NCBI RefSeq assembly: GCF_002952775.1
Contig: NZ_CP025066.1
Coordinates: forward strand, 3,224,001 to 3,288,000
DNA length: 64,000 bases
Reading direction: 5' to 3'
DNA from: Halalkaliarchaeum desulfuricum
GTDB lineage: Archaea > Halobacteriota > Halobacteria > Halobacteriales > Haloferacaceae
Position 1 is the first letter of the stretch, and every line of letters begins with the position of its first letter. Under the pieces are notes generated by a model. That model saw only the letters and a list, made by a program, of their open reading frames with translations. It ran no database searches and had not been told where the DNA came from. The translations under genes were made by a program, and so were the position numbers. Positions 1 through 64,000 of the stretch are shown here, one piece after another.

Positions 1-90
1 CCGATCGACACGGACGAGTGCCCCGGCGAGGTAGCTCCGCTCGGCGGCGTCGGAGGTGGCGATGCCCAGCAGCCTGGCGCCCGGTTTCAT
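1..90 (-). CDS. DUF99 family protein, N-terminal fragment
   Basis: Partial gene running off the left edge. The reverse-strand ATG is at 88-90 and reads MKPGARLLGIATSDAA followed by SYLAGALVRVDR, which resembles the N-terminus of archaeal DUF99 (UPF0215) proteins, a family compared with endonuclease-V-like folds but without a settled role. Only 30 residues are visible. It starts 24 bases after the stop of the DUF5786 gene on the same strand, so the two are probably co-transcribed. Confidence 0.6.
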   Translation of the reverse strand, partial: MKPGARLLGIATSDAAERSYLAGALVRVDR

Positions 91-114
91 TCCCAGGGAG
101 TCACTCCCCTGCGA

Positions 115-303
115 TCACTCGCCTTTGATCTCCTTGAGCCGGTCGAGGAGTTCGTCGTTGGACGCTTCGAACTCGAACTCGACGCTCCCCTCGTGGTCGT
201 TTTCGGCCGTCTGGATCCCACCAGAGTCCTCGAAATCGGCGTCGAGTTCCTGTTTCTCCTGTTCGGATTCGTCGTAGCTCCCGAAGCCCATACGAAGACT
301 CAT
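115..303 (-). CDS. DUF5786 family small acidic protein
   Basis: Encodes 62 residues starting MSLRMGFGSYDESEQ, the signature opening of the haloarchaeal DUF5786 family. The protein is very acidic, has no membrane segment, and ends in a predicted helical tail (SNDELLDRLKEIKGE). The alternative start at Met5 (MGFGSYDE) cannot be excluded. No function is known for the family. It lies immediately upstream of the DUF99 gene and is divergent from the metallo-hydrolase at 411. Confidence 0.75.
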   Translation of the reverse strand: MSLRMGFGSYDESEQEKQELDADFEDSGGIQTAENDHEGSVEFEFEASNDELLDRLKEIKGE

Positions 304-410
304 AGCCGTTCCGTAGGGAAAAATCCCCCGCCCGTTGTTGTGCGTGTCATCGGCGGGCGCGAGACGGCCTCGGCCGCTGGCTTTTCCTCGCCAGCGGTCG
401 ATCGATCGGT

Positions 411-1037
411 ATGGAGCCGATTACCGTCACCGACGGCGCAGAACGGTTCACCTGCAACGCCTACCTCCTGACGGAGGGGACGACGACACTCGTGGACGTG
501 GGAACCGTCCCCGGAGTCGAAGACGAGGTTGCCGAGCACGTCGAGGGGCTCGATCGGGTGGTGCTCACCCACCAGCACGGCGATCACGTCGCGGAACTCG
601 ACGCAATCCTCGATCGGTTCGATCCGGACTGTTACGCCTACGCCGATCATCCCGGGCGGACACACGCGATCGACGACGGCGACGAGATACGGATCGGAAC
701 CGAGACCGCCGAGGTCGTCTACACGCCGGGACACGCCGACGATCACGTCAGTCTGGTCGGCGAAACCGCGCTGTTCAGCGGCGACGTCGTCGTCTACAAC
801 GACGGCGCGTTCGACGACGGTTCCTTCGGCCGGACCGACATGGCCGGCCAGTCCCGGGAGCGACTGATCGAGAGCCTGGAGACGCTGCTCGATCGACTCC
901 CCGACTCCGTGACTGCAATGTACGCCGGCCACGGAGACCCCTTCGAGGCGAGTTCGGACGGCGATTCCGTCAGTGACGTGATCGAACGGGCGCTGCGGCG
1001 GGCAAAGCGGCGGGAACCCAAATATCCCGACGAGTGA
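411..1037 (+). CDS. MBL-fold metallo-hydrolase
   Basis: A 208-residue metallo-beta-lactamase-fold protein. The metal-binding signature THQHGDH is at residues 53-59, followed by further ligands in TPGHADDH (about 105), the Asp of FSGDVVVY (about 125) and the His of YAGHGDP (about 172). This set and order match the glyoxalase-II/MBL hydrolase group, which binds two metal ions and hydrolyses thioester-like or phosphoester substrates. No extra domain allows a narrower call. It is cytoplasmic and transcribed convergently with the membrane protein gene that follows. Confidence 0.85.
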   Translation: MEPITVTDGAERFTCNAYLLTEGTTTLVDVGTVPGVEDEVAEHVEGLDRVVLTHQHGDHVAELDAILDRFDPDCYAYADHPGRTHAIDDGDEIRIGTETAEVVYTPGHADDHVSLVGETALFSGDVVVYNDGAFDDGSFGRTDMAGQSRERLIESLETLLDRLPDSVTAMYAGHGDPFEASSDGDSVSDVIERALRRAKRREPKYPDE

Positions 1038-1061
1038 GCAGGGAGGAGACTCCCGGGAACG

Positions 1062-2147
1062 TCAGCCGCTTCCCCGGCCGAGCAGTTCCCCGGTCGTCTC
1101 GGCGACCCCTTGCAGCGACGGCACCGCGTCGTCGACAGTGAGAAGCAGTCCCGTCGTCGCCGCCGAGAGGGCAAGCGGGAACCAGAACGTGACGACCCGA
1201 CCCAAAAGCGCGATCGAGAGCCCGTCGACGAACGGGACGCCGGCGGCGACGTACACCAGCGCGAGCGTCCCCTCGAACGTCCCCGTACCGCCGGGAGAGA
1301 TCGGCGCGAGGCTCACCAGATACGCGAGATACGTGCCGACGAACGCGACCGTCACGCCGGCGTCGACACCCAGCGTGACGGCGACGACGTAGATCTTGAG
1401 GGGATACACCACCCACAGGAGAAACGCGAGCGCGTACAGCCAGTACCGGCTACGACGGTCCAGCAACGTCCCCGCCTCCCGGAGAACCGACCGAAACGTC
1501 GAGATTCCGCGGGAGAGCGGGCCTGCCTCCTGGCCGGCGCCGTCCGCGGCGATCGGCTCGGCGGTCGAATACTCGTCTACAGTCGACTCCTCGGACGCCA
1601 CGGGGCCCGATCCGTCCCGTTTTCGCCGCCGCAACAGCGAAAACAGCACCGAGAGAACAGCGACGACGCCGACGAATCCCCCGACGGCGGCGTACGCGCC
1701 CGAGGAAACCGTCACGTCCGTCCGGGTGACCGCGACGGCGACAGTGCCGACGACGAGCACCGCAAGCGGGGGCAGCGAGACGTACTTCTGGGCGAGCAGC
1801 ACCGACGAAAGGGTGTCGTACGCGGCGTCGGTCGTCCGCTCGAACAGGTACACCGTTGCAGCCATCCCGCCCAGTTTCGAGGAGGGAGTTGCGCTCTCGA
1901 CGAACGTGCCCGCAAGCGTCACCACGGCGGCCAGTCGGAACGAAACCCCGGTCCCGGCCCGGTCGAGGAGATACTGCCACTGGTAGGCGACGACTCCGAG
2001 GGTGATCACCTGCACGCCACAGAGGGCCAAAAGGACCAGCGGGTTCCCCCGACGCAGCGCCGTCGACAGCTCCCGCCAGCCGGCAGCGACCGTCAACCCG
2101 GCCAGCAGGGCGATCCCGACGAGCCACAGCAGGTGCTTTCGCCTCAT
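1062..2147 (-). CDS. Flippase-like (LPG synthase TM / UPF0104) membrane protein
   Basis: A 361-residue polytopic protein with about eight hydrophobic segments. The pattern is that of the lysylphosphatidylglycerol-synthetase transmembrane region (UPF0104/YbhN/AglD-like): ...YQWQYLLDRAG near residue 60, SSKLGG near 90, and the late SPGGTGTFEG segment that is conserved in the family. Related haloarchaeal proteins move or flip lipid-linked substrates. The middle (about 165-205) is a hydrophilic acidic loop. Its start codon overlaps the stop of the upstream methyltransferase by four bases, so the pair is translationally coupled. Confidence 0.8.
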   Translation of the reverse strand: MRRKHLLWLVGIALLAGLTVAAGWRELSTALRRGNPLVLLALCGVQVITLGVVAYQWQYLLDRAGTGVSFRLAAVVTLAGTFVESATPSSKLGGMAATVYLFERTTDAAYDTLSSVLLAQKYVSLPPLAVLVVGTVAVAVTRTDVTVSSGAYAAVGGFVGVVAVLSVLFSLLRRRKRDGSGPVASEESTVDEYSTAEPIAADGAGQEAGPLSRGISTFRSVLREAGTLLDRRSRYWLYALAFLLWVVYPLKIYVVAVTLGVDAGVTVAFVGTYLAYLVSLAPISPGGTGTFEGTLALVYVAAGVPFVDGLSIALLGRVVTFWFPLALSAATTGLLLTVDDAVPSLQGVAETTGELLGRGSG

Positions 2148-2773
2148 GTGTCAGTGGGGAGAGTCTCCGTCTTCCGCCCGTCGAACAGCGCCGACCGACC
2201 GAACGCGAACGCGGGTTGGGCGACCGAGTCGATCGGCTCGTAGCCGTCGGGCAGCGATCCGTACGCTGCGGCAAACGCCGGCCGGGGACGGCGGACGACG
2301 ATGCGGTCGGGGCCGCAGTCCACCGATCGGAGGTGGTCGACGATCTCGGTTTTGGGCCCCGCCTGGACCGCCACGAACGCGACGTCGAGCGAGTCGACGT
2401 CCAGCGACGTCGGGGACAGCTGCGCCCCGTCGCCGGCGACGAGTTCGATCCGGGCGCCACTGCCGGAACGAGTCAACGTTCGCCGAGCGTCTGCAATGGC
2501 GTCCCGGTCGCAGTCGAGCGCATACACGGTCGCCCGAGAGCACTCCGCGATCAGCGCTGCCGTGTACGGCAACGCCCCACAGCCCACGGCGAGGACGCGA
2601 TCGGACGCGTCTACATCCGCGATCGCCATCTCCCGGCGGACGAGGGGGCGATACAACTCGACGAGCAACTCGAACAGCCACGGAAGCGAGGCGAAGGACT
2701 GCTCGAGGCCGGCGAAGACGTGTTTCAACACGCCCCGGTTTGCGCCGGTGTCGGTCGACGATGGCGGCGACAC
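2144..2773 (-). CDS. Class I SAM-dependent methyltransferase
   Basis: A 209-residue Rossmann-fold methyltransferase. Motif I is VLAVGCGALPYTAALIA (about 65-80), followed by the acidic residue after strand 2 (VYALDCDRDAI). The N-terminal helix region (EQSFASLPWLFELLVELYRPL) precedes the fold. The substrate is unknown. Being coupled to a UPF0104 flippase-like gene suggests lipid or polyprenol modification, but that is only inference from context. The start is the ATG at 2771-2773; the short upstream region holds an inverted repeat. Confidence 0.75.
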   Translation of the reverse strand: MSPPSSTDTGANRGVLKHVFAGLEQSFASLPWLFELLVELYRPLVRREMAIADVDASDRVLAVGCGALPYTAALIAECSRATVYALDCDRDAIADARRTLTRSGSGARIELVAGDGAQLSPTSLDVDSLDVAFVAVQAGPKTEIVDHLRSVDCGPDRIVVRRPRPAFAAAYGSLPDGYEPIDSVAQPAFAFGRSALFDGRKTETLPTDT

Positions 2774-2789
2774 GGTAATCTCGAGTTTC

Positions 2790-2805
2790 GCTAAATCAAA
2801 TTAGC
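2790..2805. promoter_or_regulatory. Inverted repeat upstream of methyltransferase
   Basis: GCTAA, six bases, then TTAGC: a perfect 5-6-5 inverted repeat, 17 bases upstream of the reverse-strand ATG at 2773 and 80 bases upstream of cobA. It is A/T-rich in a G+C-rich context and could be an operator or part of the promoter. Seen directly; the role is inferred. Confidence 0.35.
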
Positions 2806-2884
2806 TTGTAAACCTTCCGACGACTCCCACGTCCCGGGAGAGAACAAATGAATTGAAGGTAGTACAAATGAGCTGTATCGACCG

Positions 2885-3697
2885 ATGGAACACGCCACGT
2901 TCGAACCGGTCCCGGACCGGGCGCGCGCGAAGCCGGGGACGGTGTATCTGATCGGGGCCGGGCCGGGGGACCCCGACCTGCTGACGGTGCGTGCGCGGTA
3001 TCTGATCGAGACTGCGGACGTGATCCTCCACGACGCGCTCGTCCGAGAGACGCTCGTCGAGTGTCTACCGAAGTCTGCGACCGTACTCGACGTCGGCAAG
3101 CGGGTCGACCACAAGACGCCCCAGGAACAGATCAACCGACTGATGGCGGCACACGCCGACGACGGCGACGCCGTGGTCCGGCTGAAGGGCGGCGACCCGT
3201 TCGTCTTCGGACGCGGTGGCGAGGAGGCGCAGTACCTCGCCACGCAGGATATCCACTTCGAGATCGTCCCCGGGATCTCCAGTGCGACCGCCGCGCCCGG
3301 GATCGCGGGGATCCCTCTCACTCACCGGGAGGTGTCCTCGCGGTTCACCGTCATCACCGGGCACGAAACCCCCGAAAAGGAAGAGAGCACACTCGAGTGG
3401 GACGCGCTCGCCCGCCACGTCGACGGCGGCGGCACGCTCGTGATTCTGATGGGCGTGCGGACGCTCGATCGGAACGTGCGGGCGCTGCGGGAGAACAGCC
3501 TCGACGGCGATACCCCGGTCGCGGTGATACAGAAGGCCAGCTGGGAGGCGCAGCACGTCGTCCGAGCGACCCTGGATTCGGTCGTCGACCGCGTCGAGGA
3601 GTCGGAGATCGGCTCGCCCGCGACGGTCGTAATTGGGGACGTTATCGGGGTGTACGACGACATCGACGGAAGCCTGCGCGAGTTCGAACCCGCGTGA
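2885..3697 (+). CDS. cobA: Uroporphyrinogen-III C-methyltransferase (SUMT)
   Basis: A 270-residue SUMT. It methylates uroporphyrinogen III at C2 and C7 with S-adenosylmethionine to give precorrin-2, the branch point to siroheme and corrinoids. The family motifs are clear: VYLIGAGPGDPDLLT (about 20-34), the VVRLKGGDPFVFGRGGEE loop (about 100), the VPGISSATAAPG SAM-binding segment and the LTHR motif that follows. It is the single-domain form, with the dehydrogenase encoded separately 23 bases downstream. It heads the corrinoid locus. Confidence 0.95.
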   Translation: MEHATFEPVPDRARAKPGTVYLIGAGPGDPDLLTVRARYLIETADVILHDALVRETLVECLPKSATVLDVGKRVDHKTPQEQINRLMAAHADDGDAVVRLKGGDPFVFGRGGEEAQYLATQDIHFEIVPGISSATAAPGIAGIPLTHREVSSRFTVITGHETPEKEESTLEWDALARHVDGGGTLVILMGVRTLDRNVRALRENSLDGDTPVAVIQKASWEAQHVVRATLDSVVDRVEESEIGSPATVVIGDVIGVYDDIDGSLREFEPA

Positions 3698-3720
3698 GGT
3701 CCGAACAGAGGGAACACCAC

Positions 3721-4362
3721 ATGCTACCGCTGTTTCACGACTTCGAGGGCAAGACGGTGGTGATCGTCGGCGGCGGCCGCGTGGCGCTCCGGAAGGCACG
3801 GACCTACACGATCGAGGCCGACGTGACCGTCGTCGCCGACGCGTTCGCGGACGGGTTCGACGAGGTCGACTGCGAACGTCGCCGGCGGCGGCTGGAACCC
3901 GACGAGGCCGACGAACTCCTCGCGAGCGTGGAGGGGGATCTCTTCCTCGTGATCCCCGCGACGGACGACCGAACACTCAACGACGCGATCGCGAGGGCGG
4001 GACGGGAGGCAGGCGCGCTGGTGAATCGCGTCGACGAGCGCGGCGACACGGTTACGCCGGCGAGAGCCGAGTCGGGGACGCTCACCGTCGCCATCTCGAC
4101 GGGGGGCGAAAGCCCCGCAGTGGCGCGACACCTCCGGCGCGAGATCGAGCCGCTCCTCGAACGGACCGAGCCGATGGGCAGGCTCCAGGCCGACCTCCGC
4201 GAGCAACTCGCCGAAGAGTCCGACCTGTCGGCGGATCAGCGCCGACAAGCACTCCGTCGTGTCATCGACGACGACGGCGTCTGGAGGGCGCTCGAGGACG
4301 GACGGTACGAGGACGCCAGGGATCGCGCGCTCGAGGTAGCCGGGATCGACCCGTCGGAATGA
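3721..4362 (+). CDS. Precorrin-2 dehydrogenase / siroheme synthase N-domain
   Basis: A 213-residue Met8p/CysG-N-type protein. It uses NAD to oxidise precorrin-2 to sirohydrochlorin, the substrate of the cobalt chelatase CbiX. The dinucleotide fold begins VVIVGGGRVALRKA (about 13-26), and the family segment ISTGGESPAVARHLR (about 125-140) is present. The dimerisation/C-terminal helical part (LRRVIDDDGVWRALEDG) is complete. The ATG at 3721 gives the expected N-terminus MLPLFHDFEGK. It follows cobA by 23 bases and is followed by a separate promoter before cbiT. Confidence 0.9.
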   Translation: MLPLFHDFEGKTVVIVGGGRVALRKARTYTIEADVTVVADAFADGFDEVDCERRRRRLEPDEADELLASVEGDLFLVIPATDDRTLNDAIARAGREAGALVNRVDERGDTVTPARAESGTLTVAISTGGESPAVARHLRREIEPLLERTEPMGRLQADLREQLAEESDLSADQRRQALRRVIDDDGVWRALEDGRYEDARDRALEVAGIDPSE

Positions 4363-4386
4363 ACAATGAAAATAGATCTTCTATAC

Positions 4387-4408
4387 AACAAACGGAATTG
4401 TTTTTAAG
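4387..4408 (+). promoter_or_regulatory. cbiT promoter with overlapping inverted repeat
   Basis: The short A/T-rich gap between the dehydrogenase gene and cbiT holds AACAA-ACGGAA-TTGTT, a 5-6-5 inverted repeat (4387-4402), running into TTTTTAAG (4401-4408). This TATA-like box lies about 26 bases before the ATG at 4431. The spacing is typical of a haloarchaeal leaderless transcript, so cbiT-cbiH2 probably has its own promoter, with the repeat as a possible operator. Confidence 0.5.
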
Positions 4409-4430
4409 CATGGTTCGAACAGTACGTGCG

Positions 4431-5024
4431 ATGGCCGAGCTCTCGCTGCCATACGACGCGGACGCCGGTCCGACGAAGCCGGAAGTCCGCGCAGTGGCGC
4501 TTTCGAAGCTCGCGGTGGTGCCCGCGGATCACGTCGCCGAGGTCGGGGCGTGTACGGGCGCCGTGACGGTGGAACTGGCCCGCCGGGCGGCGAAAGTGAC
4601 GGCGCTGGAACGGGACGCCGATCGGATCGAGGCCGCCCGGGGGAACCTGGCGGCAAACGAGTACGACGCCGACGTGACCCTGCGAGAGGCGGAAGCGCCC
4701 GCGGGACTCCCCGAGGACGCCGACGCGCTGTTCCTGGGCGGGAGTCGGAACGTCGAGACGGTGCTGGACCACGCCGTCGAGACGGGTGTCGAACGGATCG
4801 TGATGAACGTCTGCCGGATCGAAACCGCCGCGAGGGCGATCGAGGCGTTCCGATCGCGGGACCTGCTCGCAGAGACGATCCAGCTCCAGGTGAATCGGGG
4901 GTACGACCTCGCCGACGAAACCGGACTGTCGGCCGAAAACCCGGTGTTCGTGATCGTCGGCCGCGCCGGTGGACCGAACGACGACGTCACCGACAGCAAA
5001 TCGGAGGGGAGTACCGAAACGTGA
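4431..5024 (+). CDS. cbiT: Cobalt-precorrin C15-methyltransferase (decarboxylating) CbiT
   Basis: A 197-residue class I methyltransferase of the CbiT type, which methylates C15 of the corrin ring and removes the acetate carboxyl at C12. Characteristic are the opening PTKPEVRAVALSKL, motif I VAEVGACTGAVTVELA (about 36-51) and LFLGGSRNVE (about 98-107). The ATG at 4431 is chosen because the upstream A/T box would place transcription start close to it; an in-frame ATG at 4410 lies inside the promoter. Its TGA overlaps the GTG of cbiL. Confidence 0.9.
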   Translation: MAELSLPYDADAGPTKPEVRAVALSKLAVVPADHVAEVGACTGAVTVELARRAAKVTALERDADRIEAARGNLAANEYDADVTLREAEAPAGLPEDADALFLGGSRNVETVLDHAVETGVERIVMNVCRIETAARAIEAFRSRDLLAETIQLQVNRGYDLADETGLSAENPVFVIVGRAGGPNDDVTDSKSEGSTET

Positions 5025-5746
5025 CAGTGTACGGCATCGGACTGGGTCCCGGTGACGCCGGGCTGCTCACGCTGGAGGGGAAACGACTGCTCGAAGCAGC
5101 CGACACCGTGTACGCTTCGGGTGATCGCTCGCGGTCGGTCGCTGGCGAGCACGTGCCGGAGTCGACGATCGAGGCGCTTTCGTTCCCGATGACCGACGAC
5201 GACGATCGGCTGCGCCGCGCCTGGCGAACGGCCGCCCGACGGGTCGCCGAGGCGAACCGGGACGGTGACGTCGCGGTGGTCACCCTCGGAGACCCGAACG
5301 TCTACTCCACGTTCGGCCACCTCCGCCGGACGCTGGAGGCGCTGCATCCGGACGTCGAGATCGAGGTGATCCCCGGCGTGAGTGCCGCGACCGCGTTCGC
5401 GAGCGCCCTGGGCGTCGAGATCGAAGCCGGGTCGGGGATCGCCCTCCGGGAGGCGATCGACGGGGCGGCGCCTGTCGGCCCGGACCGGCTGGTGCTGTTC
5501 AAGGTCACCGACGCGGCGGCGACCGCAGAGAAACTGGACGAGGCGGGCTACGACGTTCGGTTCGGCCGACAGCTGTTCATGGAGGATGAGACAGTGATGA
5601 CGGACGATCCTGACGAGTTGACCGACGGGGAGTACTTCACGCTCGCGTACGCCGAAAAGCGCGACCTCGACAGGGAGTTCCGGACCGAAGTGTTCCGGAC
5701 GGAGGAATCCCGGACCGAGGAGACCCGAACGGAGGGAGACCGATGA
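5021..5746 (+). CDS. cbiL: Cobalt-factor II C20-methyltransferase CbiL
   Basis: A 241-residue tetrapyrrole methylase that adds a methyl group at C20 of cobalt-sirohydrochlorin. Motifs are YGIGLGPGDAGLLTLEG (about 4-20), VVTLGDPNVYSTFGHL (about 86) and VIPGVSAATAFAS. A GTG start at 5021 overlaps the cbiT stop by four bases. The last 25 residues (RTEVFRTEESRTEETRTEGDR region) are a low-complexity Arg-Thr-Glu repeat that the family does not need. cbiF follows with another four-base overlap. Confidence 0.9.
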   Translation: MTVYGIGLGPGDAGLLTLEGKRLLEAADTVYASGDRSRSVAGEHVPESTIEALSFPMTDDDDRLRRAWRTAARRVAEANRDGDVAVVTLGDPNVYSTFGHLRRTLEALHPDVEIEVIPGVSAATAFASALGVEIEAGSGIALREAIDGAAPVGPDRLVLFKVTDAAATAEKLDEAGYDVRFGRQLFMEDETVMTDDPDELTDGEYFTLAYAEKRDLDREFRTEVFRTEESRTEETRTEGDR

Positions 5747-6522
5747 TCGACGAGGATCGAGAGGGGATCCCGTTCGTCGGCGCCGGTCCCGGGGATCCGG
5801 AGCTTCTGACCGTCGCCGGCAGGCGGCTGCTCGAGGGGGCCGACCTGGTCGTTCACGCGGGATCGCTGGTCAACGGACAGTTGCTCGAGGAGTACTGCGA
5901 GGGCGCACGGGCCGTAAACTCCGCGGGCAAAGATCTCGAGGAGCTGATCCCGCTGATGGCCGACGCCTACGAGGCCGGCGAGACGGTCGTCAGACTCCAC
6001 AGCGGCGACCCGTCGATCTACGGCGCCGCCGTCGAGCAGATGGACGCGCTCGCCGAGCGCGGGATCCCGAGCTACCTCGTGCCCGGCGTCACCGCAGCCT
6101 TCGCCGCGAGTGCGACGCTCGGCACCCAGCTCACGCTGCCGGAGGTTTCGAACCACGTCGTGATCACCCGTCCCCAGGGACGGACCCTCGATACCGAGAA
6201 CGACCACATCACGGAGTTCGTCGACATGGGCGACGTGACGACCTGCGTCTATCTCGGCACCCACGCCGTCGGGGAGACGATGGATCGACTGCTCGAGGAC
6301 GGCCAGGATCCCGACACCCCGGTCGCAGTCGTGTATCACGCCTCCTGGCCCGACGAGGACGTCATCACGGGCACGATCGACTCCATCGCCGACAAGGTAG
6401 CGGAGGCCGGCTACCGTGCCTCGGCGCTGGTGTTGATCGGCGAGGCCGTCACCGGATCGGGGTACGGGCGATCCCACCTCTACGGCGGGTGGGCCAACAG
6501 CGATCACGACTGGGGGGAATGA
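5743..6522 (+). CDS. cbiF: Cobalt-precorrin-4 C11-methyltransferase CbiF
   Basis: A 259-residue tetrapyrrole methylase of the CbiF/CobM group, which methylates C11. The motifs VGAGPGDPELLTVAGRRLL (about 11-29), the VVHAGSLVN loop, RLHSGDPSIYGAAVEQM (about 85-100) and VPGVTAAFAASA are all diagnostic. It sits between cbiL and cbiG as in other haloarchaeal corrinoid operons. The start overlaps the previous stop (ATGA). Confidence 0.92.
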   Translation: MIDEDREGIPFVGAGPGDPELLTVAGRRLLEGADLVVHAGSLVNGQLLEEYCEGARAVNSAGKDLEELIPLMADAYEAGETVVRLHSGDPSIYGAAVEQMDALAERGIPSYLVPGVTAAFAASATLGTQLTLPEVSNHVVITRPQGRTLDTENDHITEFVDMGDVTTCVYLGTHAVGETMDRLLEDGQDPDTPVAVVYHASWPDEDVITGTIDSIADKVAEAGYRASALVLIGEAVTGSGYGRSHLYGGWANSDHDWGE

Positions 6523-6526
6523 CCGC

Positions 6527-7477
6527 GTGAGCGAACGCATCGACGACGTCGAATCAGTCGCAGTCGTCGCATTCGACCGGAGCCTCGATACCGCAGCGGA
6601 GATCGCCGACGAGCTGGGGGGAGCCGAACGCGAGGTCGACGTCCTCGAGTATCACGCCGATGTCTTCGCCGACGGCTGGGGGACGTACGACTGCTTCGTG
6701 GGCGTGATGGCGAGCGGGATCGCGATCCGAAAGGTCGCCGACTTGCTCGAGGACAAGTGGACCGATCCGGCGGTCGTCGTCGTCGACACCGGGGTGACGT
6801 GGGCGATCCCGCTGGTCGGGGGTCACCACGGCGGCAACCGGATCGCCCGCGAGCTCGCGGCACTGGGCGCGACGCCGGTGGTGACGACCGCCACGGAGAC
6901 GGCCGAGGAACCGAACGCCGAGCCGGCCGTCGAGACCCGGGCCGCGGCGCTGAACGCGCGGATCGTCACCCCCGACTCGACGGTCGCGACGAACAGCGCC
7001 GCGCTCTCTGGAAAGCTGGGCCCGGTCGTCCGGATCGACGGCCCCCGGGCGGTGCTCGTCGACGACAGCGTGACCGTGCTCGAGCGGGGCGCACAGACGG
7101 CCGGTGAACGCGACGGCGTCGTGATCGGAACCGGCTGCGTCTCGGGTGCCGGCGCGGAGGCGTTTCTCGACGCCTGGCGGGACGCTCTCGACCGGACTCA
7201 ATACGGTCTCGAGGATGTCGAGTTCGTCGCCACCGGAACGTTGAAGCAAGACGAGGAGGGGCTCCGCGAGGCGGCAGCCGAGTTCGGCGTCGGCGTCGTG
7301 ACGTTCGACAGGGAGACCCTGCTCGAGCACGAGGGACCGACCCCCTCGAAGTCGCGGGAACTCGTCGGCTGGCCGGGGATCGCGGAGTCGTCGGCCATCG
7401 CGGGCGGTCGCGAGGGCGAACTCCTCGTCGAGAAGACTAGCTACGGCGGGGAGGTCACGGTGGCGATCGCACGATGA
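6527..7477 (+). CDS. cbiG: Cobalt-precorrin-5A hydrolase CbiG
   Basis: A 316-residue CbiG, which opens the delta-lactone of cobalt-precorrin-5A and releases acetaldehyde during anaerobic ring contraction. The central domain has the family landmarks GVMASGIAIRKVADLL (about 57-72), VVDTGVTWAIPLVGGHHGGN (about 85-104) and IVTTATETA, and the C-terminal domain carries IGTGCVSGAGAEA and VATGTLKQDEEGL. The start is the GTG at 6527, four bases after the cbiF stop. Its presence places this pathway with the early-cobalt (anaerobic) type. Confidence 0.92.
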   Translation: MSERIDDVESVAVVAFDRSLDTAAEIADELGGAEREVDVLEYHADVFADGWGTYDCFVGVMASGIAIRKVADLLEDKWTDPAVVVVDTGVTWAIPLVGGHHGGNRIARELAALGATPVVTTATETAEEPNAEPAVETRAAALNARIVTPDSTVATNSAALSGKLGPVVRIDGPRAVLVDDSVTVLERGAQTAGERDGVVIGTGCVSGAGAEAFLDAWRDALDRTQYGLEDVEFVATGTLKQDEEGLREAAAEFGVGVVTFDRETLLEHEGPTPSKSRELVGWPGIAESSAIAGGREGELLVEKTSYGGEVTVAIAR

Positions 7478-8400
7478 CGGGGGACAGCCAGCAGTCGGAC
7501 GGCCGGACTGACGACTACGGAACGCTGTACGTCGTCGGTATCGGCCCGGGCCTGCCCGCTCACGCGACCCGGCGAGCACGGGAGGTTATCCGGGACGCAG
7601 ACTGCGTGATCGTTGCGGACCTGTACCGCCAGTTCCTCTGTGAGGACGGAATCATTCCCCCGGCGGCGCGTGAGCGCGGCTCGGCCGGCGGGAACGGAAC
7701 GACGTTCGACGAGGACGTGATCGTCCGGAATGACGGGCGCGAACAGACCCTGGTACGGTCCAGCATGGGCCGCCAGCGCGAACTCGCGGAGCTGTCCTTC
7801 CGGCGCGTCCGCGACGGCGATGACGTCGTCCACGTCTCCGGCGGCGATCCGAACGTCTACGGCAAAGCAGACCTGCTGTTTTCGGCAGCAGAGCGGGCCG
7901 GCGCGGCGGACGTCCCGATCGAGGTCGTGCCGGGCGTGACGGCAGCGACCGGCGCGGCAGCGGCGCTGGGTGCACCCCTCTCGAACGATTTCTGCACCAT
8001 CTCGCTGTCGGAGAAGTGGCGCCCGTGGAGCGAAATCGAACGGAAACTGCGTGCGGCCGCCGAAAGCGGGTTCGTGATCGTGCTGTACAACCCCCGGGGG
8101 AACCATCGGCGTGCGCTCGCTGTGATCCGCGAGGAACGCGACGGGGGCGTTCCCGTCGCCGTCGTCACCGACGTCGGCCGGAAGGAAGCTGGCCGTGTCG
8201 GCGAACAGCGGCGAATCGCGACGCTCGAGGAACTACTGGACGTCGACGGCGGCGACAACAACAACGACGCCGGCGACGATCCCATCGACGCGATGGCGAC
8301 GACGATTGTCGTCGGAAACGCAAGGACGGAGATCCGGGAAACCGCCGACCGCCGCTACCTGTTTACCCCCCGCGGCGACCGCGAGATAGCCGACTTTTGA
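7474..8400 (+). CDS. cbiH1: Precorrin-3B C17-methyltransferase CbiH (first copy)
   Basis: A 308-residue tetrapyrrole methylase of the CbiH/CobJ group, which methylates C17 and drives ring contraction. Motifs are YVVGIGPGLPAHATRRA (about 19-35), VVHVSGGDPNVYGKADLL (about 119), VVPGVTAATGAAAALGAPL and VLYNPRGNHR. Compared with copy 2 it has a longer N-terminal half, including RSSMGRQRELAEL, and a Gly-Asp-Asn linker near the C-terminus. It overlaps cbiG by four bases. Two adjacent cbiH genes are usual in haloarchaea, so the copies may act on different intermediates. Confidence 0.88.
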   Translation: MTGDSQQSDGRTDDYGTLYVVGIGPGLPAHATRRAREVIRDADCVIVADLYRQFLCEDGIIPPAARERGSAGGNGTTFDEDVIVRNDGREQTLVRSSMGRQRELAELSFRRVRDGDDVVHVSGGDPNVYGKADLLFSAAERAGAADVPIEVVPGVTAATGAAAALGAPLSNDFCTISLSEKWRPWSEIERKLRAAAESGFVIVLYNPRGNHRRALAVIREERDGGVPVAVVTDVGRKEAGRVGEQRRIATLEELLDVDGGDNNNDAGDDPIDAMATTIVVGNARTEIRETADRRYLFTPRGDREIADF

Positions 8401-8414
8401 ACGGTGAGCAACGC

Positions 8415-9245
8415 ATGACCACAGATTCAGACGGAACCGACGGTCGGACGGCGGCACAGCGCGAGGAAACCACCCACGGCACCCTCACGGCGGTCGGGCT
8501 CGGCCCCGGCCACCCCGAGGGGATGACGGTTCGGGCGCGGGAGGCGCTGTGCGACGCCGAGCAGATCGTCGGCTACACCACCTACGTCGACCTGCTGCCC
8601 GAGGAGATCATCGAGGCGACAGAGGAGGTCTACGCCACGTCGATGGGCGGGGAGGTGTCCCGGACCGAGGAGGCAGTCGATCGGGCGATCGCTGGCCACG
8701 ACGTGGCCATCGTCGGCAGCGGCGACCCGAACGTGTACGCGCTGGCGGGGCTGACCCTCGAGATCGTCGAATCGAAAGAGGTCACCCCGACCGAACTCGA
8801 CTTCGAGGTCGTCCCCGGCGTCCCGGCCGCCCAGTCGTGTGCCGCCCGGCTGGGCGCGCCGCTGGTGAACGACGCCGTCACGGTCTCGCTTTCCGATCAC
8901 CTCGTGCCGATGGAAGAGATCGAGTCGCGGCTGCAGGCGGTCGCGCCCGAGAAGCTGGCGATCGTCGTCTACAACCCCTGGAGCCGGCGACGGGAGGGGA
9001 ACTTCGAGCGGTGCTGTGAGATCCTGCTCGAACACCGCGACCCGGAGACGCCGGTCGGGATCGTTCACGCCGCCGGCCGCGAGGACGAACGCGTCGAGAT
9101 CGTCGAGCTCGGGGAGCTGGAATCGATGGGCGACAGCGACGTCCTCGACATGCGGTCGACGCTCGTGGTCGGAACCGAGGACACCTACGTCTACGACGGC
9201 CGGATGATCACCCCGCGGGGCTACGAGACGAAGTACGACTATTAG
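8415..9245 (+). CDS. cbiH2: Precorrin-3B C17-methyltransferase CbiH (second copy)
   Basis: A 276-residue CbiH/CobJ paralogue following cbiH1 after 14 bases. Motifs are LTAVGLGPGHPEGMTVRARE (about 28-47), the VGYTTYVDLLP segment typical of CobJ/CbiH, VAIVGSGDPNVYALAGL and VPGVPAAQSCAARLGAPL. The ATG at 8415 is chosen because the upstream in-frame region overlaps cbiH1 and has no family character. It closes the first corrinoid block; the HEPN/MNT pair follows on the opposite strand. Confidence 0.9.
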   Translation: MTTDSDGTDGRTAAQREETTHGTLTAVGLGPGHPEGMTVRAREALCDAEQIVGYTTYVDLLPEEIIEATEEVYATSMGGEVSRTEEAVDRAIAGHDVAIVGSGDPNVYALAGLTLEIVESKEVTPTELDFEVVPGVPAAQSCAARLGAPLVNDAVTVSLSDHLVPMEEIESRLQAVAPEKLAIVVYNPWSRRREGNFERCCEILLEHRDPETPVGIVHAAGREDERVEIVELGELESMGDSDVLDMRSTLVVGTEDTYVYDGRMITPRGYETKYDY

Positions 9246-9284
9246 TGGAGATACCAACTTGCATTTTCGAGGTCATCACGGTTA

Positions 9285-9806
9285 TCAATAGGCAGAGAGT
9301 CTGTCACAGACGCAGACTCCGTCCTCAAGGATCTGCTTAGTCGCGTGTATATGAATCGCACGTGCCAAGTCACGCATAGCGTCGGCCTGCTCATGTGTGG
9401 GACGATTACCGCCGTAGTAGCTGTCCGTTCGGTTGTTGTCGTAGAGTTGACGGAGTCGTTTTGAGGTATGTCGGGATACTAATCCAAGGTCAGCAGCTCG
9501 TGTATAGCACTTGGTGTGGTCGTGAAAGTCCCGCAGAGTGTCCCCTCCTTCGGCAAGTGCGTATGCTTCAAGCGACCGTTCGATCGCACCGAAGCATAGT
9601 TCGATGATCGCGGTATCATACCCGTCGATAACGGGTTTTTCGGCAAGGTCAAGGAGCTTGCAGCCCTTCGTTAGTTGAGCTGTCCAGTCTTCGTCGGAAT
9701 TGATCGATTCTTCGGGCGTTGGCATGCCATGCCCCTCGCCATTGAACGCGTCAATCGCTGCATCCAATGCTTCCGTGATGTCGTTCGGATCAGAACAGTT
9801 ACTCAT
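9285..9806 (-). CDS. HEPN-like toxin partner of HEPN/MNT pair
   Basis: A 173-residue, mostly alpha-helical protein starting MSNCSDPNDITEALDAA. A central helical part (IIELCFGAIERSLEAYAL) is followed by NNRTDSYYG, a candidate for the conserved R-x-polar/aromatic HEPN motif, although the usual R-x4-6-H spacing is not exact. It overlaps by eight bases the gene for an HTH-nucleotidyltransferase, the standard partner of HEPN RNases in type VII toxin-antitoxin modules. Local G+C is clearly below that of the flanking corrinoid genes, which suggests transfer. The HEPN assignment rests largely on context. Confidence 0.6.
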   Translation of the reverse strand: MSNCSDPNDITEALDAAIDAFNGEGHGMPTPEESINSDEDWTAQLTKGCKLLDLAEKPVIDGYDTAIIELCFGAIERSLEAYALAEGGDTLRDFHDHTKCYTRAADLGLVSRHTSKRLRQLYDNNRTDSYYGGNRPTHEQADAMRDLARAIHIHATKQILEDGVCVCDRLSAY

Positions 9807-10515
9807 CGGATGTCCCCTTAAGAATCATTTCACGGAGTTCAGAGAATTCGTCCGTCTCGTAAACCACGATCCCTTCGCTAAGGATCCGTCGAATGTCGGA
9901 GATGTGGCTTGGAACCGCCTGAAAACTCTCGACATCGATCTCGAACTCGAACCGCTCGTCGTCGAATACCGTTTCTTCTAGCTCCTGTCTGACCCGATTC
10001 GCGTTCCGTTGGTTCTCCATACGATCCTTTCTGACGGCTACCCAGAGGTCGATATCACTTCGGCGGTCCGCTTCACCACGAGCAACGCTGCCGTACACGA
10101 CGACTCCGAGCACCTCATCAAGCTGCTCCCTGATGGAACTAACTGCCGCTCGAACGGGTGGACGGAACTTTGGCTGCGGAATCTGAAAAAACGGGTCGTG
10201 TGGAACGGAGAGGCGTCCCGTATTGATCTGTACGAGCTTCTTCTGTGCCTCCCGCTCAACTGTGACGAGCTGATTGGCAGAGAGCACATCCACGACTTTC
10301 GAAATAGTCGGTCGTGAGTAATCCAAGACTCTACCAAGTTCGACGTAGGAAAACTGGCCCTCCGGATTTCTACTTAAAAACGAGAGGAGGTCACCCATTG
10401 CCTGGCTGCGAAACAATCGATCGTCTTGGACCGGCAAATCGAGTGATATCGTCGTCGGATGTTCCTTCTGACTGTTCGAGTTCGATTCCATAGTAAATTT
10501 TCCCTTTCGCATCAT
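9799..10515 (-). CDS. HTH-nucleotidyltransferase (MntA-type antitoxin)
   Basis: A 238-residue two-domain protein. Residues about 30-90 form a winged helix (LLSFLSRNPEGQFSYVELGR, YSRPTISKVVDVL). Residues about 130-220 form a minimal nucleotidyltransferase domain with the signature GSVARGEADRRSDIDLWVAV and a later acidic strand FEFEIDVESF. Known MNT antitoxins AMPylate or otherwise silence their HEPN toxin. The fused winged helix implies that this one also binds DNA, perhaps its own promoter. ATG-ATG at the start makes Met1 or Met2 possible. Confidence 0.82.
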   Translation of the reverse strand: MMRKGKFTMESNSNSQKEHPTTISLDLPVQDDRLFRSQAMGDLLSFLSRNPEGQFSYVELGRVLDYSRPTISKVVDVLSANQLVTVEREAQKKLVQINTGRLSVPHDPFFQIPQPKFRPPVRAAVSSIREQLDEVLGVVVYGSVARGEADRRSDIDLWVAVRKDRMENQRNANRVRQELEETVFDDERFEFEIDVESFQAVPSHISDIRRILSEGIVVYETDEFSELREMILKGTSDE

Positions 10516-10518
10516 ACT

Positions 10519-10545
10519 TATAGTTTATATTTAAATTTGGCTCAA
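10519..10545 (-). promoter_or_regulatory. Promoter of HEPN/MNT operon
   Basis: Very A/T-rich stretch (TTTAAATATAAACTATAAG on the reverse strand) whose centre lies about 25 bases before the ATG at 10515. It fits a TATA box of a leaderless transcript for the toxin-antitoxin operon. Confidence 0.5.
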
Positions 10546-10690
10546 CTTATGCCAACCAAACAGGCAATCTGACATTCTCGAAGCCTTCTTCCCCAAGAAG
10601 TCGTTCGAAAATGGAAGGTTCTCGTAATGACGAGGGGACTTGCTCTCTCGGACAACGTGATCCCAGACGAGTCACGAGAGAGTAATGTGA

Positions 10691-12850
10691 CTAGCGATCC
10701 CGGTGAGCTGAGTCTGCAGCGTCGGTGACGCGCTCGGCCGAAAGCTCCGAGAGGGGAATCCGCCGGCCGTCGGTTTCGGTCTCGATCAGGTCGATCAGGC
10801 CCGTCCCCCGACCGGATCCCGAACCCCCTTCTTCGCTGGCGTCGACGACCAGCGTGTCGGCCTCGGCGGCGGCGAGTCCCCGTGCGGCCTCCCGGGTCCG
10901 GGCGGTCGGGCTGCCGTCCGCGACGTTCGCCCGGCCGTCGGTGACGACGACGACCAGGCCCGCCTCGGCGTCCGACCGATCCAACAGCCGCCGGGCAGCA
11001 TCCAGGCCCGATGGCAGTGGTGTCCGGTCGCCCGTCGGCAGCTCTTTTAGGTGCCTGGCCGCGAGGGTGACGCTGTCGGTCGGCGGCAGGAGGACCTCGC
11101 TCTCCTCGCCCGCGACGGCCACGAACGCCACCTCGTCGCGGTGCTCGTAGGCGTCCTGCAGCATCGACAGCACCACCCCCTTGGCGTCGCGCATCGCAGC
11201 CCGCATCGAGGCGCTGGCGTCGACGACGAACACCACGAGTGTCCCGGCGGTTCCGCTCCGCACGGACGTTTTCAGGTCCCGCTCGGTCGGGGTGGTTCGA
11301 CCCTCCGCGGCGGCGGCCCGAATCGACGCGGCGGCGTCGACTGTGTCCTCATCGCCGGCGGGTTCTGTCCGCACTCGTGCCCCCCTGGCGTCGGTCGACT
11401 CCGACACCCGGACACGGGTGCCGTCCCGGACGCGGGTGGTCTCGGCGTTCGGCTCGACCGCGTCCGGGCTGTCGGCCTCGCCGACCGCCGCCCGGGCCTC
11501 GCCGGGAACGATCGGCGTCGACTCCTCGGTTTCGTCCGGTTCGCTGCCGTCCTTCTCGCCGTCCCCGTCGTCGCTTCCGTCCCCGCCGTCCCCGTCGTCG
11601 CTTCCGTCCCCGTCGTCGCTTCCGTCCCCGTCGTCGGTCCCTTCTCCGTCGTCGCCGCTCTCTGTGTCCCGATCACCGGTCGAAGCGCCCTCCGCGGAGG
11701 CCTCGCCGATGTCGTGAGGCGAAGCCTCACCGTCGGACGGATCGTCGCCCCTCTCGTCGCTTTCGTCCGGCCCTTCGCCGTCCCCCGGTTCGTTTTCCTC
11801 GCTGCCATCCCCGTCCCTTTTTTCGTTGCCTTCCTCTCGGTCGTCCCCGCCGAAGTGGTCCTCGAGTACGTCGTCGACGTCGGGGTCGTCCTCGAACGGG
11901 CGGCTCTGGAGTCGGTGGGGAAGCGCGAGGCGTGCGGCCTCCCGGACGTCGGACTCGATCACTTTCCCCCGACCGTCGAGGGCGGCGAACGTCCGGGCGG
12001 TGTGGGCGATCGCGATGTCCCCCCGGTGGCCGTCGACACCGGCGTCGCGGCACAGCTGTGCGATCTCGCGTTTGAACTCGGCCGGTAGCGACACGTCCCC
12101 GAGACGGTCGCGCGCCGCCACCAGCCGGGCGCGCTCGTCCTCGATTGCGCCGACGTACCGGTCGCCGAACGCCTCCCCTTCGGCCTCCCGAGTCAGCGCC
12201 CGGTCGATGATATCCATCCGGTCGTCGACGTCGCGACAGCCCGTCACCGTCGCCTGGAGCGCGAACCGATCCCGGAGCTGCGGTCGGAGGCTTCCCTCCT
12301 CGGGGTTCATCGTCCCCACCAGCGTGAAGTCGGCGGGGTGAGAGAGGCTGACCCCGTCGCGCTCGACCCTGTTGACGCCGCTCTCGGCGGCGTCCAAAAG
12401 CACGTCGACCAGGTGATCGTCGAGCAGGTTCACCTCGTCGACGTACAGCACACCCCGGTTGGCCCGCGCGAGCAGCCCGGGATCGAACTCCGCCTCCCCT
12501 TCCAGGGCGTCTGCCACCGACAGCGTCCCGACCACACGCTCGCGCGTCGCCCCCAGTGGAAGCGTCACCAGGGGAACGGACCTGGTCTCGACGGGCGGGT
12601 CCTCGCGTGCCCGACACGACTCACACTGGCCGTCGGGATCGTCGGGCGGGCAGCCGTACGGACAGTCCGCGACGGCGCGCTGCTCCGGCAACAGGTCCAC
12701 CAGGCCGCGGACCGCCGTGGATTTGGCTGTCCCTTTCTCGCCGCGCACGAGCAACCCGTCCAGCGCATCGTTTGCCGCGACGGCCAGCAACGCTCGCTTC
12801 AACTCCTCTTGCCCGACGATCGCTGGGAACGGCGTTCGGTGGTTCGCCAT
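10691..12850 (-). CDS. chlID: Fused cobalt/magnesium chelatase ATPase-VWA subunit
   Basis: A 719-residue fusion of the BchI-like AAA+ motor and the BchD-like von Willebrand A domain. Near the N-terminus GEKGTAKST is the Walker A (about 37-45), LYVDEVNLLDD the Walker B, and VGTMNPEEGSLRPQLRDRF the sensor region. Residues about 330-460 are an acidic low-complexity linker of repeated Asp-Gly-Asp/Ser-Asp-Asp units. The C-terminal VWA domain has the MIDAS motif VVDASASMR. With CobN it would form a late-insertion-type cobaltochelatase. It is transcribed divergently from cobN, 49 bases away. Confidence 0.9.
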   Translation of the reverse strand: MANHRTPFPAIVGQEELKRALLAVAANDALDGLLVRGEKGTAKSTAVRGLVDLLPEQRAVADCPYGCPPDDPDGQCESCRAREDPPVETRSVPLVTLPLGATRERVVGTLSVADALEGEAEFDPGLLARANRGVLYVDEVNLLDDHLVDVLLDAAESGVNRVERDGVSLSHPADFTLVGTMNPEEGSLRPQLRDRFALQATVTGCRDVDDRMDIIDRALTREAEGEAFGDRYVGAIEDERARLVAARDRLGDVSLPAEFKREIAQLCRDAGVDGHRGDIAIAHTARTFAALDGRGKVIESDVREAARLALPHRLQSRPFEDDPDVDDVLEDHFGGDDREEGNEKRDGDGSEENEPGDGEGPDESDERGDDPSDGEASPHDIGEASAEGASTGDRDTESGDDGEGTDDGDGSDDGDGSDDGDGGDGSDDGDGEKDGSEPDETEESTPIVPGEARAAVGEADSPDAVEPNAETTRVRDGTRVRVSESTDARGARVRTEPAGDEDTVDAAASIRAAAAEGRTTPTERDLKTSVRSGTAGTLVVFVVDASASMRAAMRDAKGVVLSMLQDAYEHRDEVAFVAVAGEESEVLLPPTDSVTLAARHLKELPTGDRTPLPSGLDAARRLLDRSDAEAGLVVVVTDGRANVADGSPTARTREAARGLAAAEADTLVVDASEEGGSGSGRGTGLIDLIETETDGRRIPLSELSAERVTDAADSAHRDR

Positions 12851-12899
12851 GTGGATATGAAATCTTATTTGTAGTACCTAAATAATGCTTTACTAAATC
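12851..12899. promoter_or_regulatory. Divergent chlID/cobN promoter region
   Basis: A 49-base A/T-rich gap serving both strands. It contains TTATTTGTAGTAC and CTAAATAATG, which are usable as TATA boxes in one or other direction. GTAGTAC at 12871-12877 recurs 20 bases before cobA (2859-2865) at a similar distance from the start codon. With so little space the two genes are probably regulated together. Confidence 0.45.
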
Positions 12900-15800
12900 G
12901 TGGCGACGATCGGGCTGTACACGGCGACCGAAAACGAGTTGGGCGCGATCGGCGAGGCGGCAGACCGACTCGCGAGGGATCCCGGGGAGTCGATCCGGCT
13001 GGAAGTTCGATCGAAGGATGATCTCGGCGACGAGACCGACGTCGCGGCCTTCCTCGATCGGCTCGAGGCGGTCGATGTCGCCGTGTTGTGGCTCCACGGC
13101 GGGCCAGAGAGCATGCCCGGGTACGACCGCACGGTCGAACGGCTGATCCACGCGGGCGTACCGCTGATCACGATGTCGACGGGCGACGGCCCCGACGTCC
13201 GGGACTCCACGGTCGTCGAGGGCGACCGCGAGCGGGTCGCCGCGTATCTCGAACGCGGGGGCGTCGTCAACGTCGAAAACTGCTGTCGGTACCTCGCGAG
13301 CGAGTACGGCGACTACGACGGCGGCTACGACGACCCCGTCGAGCTCCCGACGGAGGGGGTCTACCACCCCGACCACCCCGGAATCGGCTACGAGGGACTC
13401 TGCAAGCTGCACGATCCGGGAAAGCCCACGATCGGGATCTGGTTCTACGAATCCCACTGGACGCACGCGAACACGCGGTTCGTGGACGCACTCGTCCGGC
13501 GGCTGGAGTCACTCGGCGCGAACGCCTTGCCAGTCTTCTGTGTCCCGGTCGCAGGCGGGGGCGGCAAGAGCGCGGACCGCAAGGATGCCGAGTGGGTCGC
13601 GCGAAACTGGTTCGCCGACGGCGACGATCTCGATCCCGTCGTCGACGCCGTTATAAGTTCGTTCGTGTTTTCGCTTTCGATGAACGAGCGCGGGCGGGAG
13701 GCAAGCGACCCGGACGCCGACGGCGGTTCTCGGGTCGAGGAGCTGTTCCTGCGCGAGCTCGGCGTTCCCGTCCTGCAGGCGATGACGACCAAACGCTCCC
13801 GCGAGGAGTACGCGAACGCCGACGCGGGCGTGCTGGGGTTCGAGCTCGCGCTGTCGGTGGCGCTCCCGGAGTTCGACGGCCCCGTGATCACCCACCCGAT
13901 AAGCGGCAACGAGCCGGTCGACGTCGAGGCGAAGATCGGCACCGCGCCGAAGCGCCACCTCCCGATCGAGGATCGGATCGATCACCTGTCCCGCCTGGCG
14001 ATCAACTGGGCGCGGCTCCGGCACCTCCCGAACCGGGAGAAACGGGTCGCGATCGTCCTGCACAACTACCCGCCAAGCGACGACGGCATCGGCACCGCCT
14101 TCGGGCTCGACACACCCGAAAGCGTCGTCAACCTGCTCGAAGCGCTGGACCGTCGCGGGTACGCACTCGGGGAGATCCCCGACGACGGCGCGGCGGTGAT
14201 CGACCGCCTCACCGCCCAACTCACCCTCGACGGCCGATGGGTCGACCCCGAGAACGTGCGCGAGGCCAGCGTCGACGTCGTCGCCCCCGAACAGTACGCC
14301 GACTGGTTCGACGCGCTCGACGACCGCCTGCGGGCGAACGTCCGGGAGGAATGGGGCGACCGGCCGGACCGACCGATCGCGATTCCCGGCTGCGAGTACG
14401 GCAACGCCCTGGTTACGGTCCAGCCCCCACGGGGGTTCGGGATGGACCCCTCGAAGGTGTACCACGATTCGGACCTGCATCCCCCCCACGAGTACGTCGC
14501 CTTCTATCGGTGGCTCCGCGAGGAGTATCGGGCGGACGCCGTCGTCCACCTGGGAACCCACGGCAGCCTGGAGTGGCTCCCCGGCAAGACGGTGGGGCTC
14601 GACGGCGCGAGCGCCCCCGACGGGCTGGTCGACGATCTGCCGAACGTCTACCCGTACGTGATCAACAATCCGGGGGAGGGGACACAGGCGAAACGCCGTT
14701 CGTACGCCGCGATCGTCGACCACCTCACGCCGCCGATGCGGGACGCCGGCACCTACGACGAACTCGCCGAACTGGAGGAACTGGCCCGCGGATACCGGGA
14801 GGCCGGCGCCGATCGCGAGAGCCGTCTCGAAGGTCCCATCCGCGAACGCGTTACGGAGCTGGATCTGGCGGTCGAACTCGGGTTCGGACACGGACGCGCC
14901 GAACACGAAGCCGACGGGGATCCGGTCGAGGAGATCCCGATCGACGACCTCGTCGAGTCGATCCACGAGTACCTCACCGACGTGAAGACGACGGGGATCA
15001 GGATGGGGCTGCACACGCTCGGGGAGCCGCCGGCGGGCGAGCGGCTCGTGGAGTACCTGGTCGCGCTTACCCGGTTGGAGAACCCCGGTGCGCCCAGTCT
15101 GCACCGGAGCGTCGCGGACGCGCTCGGGCTGGACTACGACCGGTTGCGCGAGTCGCCGGGCGCGTACGACGAGGACCTGAAAGCATACCACTCGGAGGCG
15201 ATCGACCTCGTCGGCGAGGTCGCGGTCGAACTGGTCGCGTCGCTGGCCCAAAACGGGTTCGACACCGACCTCGAAACCGAATTCGACGCCGACCTCGAAA
15301 CCGAATTCGACGCCGACCTCGACCTGAACCCGCTGGAACACGACAACCTTCGGACGGCCCTGGAGTACGTCTGCGAGGAGGCCGCCCCCCGGGTTCGGGG
15401 TGCGACCGCGGAGGTTCCCCGGGTGGCCGACGCCCTGGAGGGTGGGTACGTCCCGCCGGGCGGCAGCGGCGCGCCCACCCGCGGGGGGGTCGACCTGCTC
15501 CCGACCGGGCGGAACTTCTACACGCTTGACCCCCGGAAGGTGCCCGCCAGGTCGGCCTGGGAGGTCGGCCGGGAGGTCACAGAGGGTGTACTCGAGCGCC
15601 ACCACGAGGAACACGGCGAGTACCCCGAGGAGATCGGCGTCGTGGCGTGGGGGACGCCGACCGTCCGGACCCGGGGGGAGACGATCGCGCAGGTCCTTGC
15701 CGCCATGGGCGTCAGGCCGGTCTGGACCGACGCCGGCCGGATCGAGGGCGTCGAGCCGATCCCGATTTCGGAACTCCGCCGCCCTCGTGTGGACGTGACG

Positions 15801-16733
15801 ACGCGCGTCTCCGGGCTGTTCCGTGACGCGTTCCCGGCGGCGGCGAGCGTGATCCACGAGGCGATCGAAACCGTCGTCGGTCTCGAGGAGCCCCACGAAC
15901 ACAACTACGTGAAAAAACACGTCGAGGAGGACGCCGCATCGTTCGAGCGCGAGGGGCTCGACCGGGCCGAGGCCCGAGAAGCGGCCACCCGGCGGGTGTT
16001 CACGACCACACCCGGCGGCTACGGGGCCGGCACCAACAAGGTCCTCGACGAGGGCGAGTGGGACGATCGGTCGGATCTCGCGGGAGCGTTCCTCCAGTGG
16101 GGCGGCTACGCGCTCGACGAGCACGGCGAGGTCGAGCCGGCCCACGACGCGTTCGAGCGTCGCCTCGGCCGGGTCGACGCGACCGTGAAGCTCGAAGACA
16201 CCGACGAGCAAGACGAGTTCGACTCCTCGGACTGGTACGCCTTCCACGGGGGGCTGGTCGCCGCAGTCGGGGAGGTGTCGGGGAGCGATCCCGCCTCTTA
16301 CGTCGGCGACTCCAGCGATCCCGGAGACGTGCAGGTGTACACCAACGAGGAGAAGGTGCGCAAGTCGATGCGGACCCGGGTGCTCAACCCCGACTGGCTC
16401 GACAGCATGGAGGAACACGGGTACAAGGGCGCCGGCGACCTCTCGACGACGGTCGAGGTCACCCTCGGATGGGACGCGACAGCCGGCGTCGTGGGCGACA
16501 CGCTCTGGGAGGAGGTCGCCGACGCGTACGCCTTCGACGAGGATCGACGGGAGTGGATGCGGGAGGTCAACCCCTGGGCGCTGGAGTCGATCACGGCGAC
16601 TCTCCTCGAGGCGATCGACCGCGACCTGTGGGACGCCGACAGGGAGACACGAGACCGGCTCCGGGACATCAACCTCTCGGTGGAGGGTGACCTGGAGGCG
16701 AGAGCGACCGACGCGGAATCACCGAGACACTGA
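12900..16733 (+). CDS. cobN: Cobaltochelatase large subunit CobN
   Basis: A 1277-residue CobN/BchH-type protein, full length for the family. It is the porphyrinoid-binding subunit of an ATP-dependent chelatase that inserts cobalt (into hydrogenobyrinate diamide in bacteria). Landmarks are VLWLHGGPESMPGYDR (about 62-77), the IGIWFYESHW segment, HLGTHGSLEWLPGKTVGL (about 545), the PYVINNPGEGTQAKRR loop and the C-terminal NPWALESI. Around residues 780-805 there is a 24-base in-frame tandem duplication giving repeated LETEFDAD. The GTG at 12900 follows directly after the promoter, so the transcript is leaderless or nearly so. Confidence 0.95.
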   Translation: MATIGLYTATENELGAIGEAADRLARDPGESIRLEVRSKDDLGDETDVAAFLDRLEAVDVAVLWLHGGPESMPGYDRTVERLIHAGVPLITMSTGDGPDVRDSTVVEGDRERVAAYLERGGVVNVENCCRYLASEYGDYDGGYDDPVELPTEGVYHPDHPGIGYEGLCKLHDPGKPTIGIWFYESHWTHANTRFVDALVRRLESLGANALPVFCVPVAGGGGKSADRKDAEWVARNWFADGDDLDPVVDAVISSFVFSLSMNERGREASDPDADGGSRVEELFLRELGVPVLQAMTTKRSREEYANADAGVLGFELALSVALPEFDGPVITHPISGNEPVDVEAKIGTAPKRHLPIEDRIDHLSRLAINWARLRHLPNREKRVAIVLHNYPPSDDGIGTAFGLDTPESVVNLLEALDRRGYALGEIPDDGAAVIDRLTAQLTLDGRWVDPENVREASVDVVAPEQYADWFDALDDRLRANVREEWGDRPDRPIAIPGCEYGNALVTVQPPRGFGMDPSKVYHDSDLHPPHEYVAFYRWLREEYRADAVVHLGTHGSLEWLPGKTVGLDGASAPDGLVDDLPNVYPYVINNPGEGTQAKRRSYAAIVDHLTPPMRDAGTYDELAELEELARGYREAGADRESRLEGPIRERVTELDLAVELGFGHGRAEHEADGDPVEEIPIDDLVESIHEYLTDVKTTGIRMGLHTLGEPPAGERLVEYLVALTRLENPGAPSLHRSVADALGLDYDRLRESPGAYDEDLKAYHSEAIDLVGEVAVELVASLAQNGFDTDLETEFDADLETEFDADLDLNPLEHDNLRTALEYVCEEAAPRVRGATAEVPRVADALEGGYVPPGGSGAPTRGGVDLLPTGRNFYTLDPRKVPARSAWEVGREVTEGVLERHHEEHGEYPEEIGVVAWGTPTVRTRGETIAQVLAAMGVRPVWTDAGRIEGVEPIPISELRRPRVDVTTRVSGLFRDAFPAAASVIHEAIETVVGLEEPHEHNYVKKHVEEDAASFEREGLDRAEAREAATRRVFTTTPGGYGAGTNKVLDEGEWDDRSDLAGAFLQWGGYALDEHGEVEPAHDAFERRLGRVDATVKLEDTDEQDEFDSSDWYAFHGGLVAAVGEVSGSDPASYVGDSSDPGDVQVYTNEEKVRKSMRTRVLNPDWLDSMEEHGYKGAGDLSTTVEVTLGWDATAGVVGDTLWEEVADAYAFDEDRREWMREVNPWALESITATLLEAIDRDLWDADRETRDRLRDINLSVEGDLEARATDAESPRH

Positions 16734-16740
16734 AGGATCC

Positions 16741-17487
16741 ATGACTTCACAACACAGCGACGAAGAGTACGCGGATTTGGGCGCAACGACACAGGAGGCG
16801 ATGGAGATCGCCCAGACCAGCCTCGACATCGTCGGGCAGTTCGTTCCCGACGAGACGCTCGCAGACCGGTTCCGCCGGAAGTCGGTCCACTCCTCGGGCG
16901 ACATCGAGTTCCAGCACCTGCTGCGGTTCGGGAACGACCCCGCCGTCGCCGGGGCGCGGGCGGTCCTCGACGGGAGGCCGATCGTGACCGACATCTCGAT
17001 GGCCGCCGCCGGGATCACCGAGCGCGGCCACGACTGCACGATCCGGACGACGATCGGCAACGGCGACGAGCTGGCCGAGGAAACCGGGATGACCCGGTCG
17101 GCGGCGGCGACGCTGGAGCTGGACCGCGAGGGGGTCTACGACGGGGCGATCGTGACGATCGGCAACGCCCCGACTGCGGCGCTGACGCTGGCGGACTGCA
17201 TCGAGGACGGCACCCGCCCGGCGGTCGTGGTCGCGACGCCGGTGGGCTTCGTGAAGGCGCCCGAGAGCCGCGAGCGGATCCGGGAGGTCGGAACGGAGTA
17301 CGGCGTGCCGACGATCACGAACGTCGGCCGGCGCGGCGGCAGCGGACTCGCTGCGGCGCTGACCAACGAGCTGATCCACGTCGCACGCGACGCCCGGGAG
17401 GGGGAAGTCGATCTGGATGCGGCGGGAACTTTTGAAGGTAGCGACGATAGCTCCGGCGACGACGCCGACGGGAGGAAAGACCAGTGA
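16741..17487 (+). CDS. cbiC: Cobalt-precorrin-8 methylmutase CbiC
   Basis: A 248-residue CbiC/CobH mutase, which moves the methyl group from C11 to C12 to give cobyrinate. Family motifs: FRRKSVHSSGDIEF (about 43-56), the VTDISMAAAGI segment (about 82) and the C-terminal VGFVKAPESRERI with NVGRRGGSGLAAALTNEL. A 30-residue acidic tail (Ser-Asp-Asp rich) is extra. The ATG lies seven bases after the cobN stop and the 3' end overlaps cbiE by four bases. Confidence 0.93.
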   Translation: MTSQHSDEEYADLGATTQEAMEIAQTSLDIVGQFVPDETLADRFRRKSVHSSGDIEFQHLLRFGNDPAVAGARAVLDGRPIVTDISMAAAGITERGHDCTIRTTIGNGDELAEETGMTRSAAATLELDREGVYDGAIVTIGNAPTAALTLADCIEDGTRPAVVVATPVGFVKAPESRERIREVGTEYGVPTITNVGRRGGSGLAAALTNELIHVARDAREGEVDLDAAGTFEGSDDSSGDDADGRKDQ

Positions 17488-18293
17488 GCGACGAGTACGA
17501 CCTCGACTCCGGCCCCGACCCGGCGACGCTGGCGGCGGCCGCGCCGGAGTCGGAGCCCGGAGCTCACTCCGAAACACCAGTGTACGCGGTCGGGATCGGC
17601 CCCGGAAATCCGGAGTATCTCACCCGGCGGGGAGCCCGGGCGATCCGGGAGGCCGACGTAGTCGTCGGGTTTCAGGCGGTCGTCGACTTCGTCGCCGACG
17701 AGACCGACGCCGACCTGCTCACCTGCGGGTACGCCGACGAGGCGGAGGCGCTCGCGGCGTTCGCCGACCGGGTCGCCGGCGGCGAGCAGGGAACAGCGGT
17801 GTTGATGGGCGACCCGAACCACTCGGGGTATCAGTTCCTCGGGAAGGTCGAGCGGGCGGTCGCCGAAGGGGGCGTGGACGCCCCGGTTCGGGTGATTCCG
17901 GGAATCTCCGCGATCCAACTGGCCGCCAGTCGGGGCCGAACTCCCATGGAGGACTCCCGGTTCGTCACGCTCCACAAGAGCGGCCCCATCGACGCGGAAC
18001 TCGAGACGCTCGCCGAAAACGCCGGCGACCGACACCTGCTCGTGTTGCCCCGACCGTTCGACTGGATGCCCGGCGACGTGGCCGCGTTCCTGCTCGACCG
18101 GGGCGCGTCGGCGGAGCTTTCGGCGCTGGTGTTCGAACACCTGACCCACGAAGAGGAGCAACACACCCGAACGACGCTCGGGGGACTGGCCGAGCACGCG
18201 GGCGGCGACGACAAGGAATCGACGCCGTTTTCGGATCTCTCGGTGCTGGTCGTCCGGGCGGCTGTCGAGTCGAACGGAGGTGACGGGACGTGA
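17484..18293 (+). CDS. cbiE: Cobalt-precorrin-7 C5-methyltransferase CbiE
   Basis: A 269-residue tetrapyrrole methylase of the CbiE type, which adds the C5 methyl; CbiT, encoded in the first block, does C15. Motifs are VYAVGIGPGNPEYLTRRGAR (about 33-52), VLMGDPNHSGYQFL and VIPGISAIQLAASRGRTPM. The first 30 residues are an acidic, probably disordered leader. The GTG at 17484 overlaps cbiC, and its stop overlaps cbiX. Having cbiE and cbiT as separate genes differs from the fused CobL of aerobic bacteria. Confidence 0.9.
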   Translation: MSDEYDLDSGPDPATLAAAAPESEPGAHSETPVYAVGIGPGNPEYLTRRGARAIREADVVVGFQAVVDFVADETDADLLTCGYADEAEALAAFADRVAGGEQGTAVLMGDPNHSGYQFLGKVERAVAEGGVDAPVRVIPGISAIQLAASRGRTPMEDSRFVTLHKSGPIDAELETLAENAGDRHLLVLPRPFDWMPGDVAAFLLDRGASAELSALVFEHLTHEEEQHTRTTLGGLAEHAGGDDKESTPFSDLSVLVVRAAVESNGGDGT

Positions 18294-19249
18294 CCGACGA
18301 AGCCACCCTGCTGGTCGGCCACGGCTCGACGCGGGAGCGATCCAACGAGCAGGTCGAGGCGGTCGCAGAGCTGTTGGACGACCGGATCGACTCCCCCGTC
18401 GAAACTGGCTTCATCGAACTCACCGAGCCGCTGTTGCCCGACGCGCTCGACGACCTCGCGTCCCGGGTCCAGGAACTCACCGTCGTCCCCCTCGCACTGT
18501 TCGCCGCGGGACACGTGAAAAACGACATCCCGCTCGCGATCCAGCAGGCCCGGCGAGCGCACGAGGACGTCGAGATCAACGGCGGCGCGCCGATCGGCGT
18601 GTCGCCGACGATGGTCGACCTGCTCGACGACCGCATCGCCGCAGCCGAGGACGACCTGGGAATCGACCGCGAGACCGACGACGTCGCCGTCGCCTTCTGT
18701 GCCCGAGGATCCAGCGATCCAGACGCGAACGCCGACGCCTGCAAGCTCGCGCGCCTGCTGTACGAAGGACGTTCGTTCACCCGTGTGGAGACCACCTTCA
18801 TCGGCATCACCGAACCGCTGCTCGACGATACCCTCGAGGCGATCGCACTCCACGACCCCGACGCCGTCGTCGTCGTGCCGTACATGCTCGGCGACGGGGT
18901 GTTGACACGGCGGATCGCCGACTGGACCGCCGAGTTCGCCGAAGATCGGGATCTCGTGGCCGAGACGACCGACGTGATCGGTACCGACCCCCGGCTGATC
19001 GACGTCCTCGAGCAGCGATTCGAGGAGGCCCGCCGGGAGGAAGTCACCATGTCGTGTGACACCTGCAAGTACAAGGTGTCCCTGTCGGGTTACGAGGAGG
19101 AGGTCGGCGGCGAGAAGGCCCTCGAGGAGGCGATCGCCCACCAGCACGCACACGCCCACGGTGGGGACGGGCACGATCACGGACACGACCACGATCACGA
19201 CCACGACCACGACCACGATCACGACCACGACCACGATCACGATCACTGA
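18290..19249 (+). CDS. cbiX: Sirohydrochlorin cobaltochelatase CbiX, His-tailed
   Basis: A 319-residue long CbiX with two chelatase-fold halves. It inserts cobalt into sirohydrochlorin without ATP. The catalytic histidines are visible as LVGHGSTRERSN (His11) and LFAAGHVKNDIP (His75); the second half has FCARGSSDPDAN. After the catalytic part come MSCDTCKYKVSL with two cysteines and a C-terminal tail of about 34 residues built from His-Asp and His-Ala pairs, a probable cobalt or nickel store. The GTG at 18290 overlaps cbiE. Confidence 0.92.
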   Translation: MTDEATLLVGHGSTRERSNEQVEAVAELLDDRIDSPVETGFIELTEPLLPDALDDLASRVQELTVVPLALFAAGHVKNDIPLAIQQARRAHEDVEINGGAPIGVSPTMVDLLDDRIAAAEDDLGIDRETDDVAVAFCARGSSDPDANADACKLARLLYEGRSFTRVETTFIGITEPLLDDTLEAIALHDPDAVVVVPYMLGDGVLTRRIADWTAEFAEDRDLVAETTDVIGTDPRLIDVLEQRFEEARREEVTMSCDTCKYKVSLSGYEEEVGGEKALEEAIAHQHAHAHGGDGHDHGHDHDHDHDHDHDHDHDHDHDH

Positions 19250-19296
19250 ACAGGGAGAGCCGCAGCCTTTTATTCGCCTCCCGGCAACCACCGCAC

Positions 19297-19923
19297 GTGA
19301 CGGACAGTTACCGGACGGTCACCGGCGAGGCGAGCGCAACCTTCGAGATCAAAGGATCGGAGTTCGTCGGATACGTGTCGCCAGCGAACTCCGTTTCGGA
19401 GGCGGAGGCGTTCGTCGAACGGATCGAGCGCAGGCACGACGACGCGACCCACAACGTTCCGGCCTACCGGGTACCGGCGGGTGAGGCGTCGGCGGATCGC
19501 CCCGGAAAGGTGATGTTGCGGGAGTACTCCAGCGACGACGGCGAGCCGACGGGATCGGCCGGTAAACCCGCGTTGAACGTGCTCCAGCAGCAGGAGATCC
19601 GGAACGTCGTCGCGGTGGTGACCCGCTACTACGGCGGCACGAACCTCGGGGTGGGCGGGCTCGCCCGGGCGTACTCCCGCGGGGTGAAGGAGGCGGTCGC
19701 GGAAGCCGGCGTTGTCGAGGAGCGTCCGCACCGGATGCTGTCGATCGCGACCGACTACGACGACTCGGGGACCGTCCGCGGCATCCTCGAATCCGCCGAC
19801 GTGGAATTCGAGGCCGACTACGACGAACGCGTCTCCTTTTCGGTCCGGGTTCCAGTCGAAACCGTCGCGGAACTCGAGGAGCGCCTCAACGACGCCACCA
19901 GCGGACGCGTAGACATCGAGTAG
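19297..19923 (+). CDS. IMPACT/YigZ family protein
   Basis: A 208-residue YigZ/IMPACT family protein, complete with the N-terminal domain motif SSDDGEPTGSAGKP (about 74-87), the NVVAVVTRYYGGTNLGVGGL signature (about 102-121) and a C-terminal ferredoxin-like domain. Eukaryotic IMPACT controls translation through GCN1; the prokaryotic role is uncertain, with ribosome-associated activity proposed. GTG start. A TTTTATT box 25-30 bases upstream suggests its own promoter after cbiX. Confidence 0.88.
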   Translation: MTDSYRTVTGEASATFEIKGSEFVGYVSPANSVSEAEAFVERIERRHDDATHNVPAYRVPAGEASADRPGKVMLREYSSDDGEPTGSAGKPALNVLQQQEIRNVVAVVTRYYGGTNLGVGGLARAYSRGVKEAVAEAGVVEERPHRMLSIATDYDDSGTVRGILESADVEFEADYDERVSFSVRVPVETVAELEERLNDATSGRVDIE

Positions 19924-19956
19924 TCCGGCCAGTTCGAGGGCGAGGGGCGCGGCCGA

Positions 19957-21005
19957 TCACGCCCGAACGCGGGACGCTACCAGTTCACGCACCGTCAATC
20001 CCTGCTCGACGACGTCCCGACGGTACTGCATATACACCGCGCCGAGCGGCGGCTGGATGACGTATGCCAGCGCGATCGGCAGCACCGCCGACGCCGGCGG
20101 GAATCCGGGCGCGGCGGCGATCGCGATCGCGATCGAGAGGTTGCGCATGCTGGTGGCATACACCAGTGCGACCTCGCCGGGGCCGTCCATCAGGAACCGA
20201 CCGACTGCGGAGCCGGCTCCCAGAACGATCGCGTAAAACAGCACCAGCGGGACGACCACCAGCGCCGAGGCGACCGGGTCCGCGAGGATTTCCGTCGATC
20301 GCATCGCCATTGCGATGAAGACGATCAACATGACCCCGAACGAACTGATCCCCCGAAGGTGGGCTTGAGCCGCTTGAACCCCTCCTGCCCGTATCGTCGG
20401 AGGAGATACCGCCGCGTCAGGTTTCCTGCCACCATCGGGATGACGACAATCAATGCGAGTTGACGGTACAGCGCAGCGGGATCGAATCCGACTCCCTGTT
20501 CCAGGAGAACCGACAGGTACAGCGGTAGGATGACGACCGCTGCGAGGAGGTTGACCGCCATCGCAACAAGCGCCCCCTCCAGGTCGCCGCCCGCCAGTCC
20601 GGTCCAGGCGGCAGTCATCCCGGAGGTAGGAATCAGTGCGATGAAGTACAGCCCCACGGCGTACTCGGGTGTCCCCTGGAAGAAAAGCTGAGCGAGCCCG
20701 ACGGCAACGAGCGGGGCGAGGCCGAAGTTCAAAAGTAGGCTCGCGAGGACGACGCGGGCGTGGAGCCGGACGTTGAGCACCTCCTGCAGATCGATGTTGA
20801 TCATCATCGGGTAGATCATCAGGAACAACACCGGAAGCACCGCCGACTGCAGTGCCGTCTTCGTTCCGGGGCCGATCACCTGTCCGACGACGAGACCCAG
20901 AAACAGCGACACGACGACGACCGACACCAGGTTGGCCTTGATCGTTCGGAACAGTTCCCCGATCATCGCCGCTCCCCTCGCGGTGATGTCCGTTTCGCCA
21001 TACAC
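19957..21005 (-). pseudogene. BASS/ACR3-type transporter, single-base frameshift
   Basis: Two reading frames together make a complete ten-helix transporter of the bile acid:sodium symporter / ACR3 arsenite efflux superfamily. The first frame (20360-21005) ends in ...FKRLKPTFGG and then drifts; the second (to 19957) resumes ISSFGVMLIVF and continues through the last four helices to the stop. The break falls at a run of five C on the given strand (about 20351-20355), where one more base would restore the frame. PTSGMTAAWTGLAGGD marks the core. It is either a recent pseudogene or a homopolymer sequencing error. A possible later start is ATG at 20966. Confidence 0.8.
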
Positions 21006-21006
21006 C

Positions 21007-21024
21007 AGTATTGTGCAGTATACT
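21007..21024. promoter_or_regulatory. Inverted repeat at transporter start
   Basis: AGTAT, eight bases, ATACT: a perfect 5-8-5 inverted repeat ending two bases before the ATG at 21005. The position is suited to an operator for a metal- or arsenic-responsive repressor. The role is inferred from position only. Confidence 0.4.
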
Positions 21025-21235
21025 CAAAAGCATTCCGAGAAAGAATGGAGAGAAGATGAACGTTGCAGCTACACCGAATCATCTCCGTTATGGTGGATTA
21101 AAGGGACAATATTAGTGTGTAAAATTCCCAATATAGTCCAAATCTACAGTGCGTTCTTGACAAGCACGGCGAGGAAAAACAGTTCCGAAACCTCCGCGAA
21201 ACGCATTTCAATTTCGATCGCCTCAACTGTTCTCG

Positions 21236-21433
21236 ATGGGGCTAGACGTGATAACGTATGTCTTGATCGGGCTCTGTGGCATCCCGTTCGTGTTCGTCGG
21301 GGGATTCTTCCTCGGGAAACTACACGTCAAGCGACTGGCGCACCACGGCGGAGAGTCCCGGTATCCGAAGCGGGTCGAGCGGGTGGTGAAAAAGTACCGG
21401 CGGGAACACGGCATCGAGGTCGAAAAGCCGTGA
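21236..21433 (+). CDS. Small membrane protein, first of a pair
   Basis: A 65-residue protein with one N-terminal membrane segment (ITYVLIGLCGIPFVFVGGFF) and a strongly basic C-terminal half (KRVERVVKKYRREHG), unusual for this acidic proteome. No family recognised. Its stop overlaps the GTG of the next small gene by four bases, so they act or are made together. The 230 bases upstream are A/T-rich with no recognisable gene. Confidence 0.6.
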   Translation: MGLDVITYVLIGLCGIPFVFVGGFFLGKLHVKRLAHHGGESRYPKRVERVVKKYRREHGIEVEKP

Positions 21434-21648
21434 TCGAGATCGCCACCGCCGTCGCGATCGTGCTGCCGGTGTACCTGGTGACTCTCCTGTTCGGCTACTG
21501 GGTCGCGCTCGGACACGTCGACAGACTTCTCGACATCGAGGAAGGGGAAGCGACGCCGGAGCTACTCCCTGGACTCCACGAGTCCGGCGGGAGGGCGCTC
21601 TCCGCCGAGGACATCGATCAGATGGACGACTGGGACCGGTGGAAGTGA
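21430..21648 (+). CDS. Small membrane protein, second of a pair
   Basis: A 72-residue protein from a GTG that overlaps the previous stop. It has one membrane helix (IATAVAIVLPVYLVTLLFGYW) followed by an acidic soluble tail (DIEEGEATPELLPG ... EDIDQMDDWDRWK). The basic tail of its partner and the acidic tail here may interact. No known family is recognised. Confidence 0.6.
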   Translation: MIEIATAVAIVLPVYLVTLLFGYWVALGHVDRLLDIEEGEATPELLPGLHESGGRALSAEDIDQMDDWDRWK

Positions 21649-21791
21649 CCGCAGGTCCGAGTATCGTGATCCACATGAAGTCATTATGCTGACTGCAAGC
21701 TCTGTGTCGGACATTCTGTTACCTCAACTGCTGGTTCGACCGATTCCTATCGCCCAACGGATTTACTAGTGCTGCAATATAGTTGGTACCT

Positions 21792-22232
21792 ATGTCGTCA
21801 GTCCAATACCTCGCACTGTTGGGCCATACGCTTGCGGTAGTGATACTCGTGGGATCGACGGTGATGATGACATTCATCGTCGTGCCAGCAGCTCGCCGCG
21901 GACGAATGTCGAGTCCTGCCACTCGATCGATCGGACAGCGGTTTAGTATTCTGACGGCGATCGCTGGGGTCGCGGTGTTGCTCACCGGTGCATATCTCAC
22001 ATCGCTCCAGTATACACTGACGGCTATCGTTACGACGTGGTCCGGGATGCTTGTAATCGCGTCATTTCTGTCCTGGATCCTCCTAGTGGCGCTTTTGCTG
22101 GTCGGCATTGATCGGTTTGCTCGCTCGCTGGCGCTTGGAAAGCCGGTGCAAGCAGCGAACCGGAGCCGGCGCTGGTTCGCGAGTGCCGTCGTCGTTTCGA
22201 TCGTCGGCGTAGCCATCGGAACTGCGTTCTGA
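21792..22232 (+). CDS. CopD-like four-helix membrane protein
   Basis: A 146-residue integral membrane protein with four hydrophobic helices, starting MSSVQYLALLGHTLAVV. The layout and the loop between helices 1 and 2 recall CopD-domain or DUF2269-like proteins, but conserved metal ligands are not obvious, so the family call is tentative. The ATG at 21792 is preferred over the TTG nine bases upstream, since TTTACTA (about 21761-21767) sits 25-30 bases before it, as in leaderless haloarchaeal genes. Codon and base use are less G+C-rich than in the flanks. Confidence 0.6.
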   Translation: MSSVQYLALLGHTLAVVILVGSTVMMTFIVVPAARRGRMSSPATRSIGQRFSILTAIAGVAVLLTGAYLTSLQYTLTAIVTTWSGMLVIASFLSWILLVALLLVGIDRFARSLALGKPVQAANRSRRWFASAVVVSIVGVAIGTAF

Positions 22233-22416
22233 CAACCGTGTCCACAGTTCCGAGGTCCCTTTTTCAGTCATTATAACCAGACGGCAGCGCTGTATCTTGC
22301 ACGACAAAGAGCAAATCTGTTGTATCCGGTAGCATGGCTGGCGGTTAGTTCGTACATCATAGGAGAGGTGGTTCAGTGACAATCCGCAGTCGATAACTGC
22401 GTCGCCACCTCCAGAG

Positions 22417-23065
22417 CTATTCCGGTTCCACTATCGGTGCACCGGTCGTATTAGTCTGGACGCTTGCCAGCCCCTGTTTGGCCTTCTGTTTGGACGAGTA
22501 CCCCTCACTGCTGTCGGCGATGATGTTTCCGTTGTCGTGACGGAGCCGCCAGCGCCACTTCCCTTCGCTGTCCTCGTACAGTTCGAACGTCGCGTTGCTC
22601 CCCCCCCTCCTCCGGCGCTTCCTCGTCTTTCGACTGGTCGACGATATAAGCGCCGGACGCGTTCTTCCTCACGCTCTCGAGTCCCTGTTTTGCTTTCTGC
22701 TTCGAGGCGTATCCCTGGCTGCCGTCGGCGATGATGTTTCCGTTCTGGTGGACGAGCCGCCAGCGATAATCGCCAGCGGTGTCCTCGTAGACTTCGAAGC
22801 GGGCCTTGCTTGCGACGACGTCCGTCTCGACATCGCCGCTCGCTTCCGCCCATTCGAGTTCGAGATCCAGGGAGACGTTTCCCCCTTCGCGTTCGAGTGT
22901 GACCCCCAGTTCCGATTCCTCCGGCACATTGACGGCCACGTTCTGCTCCTCGTCGATCGGAACCTTCTCGCCGCGTCTCAATCGGTGGGCGAGTCGCTGA
23001 AAGAACGATGCAATCCGGCGTCGTTTGCGCGGGCCCTTCTCCTCGTGGATTAGTTCGTCATCCAT
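22417..23065 (-). pseudogene. Two-domain DUF1508-type protein, frameshift at poly-G
   Basis: Starts MDDELIHEEKGPRKRRR with a basic then acidic N-terminus. The first complete repeat domain is FEVYEDTAGDYRWRL..NGNIIADGSQGYASKQK. After ...DEEAPEEGG the frame is lost at a run of eight G (reverse strand, about 22600-22607). Removing one G gives a full second domain (TFELYEDSEGKWRWRL ... SSEGYSSKQKAKQGL) ending at the TAG at 22417. These YegP-like (DUF1508/HVO_2922) units are also found in the five-repeat protein at 53513. It is a true frameshift, a slippery tract or a read error. Confidence 0.75.
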
Positions 23066-23401
23066 ATAACGACAATCGGAGTAGGAACGGCGTAATTGTA
23101 CGCATTAGTCACAATTATAACAACTCGAAGAGAAAGTCCAGCCCGTTAGGATCGAAATAGATCCGATACGACCCGGACATGCTGAACGTGTGATCCGTGT
23201 CTCGCAGACGTCGACGAACCGAACGAGAACTCCCTCGACTGTCGGCGGTCACTACGTATGGACTACAACGAATATTCGCCCCTGCCAACGAAAAATGCCG
23301 GCCGCAAGCTTGCTGAACTCACGCTCCGAGTGTTTCATACCGAATTCACCATATCTATCATCCCATACACCGGATGCTGTGAGAATCTGCGCTGATCGCT
23401 C
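23066..23401. other. Intergenic, no gene recognised
   Basis: 336 bases, less G+C-rich than average. It contains A/T-rich patches near 23095-23125 that could serve the DUF1508 gene and a short GGATC-6-GATCC inverted repeat (23149-23164). No reading frame with protein-like composition was seen. It may be decayed sequence. Confidence 0.5.
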
Positions 23402-24817
23402 TCAGTCCCAGTCGTCCGGGAGCCGACCGCCGACCTCGAGTTCCTGAATGTAGCCGTCGTCCATCTTCTCCCGAATCCGCTGTGAGGTCGTGTGTGTCGG
23501 TTCGACGTCGTCGTCTGCAAGCCGGTAAACGGCCTCCGTCACTAGCGTCACCACTTCCGTGAGATCCCGGGGATCCAGTTTGTCCAGCGTGTCGGCATGG
23601 GTGTGGCCCCAGCCGCGACCGGACTGCTCGGAGGTGGTCGAAACCATCACCGCGGGGATTCCCTCCTGAACGAACGCCCACTGGTCGCCGTGTGGGGAGA
23701 TCGTATCGCCAGTCGAAAGCGGCGCGTCGTAGTCGTCGGTGACCGACTCGAAGACGTCGCCGATCGTCGCGAAGCCGTTCGTCCCCACCCGAAGGTTCCG
23801 AGAGTTGCAGGCGCCGTCGAGATTGACGACGCATTTGATCCCCTCCTTCGGGAGCGTCTCCGCACAGTGGTACGCCCCCCACAGCCCGATCTCCTCGGCC
23901 CCGAACGTCGCGAGTCTGACCCGGCAGTCGAGGTCGTCGGCGGCGCGGGCGAGCAGCCGACCGATCCCGGCGACCGCCGCACAGCCGGCGGCGTTGTCGT
24001 TGGCGCCGTCGCTGATGTCGTGGCCGTCGACGTGGGCCGTTACCAGCACCTCCCGATCGGCCTCGGCCGGACCGATCGTCGCCCGGACGTTCCTGGAGGT
24101 CGACGGCTCGTTCCGGCAGTCGACGTCGAGTTCGACGACTGGCGCGTCGTTTCCGCCGTCGTCGTTCCCGCCCTCGTCGTTTCCGCCGTCGCCGTTCCTG
24201 CCGTCGTGATCGGCCGCGAGGCGAGCGAGCCGATCGCCGACCTCAGCCGAGACGCCAACGGCAGGGATCGGCCCCGGCCGTTCGTGGTAGCCGATCTCGC
24301 CGGTCGGCGGGAGCGCACCCTCGATGTGGTTCCGGAACACGAACCCTGCTGCACCCCGATCGGCGGCGTTGACGTACTTCTCCATCCGGTGGATCCACCG
24401 ATCCGACGACGACGGGCTCTCGCTGGAGGCCATCACGATCGCGCCCTGCAGCTCCCCTTCCGCGTCGGCAAAGTCGTCGTACGATCCCGTGCCGACATCG
24501 ACGAGAGGACCCGAGACTGTGTCGGCGGGTGTTCCGGGCAGTGCGATCACCTCGTGGCTCTCCTCGTGGGTGCGCTCGAGAGGGCCGGAGATCCGCAGGG
24601 TGGACTCGCCCCGCCACCACCCCGGAATCTCGAACTCCACGATCTCGGGGTCGTCGAGACCTGCCGAGTCGAACGTCTCACGAACGAGTTCCGCGCCCCG
24701 ACGCTCGCCGTCCTGGCCGGCCATCCGGTTTCCCACGTCTGTGAGGTCCTCGAGCAACTCCCACGCGAACGAACTGGTCCGTGCGTCGCCGACGACGGCC
24801 TCCGAAAGCTCCGTCAT
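23402..24817 (-). CDS. M28 family zinc aminopeptidase
   Basis: A 471-residue peptidase of family M28. It has a PA-type insert domain (about 100-200) and the metal-site residues in VTAHVDGHDISDGANDNAAG (His, Asp), TFGAEEIGLWGA (catalytic and ligand Glu), VNLDGACN (Asp) and GHTHADTLDKLD (His). No signal peptide is seen, so it is probably cytoplasmic. Between the PA and catalytic parts there is a short Gly-Gly-Asn-Asp repeat (about 220-240), perhaps a surface loop expanded by slippage. The ATG at 24817 gives MTELSEAVVGDART. It is divergent from radB. Confidence 0.85.
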   Translation of the reverse strand: MTELSEAVVGDARTSSFAWELLEDLTDVGNRMAGQDGERRGAELVRETFDSAGLDDPEIVEFEIPGWWRGESTLRISGPLERTHEESHEVIALPGTPADTVSGPLVDVGTGSYDDFADAEGELQGAIVMASSESPSSSDRWIHRMEKYVNAADRGAAGFVFRNHIEGALPPTGEIGYHERPGPIPAVGVSAEVGDRLARLAADHDGRNGDGGNDEGGNDDGGNDAPVVELDVDCRNEPSTSRNVRATIGPAEADREVLVTAHVDGHDISDGANDNAAGCAAVAGIGRLLARAADDLDCRVRLATFGAEEIGLWGAYHCAETLPKEGIKCVVNLDGACNSRNLRVGTNGFATIGDVFESVTDDYDAPLSTGDTISPHGDQWAFVQEGIPAVMVSTTSEQSGRGWGHTHADTLDKLDPRDLTEVVTLVTEAVYRLADDDVEPTHTTSQRIREKMDDGYIQELEVGGRLPDDWD

Positions 24818-24914
24818 ACCACCCCCTGGGGTCCCCCGGCCCTTCATGCTGCGGGTCTCGGAACCGGGGACGCGAACGCGGCACTTTTTATCGGGTGGCG
24901 TCGAACGTCCCCCC

Positions 24915-25628
24915 GTGAGCGATCCCCTCCCGGTCGGCTGTTCGGCGATCGACGACCTGCTGGGCGGCGGCCTCGAACGCGGCACCGTCACGCAAGTGTA
25001 CGGACCGCCCGCCGCCGGGAAGACGAACCTCGTGCTTTCCGCGTCCGTCGAGGTCGCTGCCGAGGGGGGACGGGTGTGTTATGTGGACACTGAAGGGCTC
25101 TCGGTCGACCGGTTTCACCAGCTACTCGAGGCCCGAATCGACCGGCCACACGTCGAGGAGTCACTGGAGGAGGTCGCGGGACGGCTCGTTATTTCGGACG
25201 CGTACGACTTCGAACAGCAGAAACAGGCCGTCCGGGACGCCGAGGACCTCGCGCCCGACCTGGAGCTGATCGTCCTCGACAGCGCGACCGGCTTCTACCG
25301 GCTCGAACGTACCCTCGAGGCCGACGAGGACGCCGGGGAGTCGCTCCGGGCTGTCGCCCGGCAGGTAACCCACCTGCTGTCGCTTGCGCGCAAACACGAC
25401 CTCGCCGTCGTGATCACCAACCAGGTGTTCACGGATCCCGACAGCGACCGGGCGAAACCGCTGGGCGGTCACACGCTGGATCACTGGACTGGCGTGATCC
25501 TCCGGCTGGATCGGTTCCGCGGCGGCAACCGCCGGGCCACCCTGGAGAAACACCGATCGATGGCTGCCGGCGAGTCGACGACGTTCAAGATCACCGGCAC
25601 GGGGCTTTCCGACGGCGATGGGATCTGA
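24915..25628 (+). CDS. radB: DNA repair and recombination protein RadB
   Basis: A 237-residue archaeal RadA paralogue without the N-terminal helix-hairpin-helix domain. Walker A is GPPAAGKT (residues 30-37), Walker B is LELIVLDS (about 115-122), and the VVITNQVFTDP segment is the usual RecA-fold motif. RadB assists homologous recombination with RadA. The GTG at 24915 is supported by CACTTTTTATC about 28 bases upstream, a leaderless promoter lying in the gap before the divergent peptidase gene. Confidence 0.93.
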   Translation: MSDPLPVGCSAIDDLLGGGLERGTVTQVYGPPAAGKTNLVLSASVEVAAEGGRVCYVDTEGLSVDRFHQLLEARIDRPHVEESLEEVAGRLVISDAYDFEQQKQAVRDAEDLAPDLELIVLDSATGFYRLERTLEADEDAGESLRAVARQVTHLLSLARKHDLAVVITNQVFTDPDSDRAKPLGGHTLDHWTGVILRLDRFRGGNRRATLEKHRSMAAGESTTFKITGTGLSDGDGI

Positions 25629-25701
25629 GAGCCCGTCCAGAATCGATCGATCTGCTGGGCTCCGATCGTCCGGGTGTCCGACCGTCGTGACGACCGTCCC
25701 G

Positions 25702-28536
25702 TCACCCGTTCGAAGCCAGTTCCTCCCGGTAGAGGACACGCGAGTTTCGGAACAGGACGATGATCTCCCGCAGTGGTTCGGCGTCCGATGTCGAATCGGA
25801 ATCCGGCGCCGGTGATGAATCCGACCGCGGGTCCTCCTCCGACGCCTCCACCTCAAAGGTCGCCTCGTCACCCTCGGCAACCTGGTCGGCGTCGCTCGCC
25901 CGGTCCCACGGGATCGGTTGAGGAATCCCCGGCGGTGCGACGACCGACAGGTAGCCCGCGTCGATCGGATCGCCGCCGGTGTGGATGACGGTTATCTCTT
26001 CGCTCTCGGAGTCGTACTCCGCCTCGAACGACACCTCCGGGGCAATCACGTGTTCGCCGACCTCGCGCGACTTGTCGGGTGCGGTCCACTCCGCGCTGAG
26101 GGTCGTTCCGCCGGGGAACGTCCCGAGTTCGATCGTCGCCTCGCGCTCCAGTTCGTCGTGGACGTCGTCGGGCTGGACGTCCGCAGGATTACCGTCGACC
26201 AGCAACCGGAACTCGTCTGCGTCGCGAACGACGCGATCCGTGTACACTGCGGTGACCTCGCCGTCCGCCTCCCGGAACGTGAACCCGCGCCTGGGTTCGG
26301 TCGCGAAGTGTGCTACCGTCCGCATCGTGGTGGCCTTCTCGGACTCGACACGGACGGAAACAGTGATGCGGTCCCCGATCTCCGCGTCGATATCGACTGC
26401 GTCGTCGGACGTCAATTCCTCGTATTCCTCCGCGAAAACGGTCTCCGAGTCGGTACCGCGTGCGGACGGACCGCGATGGCGAACGTGGATCCGTTCCGGG
26501 TCGACGGGCTGTGCGCCGCGGTAGGTGAGCGTCATCCTCTCGCTTTCGGGGTCGTAGGTGGCTTCGATGGCGTCGCGGGCAGTCGTCGTCCCGCCGAGTC
26601 GGTGTTCCCGTTCGGGATGGATCCACACCAGTTCGACCCTCGCCATCGCCGGCACCTCGACGGTGAACGCGTCACCCGAGGAGAACTCCTCGAACTCGTC
26701 TGCGGGCTGGATGTCCGCCGGTTCCATGTCGATCCGGAGTTCGAGATCGTCGGCGGGAATCGCCTCGCCGTCGCTGTGTTCGATCCTGACGGTTCCCTCG
26801 TTTTCGTCGTACTCCATCGAGGCACGGACGCGAGGCGTGACGACGGTGTCGGCGACGACGACAGTGTCGTCGGGTTCGTGCCACTCGACAGTCAGGTGGC
26901 TACCGACGGGGAACTCCCCGAGTGGGACCATCTCCCCGCGGGCGAGGGTGTCGACTTCGTCTGCAAACTGGACGTCTGCCGGCTCCCCGTCGACCAGCAG
27001 CCGGAACTCCTCGGCGTCCCGCTCGAGTTCGTCGCGGTAGCGAGCGATCATTCCCTCTTCGGGGTGGTTGTGGAGGTGGATCCGCGGTGGTGACACACGC
27101 AATCGTCCCAGGGGCCGACGGTGAACGCCCGGCACCGACGGGACGTCGACCTCGAGTGTTACCCTCTCCTCCACGCCGACGTCCTCGACGGCGAAGGTGT
27201 CGCCGGCGGCGATCTGTTCTCCTGCATCGGCGAACGGCTCGTCGATCCGCCGGATCCCGTCGTCACTCCGGTGTGTCACTGCAAGCTTCGCCGGATCGGC
27301 GTCCTGCACCCCGACGTAACTGATCTCGACGAGCCGATCCTCGAAGTCGTGCTCGAGTTCGAACGCCTCCCGGTCGACGGTTTCCGAGGCGTACACGTAC
27401 TGGACGTTGCGCTCCTCGTCGAACCACCGGAGCACGGCAGTTCCGACCGGACCCGTTGTGACGGAGAGAGTATCGCCGGCTTCGAACGCGTCGAGTTCGT
27501 CTTCGGGTTGCTCGTCGACGCGCTCTCCGTCGACCCACAACTCCAGTTCCGTCGCCGGGACGGCATCACCGTCGGCGTGTTCGAACGTGAGAGTCGTCGA
27601 CTCCCGGTCGAAAGATGTCCGAACCCGGGCGTCGGGAGCGGCGTCGCGATCGCGCTCTGGCGGCGCCTCCACAACTGCATTCACCCGGACGGCGCCGCCC
27701 GGTCGAGTGATGTCGGATTCGACGACGTGACCGGGATCAACGTCGCCGATGATCCGTCGTATCGCCTCCTCCTCGAGGTCGACACCGTCGACCGGGAACA
27801 GGAGGTACTCGTGTTCTGCGGTGCCCTCGAGGTCGAACGGGTGCGCCTCGAATCCACCACCGAGGGCCCGCAACCGGCCGGATGCAGTGAGCGGATAGCC
27901 AGTTCCACCCGGGTCGGGAACGAAAAGGATCGTCCCGTAGTCGCCGAACGCGTCGATCGTCGTCTCGGCCTCGTCGTTATCTTCGAGGAACCGGTCCGCC
28001 TCGCCGGTTGCCGCCCGGGCCATCGCGACCGCGGCCTCCAGCCGATCGTCTGTAGTCTCGCCGCCGGCGAACGCCGCGTGTCCCTCGACCGCCGCAATCG
28101 CGACGTCGTCCGCGTCAGCGACCGCCCAGTCGTTCACCTCCTCGTCCGGGTCGTCGACCAGCGTGTCGAACTCGCCCGCGGCGACGCCCAAACGGCGTCG
28201 ATAGCTCCCGGGAAAAACGGAAACGAGATGCGTCAACTTCCCCGGAGAGACGTCCAGCGCATCGATCGCCACACGCGTCTCGTGTGGGAGATCCGACGCG
28301 TCGACGTCGGCGGCGTCGTCGGCATCGACGTCGACCGTCTGCACGACGACCGTCCGGTACTCGGCGTCGACGACATCCGCCGACGGCAACGGTTCCAGCA
28401 GGTCAGTCGGATCGGACTCGGGTGACGACTCGTCGACGTCGAACGGAACTGTTCTGTGGGGTTCGAGCAGTCCAGCCAGCGCGGTCAACGTGAGGGCGCT
28501 TCCGCCGAGGAAGCCACGTCGCGTGTTGGAGGGCAT
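25702..28536 (-). CDS. Large Tat-exported protein with tandem beta-domains
   Basis: 944 residues. The N-terminus NTRRGFLGGSALTLTALAGLL is a twin-arginine (Tat) signal. After an N-terminal domain of about 270 residues, the chain has roughly six diverged repeats of about 100 residues. Each has an opening strand like EGTVRIEHSDGEAI or EEITVIHTGGDPI, then ADDLEL, a VDGEPADVQ-like stretch and a closing GDxFTV strand. This resembles the beta-sandwich of haloarchaeal type IV pilins (DUF1628-like), here used as a tandem extracellular scaffold. No catalytic signature or C-terminal anchor was seen. The function is unknown; surface adhesion is only a guess. Confidence 0.7.
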   Translation of the reverse strand: MPSNTRRGFLGGSALTLTALAGLLEPHRTVPFDVDESSPESDPTDLLEPLPSADVVDAEYRTVVVQTVDVDADDAADVDASDLPHETRVAIDALDVSPGKLTHLVSVFPGSYRRRLGVAAGEFDTLVDDPDEEVNDWAVADADDVAIAAVEGHAAFAGGETTDDRLEAAVAMARAATGEADRFLEDNDEAETTIDAFGDYGTILFVPDPGGTGYPLTASGRLRALGGGFEAHPFDLEGTAEHEYLLFPVDGVDLEEEAIRRIIGDVDPGHVVESDITRPGGAVRVNAVVEAPPERDRDAAPDARVRTSFDRESTTLTFEHADGDAVPATELELWVDGERVDEQPEDELDAFEAGDTLSVTTGPVGTAVLRWFDEERNVQYVYASETVDREAFELEHDFEDRLVEISYVGVQDADPAKLAVTHRSDDGIRRIDEPFADAGEQIAAGDTFAVEDVGVEERVTLEVDVPSVPGVHRRPLGRLRVSPPRIHLHNHPEEGMIARYRDELERDAEEFRLLVDGEPADVQFADEVDTLARGEMVPLGEFPVGSHLTVEWHEPDDTVVVADTVVTPRVRASMEYDENEGTVRIEHSDGEAIPADDLELRIDMEPADIQPADEFEEFSSGDAFTVEVPAMARVELVWIHPEREHRLGGTTTARDAIEATYDPESERMTLTYRGAQPVDPERIHVRHRGPSARGTDSETVFAEEYEELTSDDAVDIDAEIGDRITVSVRVESEKATTMRTVAHFATEPRRGFTFREADGEVTAVYTDRVVRDADEFRLLVDGNPADVQPDDVHDELEREATIELGTFPGGTTLSAEWTAPDKSREVGEHVIAPEVSFEAEYDSESEEITVIHTGGDPIDAGYLSVVAPPGIPQPIPWDRASDADQVAEGDEATFEVEASEEDPRSDSSPAPDSDSTSDAEPLREIIVLFRNSRVLYREELASNG

Positions 28537-28679
28537 GGACGCTACGAACGGTGGGACTAATAAAGCGGTTGGGAAGACTCAAACGCTCGTCTCAGTGTGG
28601 CTGATTCCCCACGACACCGCACACCGGATCAGGGAACAAAGGAGCGTTACTTCACCGGAGACGTTTGACATCCCCTCGC

Positions 28680-29120
28680 TCACGCGCCACCGTCGCGCCA
28701 GTACAGTCGGCCGAGCCCGTACAGAACGAAGAGCACGCCGAGTGCACCGAGCGGTACAGTGAGGATCGTCGGGAACAGCGCCTGCTCGGCGAACTCGACC
28801 AGTTCGATCCGATACGCCTCGCCCTGATAAATCACGACGTCGAAATGGAACGGTTCGTCGTCGCCATACGAGTAGTACATTCCCTCGTGGACCATCGTAC
28901 GGACCCGATCCTGGTCAGACGACGACAGGTCGGTGAACTCCTCGACGCTCCAGTCGTGTTCCTCGATCTCGGGGTCGTCGATCGCCACGGCATCGAAGCC
29001 GTACCGCGGCTGACTGATGTCGAGCGCCGGCACCACGAACACACCGACGAGGACGAGGAGCACGCCGACGATCACGAACGCATGTTCGCGATGAAGGTCC
29101 GATACTGGGCGGGAGGACAT
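28680..29120 (-). CDS. Two-helix membrane protein with external domain
   Basis: 146 residues from the ATG at 29120: MSSRPVSDLHREHAFVIVG. It has one membrane helix near each end (about 14-33 and 115-137) and an acidic domain between them (about 35-110) that would face outside. No family recognised beyond haloarchaeal hypothetical proteins. The start is chosen over the GTG six codons upstream because a CACTTATTT box lies about 30 bases before the ATG. Confidence 0.65.
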   Translation of the reverse strand: MSSRPVSDLHREHAFVIVGVLLVLVGVFVVPALDISQPRYGFDAVAIDDPEIEEHDWSVEEFTDLSSSDQDRVRTMVHEGMYYSYGDDEPFHFDVVIYQGEAYRIELVEFAEQALFPTILTVPLGALGVLFVLYGLGRLYWRDGGA

Positions 29121-29329
29121 CGATACGATCAGCTCCACCGTCGACCGAAATAAGTGTATTTCATGGTGAAACTGACGTTTTTCTATCCGCCGAACTGAGG
29201 GGGAGACGGTCGAGACCGTATTGAAGGAGTTCCGGAAACGAATACACTATCGGATCCTCGTCCACCTCCCGGCGCTCAGCCTCTTGGTCTACAGAGAACA
29301 ATTATCACTCTGTGTCCCCATCACCGGAC

Positions 29330-30256
29330 ATGGCGGAGGACAGTAACTCACCGGACGCAGGCGTCGGTGACCCCCTCGACCCCGCAGCGGTGTTCTCCTC
29401 GCTGGGTAACGAGACCCGGCTTTCGATCGTGAGTGCCCTCCACGAGGAGGCCCCGGACACGCCTGTCCAGTTTTCGGCCCTCTACGACCGGATCGACCTG
29501 GACGACAGCGCCCAGTTCAACTACCACCTCAAAAAGCTCGTCCCGCATTTCGTCACGAAAACGGGAGACGGCTACGACCTCACCGCCGCGGGCAGGCGGC
29601 TCGCCCGGGCGGTCGCAGCGGGGACCTACACCGAGAGCCCGACGGTCGAACCGTTCGACGTCGACGGCGCGTGCTACGCTTGCGGCGAGTCCCGCCTCCG
29701 GGGCGAATACGCCGAAGAGCGCTTTTTGATCGACTGCGACGCCTGTGGCGAGTCCATTCTCCGCGTGCACGTCCCACCGACGGTCGTCCGCAACCGCAGC
29801 CCGACGGAGCTCCTGGACGCCTTCGAACAGTGGTCGATCGCCCAGATCGAGCAGGCAATAGACGGGATCTGTCCGGAGTGCGGCGGAACGGTCGATCCCC
29901 GCGTGCAGACCGAGATCGATGACCGGATCCCCTTCGACGCAGTCGCAGAGTACGGCTGTACCGTCTGCGGTCGACGGGCTGTAATGTCGTTCGGCTCGAT
30001 CGCCTACCGACACCCGGACGTCCAGGGGTTCCACCGACGCCGGGAGGCGTCGTTCTCGGATCGGCGGCTCTGGGAGATCGGCCAGTACGTCGGCGGCGAG
30101 GGTGTTACGGTACGATCCCGGGATCCCTGGCTAGTCCAGGTGACCTTTCTCGCCGACGGTGACGCCTGTCACGTCGAAATCGACGGCGACCTCGAGGTGA
30201 AACGCGTCGAGATCGTATCCGACGGGGCGCCGGCCCCGGAAGAGGAGAGCGACTGA
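29330..30256 (+). CDS. ArsR-like HTH regulator with zinc-ribbon C-domain
   Basis: 308 residues. Residues about 20-95 form a winged helix (VFSSLGNETRLSIVSALHEE, SAQFNYHLKKLVPHFV) of the ArsR-like type common in haloarchaea. The rest contains three Cys-pair knuckles: CYACGE, CDACGE and CPECGG ... CTVCGR, consistent with zinc binding. It may sense a ligand or metal. The ATG at 29330 follows an AACAATTATC box by about 26 bases. The neighbours on both sides are on the opposite strand, so it is a single-gene unit. Confidence 0.8.
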   Translation: MAEDSNSPDAGVGDPLDPAAVFSSLGNETRLSIVSALHEEAPDTPVQFSALYDRIDLDDSAQFNYHLKKLVPHFVTKTGDGYDLTAAGRRLARAVAAGTYTESPTVEPFDVDGACYACGESRLRGEYAEERFLIDCDACGESILRVHVPPTVVRNRSPTELLDAFEQWSIAQIEQAIDGICPECGGTVDPRVQTEIDDRIPFDAVAEYGCTVCGRRAVMSFGSIAYRHPDVQGFHRRREASFSDRRLWEIGQYVGGEGVTVRSRDPWLVQVTFLADGDACHVEIDGDLEVKRVEIVSDGAPAPEEESD

Positions 30257-30317
30257 GGCCGGGTCGGCGATTGCGAACACCGCGTGGGCGCCGACCGTCT
30301 CGTCAACCTGTATTCCC

Positions 30318-31100
30318 CTACTTGTCGTCGCCCCGCCTGTGGCGAGACTCGTGGAGTGCGGCGCAGACGCTCCCCTGTCCAGTCACGTTCACGCCGGCGG
30401 CACGGGCCCGCGAGTGAACGACGTCGAACTCCTCCGGATCGATCGGTTCGCCGTCGGGATCGGCGAACAGGCAGTCGTCCGTCGACGTGACGATCCCCGT
30501 CTCGCGCGCTTTCTCCAGGTAATCGGCCAGCGGTTCGTCGTCGATCACGGCGAACACGGCGCCGCCACGCAGCGACACGGCGGTGCCGACCGTATCGGAA
30601 CCCCGATCGAGATGGTCGAGAGTGAGGTCGACGATCTGTCCCGGCGCGATTCCGGCGTCCAGCAGCGCCTCGACGGCGGCGTGCTGCCGGGCGAGCCGGG
30701 CCTTCTCGTCGAGCTTTCTGCGGACCTCCGCGACGTCGTCCTCGGCGGCCGGAAACGTCTCCACGAACGACCTCCGGTCGTTGACGCCCTCGGTGATCTC
30801 CGCGGCGTGCATGTGGTCCCGAAGTTCGACAGTCACGTCCGTCACGTTGGGTAACGAGCCCACCTCATCGCGGATCCCGGTCGCCATCATCCACGCGAAC
30901 GCGGGCGAACACCAGGCCGTCGGCAAGACAAAGCAGACCGCCACCTCCCCGTCGTCGATCCGGATCTCCTCGACGTACTCCAGTTCGACGATCGACCGGT
31001 CGAGTTCGGGATCGTCGACACGCCGGAGGCGCTCCCGTATGGCGTCGCGGTCCGGCACCGTCGGTTCCGTGCCCGTTTCGGCCGAGTGCGTACCGGACAT
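30318..31100 (-). CDS. DUF59 (MIP18-like) assembly protein, extended
   Basis: 260 residues. The N-terminal domain (about 20-100) is the DUF59/MIP18 fold used in iron-sulfur or metal-cluster assembly factors: RRVDDPELDRSIVELEYVEE and a FVLPTAWCSPAFAWMM cysteine segment. The rest (about 105-260) is helical then alpha/beta and unassigned. The gene follows the amidohydrolase stop by two bases. In bacterial soluble diiron monooxygenase (propane monooxygenase) clusters the same two gene types occur side by side. No hydroxylase subunit is present here. Confidence 0.78.
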   Translation of the reverse strand: MSGTHSAETGTEPTVPDRDAIRERLRRVDDPELDRSIVELEYVEEIRIDDGEVAVCFVLPTAWCSPAFAWMMATGIRDEVGSLPNVTDVTVELRDHMHAAEITEGVNDRRSFVETFPAAEDDVAEVRRKLDEKARLARQHAAVEALLDAGIAPGQIVDLTLDHLDRGSDTVGTAVSLRGGAVFAVIDDEPLADYLEKARETGIVTSTDDCLFADPDGEPIDPEEFDVVHSRARAAGVNVTGQGSVCAALHESRHRRGDDK

Positions 31101-31102
31101 CG

Positions 31103-32155
31103 TCAGTCGGCCGCCGACCCTTCGTACTGTCCACCGAGATCGAATTCCCGGCTGATCTGGTCGTCCTCGAACTGGGCTTTCTTCTCTTCGATGTCGATGT
31201 CGTACAGCTCGGCCGCGTTCTCTCCCATGAACTTCTTTTTGACCTCGGTCGTGAGTTCGATCCCGTACTCGTCGCGCTGTTCGGGGGTGAGTTCCGCCTC
31301 CATCACCGTCGGAATCAGCCAGTCGGGCTCCCAAAGCGCGTAGTCGGAGCCGAACAGGATCCGATCCTCGCCCAGCCAGTAGAGGAGTTCGCCCATGATT
31401 TCGCCGAACTTCCGCGGGCGGTTCTGCGCCATCGGCGCGGCAACCGCGAGCCCGCCGTAGACGTTCGGCTCCTGGGCGGCGATCCAGCAGAAGTCGTCGA
31501 GTCGTGGGAGGCCGACGTGGTTCACGATGAAGTTGAGCTCCGGGAACGATGTCGCGGCGTCGTCGATGTCGCCGACATCGAAAGCGTCCTTGTTGAGCGG
31601 ACGGATCGTCGGTCCCTTGTGGGCGTTGATGTTCTCGATCCCGAGGTCGGCACACAGCTGGAGGAACTCGAACGCCTCCTCGCTGTCGAGCCGCCATCCC
31701 TTCGAGTCACCCCGCCACTCCGCCGTGTACAGCTTGACACCCGGGATGTCGTACTCCTCTTTGAGTCGTCTGAGGTGCGCTTTCCCTTCCTCCCCGTCCC
31801 GCGGATCGAAACTACCGTTCAGGATGAACCGCTCGGGATACTCCTCGGCGAGTTCGGCGTTCTGGTCGGTCGTGTTGAATCCGTCGTCGTAAAACTCTGT
31901 GAGATAGGTCGACTGGAAGATCGCCATGTCGACGTAGCCGTCGCGAAACAGGTCCTCGACCATCCGTTCTTTCCCGTACTTTCGATACGTCTCCATGTCC
32001 CACTGCTCCTCCTCGGGCGTGAACGCCGTGTGGTAGTCGTAAAAGCACTGGATGAACTGTTCGCCCCCCTCGTGTGTGATGTTCTCCTCGGTCGCGTCCC
32101 AGAGGTGGACGTGGTTGTCGATCACGAACACGTCCTCGCCATCGTGTGTGTACAT
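31103..32155 (-). CDS. Amidohydrolase of diiron-monooxygenase cluster type
   Basis: 350-residue TIM-barrel amidohydrolase (amidohydrolase-2 group). Diagnostic stretches are FVIDNHVHLWD (metal His pair, about 9-19), GVKLYTAEWRGDSKGW, NAHKGPTIRPLNKDAFDV, NHVGLPRLDDFCWIA and ILFGSDYALWEPDWL. From memory, the order and wording of these blocks match the amidohydrolase encoded in mycobacterial and rhodococcal propane monooxygenase operons. The exact substrate is unsettled. The ATG at 32155 is used because the upstream in-frame sequence overlaps the operator and promoter. AATATT at 32183-32188 is a likely TATA box. Confidence 0.82.
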   Translation of the reverse strand: MYTHDGEDVFVIDNHVHLWDATEENITHEGGEQFIQCFYDYHTAFTPEEEQWDMETYRKYGKERMVEDLFRDGYVDMAIFQSTYLTEFYDDGFNTTDQNAELAEEYPERFILNGSFDPRDGEEGKAHLRRLKEEYDIPGVKLYTAEWRGDSKGWRLDSEEAFEFLQLCADLGIENINAHKGPTIRPLNKDAFDVGDIDDAATSFPELNFIVNHVGLPRLDDFCWIAAQEPNVYGGLAVAAPMAQNRPRKFGEIMGELLYWLGEDRILFGSDYALWEPDWLIPTVMEAELTPEQRDEYGIELTTEVKKKFMGENAAELYDIDIEEKKAQFEDDQISREFDLGGQYEGSAAD

Positions 32156-32167
32156 GGCAACCGTACC

Positions 32168-32182
32168 GTGGTAACATACCAC
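32168..32182. promoter_or_regulatory. Operator copy 1 (perfect palindrome)
   Basis: GTGGTA-ACA-TACCAC, a perfect 6-3-6 inverted repeat 13-27 bases upstream of the amidohydrolase ATG, between its TATA-like box and the start. A near-identical element lies upstream of the divergent alcohol dehydrogenase. The placement suggests that a dimeric repressor controls both transcripts. Confidence 0.65.
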
Positions 32183-32232
32183 AATATTACTTCTACCGAT
32201 GATCATAGGCACGTCACTTACGCTTTAGTCCC

Positions 32233-32247
32233 GTGGTATGTTATCGT
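32233..32247. promoter_or_regulatory. Operator copy 2 (imperfect palindrome)
   Basis: GTGGTA-TGT-TATCGT, the second copy of the divergent-promoter element, ending six bases before the alcohol dehydrogenase ATG. The left half is identical to copy 1, and the reverse complement shares TAACATACCAC with it apart from a few bases. The two copies mirror each other around the intergenic centre. Confidence 0.6.
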
Positions 32248-32252
32248 GAACC

Positions 32253-33296
32253 ATGCAGGCTGCCAGACTCCACGAGTACACCGACGACATGAGCGAGGCG
32301 CTCAGCATCGACGAGGTGGACAGACCCGAGCCGACAGATCCCGACGATGTCGTCGTCGAGGTCGAGGGCGCGGGATGGTGCCAGACCGACAACCACATTA
32401 TCGAAGGCATGTGGACCGAGTACGTCCCCCAGGAGCTCCCGCTGACACTGGGACACGAGAATGCGGGCGTCGTCGCCGCGGTCGGTGACGAGGTAGAACT
32501 GGTTTCGGAGGGTGATCCCGTAATCTGTCACCCGGTACAGACCTGCGGGACGTGTCGGCCCTGTCGGCTCGGGGAGGACATGTACTGCGAGAACAGCGCG
32601 TTCAACGGACTCACCACCGACGGCGGCTTCGCCGAGTACCTGCTCACGAATGAGCGTGCCGTCATTCCCCTTCCGGAGGGCGTCGACCCCACCGACATCG
32701 CCCCCCACGCCGACGCCGGGATCACGGCCTACCACGCAGTCAAGAAGGCCGTCGGAGAGTTGAATCCGGGCGATCACGCGGTCGTCATCGGCGTCGGGGG
32801 GCTGGGGCACATCGGCCTCCAGTGTCTGAACGCGATGAGCGCCGCCACGATCACTGCGGTGGATCTCAAAACGGAGGCACTGGAACTCGCAGGCGACCTC
32901 GGGGCCCACCACACCATCAACCCGGAGAACGAAGACGTGCCGGACGTGATCGAGTCACTGACCGACGGGACGGGAGCAGCGCAGGTGCTCGACTTCGTCG
33001 GCGCGGACGAAACGACCGGCTACGCTCCCGACGTCGTCGCCGCGGGCGGCGACCACCACGTGATCGGGTACGGCGGTCACGTCCACGAGCCCGCCCAGGC
33101 GCTCGTGAACGGGGAGTTCTCCTTCCGGGGAACGCTCGTGGGGAAGTACGCGGAGCTGCAAGAGCTCGTCGCGCTGGTCGATCACGGCGAGGTCGAACTC
33201 CACACCTCGCGGTACGACCTCGAGGAGATCAACACCGTCGCAGAGCAGCTCGAACATCGCGAAATCGAGGGGCGGGCCGTGGTCGTGCCGCCGTGA
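32253..33296 (+). CDS. Zinc-dependent alcohol dehydrogenase
   Basis: A 347-residue medium-chain dehydrogenase. The catalytic-zinc region has GAGWCQTDNHII and LGHENAGVV; the structural zinc cysteines are in CGTCRPCRLGEDMYC (about 92-106). The Rossmann motif is GVGGLGHIGLQ (about 175-185), followed by AVDLK, where the Asp favours NAD over NADP. It is divergent from the amidohydrolase and shares its operator pair, so a role in oxidising a product of the same pathway is likely. ADH genes hold the same place in propane monooxygenase clusters. Confidence 0.88.
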   Translation: MQAARLHEYTDDMSEALSIDEVDRPEPTDPDDVVVEVEGAGWCQTDNHIIEGMWTEYVPQELPLTLGHENAGVVAAVGDEVELVSEGDPVICHPVQTCGTCRPCRLGEDMYCENSAFNGLTTDGGFAEYLLTNERAVIPLPEGVDPTDIAPHADAGITAYHAVKKAVGELNPGDHAVVIGVGGLGHIGLQCLNAMSAATITAVDLKTEALELAGDLGAHHTINPENEDVPDVIESLTDGTGAAQVLDFVGADETTGYAPDVVAAGGDHHVIGYGGHVHEPAQALVNGEFSFRGTLVGKYAELQELVALVDHGEVELHTSRYDLEEINTVAEQLEHREIEGRAVVVPP

Positions 33297-33326
33297 ACTA
33301 GCCGGTGACAGACTGACGGGCCCCGT

Positions 33327-34169
33327 TCAGCTCAGGAACGTGCGGAGGTGGTCGACGAACGCATCCGGTCGGTCCTCGGGGACCCAGTGGTTGGCCTCGT
33401 CGAGCCCGACGAGTTCACACTGCGGGATGTCGCGCTCGAGCCGTTCGGCCCACTCGACCGGCTGGAACTCGTCCTCGAGACCCCACAGCAGCAGCGTGTC
33501 GGCGGTGACGTTTCGGGGGTCGACCTCGGTAGTGTGATTCGTGTTCGTCGCAATCGCGTTCCGGACGAGCGAAGTCACTCCGTCCTCGGAGTTCCAGGGG
33601 GCTTTCATCCCCTCGACGAACGCCTCGTCGGGGTCGTCTCCCCACAGTGTCTGTCGGAACAACCCGTCGAGCATGCCCTGGATCTCCTCGGGGCTGTTCT
33701 GGCGGGCGGATTCGGGAAGTCCGAGGTCGGTGATCGTCTGAATCGGCCACGAGTCGTAGGCGACGGAGTTCGAGAGGACGAGCCGCTCGACTGTGTCCGG
33801 TTCGTGGCAGGCGTACCGGAGGAACACGCCGCCGCCGAGGTCGTGACCGACGAGAGAGACGGTGTCGAACCCGAGATCGGCCAGCAGTCCGTCGATCGCG
33901 ATCTCCTGGGCCCGTAGCGACCGATCGAACCCGTCGAACTTCGAGGAGTTACCGTATCCGATCATGTCCGGGGCGACCACGTGATGTTCTTCCGCGACGG
34001 TCGAGACTGCGTGCCGCCACAGGTACGAATTGGTCGGAATCCCGTGCAGGAAGACCACTGGGTCGCCGTTCCCCGTGCCGGCCTCGTAGTAGGCGACCTC
34101 CAGGTCCTGCCCGTCTACGGTCAGCGTCGTCGATTCCTGTGCGTCGGACCACTCCGAATACGATTGCAT
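33327..34169 (-). CDS. Alpha/beta hydrolase with Asp nucleophile
   Basis: A 280-residue alpha/beta-hydrolase. The oxyanion motif HGIPTNSYLW (about 43-52) is close to that of haloalkane dehalogenases and epoxide hydrolases. The nucleophile elbow is GHDLGG (about 107-112) with Asp rather than Ser; the catalytic His is in ANHWVPEDRP. The halide-binding Asn and Trp of true haloalkane dehalogenases are replaced by Ile (HGIPT) and Leu (HDLGG), so an epoxide-hydrolase or other ester/ether-cleaving activity is more likely. Its 3' end faces the ADH gene. It may belong to the same catabolic group. Confidence 0.8.
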   Translation of the reverse strand: MQSYSEWSDAQESTTLTVDGQDLEVAYYEAGTGNGDPVVFLHGIPTNSYLWRHAVSTVAEEHHVVAPDMIGYGNSSKFDGFDRSLRAQEIAIDGLLADLGFDTVSLVGHDLGGGVFLRYACHEPDTVERLVLSNSVAYDSWPIQTITDLGLPESARQNSPEEIQGMLDGLFRQTLWGDDPDEAFVEGMKAPWNSEDGVTSLVRNAIATNTNHTTEVDPRNVTADTLLLWGLEDEFQPVEWAERLERDIPQCELVGLDEANHWVPEDRPDAFVDHLRTFLS

Positions 34170-34236
34170 TATTGGGTCCCTCCCGCAGTGATCGGGGCTC
34201 CAAGGGCAAACGCCTGCTTCCTATGAAGATAGGTCC

Positions 34237-34938
34237 CTACCCGGAGTCGGTCCCGTCGAACAGCTCATCGAAGACCTTCTCCTGGGCCACGCGAACGTGC
34301 TGGCTGAACGTCGGCTGGGCGATCCCGAGCGCCTCGGCGCACTCCTCGGCGGTGCTCTTGCGTGGCCACGCGAAGTAGCCGCCGAGGTAGGCCGTCCGGA
34401 GTACCTCCTGCTGCTTTTCGGTGAGGCTCTCGGTCAACGCCACCCGCCCGCCGCTTTTCGTCCGGACGGGGACCTCCCGATCCGCGTCGCGCCTGGCGAC
34501 GAGATCCACGCAGGCGTGCCGATCGCGGAACGTCTCGACCACGGATCGGACGTCGACGTGCGGGGGGACGCTCGCAACGACGTGCCCGACGCCGTCCTCG
34601 GCGGCGACCGAGCGTGCGATCGCCCCCGAGTCCGCCAGCGTTGTCGTGACGCACGGCCCCGAGACGACGAACTCGAACAGCCCGCCGTCGACGCCCCGGT
34701 TGACGAGCCTGGCGTCGACGATCCCGGGCGCGTCGGCCGCAAGCGAGAGCACCCGATCCGTCGGAGCGCCGTCGACGGTGAAGTACTCCAGGAGCTTGCC
34801 GTCGGAGCGTCGTACGAGGTGTTCGAGCCGGACCCGGCAGCCCGCGACGCCGGACGCCTCGATGAAAAAGCAGTCGCGGTCCCGGACCTCGAATTCCACC
34901 TGTACGGCGGAGTCTGTCGCCCGTACCGTCGTTGCCAT
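34237..34938 (-). CDS. HTH-10 family (Bat-like) transcription regulator
   Basis: 233 residues. The C-terminal third has the HTH-10 (bacterio-opsin activator) signature: LTEKQQEVLRTAYLGGYFAWPRKSTAEECAEALGIAQPTFSQHVR, seen in pieces at about residues 165-210. The N-terminal part is the sensor-like region common to this haloarchaeal family. It lies 68 bases upstream of the hydrolase on the same strand and is the nearest candidate regulator of the catabolic island. The ATG at 34938 is preferred, giving MATTVRATDS. Confidence 0.85.
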   Translation of the reverse strand: MATTVRATDSAVQVEFEVRDRDCFFIEASGVAGCRVRLEHLVRRSDGKLLEYFTVDGAPTDRVLSLAADAPGIVDARLVNRGVDGGLFEFVVSGPCVTTTLADSGAIARSVAAEDGVGHVVASVPPHVDVRSVVETFRDRHACVDLVARRDADREVPVRTKSGGRVALTESLTEKQQEVLRTAYLGGYFAWPRKSTAEECAEALGIAQPTFSQHVRVAQEKVFDELFDGTDSG

Positions 34939-35038
34939 AAGAGTAGGTAACGTGAAACATTCCCCTAACCGTTTCGGCGCTTCGCGGCGGACGTGCAAGA
35001 CCAGCCGGACGGATGTGGGAGAACGATCTCGCAGACGG

Positions 35039-35321
35039 TCAGATACCGAGTTTCACCCCGAGTTCGGGCAACGACTCGATCGTGAGGTCCGGTTCGCCGT
35101 CGAACGACTCCCACGGCGTTTTTCCGGTCGACCCACATCCCCTGCATGCCGGCGTATTTCGCGACGAGCGTGTACTCCAGCGACCGCGAACGCCAGAGCT
35201 TCGAGATCGGCTCCGGGTCGGGGACGCGGTCTGCGAGCGCTTACTCGGCGGCGTCGATGTCGACGAGCGTGCTGTACGAGTCGAATGTCACCTTCCGGAC
35301 CCGCTCCGTGTCCAGTGTCAC
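35039..35321 (-). pseudogene. Haloacid dehalogenase (type II) remnant
   Basis: Reverse-strand reading VTFDSYSTLVDIDAAE, then a stop (TAA), then ALADRVPDPEPISKLW and RSRSLEYTLVAKY matches the first 55 residues of haloarchaeal type II haloacid dehalogenases. It jumps straight to the C-terminal AGMQGMWVDRKN, and after a frameshift reads WESFDGEPDLTIESLPEL to a stop at 35039-35041. About 130 middle residues are deleted. The nucleophile Asp (TFDSYSTL) remains, but the gene cannot make an enzyme. It lies beside the Asp-nucleophile hydrolase and regulator. Confidence 0.75.
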
Positions 35322-35372
35322 AGGGGAACACACGCGGGTGGCCTCTTTATATCATCCAGCCGTTCACCCAGT

Positions 35373-35822
35373 ATGGTCTCGAACACTCGCCTGTACGGTG
35401 CCGCGATCGCGTTTGCGTCCGGACTGTACTCGATCTGGAGCGCGTCGCTCGCCTCCAGGATGGTCGCGAGCGCCTGGCTGATGTTGATTCTGGGGGCCGT
35501 CGTACTCGTCCACGGGGCGGTACTGCTCACGACGTACGCGGACCGACTCGGCGACGCGAGCGGGCCACTGATGATCGCGTACGCGCTCGTGATGTTCGTG
35601 AATCAGGCGCTGCTCGGCGCGGGAGTGATGGACACCGGCGGGGGGATGGGCGCAGACGGGATGTCGACAGCCGACGGGATGGCCACGACCGGCATGGGCG
35701 GCAGCGGGATCACCGCCGGAATGGGGTGGGACGCAGGCATGGTCGCGCTGGCGCTGTTGATGCTCGCGAGCGGGGTCATCATGACTCGCGGGAGCGGAGA
35801 GGCCGGCAACGGCGGAATGTGA
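35373..35822 (+). CDS. Four-helix membrane protein with Gly/Met-rich loop
   Basis: 149 residues starting MVSNTRLYGAAIAFASGLYS. Four hydrophobic helices; between the third and fourth is a glycine- and methionine-rich loop (MDTGGGMGADGMSTADGMATTGMGG segment, about 88-120) that could bind copper or simply be flexible. No family recognised with certainty. A CTTTATATC box (35344-35352) 25 bases before the ATG indicates a leaderless transcript. It is intact although both neighbours are pseudogenes. Confidence 0.65.
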   Translation: MVSNTRLYGAAIAFASGLYSIWSASLASRMVASAWLMLILGAVVLVHGAVLLTTYADRLGDASGPLMIAYALVMFVNQALLGAGVMDTGGGMGADGMSTADGMATTGMGGSGITAGMGWDAGMVALALLMLASGVIMTRGSGEAGNGGM

Positions 35823-35876
35823 ACGAGGGACAGACCACTCGAAGAGAGCGGCATTGCAATCGCGTTCCCCACCGGG

Positions 35877-36292
35877 ATGAACGACGTCCGGCCGGATCCG
35901 CCCCTCCCCCGGACGGGGCGAGGACTCCACTACTGTCTGCACTGTGACGCGTACATGTTTGTCGACCAGTCGGTGTACGTGATGGGCCACTCCGAAAGCG
36001 CGGCCCACGTCGCCGCGATCGTGCTGAATTTCACCGATAACGTCGACCTGCTCACCCGCGAGGAGGAGCCCGAGTGGTCCGAAGAGACCGCCGACATGCT
36101 CGAGACCCACCCGATCGATGTGATCGATGCGGACGTCACCGGCGTCCGGAACGGCGAGGACGGGTGGCTGGAGGCGCTGGAGTTCGCGGACGGGGAGACC
36201 CGGGAGTACCGGGGTGGGTTCGCTCCGAGGAGGTGCCGGGAATCCCCGCCGAACTGCTGGAGCAGGCGGTCGCGTTCCACACGTACGATTGA
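35877..36292 (+). pseudogene. Thioredoxin-reductase-like remnant
   Basis: Forward reading PLPRTGRGLHYCLHCDAYMF carries the redox CxxC (CLHC), then VYVMGHSESAAHVAAIVL (second dinucleotide-binding site) and DGWLEALEFADGETREYRGGFA. The N-terminal FAD domain is missing. After GGFA about 80-90 residues are deleted and the frame shifts; the family C-terminus EEVPGIPAELLEQAVAFHTYD then follows in another frame to a stop at 36290-36292. An intact relative lacking CxxC lies at 37060. Decayed gene. Confidence 0.7.
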
Positions 36293-36407
36293 GTTCCGCA
36301 CGGGCGAGATCGGGTGTGACCCGGGCTCGGACGTGGAGAACGCGATCCAGTCGCCACCGGAGGTTCGCCCCAGATATTTATATGTACACACACAACTGTG
36401 TATTGAG

Positions 36408-36650
36408 ATGGCGACCAAAACGATCTCCCTCGACGAGGAGGCCTACGAACGGCTCAAGGCCCACAAGCGGGAAGGTGAGTCGTTCTCCGAGGTCGTAAAG
36501 CGGATCGCGGGCGAGCGCTCGTGGAAGGAGGTGGCCGGTATCCTCTCCGAAGAGGAGGCCGAAAAACTCGAAGCGGCGATCGAAGAAGGTCGGGAACGCT
36601 CCCGTGAACGCCGCGAACGTCTCGAATCTGACCTGCGGAGTGACGAATGA
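36408..36650 (+). CDS. VapB-type antitoxin
   Basis: An 80-residue antitoxin of the haloarchaeal DUF217/VapB type. The N-terminal ribbon (MATKTISLDEEAYERLKAHK) is a DNA-binding RHH-like fold; the C-terminal half is a charged helix (EEEAEKLEAAIEEGRERSRERR) that would wrap the toxin. The ATG is preceded by ATATTTATAT (36373-36382), a strong TATA box. The last four bases overlap the vapC start. Confidence 0.85.
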   Translation: MATKTISLDEEAYERLKAHKREGESFSEVVKRIAGERSWKEVAGILSEEEAEKLEAAIEEGRERSRERRERLESDLRSDE

Positions 36651-37039
36651 TCGAGGACACGTCGTTCATCATCGACATCCTATACAACGACCCCGACGCA
36701 CTCGCGTATCTCGACCTCGTCGAGAAGGAGAACCGTCCCGAAAAGATCGCCTCGATCACCGCCCTCGAACTGTACGAGGCAGTCCCACAGGTATCGGTTC
36801 CCGAGGAGCGTCGAGGGAAGATTCTCGACGTGCTCGATACACGCCACGCCGTGGCCGCCGACGAGACGGTGATGCGGAAAGCGGGAAAGATTTCGGGAGA
36901 ACTCAAATCCCGGGGTGAGGAAATCGATCGCGAGGACTGTATCATCGGCGCGACCGCATTGCTCAACGACGAGCCAGTCCTCACCCGGAATAACGATCAC
37001 TTCGAGCGGATAGACGGTCTCGACGTCGAAACCTACTGA
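36647..37039 (+). CDS. PIN-domain toxin VapC
   Basis: A 130-residue PIN-domain ribonuclease. The acidic metal-site residues are visible: Asp4 (MIEDTSFIID), Glu41 (ALELYEA), Asp97 (REDCIIGA) and Asp117 (NNDHF). Family members cut tRNA or rRNA when freed from VapB. It overlaps vapB (ATGA) and so forms a complete type II toxin-antitoxin pair in an otherwise degenerate stretch. Confidence 0.88.
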   Translation: MIEDTSFIIDILYNDPDALAYLDLVEKENRPEKIASITALELYEAVPQVSVPEERRGKILDVLDTRHAVAADETVMRKAGKISGELKSRGEEIDREDCIIGATALLNDEPVLTRNNDHFERIDGLDVETY

Positions 37040-37059
37040 AGGGCGTTACGGCTCTGGGT

Positions 37060-37653
37060 TCACTCCTCCTCACCCGGACCGAACAGCGCCTCGGCGTCGA
37101 CGGGCACGTCGAAGTCGTGGAAGTGCTCGCCCTCCTCCTTTGAGAGGATATTCAAGGCGGCGGCGGCGCCGTCGCCGGCAGAGATAACCGCCTGCCACTC
37201 CTCGGCGCGGACCATCGCGCCGGTCGCGTAGGCGTTCTCGACGCTGGTCTCCATCGTCACGTCGACGTCGACCACGCCGTCCTCGAAGTCGCAGCCGAGC
37301 GACTCAGCCAGGTCACGGTTCGCGCCCGTCGCGAGCACCAGGTAGTCAGCTGTGAGTTCCCCCTCGTCGGTTTCGACGGCGAACCCGTCGTCGGACGCGG
37401 CGACGTCGGTTACTTCCTCGCCTTGACGCCTGTCGACGCCGAAACTGTCGACCTGCGTGCGGGCAGTCTCCATAAACGCCGACCCGTCGACGGAACCGAC
37501 GCCGAGGTAGTTGAACAGGTGTGCCTTGTGCATCCAGGTCCCGTCGGTGTCGAAGACGGTGGTTTCGAGGCCGTTCTTCTGGGCGAACAGGGCGGCGCTC
37601 AGGCCGGCCGGACCGCCGCCGACGACGGCAACATTCGTGTTACTCTTACTCAT
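37060..37653 (-). CDS. FAD-dependent oxidoreductase, TrxB-like, no CxxC
   Basis: 197 residues. The FAD-binding motif VAVVGGGPAGLSAALFA is at about 8-24 and the second nucleotide motif region LVLATGANRDL at about 115. It ends with the YATGAMVRAEEWQAVISAGDGAAAA segment typical of thioredoxin-reductase-like proteins. It is short and has no CxxC, so it is not a thioredoxin reductase in the strict sense. A pseudogene of a related protein lies at 35877. Divergent from the peroxiredoxin gene, with which it may share a promoter. Confidence 0.8.
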   Translation of the reverse strand: MSKSNTNVAVVGGGPAGLSAALFAQKNGLETTVFDTDGTWMHKAHLFNYLGVGSVDGSAFMETARTQVDSFGVDRRQGEEVTDVAASDDGFAVETDEGELTADYLVLATGANRDLAESLGCDFEDGVVDVDVTMETSVENAYATGAMVRAEEWQAVISAGDGAAAALNILSKEEGEHFHDFDVPVDAEALFGPGEEE

Positions 37654-37781
37654 ACAGTTTTCGTATCGGCTGGACGACCAAAACGTTGACCCGCTCGGGC
37701 GAGACGACCATGAGAGCCCGCTTGGAAGGAGCAGTGACGCCCGACCGAACACCCTAAGCGGCTGCCGGCACCAGTAGAGAT

Positions 37782-38243
37782 ATGCTCGAAACAGACGACG
37801 ACGCACCCGATTTTACCCTCGAAAACCAGCATGGCGACCCGGTCACGCTGTCGGAAATCGACGCTGCGTACACGGTCGCGTATTTCTATCCCCGGGCGGA
37901 TACACCCGGCTGTACGACAGAAGCATGTGGCTTTCGCGACGAGTGGGACGCGTTCGACAACGCAGACGTCGCAGTCGTGGGGATCAGCGACGATCCAGTG
38001 GCGGACCTCGCCGACTTCGCCGAGAAGTACGAGCTCCCGTTCGACCTCCTGTCCGATCCGGACGGTGAAGTCGCTTTAGCCTACGACTCCTACGGCGAGA
38101 AGAACATGTTCGGGAACACTTTCGACGGCGTCTTCCGGAACACGTATGTCGTCGATGAAAGCGGTGAAATCGTACTGACGTACAAGGGCGTCTCACCCGA
38201 GGAGCACGCCGAGGAAATTCTCGAAGACATCGACTCGCTGTAG
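37782..38243 (+). CDS. bcp: Peroxiredoxin, BCP/PrxQ type
   Basis: A 153-residue peroxiredoxin reducing hydrogen or alkyl peroxides. The peroxidatic Cys44 lies in the motif RADTPGCTTEACGFRD, with the resolving Cys49 five residues later, the 2-Cys PrxQ arrangement. FYPRADTPG and the later GVSPEEHAEEIL are family features. The length is normal. Neighbouring thiol and FAD genes suggest a redox-stress group. Confidence 0.92.
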   Translation: MLETDDDAPDFTLENQHGDPVTLSEIDAAYTVAYFYPRADTPGCTTEACGFRDEWDAFDNADVAVVGISDDPVADLADFAEKYELPFDLLSDPDGEVALAYDSYGEKNMFGNTFDGVFRNTYVVDESGEIVLTYKGVSPEEHAEEILEDIDSL

Positions 38244-38278
38244 GCAGCCCGACTTCGAGCCTTCGCCGTGCCGACCTC

Positions 38279-38296
38279 ATCCCCTTATCGGGGGAT
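38279..38296. terminator. Hairpin between convergent genes
   Basis: ATCCCC-TTATCG-GGGGAT, a 6-bp stem in the 65-base gap between the converging bcp and DsbA-family genes. It could end transcription from either side; no long T run follows, so the call is tentative. Confidence 0.35.
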
Positions 38297-38308
38297 GCCC
38301 CGTCCGGC

Positions 38309-38980
38309 TCAGGTTCCGTCGACGAGTCGTTCGAGTTGTTCGGGCGGGACTGCCCCCCGGGCGGCGTGCTCACCGGAAGCGAACGTCGGCACCGCGGTGA
38401 CGCCGTGTCGCTGGGCCTCCTCGAACGCCTCCCGGAGACGATCCCGATACGTCTCGTCCGTGACCGCCGCCCGGATTTCGTCGGGATCGAGGCCGACCTC
38501 TTTGGCGAGATCCGCCAGCACGTCGATGGTACCGACGTCGCGACCGGTGACCCACAGAGCGACGAAAATCGCCTCGTCGAATGCGAGCCAGTGGTCAGGA
38601 TACTCCGAGGCGACGTACAGGGAGGCCACCTGGGCGTCGAAAGAGTCGATACCCTCGGGGATCTCCTCGAGGTCGAGCATTTCGTCTGCGCCGTACCGGT
38701 CCCGGAGTTTGTCGACGTTGCGTTGGACCTCCTCGTAGTACGCGTCGTCCTTCCCGTCGTCGAGAGAGCCGTCTATTTCGCCGTCGGGACCCCGCTTTTG
38801 TGCCCGAAGATCGAACGGGTGCCAGTCGATCTCGAGTTCCGCGGCCCGTTCCTCTCGGTACTTCTCGAGTGATTTCCGACCCAGATAACAGAACGGACAG
38901 ACGTAGTCCGAATACACTGTGATTGTCTCCCCGTTCCCCACGGCTGTTTTCTCCTCCGTCGACTCCTCGTTTCGACTCAC
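38309..38980 (-). CDS. DsbA-family thiol oxidoreductase (FrnE-like)
   Basis: A 223-residue thioredoxin-fold protein with helical insertion. The redox motif is CPFC (Cys28, Cys31) in DYVCPFCYLGRKSL, and the cis-Pro region is HGVTAVPTFASG. The insert includes AQVASLYVASEYPDHWLAFDEAIF, as in the FrnE/2-hydroxychromene-isomerase subgroup. It has no signal peptide, so it acts in the cytoplasm. It converges on bcp. Confidence 0.88.
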   Translation of the reverse strand: MSRNEESTEEKTAVGNGETITVYSDYVCPFCYLGRKSLEKYREERAAELEIDWHPFDLRAQKRGPDGEIDGSLDDGKDDAYYEEVQRNVDKLRDRYGADEMLDLEEIPEGIDSFDAQVASLYVASEYPDHWLAFDEAIFVALWVTGRDVGTIDVLADLAKEVGLDPDEIRAAVTDETYRDRLREAFEEAQRHGVTAVPTFASGEHAARGAVPPEQLERLVDGT

Positions 38981-39086
38981 GATAGCGAGGATACGGATCG
39001 ATCACGGATAAAGCAACCTCGAGCGCGCAGTCGCTGCACACAGTCGCCGTGGGGATATATCAAGGGACAGCGTATCCGAAAATGCA

Positions 39087-39440
39087 ATGTCGAAAACAGC
39101 AGTTGTTATCCTGGCAGGTACAGATTCACACGCCGACGTCGGCCGTCTCGTGAACGGTCTCGAGACCGCAAAGGAGTTCGCCGAAAACGGTGACGACGTG
39201 GAACTCATCTTCGACGGCGCGGGAACCCAGTGGATCCCCGAACTCGAAGACGAGGACAGCGACTATCACGAACTCTACCAGTCAGTCCGCGACAATGCGG
39301 CTGCCTGCGACTTCTGTACCGGGGCCTTTGGCGTCGATGACGCCGTAAACGACGCGGGCGTCGTCCGTCTCGACGATCACGACGGCCACCCGAGCATCAG
39401 GTCACTCGTCTCGGAGGGCGCTGAAGTCATCACCTTCTAA
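39087..39440 (+). CDS. DsrE-family protein
   Basis: 117 residues with the DsrE/TusD-like fold: KTAVVILAGTDSHADVGRLVNGL, ELIFDGAGTQWIPEL and CDFCTGAFGVDDAV, a Cys-x-x-Cys typical of sulfur-relay relatives. The role is uncertain. A GATATATCAAGG box (39055-39066) precedes the ATG by about 27 bases, fitting a leaderless transcript. Confidence 0.8.
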   Translation: MSKTAVVILAGTDSHADVGRLVNGLETAKEFAENGDDVELIFDGAGTQWIPELEDEDSDYHELYQSVRDNAAACDFCTGAFGVDDAVNDAGVVRLDDHDGHPSIRSLVSEGAEVITF

Positions 39441-39829
39441 ACGCCCACCTTTTGCTGCGGTCGCTCGCTCCCTGCTGTCGCTCGCGGTCAACGATCAATC
39501 GACTCCATGAGGAGTTAATTGGCTCCCCGAATCCACGAGAAGACAAGCGGCAGTACCCGATAGTTTCCTTTGAAAAACAAGCAGAAATACTTATGGAAGA
39601 GTTAAAAGTGCGAGCAATAGTACCGGCGGCGAGCGGAGCGAGATTCGAGCGAAGCGAGGCGCGAGTGAAACGAGCGCCTCGAAACGTGAACGGGGAGCGC
39701 AGCGACCCGTGAGCGGAGCGAGAATCTCGAAAACGCGAACGGCGAAGCCGTGAGCGAAGCGAGCGAGGCCCCCGTCAAAAAAGGTGGAGGTACAAGACAT
39801 TTATCTCGTCGTGTGGTATGAGTCAGTGA
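39441..39829. repeat. Intergenic with GAGCGnAGCGAG repeats
   Basis: 389 bases without a supported gene. Between about 39630 and 39765 the sequence is built from variants of GAGCGRAGCGAG (for example at 39635, 39650, 39713 and 39751), a self-complementary motif frequent in haloarchaeal intergenic DNA. At the right end GACATTTATCTC (39798-39809) is the probable TATA box for the DUF373 gene. The open frames here are by-products of the repeats. Confidence 0.6.
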
Positions 39830-40942
39830 ATGCTGCTGATCCTCTGTGTCGACCTGGACGACGACCTCGGCCGGAAGACCGGGCTGCAGACGCCGGTGAT
39901 CGGCCGCGACGAGGTCGAGCGTTCAGCCGTCGCACTCGCGACGGTCGATCCGGAGGATTCCGACGTCAACGTCCTGTTTCAGGGCGTCCACCTCTATGAC
40001 GAGCTGGTCCATCGGGAGGAGCAGGAGGTCGAAGTCGCTGCCGTCACCGGCGTCGAGGGAAAAGACGTCGCCGCCAACCGCGCAGTCGGCCGGGAAGTCG
40101 ACCGGGTCCTCGCGGAGCTGGAAACCGGCGAGGAGGTCCACGCGATCGTGATCACCGACGGCGCACAGGACGAATCGGTGCTGCCGGTGATCCGCTCGCG
40201 GATGCCGATCGACGGCGTCCGCCGGGTCGTCGTCCGGCAGGCGCAGGACCTCGAATCGATGTACTACACGATAAAGCAGGTACTCGCGGACCCCGAGACT
40301 AGAGGGACAGTGCTCGTGCCGCTGGGGATTTTGCTGTTGATCTACCCGTTCGTGGTGATCGCCGGGCAGTTCGACGTCGGGGGCGCGGTCGTGTTGGGGC
40401 TTATCTCGGCGTTGCTGGGCCTGTACTCGCTGTTCCGCGGGCTGGGGCTGGAGACGACGATCGACGCGGTCGCCGAACGCGTGCGGTCGGGGCTGTACGC
40501 CGGTCGGGTGACGCTCATCACCTATGTGGTCGCGCTCGCGCTGCTGGTCGTGGCGGGTGTGCAGGGCTACGAAACGGTGGGGAACGTCTCGACAGCTATC
40601 GAGGACACACCACTGGCGGTCGCATTCGCGGCGTTCGTCCACGGCGCGATCCTGTGGGTCGCCGCGGCAGGACTCACCTCCAGCCTCGGCCAGATCACCG
40701 ACGAGTATCTCTCGGGGCGGTTCCGGTGGCGCTACCTCAACGCGCCGTTTTACGTGATCGCGATAGCGATGGTCGTGTACGCGCTCTCGGGCTTTTTCCT
40801 CCCCGACGCGCCCGGTGTCACCACTGTGACGCTTTCGGAGCTCGCGATCGCGCTCACCGCCGGGACGCTTCTGGGTGTGCTCTCGACGCTCACGTTCGCG
40901 GTCGCCGAGTCGAGGACTCCCTCGACTGCGGAACCCGCTTGA
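39830..40942 (+). CDS. DUF373 family membrane protein
   Basis: 370 residues. The soluble N-terminal domain (about 1-155; MLLILCVDLDDDLGRKTG and AIVITDGAQDESVLPVI) is the conserved DUF373 core. The C-terminal half has six or so membrane helices. The family is archaeal and of unknown function. The start is supported by the TATA-like box 27 bases upstream. It converges on pyrE. Confidence 0.9.
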   Translation: MLLILCVDLDDDLGRKTGLQTPVIGRDEVERSAVALATVDPEDSDVNVLFQGVHLYDELVHREEQEVEVAAVTGVEGKDVAANRAVGREVDRVLAELETGEEVHAIVITDGAQDESVLPVIRSRMPIDGVRRVVVRQAQDLESMYYTIKQVLADPETRGTVLVPLGILLLIYPFVVIAGQFDVGGAVVLGLISALLGLYSLFRGLGLETTIDAVAERVRSGLYAGRVTLITYVVALALLVVAGVQGYETVGNVSTAIEDTPLAVAFAAFVHGAILWVAAAGLTSSLGQITDEYLSGRFRWRYLNAPFYVIAIAMVVYALSGFFLPDAPGVTTVTLSELAIALTAGTLLGVLSTLTFAVAESRTPSTAEPA

Positions 40943-40957
40943 ACCCGTGGAGATCGA

Positions 40958-41521
40958 TCAGTCGCGATCCGCGAGCAGCTCGGTCGCGGTGAGCAACGAC
41001 TCGAGTTCGATCCCGTGATCCGCCAGCAGTTCGCTCGCCCCCTCCTCTCGGTCGACGACGACGAACACCCGGTCGACGGTCGCGCCGGCCTCCCGGAGCG
41101 CTTCGACCGCAGAAAGCGCCGACCGGCCGGTGGTCGCGATGTCCTCGATGACGATCACCTCCGCTCCGGGGCCGAGTCGCCCTTCGATCCGGTTGCCGGT
41201 GCCGTATTCCTTGGTCTCCTTGCGGACGATGACGTACGGGCGACCGAGTTCCGTCGCCGTCACCGCGACCAGCGGTACCGCTCCGAGCGCCACACCCGCA
41301 AGCGTCGCGTCGGTGTCGGCGAGCCGGTCCGCAAACGCCGACGCGACTGCCTCCAGACAGTCGGGATCCGTCTCGAAGAGGTACTTGTCGACGTAGTAGT
41401 CGCTCGTGCCTCCGTGTGAGAGTTCGAACTCGCCGAACCGGACGGCGTCGGCCGCCCGGAGCGCAGCCACGAGTTCGCGATCGGTGCCGCCGTCGGTTCG
41501 GAAGGTGTCGGAATCGGTCAT
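40958..41521 (-). CDS. pyrE: Orotate phosphoribosyltransferase
   Basis: A 187-residue type I phosphoribosyltransferase that forms OMP from orotate and PRPP in pyrimidine synthesis. The PRPP loop [26 protein letters not shown] (seen at about 113-138) is diagnostic; [20 protein letters not shown] is the orotate-side N-terminal motif, and [16 protein letters not shown] the flexible loop. Short gap (15 bases) to the convergent DUF373 gene. Confidence 0.95.
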
Positions 41522-41602
41522 TGTCCAATCCAGACGCAGGTGGAGCCTAAAAGCGCCGCGGACGGGCCGTGGTCGGCCGGGAGTGGACCGTAGACGCGAA
41601 CG

Positions 41603-42082
41603 TCACTCCGTTCGGACCTGAACGGACCCGTCTCCCGTGACGCCGACCAGCAGCTCCCGCCGGACTTTCCGCCCCTGGACGGCGTCGCCTGCGGCGTCGC
41701 TGATCGCCTTCATCAGGTCCGGCGCGGTGCGGTTCACCTTCACGCCGGCCTCGTCGCAGGCGTCGTACACCCGGTTCGGGATGTCGTACAGGTCGGTTCC
41801 CGTTTCGATCCGAACCTGCACCGGGGCGGTCAGCGCCTCCGCGAAGCTGACGGTCTCGTGTGCCTTCCTGACGTTCTCCCGGGCGCTGGCCTCGACGCTG
41901 GAGACGTTCGCCCGCGAGGTTCCGAGGCGGGTCGCGATGTCGGCCTGTCGGAGCCCTCGCTCCCGGAGCGCAAGCACTTCGGCCTGCCGCCTGGTAAGGA
42001 TGTTCTCGTCGGGATCGAATCCGAGCCGCTCGAGCAGCTCGTCGACGTCGACGTCCGCGGCGTCACCGGCGTCGTCACTCAT
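41603..42082 (-). CDS. Tfx family DNA-binding protein
   Basis: 159 residues. The N-terminal HTH (LTRRQAEVLALRERGLRQADIATRLGTSRANVSSVE, in pieces at about 27-62) is the Tfx family signature. The C-terminal half matches the Tfx C-domain, including TDLYDIPNRVYDACDEAGVKV. Tfx in methanogens binds near the fmd operon promoter; haloarchaeal targets are not known. The ATG at 42082 is used. Confidence 0.88.
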   Translation of the reverse strand: MSDDAGDAADVDVDELLERLGFDPDENILTRRQAEVLALRERGLRQADIATRLGTSRANVSSVEASARENVRKAHETVSFAEALTAPVQVRIETGTDLYDIPNRVYDACDEAGVKVNRTAPDLMKAISDAAGDAVQGRKVRRELLVGVTGDGSVQVRTE

Positions 42083-42187
42083 ACCTGCAGGTTTGTGGGG
42101 TGTATTAAAAAAGGCAACCGAAACAGCAGGTGTCGTCCGTCCGAGAGTGCCGACTGTCCGCACCGCCTCGGGAACTGCGCGGTCGCG

Positions 42188-42676
42188 TTAGCCGCCCCAG
42201 AAGTTCTCCCGGCTCCCGAGCCGCTCCCGGCTGGACGACGTCTCGTCATCGTCCGCCGACTCTCCGTCGTCAGCTCCGTCGTCAGCTCCGTCCTCGTCGT
42301 CCACCTCGGCCTCGTCGCCCTCGTCGTCCTCCTCCGACTCCAGCGGGAGCCGTTCGACGACCTCCTTTGCAGTGGCGTGGTTCGACTTCACCCGATCGAT
42401 CCGCACTTTCGCCCTGGCCTCCGGCAACAGTCCGTCGATCAGGACGATGAACCCGTCGTCAGTCCGACCGACGCCGGCGCCGCTCTCGTGGATGTCGTCG
42501 ACTTCGACGAGGACCTCCTCGCCCGGCTGGACCGGCTGTTGTTTCAGCTCGGAGATGGGCATGTTGTAGTGATTGCACCACTCGGCGCCCCCGCGATCTC
42601 CGTAGTGCTGGCATCCCATTCCCTGGATTCGTTCCTGAAAACTCGGGCAGTCGTCTGCGAGCGGACAGTTCGGCAT
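42188..42676 (-). CDS. TRAM-domain protein with Cys-rich N-terminus
   Basis: 162 residues. Residues 1-35 contain four cysteines and histidines (CPLADDC ... GCQHYGDRGGAEWCNHY), a probable zinc site. Residues about 50-115 form a TRAM domain (EEVLVEVDDIHESGAGVGRTDDGFIVLID), a beta-barrel that binds RNA. The rest is an acidic Asp-Asp-Gly-Ala-rich tail. It is likely a small RNA-binding protein of the haloarchaeal TRAM group. Confidence 0.85.
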   Translation of the reverse strand: MPNCPLADDCPSFQERIQGMGCQHYGDRGGAEWCNHYNMPISELKQQPVQPGEEVLVEVDDIHESGAGVGRTDDGFIVLIDGLLPEARAKVRIDRVKSNHATAKEVVERLPLESEEDDEGDEAEVDDEDGADDGADDGESADDDETSSSRERLGSRENFWGG

Positions 42677-42701
42677 GTCTACCGGTAGGCAACGGAGCGG
42701 T

Positions 42702-43517
42702 CTAAACGTTTCCGGCCTCGTTCCAGGGCGCCTGTTCGAAGTCGACGATCCGCTCTTCGGTTTCGATGGCGTCGATTCGGGCGAGCGCGTCGTGGTCGAG
42801 ATCGAGTTCCCGGGCCGCCCAGTTCTCTTCGATGTGATCGAAACTCGCGGCCTTCGGGATCGGGGCGACGTTCTCCTTCGAGAGCAGCCACGCCAGACTC
42901 ACCTGGGCGGGCGAGGCGTCGTACTCGTCGGCGATCTCCCGGAGCGTGTCGTTTTCGGCCACCCGATTCCGAGCGATCGGGGAGTACGCCACCAGCCAGT
43001 GGTCGTCTTCGACGGCGATCTCCCTGAGTTCCCGCTGCTGGAGCAGCGGATGACACTCGACCTGGTGGGCGAACACAGAGCTCTCGAGCCGGTCGATCGC
43101 CGCCTCGAGCTGGTCGGGACGGAAGTTCGAGAGGCCGACGTGCTCGATCACGCCCTCCTCGACGAGTCGATCCAGCGCCGGCAGCGTCTCGTCGGGGTCG
43201 TACGTCCGGATCGGCCAGTGGACGTACAGCAGATCGATCGTCTCGACACGCAGCCGCTCGCGGCTCTCCGTTGCCGTTTCGATGACGTCGTCGTATCCGA
43301 GGTTGTCCGTCGAGAGCTTCGTCGCCACGAACAGCTCGTCGCGGTCGACTCCCGACCGCTCGATCCCGTCGGCGACGGACGCCTCGTTGTCGTATCCTTG
43401 CGCCGTGTCGATGTGCCGATAGCCGACGTCGATCGCGTGGGCGACAGCCGCCGCACACTCTTCGGGGTCCTCGAGCTTGTACGTCCCGTAACCGAGCCGG
43501 TCGAAGGTTCCGCTCAT
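42702..43517 (-). CDS. Aldo/keto reductase
   Basis: A 271-residue AKR barrel. The catalytic tetrad appears as GYRHIDTAQGYDNE (Asp, Tyr), FVATKL (Lys) and LLYVHWP (His). NADPH is bound at the C-terminal IPKAASFDHIEEN. The substrate is unknown. The ATG at 43517 gives MSGTFDRLGYGTYKL, the normal N-terminus. Confidence 0.9.
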   Translation of the reverse strand: MSGTFDRLGYGTYKLEDPEECAAAVAHAIDVGYRHIDTAQGYDNEASVADGIERSGVDRDELFVATKLSTDNLGYDDVIETATESRERLRVETIDLLYVHWPIRTYDPDETLPALDRLVEEGVIEHVGLSNFRPDQLEAAIDRLESSVFAHQVECHPLLQQRELREIAVEDDHWLVAYSPIARNRVAENDTLREIADEYDASPAQVSLAWLLSKENVAPIPKAASFDHIEENWAARELDLDHDALARIDAIETEERIVDFEQAPWNEAGNV

Positions 43518-43598
43518 GTGGCCCAATCGGCACGGATGCCGTGTATATCTATCGTCAGCGGGGTTGTACTTAAGTGAACGCTCGTCGGAGGGAAGGGC

Positions 43599-44006
43599 AT
43601 GCGCGAGGTCACCGTCGAGGGGTTCGTCCGGGAGTCGCCGCCGTCGATAAAGCGGCATCTCACCCCCGAACGGGTCGTCGAATACGAGGGGAGTTTCGAG
43701 GTCGACCGCGTGGAGACGGCCGGCGAGGCGACCCTGGTGACGGCGACGGGGCCGGGGCTCTCGATGACGCTGCGGTTCGAAACCCGCGACGGGCGGATGT
43801 ACTACACGCAGGAGGGAGAAACCGGCCCGTTCGCGGCGATGGAGACGTGGATCGATGTCGAACCGGAAAACGAGGGCTCCCGGGTGCGGTTCACCTCCGC
43901 GGTGGAGCTGTCCGCGCCGCTACCGTTCGGGGATCGGATCGCCGCCTGGAAGCGGAAGGGGGAGCTGAAACGGGCGATACGGTCGCTGCGCGAGGACGTC
44001 GAGTGA
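43599..44006 (+). CDS. SRPBCC-fold protein
   Basis: 135 residues with the SRPBCC (START-like) pattern: an N-terminal strand MREVTVEGFV, several antiparallel strands (MTLRFETRDGRMYYTQE) and a C-terminal helix (GDRIAAWKRKGELKRAIRSL). Likely ligand-binding, ligand unknown. TACTTAAG (43567-43574) is a likely TATA box; divergent from the aldo/keto reductase. Confidence 0.72.
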   Translation: MREVTVEGFVRESPPSIKRHLTPERVVEYEGSFEVDRVETAGEATLVTATGPGLSMTLRFETRDGRMYYTQEGETGPFAAMETWIDVEPENEGSRVRFTSAVELSAPLPFGDRIAAWKRKGELKRAIRSLREDVE

Positions 44007-44027
44007 GACCGAGATTCCGCCGCGTGG

Positions 44028-44996
44028 CTACAGCCGGGAGCGGTCACCCGTCCCGCCGGTGAGCGCGCTGGCGAGCGCCCCCTCGACGACGACGTCGTCG
44101 CCCAGGTCGGTGAGGCGGATTTCGGGAACGTTTATGAACACCATCTCCTCGAGTCGCTCGCGGATCGGCTCGAACACGCGGTCGGGATTGTTGAGCGCGA
44201 CCGCGCCGCCGACCGAAATCACCAGCGGCGCGTACGCGTGGATGACGTTCGCGACGCCCATCGTGTTCCAGTGGGAGAACTGGTTGAGCACGTGGTCGGC
44301 GAACTCGTCGTCCCCGGCGTGAGCGAACACGTCCGCCGCCGAAAACTCGGGGTTTTCGACCTCCAGCGCCGTCTCGATCGGGTCCTCGGCGTGGAGTCGG
44401 CGGGCGTACCGGGGAATGTTGTTACCCGAGCAGTAGGCTTCCCAGTGGCCGTCCTTCCCGCAGCCGCAGGTCATGAATCCGGTGGGATCGATGGTCATGT
44501 GGCCGACCTCGCCGGCGTTGCCGTCCCAGCCGTCGAGCACCTCGCCGTCGACGCACACGCCCGCCCCGATCCCGGAGGAGATGGTCAGATACACCATGTC
44601 GTCGGGGTTCCGGTCGGAGTGGAACCGCTCGCCGATGACGCCGGCGTTCGTGTCGTTGTGGAGGTACACCTGGTCGGTGTCGAGCAGGGTCGACAGGGGA
44701 CCGGTAAGCGGAATCCGGCCGATCGCGTCCGGCAGGTTCGCCGGGTTCTCGACGGCGCCGGCCGCCAGATCCAGCGGCCCGATCGAGCCGATCCCGGCCG
44801 CGACCGCCGACGAAGGTTCCACACCCGCCTCGGCACACGCCTCCCTGACCAGGTCGAGCACTGCCTCCGTGACTGCGATCCCGGACGGACCTTGCGGCGT
44901 GGGACCCTCGGCGGAGCCGAGGACTGTCGCGTCGTCGTCACCGACGACGGCCCTGACGTTCGTCGCTCCCAGGTCGACGCCCACGTAGTAGGCCAT
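44028..44996 (-). CDS. ROK family sugar kinase
   Basis: A 322-residue ROK kinase, probably glucokinase-like. The phosphate motif VGVDLGATNVRAVV is at about 4-17; the catalytic Asp lies in LHNDTNAGVIGE, followed by LTISSGIGAGVCVDG. The Cys zinc motif is complete (CGCGKDGHWEAYCSG, about 174-188), preceded by the GNAGEVGHMTID segment. A TTCTTAAGT box 25-30 bases upstream of the ATG at 44996 supports this start; Met codons just upstream (45002) lie in the same frame. Confidence 0.9.
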   Translation of the reverse strand: MAYYVGVDLGATNVRAVVGDDDATVLGSAEGPTPQGPSGIAVTEAVLDLVREACAEAGVEPSSAVAAGIGSIGPLDLAAGAVENPANLPDAIGRIPLTGPLSTLLDTDQVYLHNDTNAGVIGERFHSDRNPDDMVYLTISSGIGAGVCVDGEVLDGWDGNAGEVGHMTIDPTGFMTCGCGKDGHWEAYCSGNNIPRYARRLHAEDPIETALEVENPEFSAADVFAHAGDDEFADHVLNQFSHWNTMGVANVIHAYAPLVISVGGAVALNNPDRVFEPIRERLEEMVFINVPEIRLTDLGDDVVVEGALASALTGGTGDRSRL

Positions 44997-45086
44997 CACC
45001 AAAAGGAGGCAGCCGATGTGACTTAAGAAGGACGTTTCACGTCGATGCGTTCGAAGGGAGCCGGCGACGCCAGAAGAAAAGAGATC

Positions 45087-45545
45087 TCACAGGGTGTCGT
45101 TGCGGACGAACGTCACCGGGCACGGCGAGGAGAGCATCACTTCCTGTGCGACGCTCCCGAACACCGCCTTGCCGGTCGGCGAACGGCGCCGGCCGCCGAC
45201 GACGACGCTGTCGGCGCCGACCTCGCTGGCGAGCCGCACGATCTGGTCGCCCCGGTCGCCCACCGCACCCCGGATCTCGACGTCTATCCCAGCCGCCTCC
45301 AGTTCGTCAGTGAGCTCCCGGATCAGCGAGTGGCGGCGAACCACGTCGGTGGGGAACACCTCGCCGTTGTCCGGATCGAATCCGAGTTTCACGGCGAGCT
45401 CGTCGTAGGCGTCCTGATCCAGGACGTGGGCGATCACGACGGTGGCGTCGTTCGGTTCCGCGAGTTCGATCGTCTCTTCGGTCAGTCGGTCGATACGGTC
45501 GGCTTCGTCCGGCCCGATGGCCAGGAGGACTGTGTCTATTGCCAT
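45087..45545 (-). CDS. Universal stress protein (UspA family)
   Basis: A 152-residue USP. The ATP-binding type motif is GADSVVVGGRRRSPTGKAVFGSVAQEVM, seen in pieces at about 110-137 (G-2x-G-9x-G pattern). The start MAIDTVLLAIG is the normal first strand. ACTTATCC (45570-45577) is a TATA-like box 25-30 bases before the ATG. Divergent from the CBS-domain gene. Confidence 0.9.
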   Translation of the reverse strand: MAIDTVLLAIGPDEADRIDRLTEETIELAEPNDATVVIAHVLDQDAYDELAVKLGFDPDNGEVFPTDVVRRHSLIRELTDELEAAGIDVEIRGAVGDRGDQIVRLASEVGADSVVVGGRRRSPTGKAVFGSVAQEVMLSSPCPVTFVRNDTL

Positions 45546-45855
45546 GTCGATTAATCGTACGTCTCGGAGAGGGATAAGTTTGGTGGAGAATTTACTCGGT
45601 TTAGAATAAAAATCTTTCAGGGTCTGTAATGCCCATATTCGGGAGACACAGATATATGGGTGGTAACACTCCACACGAAAGTAAGGGAGGATAATCCAGG
45701 ATATAACACATTTATTAGTTGTTCTGCCGAGTGTGTTCCCGTCGAAAAGGAGTAGGACGGCAATGGGAACGCGGCGGCGAGGTGATCGCGCTGGGGTCGC
45801 CGTCAAAACGGCAGCAAAGGAAACACCGATACCGGAGGATTCCCTGGATGGTGGT
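45546..45855. other. A/T-rich divergent intergenic region
   Basis: 310 bases between the UspA and CBS genes. It contains CCCATAT (45632-45638) and ATATGGG (45654-45660), an inverted repeat with a 15-base gap, and CATTTATTA (45710-45718), a TATA-like box pointing to the CBS gene. An in-frame extension of the CBS gene reaches GTG at 45733 and ATG at 45763 (with GGAG about 10 bases before it), but its Arg/Lys-rich composition is unlike the proteome. Confidence 0.5.
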
Positions 45856-46230
45856 ATGAACAGCCAGAACAGAACGCGCGTCAGAGAGGTAATGTCGACA
45901 CCGCTGGAAACCATCGCACCGGACGCCTCCGTCCCCGAAGCCGCAGAGAAGATGCACGACCGCGAGATCAACGCGCTGGTCGTGCGGACCTCGCCGCGGT
46001 CGATCGTGAGCAGTTCGGACATCATCGCCGCGGTCGCGCAGGGTGAAGACATCACGCAGCTCGCGGTCTCGGACGTGATGACCACTGACGTGGAGACGGT
46101 GACGCCGGACCTCTACATGGAAGAGGTGGCGGCGATGATGACGACCTACGGGATCAAACACCTCCCGGTCGTCGACGACGACTACGTGGGGATGGTCTCC
46201 TCGACGGACGTGACGGCACACCTCTCGTGA
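45856..46230 (+). CDS. Paired CBS-domain protein
   Basis: 124 residues consisting of two CBS motifs: VREVMSTPLETIAPDASVPEAAEKM and VSDVMTTDVETVTPDLYMEEVAAMM, each followed by the strand-helix ending (INALVV, IKHLPVVDDD). Such pairs bind adenosyl ligands and regulate partners. The start is taken as MNSQNRTRV at 45856; a longer form from 45763 would add 31 basic residues and is less likely. Confidence 0.82.
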   Translation: MNSQNRTRVREVMSTPLETIAPDASVPEAAEKMHDREINALVVRTSPRSIVSSSDIIAAVAQGEDITQLAVSDVMTTDVETVTPDLYMEEVAAMMTTYGIKHLPVVDDDYVGMVSSTDVTAHLS

Positions 46231-46288
46231 GAACGTGACTGCCCACTGTTCTCGAGACGGTCGGGGAAACGAACGATCGGGTACCGAT

Positions 46289-47017
46289 CTATCGGACAGC
46301 AGCCATCGCTTCCTCGAGCGTGAACGCCCCCTCGTAGAGTGCGGTGCCGACGACGACGGCAGCCGCCCCCGCCTCCTTTAAGGTACGGACGTCGTCGACG
46401 CTCGCGACCCCGCCGCTTGCGACCACCGGGATCTCGACTGCGCCTGCAACCCGGGAGACCAGCTCCGCGTTTACCCCCTCGAGCTGTCCCTCGACGTCGA
46501 CGTCGGTAAACAGGACCGCGCCGGCCCCGAGCGCCTCGTAGCGCTTTGCGGCCTCGGCGGGGTCCAGCCCCGTCGACTCCGTCCAGCCGGCGACAACGAC
46601 TTCCTCCCCTTTCGCGTCGAGGCTCACCATCACGCGACCGGGATGTGTCTCCGAGATCTCTTCGACGATGTCGGGGTTCTCGACCGCGGCAGTTCCGAGG
46701 ATCACCCGATCGACCCCCAGATCGAGCAACTCCCTGGCGTCGGCGGCGGTCCGGATCCCCCCACCGAGCTGGAGGTCGACGTCGACCGCCTCGATGATCT
46801 CCGCGAACGCGTCGGCGTTGACGCGCTCGCCCTCGAACGCGCCGTCGAGATCGACGAGATGGAGCGTTCGCGCGCCGGCATCGATCCACCGGCGGGCGGC
46901 CTCGGTGGGATCGCCGTACCGCTTTTCGGTGCCGCGCTCGCCCTGGACGAGCTGGACGACCTCGCCGCCGGAGACGTCGACGGCCGGAACGACTTCGAAT
47001 TCTGAAAACGGACTCAT
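46289..47017 (-). CDS. hisA: Phosphoribosylformimino-AICAR-P isomerase HisA
   Basis: A 242-residue TIM barrel, fourth step of histidine synthesis. Catalytic Asp residues: VVPAVDVSGGEVVQL (first strand) and VLFTDVDVEGQLEG (fifth strand). The phosphate-binding loops are LQLGGGIRTAAD and ASGGVASVDDV. The ATG at 47017 gives MSPFSEFEVVPAVDV. hisB lies 3.2 kb away on the other strand. Confidence 0.93.
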   Translation of the reverse strand: MSPFSEFEVVPAVDVSGGEVVQLVQGERGTEKRYGDPTEAARRWIDAGARTLHLVDLDGAFEGERVNADAFAEIIEAVDVDLQLGGGIRTAADARELLDLGVDRVILGTAAVENPDIVEEISETHPGRVMVSLDAKGEEVVVAGWTESTGLDPAEAAKRYEALGAGAVLFTDVDVEGQLEGVNAELVSRVAGAVEIPVVASGGVASVDDVRTLKEAGAAAVVVGTALYEGAFTLEEAMAAVR

Positions 47018-47073
47018 TCGGACGGAACGAGGAACCGCGGAACCTATATTCGTTGCCTTCGCAGGGGCCAAGC

Positions 47074-47670
47074 GTGCCGCGCTTCCAGTATCCGTGCCCG
47101 GGCTGCCGGACCACGAACAGCCTCCACCAGCAGGGCTGCTCGTTCGAGGGCGCCGACTGGAGCGCGATCGAGAAGGCGTACACCGACCTGATCGCCGTTC
47201 TGTCGGATCCGGACGCGGCGCCGCTTTCGGAGGCCGACCTGCGCGAGGTGGTCCACGGCGAGTGGAGCGGGCTGTACAAGGCCGCCCTGGGCGTGCTCCG
47301 TCGCGAGGGGCGCGTCGTCGAGGACGACGGCGAGTTGCGGCTGCTCACGGCCGCCGAGTACAAAGAGCAGGTTTCCGAACCGGACCGGGAGCCGCTGCGA
47401 ACGATCTACGAACACGGCTCCGTGCCCGGGTGTCACGACAACGCCGTCTTCGCGATGATCGCCTGGTACGAGATGGTCGGGCTCTCGTGGGCCGAGACGA
47501 AGGAGAACGTGATCGAGTGGCTCCGGACCTCCGGGGCGTGGGACCGCGGCGGGTTCGAGGAGTCGTCGCCGGAGGAACTCGTCGAGAGCAAGCGCCACGT
47601 CTACGAGGCCGGCTACGGCTGGAAAGAGAAGGCGCAGGCGGCAAAACGCGTCATCGAGCGTCATCGGTAG
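47074..47670 (+). CDS. Conserved haloarchaeal protein, zinc-knuckle N-terminus
   Basis: 198 residues from a GTG start: VPRFQYPCPGCRTTNSLHQQGC has a CxxC plus His and Cys, a possible zinc site. The remainder is acidic and helical, with a winged-helix-like middle (EADLREVVHGEWSGLYKAALGVLRREG) and a C-terminal segment CHDNAVFAMIAWYEMVGLSW. The function is unknown. AACCTATATTC (47041-47051) lies about 27 bases upstream, so it is leaderless. Confidence 0.75.
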   Translation: MPRFQYPCPGCRTTNSLHQQGCSFEGADWSAIEKAYTDLIAVLSDPDAAPLSEADLREVVHGEWSGLYKAALGVLRREGRVVEDDGELRLLTAAEYKEQVSEPDREPLRTIYEHGSVPGCHDNAVFAMIAWYEMVGLSWAETKENVIEWLRTSGAWDRGGFEESSPEELVESKRHVYEAGYGWKEKAQAAKRVIERHR

Positions 47671-47748
47671 CTCTCCTCCCTCCCCCGCCGTTTCACTCTT
47701 CGCCGGGTGTCAAAGCATACTTACCGTCAGCCCGGCGAATACCTGGTA

Positions 47749-48999
47749 ATGAGCACCGACGTAGAGGAGCCCGGCGAAGACCGGCGGAAGTACGAGTTCC
47801 GCAAGGTCATCGAAGAGCTCCAGGAGTACGAGGGATCGGGCACCCAGCTCGTCACCATCTACATCCCCGAAGATCGGCAGATCGCCGACGTCGTCGCCCA
47901 CGTCACCCAGGAGCACAGTGAGGCGGCAAACATCAAATCCAAGCAGACCCGGACGAACGTCCAGGACGCGCTCACCAGCATCAAGGACCGCCTGCGCTAC
48001 TACGACACCTATCCGCCGGACAACGGGATGGTGATTTTCTCGGGCGCGGTCGACAGCGGCGGCGGACGCACGGAGATGGTGACCCGGACGCTGGAGTCGC
48101 CCCCAGAGCCGGTCCAGTCGTTCCGCTACCACTGCGACTCCGACTTCCTGACGGGACCGCTCGAGGAGATGCTGATGGACAAGGGGCTGTTCGGGCTGAT
48201 CGTGCTCGACCGCCGGGAGGCCAACGTCGGCTGGCTGAAAGGCAAGCGCGTCGAGCCGGTCAAGTCCGCCTCCTCGCTGGTCCCCGGAAAGCAGCGCAAG
48301 GGTGGCCAGTCCGCCCAGCGGTTCGCCCGCCTGCGCCTGGAGGCGATCGACAACTTCTATCAGGAGGTCGCCGAGATGGCCAACGAGCTGTTCGTTCCGG
48401 AGCGTCACGACCTCGACGGGATCCTCGTCGGCGGTCCCTCCCCCACGAAAGACGAGTTCCTCGACGGCGACTACCTCCACCACGAGATCCAGGACAAGGT
48501 GCTCGGGAAGTTCGACGTCGCCTACACCGACGAGTCCGGCCTCCACGACCTCGTCGACGCCGCCGACGAGGCGCTTGCCGATCAGGAGGTCGTCAAGGAC
48601 AAACACCAGATGGAGGAGTTCTTCGAGAACCTCAACACCGGCGAGGAGGCGACCTACGGGTTCGAGCAGACCCGCCGGAACCTGATAATGGGATCGGTCG
48701 ACCGGCTGTTGATCTCCGAGGACCTCCGATCGGACGTCGTCGTCTACGAGTGTCCGAACGGCCACGAGGAGTACGAGGTGGTCGACAGCCGCCACTCGAC
48801 GCCCGACCACGAGTGCAGCGAGTGTGGTGAACCCGCCGAGGTCCAGGAGCGCGAGGACGTCATCGAGCACCTGATGGCGATCGCCGAACAGCGCGGCACC
48901 GAAACCAAGTTCATCTCCACCGATTTCGAAAAGGGCGAACAGTTGCTGGACGCCTTCGGCGGCGTCGCCGGAATCTTGCGGTACTCGACGGGGATCTGA
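47749..48999 (+). CDS. prf1: Peptide chain release factor aRF1
   Basis: 416 residues, full length. The stop-codon recognition motif NIKS is at 61-64 and the YxCxxxF element is YHCDSDF (127-133). The GGQ motif that triggers peptide release is at 185-187 (KQRKGGQSAQRFAR). The C-terminal domain has a zinc-ribbon-like pair CPNGHEEYEVV and CSECGEP. It terminates translation at all three stop codons. Confidence 0.97.
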   Translation: MSTDVEEPGEDRRKYEFRKVIEELQEYEGSGTQLVTIYIPEDRQIADVVAHVTQEHSEAANIKSKQTRTNVQDALTSIKDRLRYYDTYPPDNGMVIFSGAVDSGGGRTEMVTRTLESPPEPVQSFRYHCDSDFLTGPLEEMLMDKGLFGLIVLDRREANVGWLKGKRVEPVKSASSLVPGKQRKGGQSAQRFARLRLEAIDNFYQEVAEMANELFVPERHDLDGILVGGPSPTKDEFLDGDYLHHEIQDKVLGKFDVAYTDESGLHDLVDAADEALADQEVVKDKHQMEEFFENLNTGEEATYGFEQTRRNLIMGSVDRLLISEDLRSDVVVYECPNGHEEYEVVDSRHSTPDHECSECGEPAEVQEREDVIEHLMAIAEQRGTETKFISTDFEKGEQLLDAFGGVAGILRYSTGI

Positions 49000-49078
49000 T
49001 CGCGGCAGTGGGCCGGAACCTGATCGCGACAGTCGACCGGTGATCACTTATAAACCGTCGGAGCGCGATCACCACACC

Positions 49079-49408
49079 ATGTCCCTCGACAGATACGCAT
49101 CCGCGCTCGCCGATCTCGACCCCGACGAGGGCGAGGTCGAAACCGCCGAACTCGTCGTCACCGACGACGTGCTCGTGAAGGCGTTCGCGCTGGGGGCCGG
49201 CGCGGAGCTCGAACCCCACGAACACGCCGACAGCACCAACGTCTTCCACGTGCTCGAGGGGGCCGTCACCGTCCTCCAGGGCGAAGAGAAGGAGTCGGTC
49301 GCGGCCCCCGGCGTCGTCCTCCACGAACGCGGCGTCGATCACGGCGCTCGAAACGACACCGACGAGACCGTGGTGTTCACCGCGAGCCTCTGTCCGCTGC
49401 CCGGGTGA
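49079..49408 (+). CDS. Small cupin protein
   Basis: 109 residues with one cupin barrel: LEPHEHADSTNVFHVLEG gives the His-x-His...Glu metal motif, and PGVVLHERGVDHGARND the second cupin motif. Enzyme or binding role unknown. CACTTATAAACC (49046-49057) about 28 bases before the ATG supports a leaderless start. Confidence 0.85.
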   Translation: MSLDRYASALADLDPDEGEVETAELVVTDDVLVKAFALGAGAELEPHEHADSTNVFHVLEGAVTVLQGEEKESVAAPGVVLHERGVDHGARNDTDETVVFTASLCPLPG

Positions 49409-49458
49409 GCGGTTTCCGCCCCGACAAAGCATTTACCGGAGTCGACCCGACATCCGAT

Positions 49459-50142
49459 ATGAACCGTCGAGCCCTCCTCGTCTCGCTCGGTGCGGCCGGA
49501 TCCGGCATCGGGAGTGCCGGCTGCGTCGGACGGATCCCTGGCGTCGGCGACCCCTCGCTCGACGTCTCGTTCGACGCGGAGGTCCGTCGTTCGTTCGGTG
49601 ACGACGGCCCCGCCCAACTGACGTTGACGTTTGCGAATCGCACCGACGCGCCGCTGCTGTTGCGCCCCGGCGTGATGCAGGGGATCCCGGGGCCGTTCAC
49701 CGCGATCCGGGGGCGCCGTCGAGCGGACGACAGGGAACTGCTCCTTTTTTATACGGGAATCGATCTGGACCGGTACGTACTGTGTGCGGACGTCGATCGA
49801 ACGCCCGTTCCCGACGAACCGGTCGACGGATGCTGGCGTCCGGTCTGTCGGGAGGGACTGGAGATCATCACTGCCCACGGCCCCATCGAACTGGAACCCG
49901 GCGAGGAGCTGATCGGCGAGTACACTGTGCTGGACGGTTTCGACGACGGCTGTCTCCGACCCGGTACATACGAGTTCGATGACAGCACCGCGATCGGCCG
50001 CGCCGTCCCCGGCGAGGGGGAGTTCGAGTCGGAAGCGGTATCGCTCGAACGACGGCTCGCAGTCGCCGTCGAAGAGAAAGGCAACGTCTCCGTGACGGCG
50101 TCAGCCATCGTTGGAGAGTCCGAGGAGGGCCAGTCTCGATGA
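49459..50142 (+). CDS. Putative lipoprotein
   Basis: 227 residues. N-terminus MNRRALLVSLGAAGSGIGSAGC is a signal with a lipobox-type Cys (Cys22), so the mature protein is likely lipid-anchored outside the cell. The twin Arg hints at Tat export. The rest is beta-rich: LTLTFANRTDAPLLLRPG, a Cys-containing loop and PGTYEFDD. No family recognised; the layout suggests an Ig-like or DUF4352-like fold. Confidence 0.65.
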   Translation: MNRRALLVSLGAAGSGIGSAGCVGRIPGVGDPSLDVSFDAEVRRSFGDDGPAQLTLTFANRTDAPLLLRPGVMQGIPGPFTAIRGRRRADDRELLLFYTGIDLDRYVLCADVDRTPVPDEPVDGCWRPVCREGLEIITAHGPIELEPGEELIGEYTVLDGFDDGCLRPGTYEFDDSTAIGRAVPGEGEFESEAVSLERRLAVAVEEKGNVSVTASAIVGESEEGQSR

Positions 50143-50181
50143 AAAGGTGGTATTTTACCGCCAGGGAGCGTCGGGGCCTCC

Positions 50182-50769
50182 ATGAGCGAGCGACGCGCCG
50201 CCGTCTCTCGGGAGACGGCCGAGACTGACGTGGAGGTGACCCTCGTCGTCGACGGCGACGGCGAAAGCGAGATCGACACCGGCGTGGGGTTTTTCGATCA
50301 CATGCTGGCGTCGTTTTCGAAACACGGGCTGTTCGATCTGACCGTCCGGTGTGACGGCGACCTCGCGGTCGACGACCATCACACCGTCGAGGACGTCGCC
50401 ATCGCACTCGGGGAGGCGTTCGCGGAGGCGCTTGGCGACAAGCGGGGCATCGTCCGGTACGCCGACCGCCGGGTCCCACTGGACGAGGCGGTCGCGAGCG
50501 TCGTCGTCGACGTCTCCGGTCGCCCGCGGTGGTACTTCGAGGGCGCGTTCTCCCAGGAGCAGGTCGGCGGGTTCACCAGCGACATGGCCCGTCACTTCGG
50601 CGAGTCGCTCGCCGTGAACGCCGGACTCACCGTCCACGCGGGCGTCGATGGGGAGAACGCCCACCACGAGATCGAGGCGCTATTTAAATGCCTGGCGCGG
50701 GCGCTCGACGACGCCACCCGGATCGACGAGCGACGGAGCGACACGCCGAGCACGAAAGGGGAACTATGA
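50182..50769 (+). CDS. hisB: Imidazoleglycerol-phosphate dehydratase HisB
   Basis: A 195-residue monofunctional IGPD for step six of histidine synthesis. The duplicated half-domain motifs are visible: [16 protein letters not shown] with [16 protein letters not shown], and [13 protein letters not shown]-like [14 protein letters not shown] with [17 protein letters not shown]. The start [12 protein letters not shown] is normal. The gene overlaps by four bases a 35-codon frame. Confidence 0.95.
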
Positions 50770-50873
50770 CGAGAACGGACGGCGCCGGTCTCTGGATGGG
50801 CAGCGACGCCGCCGAGAAAGCGAGAGAGGTCAAAAAAGAGATGAAACGGGACGTCGGCATCCGGCGAGGATAG
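50766..50873 (+). CDS. 35-residue peptide coupled to hisB
   Basis: ATG overlaps the hisB stop (ATGA), reading [20 protein letters not shown] and ending RDVGIRRG at TAG 50871-50873. It is basic, and the latter half ([13 protein letters not shown]) would form a charged helix. The overlap geometry is the same as in the real operons of this window. No family known; conservation is not tested. Confidence 0.5.
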
Positions 50874-50887
50874 CCTCGGCCGCGCTC

Positions 50888-51808
50888 TCACTCGAGATCG
50901 AACTGGACGCCGGTGAGTTCCTCGGAAAGCTCCCACAACCGACGGGCGGTTTCCCGGTCGTACGACCGCTCGGAGGATTGCTGTCGTTCGGGCGGCCCCC
51001 GCATGTTTAAAAGGCCGCCCGGGCCGTAGTACTCTCCCCCCTCGACGTCGGGTGCTGTCGCAGCGTACAGCGTCGGCAACGCACCGTCCGCGGCCGGCTG
51101 GGCGAAGATCGCGTTCGCGACGCGCATCATCGCTTTCCGAACCGGAGAGCCGGCCAGCTCCGGGCCCCGCGACTGCAGGCTGGTGTCGGCGTACCCCGGG
51201 TGAACGCCGACGCTTGTTATGCTGGTATCAGCGTCCTCCGCCCGCCGGTCCAGTTCGTAGGCGAACAGCAGATTCGCGAGCTTCGACTGCGCGTACGCGT
51301 CCCACTTGCCGTACGACTTCTCCCCGTGGAGGTCCTCAAAGTCAATCTCGCCCCGTTCGTGCATGCCGCTGGAGACGGTAACCACCCGAGCCTTGTCGGC
51401 GAGGTCCGAACAGAGCACCCCCGTGAGCGCGAAGTGGCCGAGGTGGTTGACGCCGAACTGTTGCTCGAATCCCTCATCGGTCTCGTGTCTCGGGATTCCC
51501 ATGATTCCGGCGTTGTTCACCAGGACGTCGATCGGGCGGTCGTCGGGCGCCAGCCGGTTCGGGAACGACCTCACCGACTCGAGATCGGCGAGATCGAGCC
51601 GTCGGACCGCGAGGTCGACGTCGCCCGCCGCCTCCCGGATCTCCTCGGCTGCAGCTTCGCCCCGGTCGAGGCTCCGGCACGCCATCACGACCCGGGCGCC
51701 CTCGCGTGCGAGCACCGACGCCGCCTCGAACCCGATCCCGCTGTTTGCGCCCGTGATCACGATCCGTCGGCCTGTCTGGTCCGGGACATCTTCGACGCTC
51801 CAGCCCAT
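50888..51808 (-). CDS. Short-chain dehydrogenase/reductase
   Basis: A 306-residue SDR. The cofactor motif TGANSGIG is at 19-26; the active site has VVTVSSGMHE (Ser) and YAQSK (Tyr, Lys); NNAGIMG is the structural NNAG motif. The extended C-terminal third resembles retinol-dehydrogenase/WW-oxidoreductase-like SDRs. NADP preference is suggested by the Arg in MACRSLDRG. The start at 51808 overlaps the upstream cupin stop by one base. Confidence 0.9.
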   Translation of the reverse strand: MGWSVEDVPDQTGRRIVITGANSGIGFEAASVLAREGARVVMACRSLDRGEAAAEEIREAAGDVDLAVRRLDLADLESVRSFPNRLAPDDRPIDVLVNNAGIMGIPRHETDEGFEQQFGVNHLGHFALTGVLCSDLADKARVVTVSSGMHERGEIDFEDLHGEKSYGKWDAYAQSKLANLLFAYELDRRAEDADTSITSVGVHPGYADTSLQSRGPELAGSPVRKAMMRVANAIFAQPAADGALPTLYAATAPDVEGGEYYGPGGLLNMRGPPERQQSSERSYDRETARRLWELSEELTGVQFDLE

Positions 51809-52206
51809 TATTCGACCAGTTCGATCGCGTCGTCGCCGTTCGGAACCGCACACAGGAACGCCCCCTCCTCGTCGCCGTCGTTTCGGTACCAGTGGACGGT
51901 TCCCGCGGGGATCAACAGGGCGTCGCCCGCCGAGACGACGTACTTCTCCGTGTCGGCTCCCTCGCCGATGCCGACGGTGTACTCGCCTTCGAGGACGTAC
52001 TGTTCGTGCTCGACCTCGTTTGTGTGTTTCGGCACTTCTGCGCCGGGGGCGAGCGTGAACCGCCGGATCGCGAAGTTCGGTGCCCCGTCGGACTCGTCGA
52101 TCAGGACGCCCTTGGCGAGACCGTCGGCGGCGTCGACAGGTTCGTCGGTCACGTCGGCTGCGCGCTTGACGACCGGATCGACGTTTCGGGCGGATGTGTC
52201 GTTCAT
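51808..52206 (-). CDS. Cupin-domain protein
   Basis: 132 residues with a single cupin barrel. Motif 1 is EVPKHTNEVEHEQYVLEGEYTVGIG (in pieces, His-x...His-x3-Glu) and motif 2 is GDALLIPAGTVHWYRNDGDEEG. Co-transcribed with the SDR, so the two may act on one substrate. No signal peptide. Confidence 0.85.
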   Translation of the reverse strand: MNDTSARNVDPVVKRAADVTDEPVDAADGLAKGVLIDESDGAPNFAIRRFTLAPGAEVPKHTNEVEHEQYVLEGEYTVGIGEGADTEKYVVSAGDALLIPAGTVHWYRNDGDEEGAFLCAVPNGDDAIELVE

Positions 52207-52282
52207 ACCGACTACTGGTCCCCGACGACCAAAAATCCGGGTACCGGCACGCTTTTAAGGTTCGTCGGATCGAAGTCCCACT

Positions 52283-53473
52283 ATGCGCGGTATTCACATC
52301 GGGAGCGCGTTCGGCATTCCCGTCAGGCTCAACTGGACGTTTCTCATCATTCTCCCTATTTTCGCGTACATTATCGGCGCGGACATCGGTCTGATTGCGG
52401 AGGCGCTCAACGAGTTGTTCGCGGCGGACATCGACGTCGCCCAACTCGAAAACGGGATGACCCAGTGGGTGCTCGGGCTGGTCGCCGCGATCGGGCTGTT
52501 CGTCGGCGTGTTGCTCCACGAGTTCGGCCACTCGCTGGTGGCGATGCGGTACGGCTACGAGATCGACTCGATCACGCTGTGGCTCCTGGGCGGGCTCGCG
52601 AGCTTCACGGAGTTCCCCGAGGACTGGAAACACGAGTTCTGGATCGCCATCGCCGGCCCGGTGGTCAGCGTCGCCGTCGGCGTCGTCTCGTACGTCGGGT
52701 TCCTGTTGACGCCGTCGGGACTGGACGGCGTGGCGTTCGTGCTGGGCTATCTGGCGCTGCTCAACGTCGTGCTCGCGGTTTTCAACATGCTTCCGGGCTT
52801 CCCGATGGACGGCGGTCGGGTGCTCCGTGCGCTGCTGGCGCGCAAGCGCCCACACGCGCAGGCGACCCAGATGGCCGCCGAGGTGGGGAAGATCTTCGCG
52901 TTCGTGCTCGGACTGCTCGGACTGTTCGCGTTCAACGTGATCTTGATCCTGCTCGCGTTCTTCATCTACATCGCCGCCTCCGGGGAGGCCCAGCAGACCC
53001 TCCTCAAGGCCACCTTCGAGGGCGTCTGTGTCCGCGACGTGATGACGCCCAGGAGCGAACTCAAGACGGTGACGGAAACCGAAACCGTCGCAGAACTCTT
53101 CGAACGCATGTTCCGGGAGCGTCACACCGGCTATCCGGTCGTCCGCGGCGGGGAACTCGTCGGTGTCGTGACTCTCGACGACGCAAGCGACGTCAAGGAG
53201 GTCGAACGCGACGCCTACCGGATCGAGGACGTCATGTCGACCGACGTGACGACGATTCAACCCAACGAAGATGCGTTGACCGCCCTACGAACGATGCAGG
53301 AGAACGGCGTCGGCCGGCTGCCAGTCGTCGACGAGGAGGGAACCCTGGTCGGTCTCATCTCCCGGACCGACCTGATGACCGCGTTCGACGTCATCCGGTC
53401 GGGCGGGTCCGTCAGCCCATTCGACGGGGAGAACATTCCGGCACCGTTCGACGCCAGTAACCCGTCGAAGTGA
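52283..53473 (+). CDS. Site-2-protease family metalloprotease with CBS pair
   Basis: A 396-residue membrane protease (M50). The zinc motif HEFGH (His79-Glu80-His83) lies in a membrane helix; the third ligand region is NMLPGFPMDGGRVLRALLA. A tandem CBS pair (VRDVMTPRSELKTV and EDVMSTDVTTIQPNED) forms the cytoplasmic tail. Cleaves membrane-embedded regulators in related systems. TTTTAAGG (52253-52260) is a TATA-like box about 27 bases before the ATG. Confidence 0.92.
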   Translation: MRGIHIGSAFGIPVRLNWTFLIILPIFAYIIGADIGLIAEALNELFAADIDVAQLENGMTQWVLGLVAAIGLFVGVLLHEFGHSLVAMRYGYEIDSITLWLLGGLASFTEFPEDWKHEFWIAIAGPVVSVAVGVVSYVGFLLTPSGLDGVAFVLGYLALLNVVLAVFNMLPGFPMDGGRVLRALLARKRPHAQATQMAAEVGKIFAFVLGLLGLFAFNVILILLAFFIYIAASGEAQQTLLKATFEGVCVRDVMTPRSELKTVTETETVAELFERMFRERHTGYPVVRGGELVGVVTLDDASDVKEVERDAYRIEDVMSTDVTTIQPNEDALTALRTMQENGVGRLPVVDEEGTLVGLISRTDLMTAFDVIRSGGSVSPFDGENIPAPFDASNPSK

Positions 53474-53512
53474 CGCAGGGGCCAGGGACCGAGCGTGACG
53501 CTATTTCCGGCG

Positions 53513-55165
53513 TTACGCTTCGACTTCCTCGTCGCCGGCGCCGGGCGCGTGTCGCTTCACCCGTTCGACCGCCTCGATGCAGCCGGATCGTGAGGCGTAC
53601 CCCTCGCCCGAATCGGCGATGATATTGCCGTTCCGGTGCCGCAGCCGCCAGCGCCACTCGCCAGCGGCGTCCTCGTACACCTCGAACGCGGCGCGTTCGA
53701 CGTCGAGGATGTCCGCTTCGGGGGCGTACTCGCGGATGCGATCGACAGCCTCGATGCAGCCGGACCGGGAGGCGTACCCTTCCCCCGAGTCGGCGATGAT
53801 GTTGCCGTTCTGGTGTCGCAGCCGCCAGCGCCACTCGCCGCCTTTGTCCTCGTACACCTCGAAGACAGCGTCGGTGTTCGTTTCCTCCTCCGGTTCGGTA
53901 CCCGGGTCGAGGATCGGTGCCTCGTTGACGTTTGTCCGGACGCTTTCGAGCCCGTTTCGGGCGTCACTGCGTCGGGTGTATCCCTGACCGGAGTCGGCGA
54001 GGATGTTCCCGTTCTCGTGGAGGAGCCGCCAGCGGTACTGGCCGGCCCGGTCGCGGTACACCTCGAACGCCGCCGGGTCGATGTCGAGGTAATCCGCTGC
54101 CGAGACGTGATCGCGAACGTTTCGCATCGCCCGCCGGGCGTTCGACTTGGAGGCGTATCCCTCCCCCGAGTCGGCGATGATGTTGCCGTTCTCGTGTCTG
54201 AGCCGCCAGCGCCATCGACCGCCCTCGTCTTCGAACACCTCGTAGGTGGCCGCGCTCTCGAGGTCCTCCTCGACGCTGGGAACCGCGATGTCGGGTTCGT
54301 CGGCGTCTTCGGGCACCGGCTCGCCGTCCTCGGTCGTCGTTTCGACGGCCTCGGACTCGAGCCGCAGGACGCCCGCGCCGAGCGCGTTCCGCATCACGCT
54401 GTGCATTCCCTGCTGGCACTTCTGGCGGGAGCTGTATCCCTGGCCCGCAGCGGCGATCACGTTTCCGTTGCGGTGCCGCAGCCGCCAGCGGTGCTTTCCG
54501 CCCCGATCCTCGAACAGTTCGAACCTGGCGCTCGAACTGTGCAGGGCCTCGATCTCTGCCTCCCGTTGTGAGAGTTTCTCCTCGATCTCCGCCAGTTCCT
54601 CCTGTCCAGCCGCGAGATCGCCCTCGAGTTCCTCGGCGCGGGACGTCGACTCCTCGGCCCGTGCCGAGGACATCTCGAGTTCCTGCCGCTGTCGTTCCGT
54701 CGTCTCGGTGAGTTGCGCGTGCTCGTCGTACACCGGGTCGGTCCACAGCGGAACGACGGTGCCGGCGAGCCCGATGACGATCAACCCGACCGCGTACACG
54801 CCGATGATGTCGGCTCGCCCGGTCGCACGCGGCCACCCGTCGGGAAACACCGACAGGAACCAGACGACCGCGACCACCGAAAGCAGCCCGCCGACGACGG
54901 CGAGCCACATCGCCGTGCGTCGCAGCGGGAACCGTATCACCGCGCCGAGCATGATCAACGGCGGTGCGAGCGCCGCCAGCGCGTACCCGATCCCACGTGA
55001 CATCGTCTGGGCGTCCGTGAAGGCGAAGACGACTACGCCGAGCAGGCCGGCGATGACGCCCAGTAAGAACAGCCAGTATCCGAAGATTTCGTCGTCCGTT
55101 CTGGCCGTCCCGATCCGGTTGGTGTACAGCGACTGAAGTGTTCCGGACGGTTGTTGATCCGACAT
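53513..55165 (-). CDS. Membrane protein with five DUF1508-type repeats
   Basis: 550 residues. About five membrane helices (25-155), then a coiled coil (EMSSARAEESTSRAEELEGDL ... LSQREAEIEAL, about 165-205), then five repeats of about 60 residues. The repeat core is FEVYED-x-GG-x-WRWRLRHxNGNIIADSGEGYASR-like, e.g. starting at about 214, 300, 365, 430 and 490. These YegP-like units are thought to form a beta-alpha fold of unknown role. The last two repeats are almost identical in DNA (53577-53660 and 53757-53840), so recent duplication is likely. A shorter relative at 22417 is frameshifted. Confidence 0.82.
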   Translation of the reverse strand: MSDQQPSGTLQSLYTNRIGTARTDDEIFGYWLFLLGVIAGLLGVVVFAFTDAQTMSRGIGYALAALAPPLIMLGAVIRFPLRRTAMWLAVVGGLLSVVAVVWFLSVFPDGWPRATGRADIIGVYAVGLIVIGLAGTVVPLWTDPVYDEHAQLTETTERQRQELEMSSARAEESTSRAEELEGDLAAGQEELAEIEEKLSQREAEIEALHSSSARFELFEDRGGKHRWRLRHRNGNVIAAAGQGYSSRQKCQQGMHSVMRNALGAGVLRLESEAVETTTEDGEPVPEDADEPDIAVPSVEEDLESAATYEVFEDEGGRWRWRLRHENGNIIADSGEGYASKSNARRAMRNVRDHVSAADYLDIDPAAFEVYRDRAGQYRWRLLHENGNILADSGQGYTRRSDARNGLESVRTNVNEAPILDPGTEPEEETNTDAVFEVYEDKGGEWRWRLRHQNGNIIADSGEGYASRSGCIEAVDRIREYAPEADILDVERAAFEVYEDAAGEWRWRLRHRNGNIIADSGEGYASRSGCIEAVERVKRHAPGAGDEEVEA

Positions 55166-55240
55166 GTATGGGAGATGAACTGCCAGCTATATACCAGTAT
55201 GCACCCGGTTGAAACTGGTTCGTCTCCTCCCTCCGGTCGT

Positions 55241-55272
55241 CGTCAGAAGGTCCGGGTGCGAGAATCGAACCA
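55241..55272 (-). repeat. Partial copy 1 of tRNA-His 3' end
   Basis: The stretch GTCGTCAGAAGGTCCGGGTG plus the following 12 bases repeats the T-arm and acceptor end of the tRNA-His gene at 55624, together with about 10 bases downstream of it. No anticodon half is present. It resembles the remnant left by an integration at the tRNA 3' end. Confidence 0.65.
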
Positions 55273-55327
55273 CAGTCGATCGCTTCCTTCCTCGGTTCGC
55301 TCGGAAGACTGCGCTCTCCCTGATTCG

Positions 55328-55419
55328 ATCTCGCCTTCCGGCTTTCTTCGTCACTTCGTTCCTCAGAAAGTCCGGGTGCGAGAATCGAACCGGAGCCAGA
55401 CGGTCGGCCTCGCTTCGCT
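55328..55419. repeat. 92-bp direct repeat, unit A (with tRNA 3' fragment)
   Basis: This 92-base unit is repeated with offset 117 at 55445-55536. It contains TCCGGGTGCGAGAATCGAAC (55371-55390), the T-arm/acceptor end of tRNA-His, and a GAGCGAAGCGAG-type motif at its right end. A diverged remnant of a tRNA-associated insertion is likely. Confidence 0.75.
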
Positions 55420-55444
55420 CGGCCGCTGCGACTGGCAGGGTGCT

Positions 55445-55536
55445 ATCTCGCCTTCCGGCTTTCTTCGTCACTTCGTTCCTCAGAAAGTCCGGGTGCGAGA
55501 ATCGAACCGGAGCCAGACGGTCGGCCTCGCTTCGCT
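55445..55536. repeat. 92-bp direct repeat, unit B (with tRNA 3' fragment)
   Basis: Second copy of the 92-base unit at 55328-55419, identical as far as read. It carries the third partial tRNA-His 3' end (55488-55507). A short linker of 25 bases separates the units. Confidence 0.75.
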
Positions 55537-55623
55537 GCGCTCAACTGCGCGGGCTGCCTCTTCCAAGGCCCGATTCTCTTCAAGTGGGACCTTCGACTCC
55601 TCACATTCGTTCGTCGTCAGAAG

Positions 55624-55696
55624 GTCCGGGTGCGAGAATCGAACCCGCGTCTCAGCCTCCACAAGGCTGAAGGATAACCACTACCCCAACCCGGAC
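55624..55696 (-). tRNA. tRNA-His (GTG anticodon)
   Basis: Reverse-strand cloverleaf: acceptor TCCGGGT/ACCCGGA, D-arm with GGTAGTGG, anticodon stem CAGCC/GGCTG around the loop TTGTGGA giving anticodon GTG, and T-arm GGTTCGATTC. A G at position -1 (55696) opposite C73 is encoded, the identity feature of tRNA-His. CCA is not encoded. Three partial copies of its 3' end lie downstream (55241-55536). Confidence 0.93.
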
Positions 55697-55776
55697 ACGC
55701 ACTTCAACGTACGCCGGCTGGACGGCATATACGTTACGGAACGGAAAAGCGATCTACAGAGAAAGCAGGCAGAGTG

Positions 55777-55851
55777 CCTCGGGGTCGTCCGAAAATCAGA
55801 GATTTTCGGGATCACGAGAATCTCCGATTCTCGAACGACTTGACCCCGAGG
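55777..55851 (+). repeat. Left-end structured sequence of the IS
   Basis: 75 bases folding as an outer stem CCTCGGGGTC/GACCCCGAGG (55777-55786 with 55842-55851) enclosing two perfect hairpins: CCGAAAATC-AGA-GATTTTCGG (55789-55809) and CGAGAATC-TCC-GATTCTCG (55815-55833). It has the same length, order and orientation as the right-end structure, with compensated base changes. Confidence 0.8.
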
Positions 55852-55870
55852 GTGAATGCCGTAAGCTCCA

Positions 55871-56329
55871 TTAGACGTGTTCAGTACGTTCGATATACTG
55901 TTCAATCGTCTGGCTAGATACCTCACCAGCCGTTCCAATGTAGTACGATTCTTCCCAGAATCCGCCACCCCAGAAGTAGTTTTCCAAAAGAGATTCGTGT
56001 TGCTGCCACATCTCTCTAGCTGTGATGCTCTTGACTTTTCGTGCAATTTCACTCGGGGAATGTTTTGGATGTGCTGAAAGAAACAGATGTACGTGGTCGG
56101 CTGAGATATGTAATGATAATATCTCGTAGCCGTACTCGTCACACACGTCTCTGAACGCTACTTCTAGCGACTGTTCTATCTTATCAAGCACCGGGTGGCG
56201 ATACTTTGGACATTGCAAATCTCCGATTTGCAAGCAGTCAATCTTCGATTGACGACACCACACAAAATGGTAGTTGATATTGTATACTGTGTGATTTGAC
56301 CGTGTTTCGCCCATACCGGCTAGAGTCAT
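55871..56329 (-). CDS. tnpA: IS200-type Y1 transposase TnpA
   Basis: 152 residues. HUH metal motif in ISADHVHLFLSAHP; the catalytic tyrosine is that of TIEQYIERT near the C-terminus. The N-terminal motif NYHFVWC is normally followed directly by PKYRHPVL, but here 15 residues (RQSKIDCLQIGDLQC) intervene, encoded by two hairpins (56210-56254). Without them the length (137) is normal for IS200. Activity of the altered protein is doubtful. GTG or ATG at 56314-56329. Confidence 0.88.
   Translation of the reverse strand: MTLAGMGETRSNHTVYNINYHFVWCRQSKIDCLQIGDLQCPKYRHPVLDKIEQSLEVAFRDVCDEYGYEILSLHISADHVHLFLSAHPKHSPSEIARKVKSITAREMWQQHESLLENYFWGGGFWEESYYIGTAGEVSSQTIEQYIERTEHV
56210..56254 (-). repeat. 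In-frame 45-base double-hairpin insert in tnpA
   Basis: Two hairpins with 3-base loops: TTGCAAATC-TCC-GATTTGCAA (56213-56233) and GTCAATC-TTC-GATTGAC (56237-56253). The design equals the inner hairpins of the IS ends. The insert keeps the reading frame and is bordered by ACA on both sides (56210-56212 and 56255-56257). Confidence 0.75.
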
Positions 56330-56373
56330 GGTAAAAACTTAAGTATATCCGCATCTAAGTATATGATGTAGAG

Positions 56374-56508
56374 ATGACCAAACGCCTCACCGTAGACTTC
56401 GAGGACGATTTGTACAAGGAGTTCTCGAAGAAGTGCATCGACGCTGAACGTCCAAAGTCAGAAGTCGTGCGTGAACTCGTTCAAGACTGGGTAAACGACC
56501 AAGAATGA
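56374..56508 (+). CDS. Ribbon-helix-helix protein of the IS
   Basis: 44 residues: MTKRLTVDFEDDLYKEFSKK, then a second helix with RPKSEVVRELVQDWV. This is a complete CopG/Arc-type ribbon-helix-helix domain that would bind DNA as a dimer. It overlaps tnpB by four bases (ATGA), so it is translated with it. Two copies of TAAGTATAT (56339-56347, 56357-56365) upstream are the promoter and possible operator. It could regulate transposition. Confidence 0.8.
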   Translation: MTKRLTVDFEDDLYKEFSKKCIDAERPKSEVVRELVQDWVNDQE

Positions 56509-57863
56509 CACAGATACAGGCTCTCACGAAGACACTCGTGTTCCCGCTGGATATGCAGAGTGGCAACGAGAGCCTGCTTCACGATGCCCGCTTGGAATGT
56601 CGTCGCGTGTTCAACGAGGTGCTACGCCTCAACTACGATGGATGGGACTGGAACGAGATAGAAGACGTTGTTGAGCAGAACGCAGACCTTGTTCAAAACA
56701 CCGCACAACGCATCATCGACAAAGCCTTTGACGCACTCAACAACTACTACGACAACGACGACTGGGGTCGTCCGTGGTACAAACACGAGACGTTCCCCTT
56801 GCGGATGAACTACGGCGAAGGCTACAACCTCTTTCTCGAAGACGAAACGATTCGGTTCCGTATCAGTGCAAAACCGTACAAACACGTCAAAGGCGAGCTT
56901 CGCGGCACGACAGATCAGTTCGACCTGCTCACACAGGCGATGAAAGACGATCACTGGCACGTTGGCACTGCCGAGGCACTTGTCCGAAACGGACGCGAAG
57001 AATTGCACGTCACCGTCACCAACGAAACTGCTGAAGTAGGTACAAAAGCAGCGGCAGAAACGGTCGTTGGCGTCGATATTAACGAAGACTGTGTTGCACT
57101 GGCGGCACTGACTGAACACGGAATCGAAGACTCAATTGTTCTCGACTACCCGGAAATCAAGGAACAACGCCACCGCTACTTCACGATGCGGAAGCGGATG
57201 CAGGAAGCCGGACAGACTGCGTTCAACGACGTGTTCTGCGACAAGGAGCAACGGTTCGTTCACGACCAGCTACACACGGTTTCACGGCGCGTAGTCGAGT
57301 GGATTCAGCAGTTCAACAGTCCCGTGATTGTCTTTGAAGACCTCAAAGACATGAGAGACGACATTGAGTACGGGACTCGACTGAACCGGCGACTCCATTC
57401 ACTGCCGTTCGCCAAACTGCGCGACTATATCACGTACAAGGCGGCATGGCAGGGTATTCCGTCAGACGATGTTGACCCTGAGTACACCAGTCAACGGTGT
57501 CCTGTCTGTGGACACACAGAACGGGGGAACCGCCACAAGAAACGGTTCAAATGCCGTGAGTGCGAGCATCAAGACCACGCCGACCGTGGCGCTGGTGTGA
57601 GTGTCGCGCAGAAGTGGCTGAGAAAGCAAGAAGACAGAAATGTGCCTGCTCTCAACACACTCCCACAGGTTCGAAAGTGGGAGTTGCGACAGCAGGCATC
57701 GGGGCCTGTGAACGGCCCGACCGTGACCCACCACACCGTTGAAGGCTATCAAACCGAGGGTGTGTCGGGTGTGTCCGACCAATCCACGGGAAGAAGCTCC
57801 GGGGTCGTACGGAAGACACAGTCTTCCGTGATGACGAGAGACGAAGTCTCTCGAACCACTTGA
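56505..57863 (+). CDS. tnpB: RNA-guided nuclease TnpB
   Basis: 452 residues. RuvC-like catalytic acids: VVGVDINEDCVAL (Asp, about 193), VIVFEDLKDM (Glu) and HADRGAGVSVAQ (Asp). The zinc ribbon is CPVCGH ... CRECEH just before the third motif. The last motif differs from the common DxNAAxN. The final 25 codons run through the right-end structure (57797-57871), the expected place of the guide (omega/sot) RNA scaffold. TnpB cuts DNA at RNA-specified sites and helps the element persist. Confidence 0.9.
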   Translation: MTQIQALTKTLVFPLDMQSGNESLLHDARLECRRVFNEVLRLNYDGWDWNEIEDVVEQNADLVQNTAQRIIDKAFDALNNYYDNDDWGRPWYKHETFPLRMNYGEGYNLFLEDETIRFRISAKPYKHVKGELRGTTDQFDLLTQAMKDDHWHVGTAEALVRNGREELHVTVTNETAEVGTKAAAETVVGVDINEDCVALAALTEHGIEDSIVLDYPEIKEQRHRYFTMRKRMQEAGQTAFNDVFCDKEQRFVHDQLHTVSRRVVEWIQQFNSPVIVFEDLKDMRDDIEYGTRLNRRLHSLPFAKLRDYITYKAAWQGIPSDDVDPEYTSQRCPVCGHTERGNRHKKRFKCRECEHQDHADRGAGVSVAQKWLRKQEDRNVPALNTLPQVRKWELRQQASGPVNGPTVTHHTVEGYQTEGVSGVSDQSTGRSSGVVRKTQSSVMTRDEVSRTT

Positions 57864-57871
57864 CCCCGGAG
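57797..57871 (+). ncRNA. Right-end structure / candidate omegaRNA scaffold
   Basis: 75 bases with outer stem CTCCGGGGTC/GACCCCGGAG and two perfect hairpins: ACGGAAGAC-ACA-GTCTTCCGT (57809-57829) and CGAGAGAC-GAA-GTCTCTCG (57835-57853). It overlaps the tnpB 3' end; the stop is at 57861-57863. In known TnpB systems the guide starts right after such a scaffold, which here would be sequence from 57872, the last codons of dnaG. Confidence 0.6.
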
Positions 57872-57875
57872 CAGT

Positions 57876-59327
57876 TCACGCTTCCACGAGCAACTGATCC
57901 GCAGTCAACACCCGCGTCCCGATCGGCTTTTTGACGTAGTCGCCGGCCGATCGGGCCACGAGCTGGTCGACGCCGCGCTGGGCCGCCACGTCGAGGAGTC
58001 GCTGGGTCGCCTCCCCGTCGACGACCATCGCGTGTGGCGCCGTCTCCCGGCGTTCGACAGCGTCGAACGCGTCGTCGCCGTCGATTTCCTCGAGGAGTTC
58101 GAACTCCGCATCGAGCAATCTAGCGAGCCCCGTCGATTCCGCGATGACCTCCTCGACGTGGCTCCGGAGCGTTCGGGGTCCGTCTTCGGACACCTCCTCG
58201 TCGGACTCGGTGGGCGCTGCTTCGGTCGTCTCGGGTTCCCCGTCAGCTACCGGTTCTTCGCCGTCAGCTACCGGTTCTTCGCCTTCCTCGGGGGTCTCGA
58301 CGTCCAATTCCGTGACGTCGGGTTCTGCCGGGTCAGGCTCCACCGCCGGGGCGACTTCGTCAACGGTTTCGACATCGAATTCGGCGGTTTCGACCGCCTC
58401 GTCCGTTTCCTCATCGGTTTCTCCCTCGTCGGTCGGTTCAGGGGCCGCCGGGTCAGTCGGAACCCGCGACCCCGACAGAGGGTCCGTGCCGTCCCCCTGC
58501 AGTGAGAGCCGGGCGTTGGGTTCGTCGGCGATCTGGGCGTACGGCACCTTCGCCCGGAGGGCGTCCATGACCTCCGTCCGGTCGAGTTCCTCGACGGAGC
58601 GGCCCGCCGGCGCGAACGTCACGTAGTCGACGCTGCCGATCTGGGCGAGCTCCTGGAGGATGAGCTCGCCGCCGCGGTCGCCGTCCAGAAACGCCGTCAC
58701 TGTCCGCTCTTCGGTGAGGTCGGCGATCACGTCCGGGACGTTGGTCCCCTCGACCGCGATTGCGTTTTTGATGCCACACTGGAGCAGCCGCCCGACGTCG
58801 GCCCGCCCCTCGACGACGATGACGGCGTCGGAGTCGTGGACGCGGGGACCGGCAGGCAGCCCCTCGTATTCGTCGATGTCGTCGATCCGGGCAGACTCGC
58901 GGACCTCCGCGAGGATCTCCTCGCTTGTGATGATCGACTCGTCGAACCCCTCCGCGAGCAGTTCCTTGGCCCGGTCGACGACCGCCCGGCGCTTGGCCGC
59001 ACGGACGTCCTCGATGTCCGTCACTTCGATGTGGGCGTGGCACGGGCCCACACGGGTGATCGTCTCGAGCGAGGCCGCCAGGATCGCCGTCTCCGCCTTG
59101 TTCAGGCTGGAGGCGATCGTCACCTCGCCGAACGACTGGCCGTTCTCCGATTCGATCTGTACGTCGATGCGACCGACCTTCGAGGCCTGCTGGAGCTCCC
59201 GGAGGTCCAGCTCCTCGCCGAGTAGCCCCTCGGTCTGGCCGAATACCGCGCCGACAACGTCGGAACGTTCGACGACGCCGTCGGCGGCGATGGTCGCGTG
59301 AATGAGATATTTTGCTGTGTCGTTCAT
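57876..59327 (-). CDS. dnaG: Archaeal DnaG-like primase
   Basis: A 483-residue archaeal DnaG. The TOPRIM motifs are VIVVEGRADVGRLL (about 170-183, Glu) and VTAFLDGDRGGELIL (about 210, Asp-x-Asp). The N-terminal 160 residues and the C-terminal DUF3388-like part match the archaeal form, which also joins the RNA exosome. The acidic linker (about 285-390) carries in-frame repeats such as EEPVADGEEPVADGE. The stop lies four bases from the IS right end, so the insertion spared the gene. Confidence 0.93.
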   Translation of the reverse strand: MNDTAKYLIHATIAADGVVERSDVVGAVFGQTEGLLGEELDLRELQQASKVGRIDVQIESENGQSFGEVTIASSLNKAETAILAASLETITRVGPCHAHIEVTDIEDVRAAKRRAVVDRAKELLAEGFDESIITSEEILAEVRESARIDDIDEYEGLPAGPRVHDSDAVIVVEGRADVGRLLQCGIKNAIAVEGTNVPDVIADLTEERTVTAFLDGDRGGELILQELAQIGSVDYVTFAPAGRSVEELDRTEVMDALRAKVPYAQIADEPNARLSLQGDGTDPLSGSRVPTDPAAPEPTDEGETDEETDEAVETAEFDVETVDEVAPAVEPDPAEPDVTELDVETPEEGEEPVADGEEPVADGEPETTEAAPTESDEEVSEDGPRTLRSHVEEVIAESTGLARLLDAEFELLEEIDGDDAFDAVERRETAPHAMVVDGEATQRLLDVAAQRGVDQLVARSAGDYVKKPIGTRVLTADQLLVEA

Positions 59328-59590
59328 GGATGTGTCCCCCTCGGCGCGCGAGGCGGTGTGAATGTGGGTGATGTGATGATAGTGTGGCTGTCGCGGTGTG
59401 AATCGCCGCGGCAGTCCCGGCCATCACGGCCGGGCCACACGATTGCAGTGTCACCGGCAGAATACTACGAACGGTCGCCGCATATACCTGTCGTCGCGGT
59501 CTCAGCGCTGATATTTCGACGGCGGAACCCCGAACCGCCGAAGACGAAACGGACAACTGTCTCGGCGTCCACTGGTTCCAACAACAACCG

Positions 59591-59821
59591 ATGCCCCGAA
59601 CCGAAACCGTCCTGTGGGCGCTCGCGTTCCTGCTGCTAGTCGTCTTTGCGGTACCGTGGTTCCTGTGGGGCAACGCGACCGTCGTCGCGGGGCTGCCGAT
59701 CTGGCTGTGGTGGCACATCGGATGGATGGCCCTCGCGGCGGTCGTCTTCTATGCGTTCACCAGGCGCGCGTGGGATCGCGAGATGGGGATCGATCCGGAC
59801 CGGAGCGGTGAGACGCCGTGA
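59591..59821 (+). CDS. DUF3311 family small membrane protein
   Basis: 76 residues with two membrane helices (TVLWALAFLLLVVFAVPWFLW and WHIGWMALAAVVFYAF). DUF3311 proteins are the small partners of sodium:solute symporters, whose gene here follows with a four-base overlap (GTGA). The start MPRTETVLWAL is typical. Confidence 0.85.
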   Translation: MPRTETVLWALAFLLLVVFAVPWFLWGNATVVAGLPIWLWWHIGWMALAAVVFYAFTRRAWDREMGIDPDRSGETP

Positions 59822-61317
59822 TCGGCGGGGACCTGCAGTTCGCGATCGTCGTCGGCTACCTGTTTGTGGCGCTCGGGATCGGCCTCATCGCCTACTACGT
59901 CTCCGAGACGACCGCAGAGGACTACTTTCTCGCCTCGCGGTCGCTCGGGACGCTGGTGTTGCTTTTCACCACGTTCGCGACGCTGCTTTCGGCGTTTACC
60001 TTCTTTGGCGGCCCGAACCTCGCGTACGCCGCCGGACCCGAGTGGATCCTCGTGATGGGCGTGATGGACGGGATTATCTTCGCGATCCTGTGGTACCTCG
60101 TGGGCTACAAACAGTGGCTCGTCGGGCAGCGTCACGGCTACGTCACCCTGGGGGAGATGCTCGGGGACCGGTTCGGCTCCCGGCGCCTGCGCGCGACCGT
60201 CGCCGGCGTCAGCCTCTTTTGGCTGTTCCCGTACGTGATGCTCCAGCAGATGGGTGCCGGCGAGGCGCTGGTGGGACTCACCGACGGCGCGGTCCCATAC
60301 TGGGGCGGGGCGGCGCTCATCACCGCGTTCATGATCCTGTACGTCGTCCTCGCCGGCCTCCGCGGCGTCGCCTGGACCGACACCCTCCAGGGGCTGTTCA
60401 TGCTGTCGATGGTGTGGATCGCCGTGCTGTGGGTGCTGTCTGCGGCCGGCGGCCTGGGTGCGGCAACCGACGCCGTCGCCGCCTCCCATCCTGAGTTCCT
60501 CGCAATGGGCGGGGGGGTGTACACCCCGCAGTTCATCATCTCCGCTGCGGTCACGATCGCGTTCGGCGTCACTATGTTCCCCCAGATCAATCAGCGATTC
60601 TTCGTCGCCGAAAGCGACCGCGTGCTGAAGCGGTCGTTCACACTGTGGCCGGTGCTCGTGCTCCTCCTGTTCGTTCCGGCGTTCATGCTGGGCACGTGGG
60701 CCGCCGGACTGGGGGTCGCAGTCCCCGAGGGCGCGAACGTTGTGCCGGTCGTGCTCAACGAGTTCACCCCGGAGTGGTTCGCGGCGCTGGTGATCGCCGG
60801 CGCGATCGCGGCGATGATGTCCTCCTCGGACTCGATGCTTCTGTCCGGGTCGTCGTATTTTACGCGGGACCTGTACCGGCCGCTCGTGGACAGAGACGTG
60901 AGTGAACGGGGGGAGGCGTGGCTCGGGCGAGCCGGGGTCGCCGTCTTTGCGACCGCGGCGTTCTTCGCCAGCCTGACCCGGCCGGGGACCCTCATCGAGG
61001 TCGGCGACACCGCATTCTCGGGGTTCGCGCTCCTGACACTTCCGGTGCTTGCGGCGTTGTACTGGGACCGGACGACCGGAACCGGAATGCTTGCGGGGAT
61101 CCTCGTTCCGCAGGCCGTCTACGTCACGCACGTGCTGGTTCCGGCCCGGACGGTTTCGCTTTTCGGCGCCGATCTCACATTGTTCGCCCGGACGTATGGC
61201 GGCTGGGACGTCGCGCTCGGATTGATGGGGCTGGGGCTCGCGATCACGGTTGCGGTGTCGCTGTCGACGGCGACGAACCCGGCGGCCGAGCCGTCACGGT
61301 TCGACGTCAGTGGGTGA
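59818..61317 (+). CDS. Sodium:solute symporter family transporter
   Basis: 499 residues, 13 predicted membrane helices, of the SSS (PanF/Ywca-like) family. Segments typical for the family are YYVSETTAEDYFLASRSLG (about 24-42), FGGPNLAYAAG, GYVTLGEMLGDRFGSRRL and MMSSSDSMLLSGSSYFTRDLY. The substrate is unknown. GTG start overlapping the DUF3311 gene; the two likely form one transporter. Confidence 0.9.
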   Translation: MIGGDLQFAIVVGYLFVALGIGLIAYYVSETTAEDYFLASRSLGTLVLLFTTFATLLSAFTFFGGPNLAYAAGPEWILVMGVMDGIIFAILWYLVGYKQWLVGQRHGYVTLGEMLGDRFGSRRLRATVAGVSLFWLFPYVMLQQMGAGEALVGLTDGAVPYWGGAALITAFMILYVVLAGLRGVAWTDTLQGLFMLSMVWIAVLWVLSAAGGLGAATDAVAASHPEFLAMGGGVYTPQFIISAAVTIAFGVTMFPQINQRFFVAESDRVLKRSFTLWPVLVLLLFVPAFMLGTWAAGLGVAVPEGANVVPVVLNEFTPEWFAALVIAGAIAAMMSSSDSMLLSGSSYFTRDLYRPLVDRDVSERGEAWLGRAGVAVFATAAFFASLTRPGTLIEVGDTAFSGFALLTLPVLAALYWDRTTGTGMLAGILVPQAVYVTHVLVPARTVSLFGADLTLFARTYGGWDVALGLMGLGLAITVAVSLSTATNPAAEPSRFDVSG

Positions 61318-61327
61318 AATGAATAGT

Positions 61328-61761
61328 GGCTGAGGGGAGTAAGCCCCCTTCTGTTCGTCCCGACATTCGGCTGAGCGCCCGCGCCGTGGCCGGACTACCT
61401 GTCCGGCGGCGATGCCGCCGGGTGGCGCGGGCTTGCACCGGCGAGGATTCGCCGTTCCATCCGTTCCCGATCGTCGGCACGCGGGAGATTCCGCGTACAG
61501 CGGGGCGGCGTACCGCCCCTCGGCCCTCGGTGGGTCAACTCCCTTCCCTTGCGGGTCAGTTCGCGCGTCCGCGGGAAACCGCAGACGCCGCCGACCGCGA
61601 ATGCGGCCGACGCACCTCATCGGTCGGATCGGGGGGTCCCGTTTCTGTTCCAGAGCCAGCCGTCTCCGACTCCGGGCTTGCGCCCGGTCGCCCGTCCGGC
61701 CGGTGGGGGGACTTTCCTCATGGCCGGCGTCACCGGCCACGGGGATCGGGCTCCCTCTGCC
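61328..61761 (-). ncRNA. rnpB: RNase P RNA
   Basis: About 434 bases on the reverse strand. The conserved core elements are visible: GAGGAAAGTCC near the 5' end (CR-I), GGAACAGAAAC after the first third, and the 3' stretch GAACAGAAGGGGGCTTAC. The two ends pair as P1 (GGCAGAGGGAG with CTCCCCTCAGCC). It processes pre-tRNA 5' ends. The overlapping open frames are accidental. The 5' and 3' ends are estimates from P1. Confidence 0.92.
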
Positions 61762-61783
61762 ATTTTTCCCTACGGGCCCGACC

Positions 61784-61793
61784 CGATTAAGGG
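61784..61793 (-). promoter_or_regulatory. RNase P RNA promoter
   Basis: CCTTAATCGG on the reverse strand is a TATA-like box about 26 bases upstream of the inferred RNA 5' end at 61761, the usual archaeal spacing. Confidence 0.5.
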
Positions 61794-61888
61794 TTCGGTC
61801 CGAACGTGGAGGACAAATCTCTCCGGGACAGAATCAATAGTCAGTAATGAAAGGAAAGTTCAAGTTCCACCCGGCCTTGTGGATGTGT

Positions 61889-62497
61889 ATGTCAGAGGCG
61901 CAGGCCGTTCGGCTATCCTACGAGGACGGGGATCGAGCGGTCGAACTCGCGCGCGAAGCCGTCGAATCGTTCGTTCTTCACGGACAGCGGGAACAGCCCG
62001 GGAGCATGCGCGAAGCGTTCTACCAGCGCACCGGCGCGTTCGTCAGGCTGGAGTCGACCCGAGGGCGGGGCCGGCTCCGCGGGTGTGCCGGCGCGTTCCG
62101 AACCGGCGACCAGCTCGGGCACGCGATCGTCGAGGCGGCGATCAAGGCCGCCTCGGATGACTCCGCGGGCTCGGAGGTCGGATCGAAGGAACTGGACAAC
62201 CTGCGCGTATCGGTATGTGTCGTCTGCACGACGGTGCTGACGGACGACCCACTCGCCGACATCGAACTGGGGACCCACGGGGCGGCCATCGACCGGGGCG
62301 AAAATCACGGCTCGCTGTTCCCGACGCTGCCGGTGAAACACGGCTGGAGCGCCGAAGAGTACCTCGACCGCGTCGCCCGGAAGGCGGGACTCCCGCCGAA
62401 GGCGTGGCAACACGACGACGCGATGGTGACGCTCTTCGAGGGGCAGGTGTTCCGCGAGCGGGACGACGCCAAAAGCGTCGAAGAGCTCAAAATATAA
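61889..62497 (+). CDS. AMMECR1-domain protein
   Basis: 202 residues starting MSEAQAVRLSYEDGDRAV. The family hallmark RGRLRGCAGAF (about 62-72) is complete; later the domain has the FPTLPVKHGWSAEEYLDR and FEGQVFRE segments. It has no clear enzyme function; the domain is widespread in archaea and eukaryotes. ATG at 61889 is chosen over 61847 because the first 14 residues of the long form are not family-like. Confidence 0.88.
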   Translation: MSEAQAVRLSYEDGDRAVELAREAVESFVLHGQREQPGSMREAFYQRTGAFVRLESTRGRGRLRGCAGAFRTGDQLGHAIVEAAIKAASDDSAGSEVGSKELDNLRVSVCVVCTTVLTDDPLADIELGTHGAAIDRGENHGSLFPTLPVKHGWSAEEYLDRVARKAGLPPKAWQHDDAMVTLFEGQVFRERDDAKSVEELKI

Positions 62498-62531
62498 GCA
62501 GGGGTACGCCCACCGGCGACGGGTGTTACTC

Positions 62532-62792
62532 CTATCGAGACCGACGCTTCCTGATCGGCTGGATCGGCGAGACACTCACTTCTCCGACGTGCAAAACGGC
62601 GGAACGCTCCCGAAATTCGGCGAGGTCCCGGGCACAACGGAGGACGATACCGTTCCCGGCAGTCAAGAGGATGGTCCCGTCCTCGCCAACCATCGCCGTC
62701 ATCGCAGACCGGATCTCGTCCCGAGGGCTACCCGGGTCGAAGGCGACGACGTAGGTCCGTGTGCTCCCGTCGTCCGGATACTCAACGTCCAT
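62532..62792 (-). CDS. Short protein of unknown function
   Basis: 86 residues from the ATG at 62792: MDVEYPDDGSTRTYVVAFDP, then AMTAMVGEDGTILLTAGNG. It may be extended by up to four more ATG codons, each in one unit of the 15-bp repeat upstream (MDVGT units). It overlaps the end of the PASTA gene by 11 bases and so is likely co-expressed. No family recognised. Confidence 0.6.
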   Translation of the reverse strand: MDVEYPDDGSTRTYVVAFDPGSPRDEIRSAMTAMVGEDGTILLTAGNGIVLRCARDLAEFRERSAVLHVGEVSVSPIQPIRKRRSR

Positions 62793-63996
62793 CGTCCCTT
62801 CGTCTATCGTTCCCACGTCCATCGTTCCCACGTCCATCGTTCCCACGTCCATCGTCCTCGTTCACGGCGTCGAGTTCCTCGAGCCAGCGCCGGACGCGAC
62901 CTTCCCCCGCTTCGGTGATCGACGCGACGCGTGCCGGATCGAGCCTGACGAGTTCGGGGACGGTTTCGATTCCCTCCCGCTGGAGGCGCTCGGCGTAGGT
63001 CGGGCCGATACCCGGAACGGTTCGAACCGGTTCACCGCGTTCCTCCCGCTCTTTTGCCTCTCGTTCCTCTCGCTCCTCCCGCTCTTCCTCGTCCTCTTTT
63101 TCGGTTTCAGCGAGGACGAGATCGACGGCAGCGCCACGATCTGTGTCGTCCGTTGGCGGCGGATGCTGCTCGACCACGGTTCCGTCCGGGGCGTCAGCTG
63201 GAACGCGTTCGATCTCCCCGACCGACAGCCCTGCCTCAGCGAGCGCGGTTCTCGCCTCCGCCAATCGCAGTCCGAGACAGGAGGGAACGTCGACGCTCGT
63301 CGCTTCGGTGACGACGACATCGACGCCGGCCCCAGGGTCCGCAAGATCGCCCGACTTCGGGAACTGGTCGACGACCATATCGCCGGGATCGCCCGGCACC
63401 GACTCGATCCGACCGACGGACAGGTCCGCCTCCGCGAGGAGCTGCCGGGCAGTCTCGCGGGATCGTCCGACCACGTGGGGGACTCGAACCAGTTCGAGGT
63501 CCTGTTGCGGGGGTGTCGGACGAACCCCGAACCGGATCGTGCTCAGCGAGTCGGCGCTGTACTCCTCTGTGAGCCGCGGCAGGTGAAGCGCCATCCCGTC
63601 GTCCCGCTGGACGAGGCTGGCTTTGAGATCCACTTCCAGATTCGAGACCGAGTATCCCGACCGTTCCAGCTCCTCGAAGTCACCGATCGAGTTGGCGAAC
63701 GCCGTGACGACCCTGTCGGGTTCGACTGCGGGGATGTCTGCCGTAAGCTCCTCGATTCGGTCGCGGAGCCGGTCCCGTTCGGTCTCGGCCTCCCGACGCA
63801 GCTCCACGAGTCGGTCGACTTTCGTCGACAGCATGTCCCGTTCGATTTCGACGTCCACCAGCCGGTCCTGGATCGACTCCACGAGGCGCTGCTGGTTCCG
63901 GACTGCGCCGGCCAGTTCGTACTGTTCGCGCCTATCGAGCTTGTCAACGTCGACCGAGGGATACCGAGACCGGATGAGTGTTTCGAGGTCGGTCAT
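62782..63996 (-). CDS. PASTA-domain protein with coiled coil and HhH end
   Basis: 404 residues. Coiled coil (about 32-90: VRNQQRLVESIQDRLVDVEI ... EAETERDRLRDRIEEL), then a globular domain, then two PASTA-type repeats (VRVPHVVGRSRETARQLL..., SVDVPSCLGLRLAEARTALAEA...), a Glu/Arg-rich linker, and a helix-hairpin-helix region (VRTVPGIGPTYAERLQREGI) as in Rad51-type N-domains. The tail is a GRGND repeat. PASTA domains are best known in bacterial cell-wall kinases; here no membrane segment is seen. The role is unknown; DNA contact is possible. Confidence 0.8.
   Translation of the reverse strand: MTDLETLIRSRYPSVDVDKLDRREQYELAGAVRNQQRLVESIQDRLVDVEIERDMLSTKVDRLVELRREAETERDRLRDRIEELTADIPAVEPDRVVTAFANSIGDFEELERSGYSVSNLEVDLKASLVQRDDGMALHLPRLTEEYSADSLSTIRFGVRPTPPQQDLELVRVPHVVGRSRETARQLLAEADLSVGRIESVPGDPGDMVVDQFPKSGDLADPGAGVDVVVTEATSVDVPSCLGLRLAEARTALAEAGLSVGEIERVPADAPDGTVVEQHPPPTDDTDRGAAVDLVLAETEKEDEEEREEREEREAKEREERGEPVRTVPGIGPTYAERLQREGIETVPELVRLDPARVASITEAGEGRVRRWLEELDAVNEDDGRGNDGRGNDGRGNDRRRDDGR
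62786..62860. repeat. 15-bp minisatellite, five units
   Basis: Five tandem units of CGTCCATCGTTCCCA and variants. It codes for Gly-Arg-Gly-Asn-Asp in the frame of the PASTA protein tail and for Met-Asp-Val-Gly-Thr in the frame of the small protein. Copy number changes would leave both frames open. Confidence 0.85.
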
Positions 63997-64000
63997 TCGT

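Follow-up and report, generated by a model that had tools for sequence, protein, structure and literature searches.

An amidohydrolase-DUF59-alcohol dehydrogenase locus without a monooxygenase in haloarchaea: a candidate self-standing catabolic module

Genes and promoter elements of the locus

We analyzed 64,000 nucleotides of the Halalkaliarchaeum desulfuricum genome (the window), in which an amidohydrolase-fold enzyme (AMH) and a long DUF59 protein (DUF59-long) are encoded divergently from a zinc-dependent alcohol dehydrogenase (ADH) (Table 1). In Pfam searches, AMH matched PF04909 with 159 bits (cut-off 26.4), DUF59-long matched PF01883 with 58 bits (cut-off 23.5), and ADH matched both PF08240 and PF00107. 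The conserved start of DUF59-long is the ATG at 31100, two bases past the AMH stop; the listed 459-aa DUF59 open reading frame is an upstream read-through and was discarded. The start of the BAT regulator was placed at the ATG at 34938, and its Pfam scoring ran from 34971.

Table 1. Genes and promoter elements of the trio and its neighbors in the window
Feature	Positions	Strand	Remarks
DUF59-long protein	30318..31100	-	260 aa; Pfam, alignment, AF2 model, Foldseek
AMH (PF04909 amidohydrolase-fold enzyme)	31103..32155	-	350 aa; Pfam, tree, alignment, AF2 model, Foldseek
AMH/ADH divergent promoter region	32156..32252	none	
Operator-like inverted repeat GTGGTATGTTACCACG	32167..32182	-	Just upstream of AMH start
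Conserved element copy CCTATGATCATCGG, CCTAT-N4-AT(A/C)GG	32196..32209	-	Upstream of AMH TATA-like box
Second operator-like copy GTGGTATGTTATCGTG	32233..32248	+	Just upstream of ADH
ADH (zinc-dependent, medium-chain)	32253..33296	+	347 aa; Pfam, structure match
Alpha/beta hydrolase	33327..34169	-	Asp-nucleophile motif GHDLGG; ORF, Pfam, structure match
Perfect element copy CCTATGAAGATAGG	34220..34233	none	Hydrolase promoter
BAT/HTH_10 transcription regulator	34237..34938	-	Candidate module regulator; ORF, Pfam

As an earlier note on this DNA had described, the three genes are real and divergently arranged, and this layout is kept across haloarchaea, indicating that it is not due to chance. The gap between AMH and ADH measures 95 to 335 bp in 63 of the 69 divergent haloarchaeal loci and 1.1 to 2.0 kb in the other 6, where those inspected harbor an extra gene between the two. 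The note had also proposed a shared operator. An operator-like repeat is indeed present, but in two copies, one per start, and nothing else in the 3.31 Mb matches it with fewer than 2 mismatches; a second, conserved element had been missed. This new element, a CCTAT-N4-AT(A/C)GG palindrome, is common to the AMH/ADH and hydrolase promoters. Two other sites were set aside: a CCTAT match at 380497, which falls within an ABC permease gene and was not taken as regulatory, and a GTGGTATTTTACC match at 50147, which lies upstream of a hisB-like gene and is probably due to chance.

The solved structure nearest to ADH was that of Aeropyrum pernix ADH (1h2b, E 2e-97), followed by Rhodococcus ruber ADH-A, while haloalkane dehalogenases were nearest to the alpha/beta hydrolase. 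The latter (motifs HGIPTNSYLWR and GHDLGG) harbors the Asp nucleophile but has Ile and Leu at the two positions that, going by the DhaA motifs, we take to be halide binding, instead of the Asn and Trp of haloalkane dehalogenases. The hydrolase gene lies between ADH and AMH in three haloarchaeal loci (L069, L095, and L101) and beside the trio in two (L119 and L141), and a BAT-family regulator is found beside the module in L069, L093, L119, and L141; in part of the genomes, both genes are members of the module. The position of the hydrolase, together with the common promoter element, supports the option that the trio has its own function, perhaps with this hydrolase.

Kinship with bacterial propane monooxygenase clusters

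The trio had been regarded as the companions of diiron propane monooxygenases, and bacterial synteny agrees with this: the prm/mim clusters (SDIMO groups V-VI) of Gordonia TY-5, Mycolicibacterium smegmatis (MSMEG_1970-1979), and Rhodococcus BCP1 contain an AMH, a DUF59-type protein, and an ADH, the first two adjoining and in the same order (PMC6849523, PMC4428276). The AMH of the window was mostly 52 to 59% identical to those of bacterial propane/acetone monooxygenase operons and fell in the same clade. In the AMH tree, in which the label FREE means that a monooxygenase is not linked and does not stand for genome-wide absence, the haloarchaeal sequences formed one clade (100/100) inside the prm-type set, nested among bacterial ones, and the deepest branch (L100) is monooxygenase linked. 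Paralogues of about 27 to 36% identity fell outside this set. AMH thus groups with the monooxygenase-operon enzymes and not with unrelated amidohydrolases, and AMH and DUF59-long are true homologues of the bacterial pair.

The haloarchaeal loci nevertheless differ from the prm/mim clusters. They retain a prm-clade AMH adjoining DUF59-long, with ADH, but harbor no hydroxylase alpha or beta subunit, coupling protein, reductase, or GroEL-like chaperone. Furthermore, ADH is divergent, and a BAT regulator and an alpha/beta hydrolase are found where bacteria often have a sigma-54 regulator. Using the Aminobacter proteins as tblastn queries, we found no PrmB, PrmD, or GroEL adjoining the haloarchaeal trios examined; GroEL is required for heterologous monooxygenase expression (PMC6849523).

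Bacterial AMH-DUF59 pairs also occur next to redox enzymes without a linked propane-type monooxygenase. The megaplasmid trio of Thermomicrobium roseum (IclR-DUF59-AMH-ADH), whose AMH is 58% identical to that of the window, is similar in this respect, although it forms a colinear operon with an IclR regulator and an iron ABC transporter next door. A genome-level check of Thermomicrobium and G887 revealed a toluene-type monooxygenase about 369 kb from the trio in the former and an unlinked diiron monooxygenase in the latter. Both are therefore counted only as not linked.

Distribution of the trio and of diiron hydroxylases

We confirmed that the window encodes no hydroxylase subunit. The suggestion that the enzyme lies elsewhere was rejected, as a PF02332 profile search detected no diiron hydroxylase in the complete 3.31 Mb genome. 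The search is functional, since it does detect diiron hydroxylases in one bacterial relative and in two haloarchaea.

Among 293 haloarchaeal genomes, AMH was present in 79 and DUF59-long in exactly the same 79 (Fisher p about 1e-73, uncorrected for relatedness); likewise, each of the 17 plasmid records that matched DUF59-long also matched AMH. None of these 79 genomes harbored a PF02332 hydroxylase alpha or beta subunit. A diiron hydroxylase, toluene-like, was found in only 2 of the 293, neither of which has AMH, and a prm-type hydroxylase in no haloarchaeon sampled. The trio is therefore, with good support, a monooxygenase-independent module and not a leftover. Loss of the enzyme, also considered in the earlier note, is disfavored, since 79 of 293 haloarchaea have the trio in intact and regulated form without a monooxygenase. 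An ADH orthologue was present in 78 of the 79, but ADH is not exclusive to the module, since 63 haloarchaea have it without AMH.

In propane/acetone monooxygenase clusters, one of the two proteins is recorded as a predicted amidohydrolase, the other as a protein of unknown function, and both are usually read as monooxygenase accessories. Since about a quarter of the haloarchaeal relatives harbor the trio without a monooxygenase, these helpers probably have a function of their own there. Haloarchaea thus provide 79 natural cases in one sample in which the pair is always together without a monooxygenase, and what the two genes do becomes a question for a clean experiment in genetically tractable archaea, with a bearing on their role in bacterial alkane oxidation. 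AMH and DUF59 genes alone are no ground for inferring alkane oxidation.

Predicted active site and candidate function

Residues D13, H15, K141, H179, H213, and D271 of AMH are invariant in the alignment, and H17 is nearly so, being replaced by A or G in Peribacillus and L100. The AF2 model (pLDDT 89.6) matched PF04909 hydrolases and decarboxylases in Foldseek, as well as SfbO (8sm6) and AibH1H2 (8ful). AMH shares the TIM-barrel fold and the HxH...H...H...D residue set with ACMSD, gamma-resorcylate and 5-carboxyvanillate decarboxylases, and BB4693, H15/H17, H179 (beta5), H213 (beta6), and D271 (beta8) corresponding to the PF04909 metal site, but it is only 13 to 18% identical to these enzymes. 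The TM-score was 0.62 by query and 0.76 by target against 3irs and about 0.5 to 0.6 against the decarboxylases; 3irs, at 1e-5, was the one match of the sequence profile below 0.01.

DUF59-long (AF2 pLDDT 90.9) consists of an N-terminal MIP18/PF01883 domain, detected in 35 of 35 members, and a C-terminal domain of about 160 aa of unknown family; C64, H96, and C246 are invariant. Foldseek retrieved CIAO2B/MIP18 and DUF59 structures. Like PaaD, SufT, and CIAO2B, it harbors conserved DPE and Cys motifs in the N-terminal domain. Unlike them, it scores far under every NCBIfam equivalog cut-off, carries the extra domain with C246, and has no Fe-S or diiron client that we could see in the haloarchaeal locus. 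The C-terminal domain faintly resembles tyrosine recombinases (XerA, E 0.27; a weak Foldseek match), but Phage_integrase matched only 1 of 35 members (E 0.17).

In the reading that we propose, with a probability of about 0.5, the AMH-DUF59 pair and ADH make up a self-standing catabolic module under regulation, which acts at a C3 hydroxy-carbonyl step and is not monooxygenase-operon debris. AMH and DUF59-long would be an obligate pair: DUF59-long, which carries a C-terminal domain of its own and is a putative metal-cofactor assembly protein of the MIP18 type, would load the metal site of AMH or maintain it. The substrate of ADH would be a small secondary alcohol, a diol, or a hydroxyketone, and the resulting carbonyl compound would then be converted by AMH, plausibly at the acetol/methylglyoxal level. 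In bacterial propane/acetone monooxygenase clusters, the pair appears to serve likewise to process the monooxygenase products. In the haloarchaeal subset of the window, the Asp-nucleophile hydrolase, possibly feeding diols, and the BAT-type regulator, which may act on the promoter sites, would have been added and co-regulated. More tentatively, DUF59-long could be a dedicated metal-inserting partner of AMH rather than an Fe-S/diiron assembly factor, the pair catalyzing an undescribed short-chain hydroxyketone step common to propane-oxidizing bacteria and haloarchaea. Against the proposal, no AMH or DUF59-long in this family is known to have an enzyme activity.

DUF59/MIP18 proteins such as CIAO2B, PaaD, and SufT are maturation factors. 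Their Foldseek likeness to DUF59-long, and the diiron enzyme adjoining the bacterial pair, would fit a rather unlikely reading in which AMH and DUF59 are chaperone-like maturation factors for another metalloenzyme, with a different client in haloarchaea. However, AMH keeps a complete set of metal-site residues, as expected of an enzyme, and zinc ADH is the only common metalloenzyme neighbor in haloarchaea. In addition, the abundance of AMH is close to that of the large monooxygenase subunits, which again fits an enzyme. In favor of the C3 module, AMH and ADH of the Mim cluster make up 3.2% and 6.1% of the proteome on 2-hydroxyisobutyrate, and acetone, for which a route through acetol and methylglyoxal has been proposed, also induces the cluster strongly (PMC7176365).

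The neighbors of the pair bear on the substrate. In bacteria, ADH adjoins the unlinked pair in Thermomicrobium (L111), L197, and L198; an SDR does so in L098 (best matches glucose 1-dehydrogenase and meso-2,3-butanediol dehydrogenase, below cut-off). A lactoylglutathione lyase lies beside the pair in L120 and L186, joined by a D-2-hydroxyacid dehydrogenase in the former and by a GlcD-like oxidase and an LldR/GlcC-like regulator in the latter, and DJ-1/PfpI is found in Peribacillus (L112). The commonest haloarchaeal neighbors are a PDH-type E1-alpha, directly downstream of ADH in 18 loci, and an Oxidored_FMN protein, near the pair in about 18. These two, together with the pair lying within a sugar-kinase/ABC operon (xylulokinase/RpiA) in L185, could indicate an independent catabolic unit in a pathway unrelated to C3 hydroxy-carbonyls, e.g., a 2-oxoacid, enone, or sugar-derived ketone route. 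We consider this unlikely: such neighbors are lineage limited and vary from one lineage to the next, in contrast to glyoxalase, DJ-1, diol dehydrogenase, and hydroxyacid enzymes, which turn up repeatedly in bacteria that are not related.

Some observations do run counter to the C3 module. Few bacterial loci supply the glyoxalase, DJ-1, and hydroxyacid links, and the E1-alpha and FMN oxidoreductase neighbors give no clear pointer to acetol and may be inherited synteny. The sugar-kinase operon, the haloarchaea with ADH but no AMH, and the distant diiron monooxygenases of Thermomicrobium and G887 belong here as well.

A remnant, in which a whole propane-type operon entered the haloarchaea and its monooxygenase was then lost, leaving a trio without maintained function, is very unlikely. 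Such operons are often plasmid-borne, and the nesting of the haloarchaeal AMHs among bacterial ones with a monooxygenase-linked deepest branch would fit, but the pair is retained in 79 of 293 genomes and co-occurs without exceptions, AMH is mostly 70 to 89% identical, the divergent layout is conserved, regulatory elements were added, and no sampled haloarchaeon has the prm-type hydroxylase.

Finally, the Foldseek matches to SfbO and AibH1H2, the common Pfam family, and a metal-assembly partner at the locus raised the idea that AMH itself activates O2 as a member of the amidohydrolase-related dinuclear oxygenase (ARO) class, in which case the locus would not lack a monooxygenase; we rejected this as extremely unlikely, because two defining ligands are absent. 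With columns mapped by motif and strand position, not by coordinate superposition, H213 takes the place of the Glu on beta6, and Leu/Ile (L/I274, at D271+3) that of the His in D-x-x-H on beta8. Around the trio, neither the window nor the annotated L119 has a gene for a small Rieske protein. In the ARO class, the ligands are D, H, H, E, D, and H, which in AibH2 correspond to D25, H27, H211, E265, D337, and H340, with D342 nearby (PMC7782822).

Two further gene contexts agree with the proposed module: in the haloarchaeal L033, ADH and AMH are separated by the gene for an enzyme of the glycolaldehyde-reductase/glycerol-dehydrogenase type, and iron-uptake ABC genes lie near the pair in both L111 and L117.

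Locus and kinship with propane monooxygenase clusters

The trio of genes encoding a PF04909 amidohydrolase-fold enzyme (AMH), a PF01883-bearing protein with an extra C-terminal domain (DUF59 protein), and a zinc alcohol dehydrogenase (ADH) lies in a haloarchaeal genome of 3.31 Mb (single contig, 99.99% complete). AMH and the DUF59 protein almost certainly form a single transcript, since two bases separate the AMH stop from the DUF59 gene, and AMH and ADH have a 97-bp promoter region in common.

Features of the window (positions within the window)
Feature	Position	Strand	Remark
DUF59 protein	30318-31100	-	starts two bases past AMH stop
AMH	31103-32155	-	
ADH	32253-33296	+	opposite direction to AMH
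Alpha/beta hydrolase	33327-34169	-	past ADH
BAT/HTH_10 regulator	34237-34938	-	past ADH
Apparent VapB-like antitoxin, then PIN-domain VapC-like toxin	36430-37039	+	antitoxin at end of ORF 35877-36650; toxin 36647-37039
tRNA-His	55623-55695	-	
Archaeal RNase P RNA gene	61328-61761	-	

AMH, a DUF59-type protein, and ADH are companion genes of propane/acetone (prm-type) monooxygenase (PMC4428276). An AMH-DUF59-GroEL block, mostly with ADH, adjoins monooxygenase genes in Aminobacter, Paracoccus pAMI4, Ponticoccus, Gemmobacter, Caballeronia, Bradyrhizobium, and Rhodococcus plasmids, as well as in many Hyphomicrobiales genomes. The Eremiobacterota monooxygenase cluster harbors AMH, ADH, and GroEL and gave no DUF59 match; its hydroxylase alpha gene is broken across two frames (L100, 13301-15191), and ambiguous bases nearby may reflect a sequencing gap. 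The bacterial monooxygenase-linked AMHs are mostly 52 to 59% identical to the window AMH, and the divergent Eremiobacterota AMH is 45% identical.

In a maximum-likelihood tree of 61 sequences, the haloarchaeal AMHs formed a single clade (100/100) that grouped with the prm-type set; this set was split (100/100) from haloarchaeal paralogues of about 27 to 36% identity. The link of the trio to propane monooxygenase, as proposed in the earlier note, is thus real: the window AMH groups with prm-type AMHs, apart from the paralogues, and no grouping with unrelated amidohydrolases was seen.

A conserved module and the monooxygenase

The earlier note had also found no hydroxylase subunit in the window, and this holds genome-wide, as the diiron hydroxylase profile PF02332 had no match in the whole 3.31-Mb genome. 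The search works, since it detected the prm-type hydroxylase of the Eremiobacterota genome. Among 293 genomes of the same order, only two were positive (G128 and G216), and AMH is absent from both. Their alpha subunits are alike, each only about 25% identical to prm-type alpha, and the G216 cluster resembles toluene/isoprene monooxygenases in its Rieske-type and TmoB-like ORFs and the YHS domain on alpha. Haloarchaeal diiron monooxygenases look rare and may merit separate study; the two loci are L135 (G128:C1:2868000-2886000) and L136 (G216:C7:1000-11812), the latter including hydroxylase subunits.

Of the 293 genomes, 79 encode an AMH orthologue (at least 66% identity), and the distribution of the long DUF59 protein coincides exactly with this set (Fisher p ~1e-73, ignoring relatedness of the genomes). 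It is therefore highly probable that AMH and DUF59 are an obligate functional pair. An ADH orthologue is present in 78 of these 79 genomes, the exception (G133) being 77% complete, and in 63 more; ADH is therefore more widely distributed and is associated with the pair. The trio is divergent at 69 loci, and its three genes are colinear instead in Halogeometricum.

The finding of the trio without a monooxygenase is real, and we put the probability that the module is independent of such an enzyme at about 0.85. Because this indicates that the accessory AMH-DUF59 pair has its own function, it is more telling than a mere missing enzyme.

Protein features, partners, and proposed role

The predicted AMH structure (pLDDT 89.6) matches PF04909 hydrolases and decarboxylases. 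The alignment shows no variation at D13, H15, K141, H179, H213, and D271 and very little at H17; this is the canonical HxH-H-H-D metal set. The model also matches amidohydrolase-related oxygenases, whose ligands include a beta6 Glu and a beta8 D-x-x-H (PMC7782822). This assignment was rejected: mapped by motifs and strand positions, AMH has His in place of the Glu and Leu/Ile in place of the D-x-x-H His.

The N-terminal domain of the DUF59 model (pLDDT 90.9) matches CIAO2B/MIP18; structure comparison gave no convincing match for the C-terminal domain. Profile and fold searches with the latter (30318-30800) gave a very weak, non-significant resemblance to the XerA tyrosine-recombinase catalytic domain. 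All aligned members, bacterial and archaeal, retain C64, H96, and C246, which plausibly form a metal-handling set; the chances that DUF59 is the metal-loading partner of AMH seem evenly balanced. ADH is closest to the Aeropyrum pernix ADH and the Rhodococcus ruber secondary ADH.

Where no prm-type monooxygenase is linked, AMH-DUF59 repeatedly occurs beside enzymes that handle diols, hydroxyketones, methylglyoxal, and hydroxyacids. We found IclR-DUF59-AMH-ADH with an iron ABC transporter in Thermomicrobium roseum (the sole diiron monooxygenase of its megaplasmid is toluene-type, ~369 kb from the trio), AMH-DUF59-DJ-1/PfpI in Peribacillus, AMH-DUF59-lactoylglutathione lyase-D-2-hydroxyacid dehydrogenase in Rhizobium N324, AMH-DUF59-lactoylglutathione lyase with a GlcD-like oxidase and an LldR/GlcC-like regulator in G757, SDR-AMH-DUF59 in Bauldia (G295), ADH-AMH-DUF59 in G880 and G887, and a glycolaldehyde-reductase-type enzyme between ADH and AMH in haloarchaeal locus L033. 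PF02332 was provisionally absent from G880, G809, G757, G294, G295, and G296, genomes of unstated completeness; G887 has one match elsewhere in its genome, and for Peribacillus and Rhizobium N324 the search covered the plasmid.

In Actinomycetospora grown on 2-hydroxyisobutyrate, AMH and ADH of the Mim (propane/acetone monooxygenase) cluster make up 3.2% and 6.1% of the proteome; the cluster is also strongly induced on acetone, for which the route acetone to acetol to methylglyoxal was proposed (PMC7176365). Based on these data and the recurrent partners, the AMH-DUF59 pair would act at the acetol/methylglyoxal level, and a C3 hydroxy-carbonyl is a tentative candidate substrate. This placement is the weakest step, since the E1-alpha and FMN-oxidoreductase neighbors of many haloarchaea are not an obvious fit. 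At 18 loci, mostly in Haloferacales, a PDH-type E1-alpha gene stands alone close 3' of ADH (e.g., L038 7537-8805, 10 bp from ADH, and L101 6418-7623), with no E1-beta, E2, or E3 beside it in the loci inspected. At many Natrialbaceae loci, an NADH:flavin oxidoreductase-family gene is found 3' of ADH (e.g., L091 7104-8474).

Regulatory elements

Two inverted repeats, GTGGTATGTTAYC, lie directly 5' of AMH and ADH, respectively, and are the only genome matches with fewer than two mismatches; matches with two mismatches are close to the control rate (6 versus 4 in total). Comparison of the closest relatives revealed a further motif, CCTAT-N4-AT(A/C)GG, restricted within the 64-kb window to the AMH/ADH region (32196) and the hydrolase promoter (34220), with five sites in the whole genome. 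Halorarius (L119) likewise has both copies; L141 has the hydrolase-promoter copy plus a one-mismatch form in its AMH/ADH region, and L093 has the AMH/ADH copy. At the five loci where a BAT gene is linked to the module, 130 kb of sequence contains 6 sites, every one of them in a module promoter, whereas 70 loci without such a gene have 2 sites in 1.34 Mb, a rate that predicts ~0.2 in 130 kb; because the loci are related, this enrichment is support and not a clean probability. By inference, the BAT protein acts through this motif, and the trio and the hydrolase form one regulon. The hydrolase sits between ADH and AMH in L069, L095, and L101, together with BAT in L069.

Follow-up and report, generated by a model that had tools for sequence, protein, structure and literature searches.

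Transposases of the IS200/IS605 family work on one DNA strand and recognise hairpins at the ends of their elements. IS608 and ISDra2 carry a plain subterminal hairpin, insert 3' of a short target without duplicating it, and have divergent tnpA and tnpB genes. The movement of bacterial REP elements is generally attributed to enzymes related to these transposases, and REPINs consist of short hairpin units set in opposed pairs. Among haloarchaea, PMC3119063 describes the SMR-A repeats (HqIRS42/43/55) of Haloquadratum walsbyi as non-coding sequences of ~110 bp with prominent terminal inverted repeats and strain-specific insertions, which target the near-terminal palindromes of IS605-type elements and of PATEs without target duplication and whose mobilisation is left unexplained; some PATEs are described there as terminal-only relics of IS605 elements. 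PMC3733652 covers CGTC-tagged palindromic repeats, including RPE-4 and RPE-6 of Rickettsia, whose stems mostly begin with AT, whose loops mostly have 4–5 nt, and whose families lack a dedicated transposase, with some members lying in ORFs; it contains no word beginning with 'Halo'. Haloarchaeal omegaRNAs that include a right-end hairpin are reported in PMC12558985. Across the titles and abstract openings listed from one open literature library, we found nothing else relevant on PATEs, double-hairpin elements, REPINs, in-frame palindromic elements, SMRs, or TnpB ends of haloarchaea.

In this study, we have analysed a stretch of 64,000 nucleotides from Halalkaliarchaeum desulfuricum (NZ_CP025066.1, positions 3,224,001 to 3,288,000; hereafter the window, whose own numbering is used for the features below), in which the initial annotation had placed an IS605-type element at 55777–57871 with a 75-base structure at each end. 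The family assignment holds, and the two 75-mers lie where they were placed, but the borders of the element fall slightly outside that range: comparison of copies and an empty site delimit a complete IS200/IS605 element of 2122 bp at 55758..57879 on the plus strand. Its right end reads ..TTCAC, and copies elsewhere in the 3.31-Mb genome end in ..TTCAC or ..CTCAC and have their left border after TCTAC. When joined at these borders, the window flanks align over 239 nt, at 93% identity, with an unbroken tRNA-His/toprim-gene junction in a genome of the same genus; from the copy borders and this match, we conclude that the element spans 55758–57879 and was inserted without target duplication. The pentamer TCTAC (55753..55757, plus strand), shared with the other genome copies and retained in the empty-site match, is the predicted TAM of the element's TnpB.

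The gene content is that of the IS200/IS605 family. A Y1 transposase gene, tnpA, occupies 55871..56329 on the minus strand (PF01797, E = 1.5e-34), and tnpB occupies 56505..57863 on the plus strand (PF07282, E = 2.6e-19), both with matches above the curated cut-offs; a small ribbon-helix-helix ORF of the CopG type (56374..56508, plus strand; PF01402, E = 4.8e-6) overlaps the start of tnpB. Subterminal hairpins, found in plain form in relatives, lie in one orientation at both ends. The element shares with IS608 and ISDra2 its end hairpins, its mode of insertion, and its divergent tnpA and tnpB, and differs in having two extra inner hairpins that are not part of the IS itself. An omegaRNA-like region at 57640..57768 (plus strand) gives a weak match to sot2652 (Rfam RF02657), scoring 49.2 bits where the gathering score is 61. 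The match stops just upstream of the right 75-mer and does not include it; the right copy does lie at the tnpB 3' end, as had been noted, and is near this region. The idea that the left copy is a second guide scaffold finds no support, since this sub-threshold match is the only one.

The two 75-mers, at 55777–55851 and 57797–57871, have the same orientation and the same plan, as claimed: an outer stem of 10 bp and two inner hairpins with 3-nt loops. Their folds exceed those of shuffled sequences both with RNA parameters (z of −6.0 for the left and −6.8 for the right) and with DNA parameters for the plus strand (z of −5.5 and −6.2); in none of the four comparisons did any of 200 shuffles (0 of 200) fold as well. 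The proposed check of folding them as RNA and as single-stranded DNA had a divided outcome: DNA parameters return the three-stem fold for both, but as RNA the left 75-mer prefers one long, imperfect hairpin to the cloverleaf, owing to complementarity between its two inner hairpins (a 28-nt inverted repeat, 82%).

We consider it very likely that the 75-mers are ordinary end hairpins of an IS200/IS605 element, each interrupted between its 5' arm and its loop by a 54-bp double-hairpin element (DHE) that is mobile and non-coding. The left-end hairpin (plus strand) consists of the 5' arm CCTCGGGG (55777..55784), the loop CTTGA (55839–55843), and a 3' arm at 55844–55851, and is plain in relatives; the right-end hairpin (plus strand) consists of the 5' arm CTCCGGGG (57797..57804), the loop CTTGA (57859–57863), and a 3' arm at 57864–57871, and is found plain with exactly the same arms in three relatives (L028, L030, and L058). 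Folds of the plain L028 forms, the left one with DNA parameters, back both assignments. Comparison of empty with filled ends sets the borders of the two inserts, which we call type A, unambiguously: the left one, TCGTCCGAAAATC...CTCGAACGA, spans 55785..55838 and the right one, TCGTACGGAAGAC...GTCTCTCGAACCA, spans 57805..57858, both on the plus strand. They score 72.7 and 78 bits with R1, a covariance model built from 14 DHEs of the window's class (14 of 26 alignment rows, with reverse-strand doubles, other types, and degenerate rows left out). Pairing between the GA of the loop and the first two bases of the insert makes the outer stem appear to have 10 bp, and not the 8 bp of the plain form. 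Being in frame, the right insert gives the TnpB C-terminus 18 additional residues.

The suggestion that the three-stem cloverleaf is the form of these ends is not supported: among 46 of the relatives found through TnpA, most readable ends are plain. The usual end is an 8-bp stem with the loop CTTGA, and the flanks of empty and filled ends are nearly identical. At the left end, 32 relatives are plain (CCTCGGGG-CTTGA-CCCCGAGG or a near variant) and four are filled (L032, L038, L086, and L098), with the rest degenerate, of another hairpin family, or unreadable; at the right end, ~28 are plain and 8 or 9 filled, and the end was not found in the rest. These counts come from an expression-based tally corrected against the sequences (the L085 left end and the L041 right end are plain-like and the L064 right end is filled), and by the expression-based tally, both ends are plain in 23 of the 46.

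A second copy in the same genome, at 2038813–2040156, is internally shortened to ~1.3 kb; its flanks are unrelated, its borders are clean, and both of its DHEs are letter-identical to those of the window. The inserts most likely moved along with the transposon, and the ends of the window element are likely to be functional with the inserts in place.

Beyond this element, we collected 112 DHE instances with 104 distinct sequences, numbers that describe the examples collected and not natural frequencies, since the search expression fixes the outer stem bases and loci were picked by score. The common plan is TCGT-hairpin-spacer-hairpin-ACGA/ACCA, with two opposed hairpins, mostly perfect stems of ~8–10 bp, and 3-nt loops. 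DHEs resemble REPINs and CGTC-tagged repeats in being short hairpin units in opposed pairs. They differ from the CGTC-tagged families, as PMC3733652 presents them, in stems that begin with CG (partly fixed by the search expression), in 3-nt loops, and in having TCGT at the outer ends. A variable base follows this TCGT, and CGTC occurs only in variants starting with TCGTC.

The 100 distinct sites fall into 63 in IS-end palindromes and 37 elsewhere, namely in tnpA, in tnpB 3' regions, and in a few places that appear intergenic as judged from ORFs only; at least two of the 37 (L183 and L244) look like diverged IS ends. All 63 IS-end DHEs have the identical orientation, which was set by the scoring rule where the two ends look alike. 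Outside IS ends, 33 of the 37 sites split G^C; GC accounts for 7.2% of the flanking dinucleotides. DHEs strongly prefer IS200/IS605 elements and usually split G^C, and they leave no target duplication at the left end, at the right end, and at tnpA position 3, the sites with an empty counterpart and unambiguous borders. With respect to PATEs, which are IS ends themselves, DHEs differ in being inserts inside such ends; the likeness is that 17 of the 63 IS-end sites and a copy in the window's own genome at 1409123 resemble fused left and right ends with a single hairpin.

G^C sites outside IS ends are not more often enclosed by hairpins than nearby G^C dinucleotides: a comparison of 20 'other' sites with 238 controls, made with rough site labels and with the tnpB-region site L221 counted as an IS end, gave p values of 0.41 and 0.93. 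Hairpin targeting is therefore supported for IS ends only. Relatives without the second copy do exist, a finding that the initial annotation would have taken to mean a chance duplication of the left copy. It is not such a duplication: the mobile double hairpin inserted at each end is also present in tnpA, close to the 3' end of tnpB, and in unrelated places.

The family is widespread. R1 matches 329 of 391 sampled genomes of the class, in 80 of 86 genera, in a scan that scored ~14 candidates per genome with a model made from that same class, and the individual sites are among the matches listed. In a 120-genome sample of the phylum, 18 genomes match, all 18 within the window's order. In its own genome, R1 finds eight distinct strong places, all IS ends or end remnants, and weak ones besides. 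A variant pattern of type A occurs in 31 of the 391 genomes, against none for the reversed control pattern. The flanks of these matches mark many unrelated sites; judged from ORFs only, several are 3' regions of tnpB and a few seem to be intergenic. A scan for perfect double hairpins in 464 kb of the own genome (the window plus 400 kb), which is not a full census since it missed a known insert at 167427 (stretch L147) with a stem mismatch, returned three in this IS and two GC-rich ones that are likely due to chance.

The window's own tnpA also holds an insert. At 56210..56254 (minus strand), a 45-bp double-hairpin insert of a second type, type B, adds RQSKIDCLQIGDLQC in frame between VWC and PKYR, as seen from its hairpins, from relatives with the same insert, and from a TnpA alignment that comprises the window protein and those found at 44 of 76 loci. 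A search for type B yielded nine sites in 7 of the 391 class genomes, always at one and the same tnpA position; at L265 and L271 the host gene is a clearly different tnpA. The type A plan occurs inside relatives' tnpA ORFs at the fixed point CTGTCG^CTCCACATC, and a third type (type C, 51 bp) occupies a third tnpA position and only that position among the loci examined. On a TnpA tree of 42 of 45 rows, from which L064, L065, and L086 were left out as partial or frameshifted, the minimum number of changes at the three insert positions is 3 (4 carriers), 4 (5 carriers), and 5 (6 carriers), with low support at many forks. Types B and C, each confined to one tnpA position, could also spread by recombination.

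Seven of eight matched tnpA copies carry an in-frame TGA within the type A insert; in six of these seven, the rest of the gene is intact as far as the usual C-terminus, and the seventh (L205) has a further stop. Slightly different tnpA inserts occur with a stop in L054 and without one in L061 and L062. The TGA-bearing insertions are either recent, or the stop is removed or read through. Rickettsia palindromic elements are inserted in frame in many unrelated cellular genes. At the loci looked at here, in-frame inserts were seen in tnpA and at the tnpB C-terminus only.

Two Natronococcus strains provide a direct comparison of empty and filled sites. Strains A-GB7 (L061) and A-GB1 (L062) hold an orthologous IS at the same place, with 90.7% identity across 2.4 kb of flank next to the right end. 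In A-GB1, the right hairpin contains a type A insert of 58 bp, and a further double-hairpin insert lies in the 3' region of tnpB; both are absent from A-GB7, and the two strains do not differ in the 114 nt that separate the insert sites. Judged from these sequences, the pair shows either a recent gain or a precise loss. We regard insertion of a mobile DHE at the window's ends as nearly certain: the insertion itself, its precision, its recurrence at multiple sites, its presence or absence between strains, its fixed orientation in IS ends, and the doubly filled second copy can all be read at the level of sequence comparison.

The compensated stem changes that drew attention to this element are genuine and are seen in many relatives too. 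In the 14-row alignment, eight hairpin pairs vary, each of them at both partner positions and never at just one; among the stem cells of the 104 distinct inserts, two odd-length hairpins not counted, 1715 are Watson-Crick, 5 are G-T, and 50 are mismatches, at least 39 of which lie at the outermost pair of hairpin 1. Stem tips come in few haplotypes, freely mixed between hairpins 1 and 2, and so point to a small number of independent double-sided events. The near absence of G-T pairs would fit arm-to-arm copying of DNA, as stepwise compensation in an RNA should leave G-U states, and the double-sided changes are explained by the copying of DNA palindromes no less well than by compensation in an RNA. 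Selection on an RNA fold is not required, although these changes had been taken as strong evidence for selection on the fold: the inserts vary between strains, and one-sided changes and G-T intermediates are rare.

A functional RNA module, with the right cloverleaf belonging to the TnpB omegaRNA and the left one forming a second scaffold, both under selection for the RNA fold, is very improbable. It would account for the strong fold and the covariation; the right copy also ends beside the expected guide start, and omegaRNAs of H. salinarum are reported with a right-end hairpin in PMC12558985. What it does not accommodate is the plain hairpin of most readable relatives, the occurrence of the same insert within tnpA ORFs, close to the 3' ends of tnpB, at left ends, and in DNA that appears intergenic, the scarcity of G-T cells, and a best RNA fold of the left copy that is not a cloverleaf. 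Only a shade less improbable is a functional variant of the IS end, recognised in its three-stem form by a sublineage of TnpA. DHEs at both ends of two own-genome copies, one of them shortened, and the single orientation in IS ends are what such a variant would produce, but the plain-ended L028 has a TnpA 92% identical to that of the window (133 kept columns), and plain and filled ends are mixed within single elements: the left end is filled in L032 and L038, with a plain right end in L032, and L033, L035, L048, L054, L056, and L062 each combine a filled right end with a plain left end. De novo origin by template switching at palindromes, with no mobile sequence family involved, is extremely improbable. 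Stems that are mostly perfect and change on both sides, with loops that vary freely, are consistent with such a process, which may still shape DHE stems, but a 54-bp plan shared by unrelated genomes at unrelated places, its ends and target constant, is not, nor is the count of 34 double hairpins over 617,042 scanned bases, when shuffling each sequence once gave 0.

The closest known counterparts of DHEs, compared by description only, are the SMR-A repeats, and it is conceivable, if unlikely, that the inserts are members of this already described class. According to PMC3119063, the two share terminal inverted repeats, a target inside the near-terminal palindromes of IS605 elements and PATEs (63 of 100 distinct sites for DHEs), and the lack of target duplication where empty sites were compared; type A sites are also present in Haloquadratum genomes, and composite nested inserts of 105 and 109 bp, found in two other genomes, approach the length given for SMR-A. 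Against this, SMR-A is described there for one species and at ~110 bp, whereas type A is 54 bp long in 97 of 112 instances, has two hairpins, is class-wide, and also lies inside tnpA and near tnpB 3' ends, mostly at G^C; a single exact pattern, run against three Haloquadratum genomes, retrieved no ~110-bp version.

For the insertion of a mobile DHE, we offer a tentative proposal, movement by a single-strand Y1 mechanism. The single orientation in IS ends and the site at the stem-loop junction suggest insertion that is single-stranded and strand-specific. The DHE would move as a folded single strand, would insert most easily at an extruded IS end hairpin or into single-stranded IS DNA, and would be mobilised in trans, with a Y1 (HUH) transposase as the most plausible agent, in line with what has been suggested for the REP elements of bacteria. 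Double-sided stem changes could then arise when one hairpin arm is copied off the other, with or without selection for foldability.

The broadest reading is plausible, if somewhat short of probable: DHEs may form an undescribed, order-wide family of ~50-bp double-hairpin mobile DNAs, among the smallest known, that parasitise haloarchaeal TnpA/TnpB transposons, with types that home to the end hairpins, to three tnpA positions, and to the omegaRNA-encoding tnpB 3' end, inserting at G^C as folded single strands and changing their stems by arm-to-arm copying. Textbook covariation between two copies can stem from a mobile DNA palindrome and need not signal a functional RNA, which calls for caution in the discovery of omegaRNAs and riboswitches. 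Since empty and filled sites differ between strains, REP-like or SMR movement becomes testable in genetically tractable haloarchaea. For the family itself, the finding documents a widespread mobile repeat aimed at the hairpins and the guide-RNA region of transposons with TnpB, from which Cas12 is presumed to descend.

Type A inserts, the 54-bp double-hairpin mobile inserts that typically lie inside the end hairpins of IS200/IS605 transposons, also occur within tnpA, where an in-frame TGA falls inside the insert in seven of the sampled loci (L048, L055, L057, L194, L195, L199, and L205). The tnpA ORF beyond the TGA-bearing insert is intact in six of these, with an additional stop in L205. Nested composite inserts are found at the left end of the element in L086 (109 bp, 4496-4604) and L098 (105 bp), and runs of three to four hairpins are also present in L086 at places other than this composite insert. 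Another double-hairpin type occupies a CGTC site close to where tnpB ends (3' side) in L027 (2543-2591), L054 (2561-2609) and the tnpB 3' region of L062.

Elsewhere in the H. desulfuricum genome, solitary or terminal-only IS end remnants at 1409123, 1495686, and 1700381 each carry one type A insert, and around 1058966-1059019 (L112, ~1501-1554) short hairpins resembling one another are arrayed in tandem, with a unit that repeats. A degenerate type A double hairpin, remote from the IS, is seen at window 10601-10655, scoring 28.1 bits with R1, the covariance model built from 14 type A inserts.

Between tnpA and tnpB of the window's IS, and overlapping the tnpB start, a 44-residue ribbon-helix-helix ORF (window 56374-56508) is a possible candidate regulator of the element. 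In the neighborhood of this IS, an intact tRNA-His gene has next to it several partial copies of its own 3' part (GTCCGGGTGCGAGAATCGAACC; window 55243-55695), which look like scars from repeated integration at the tRNA end.
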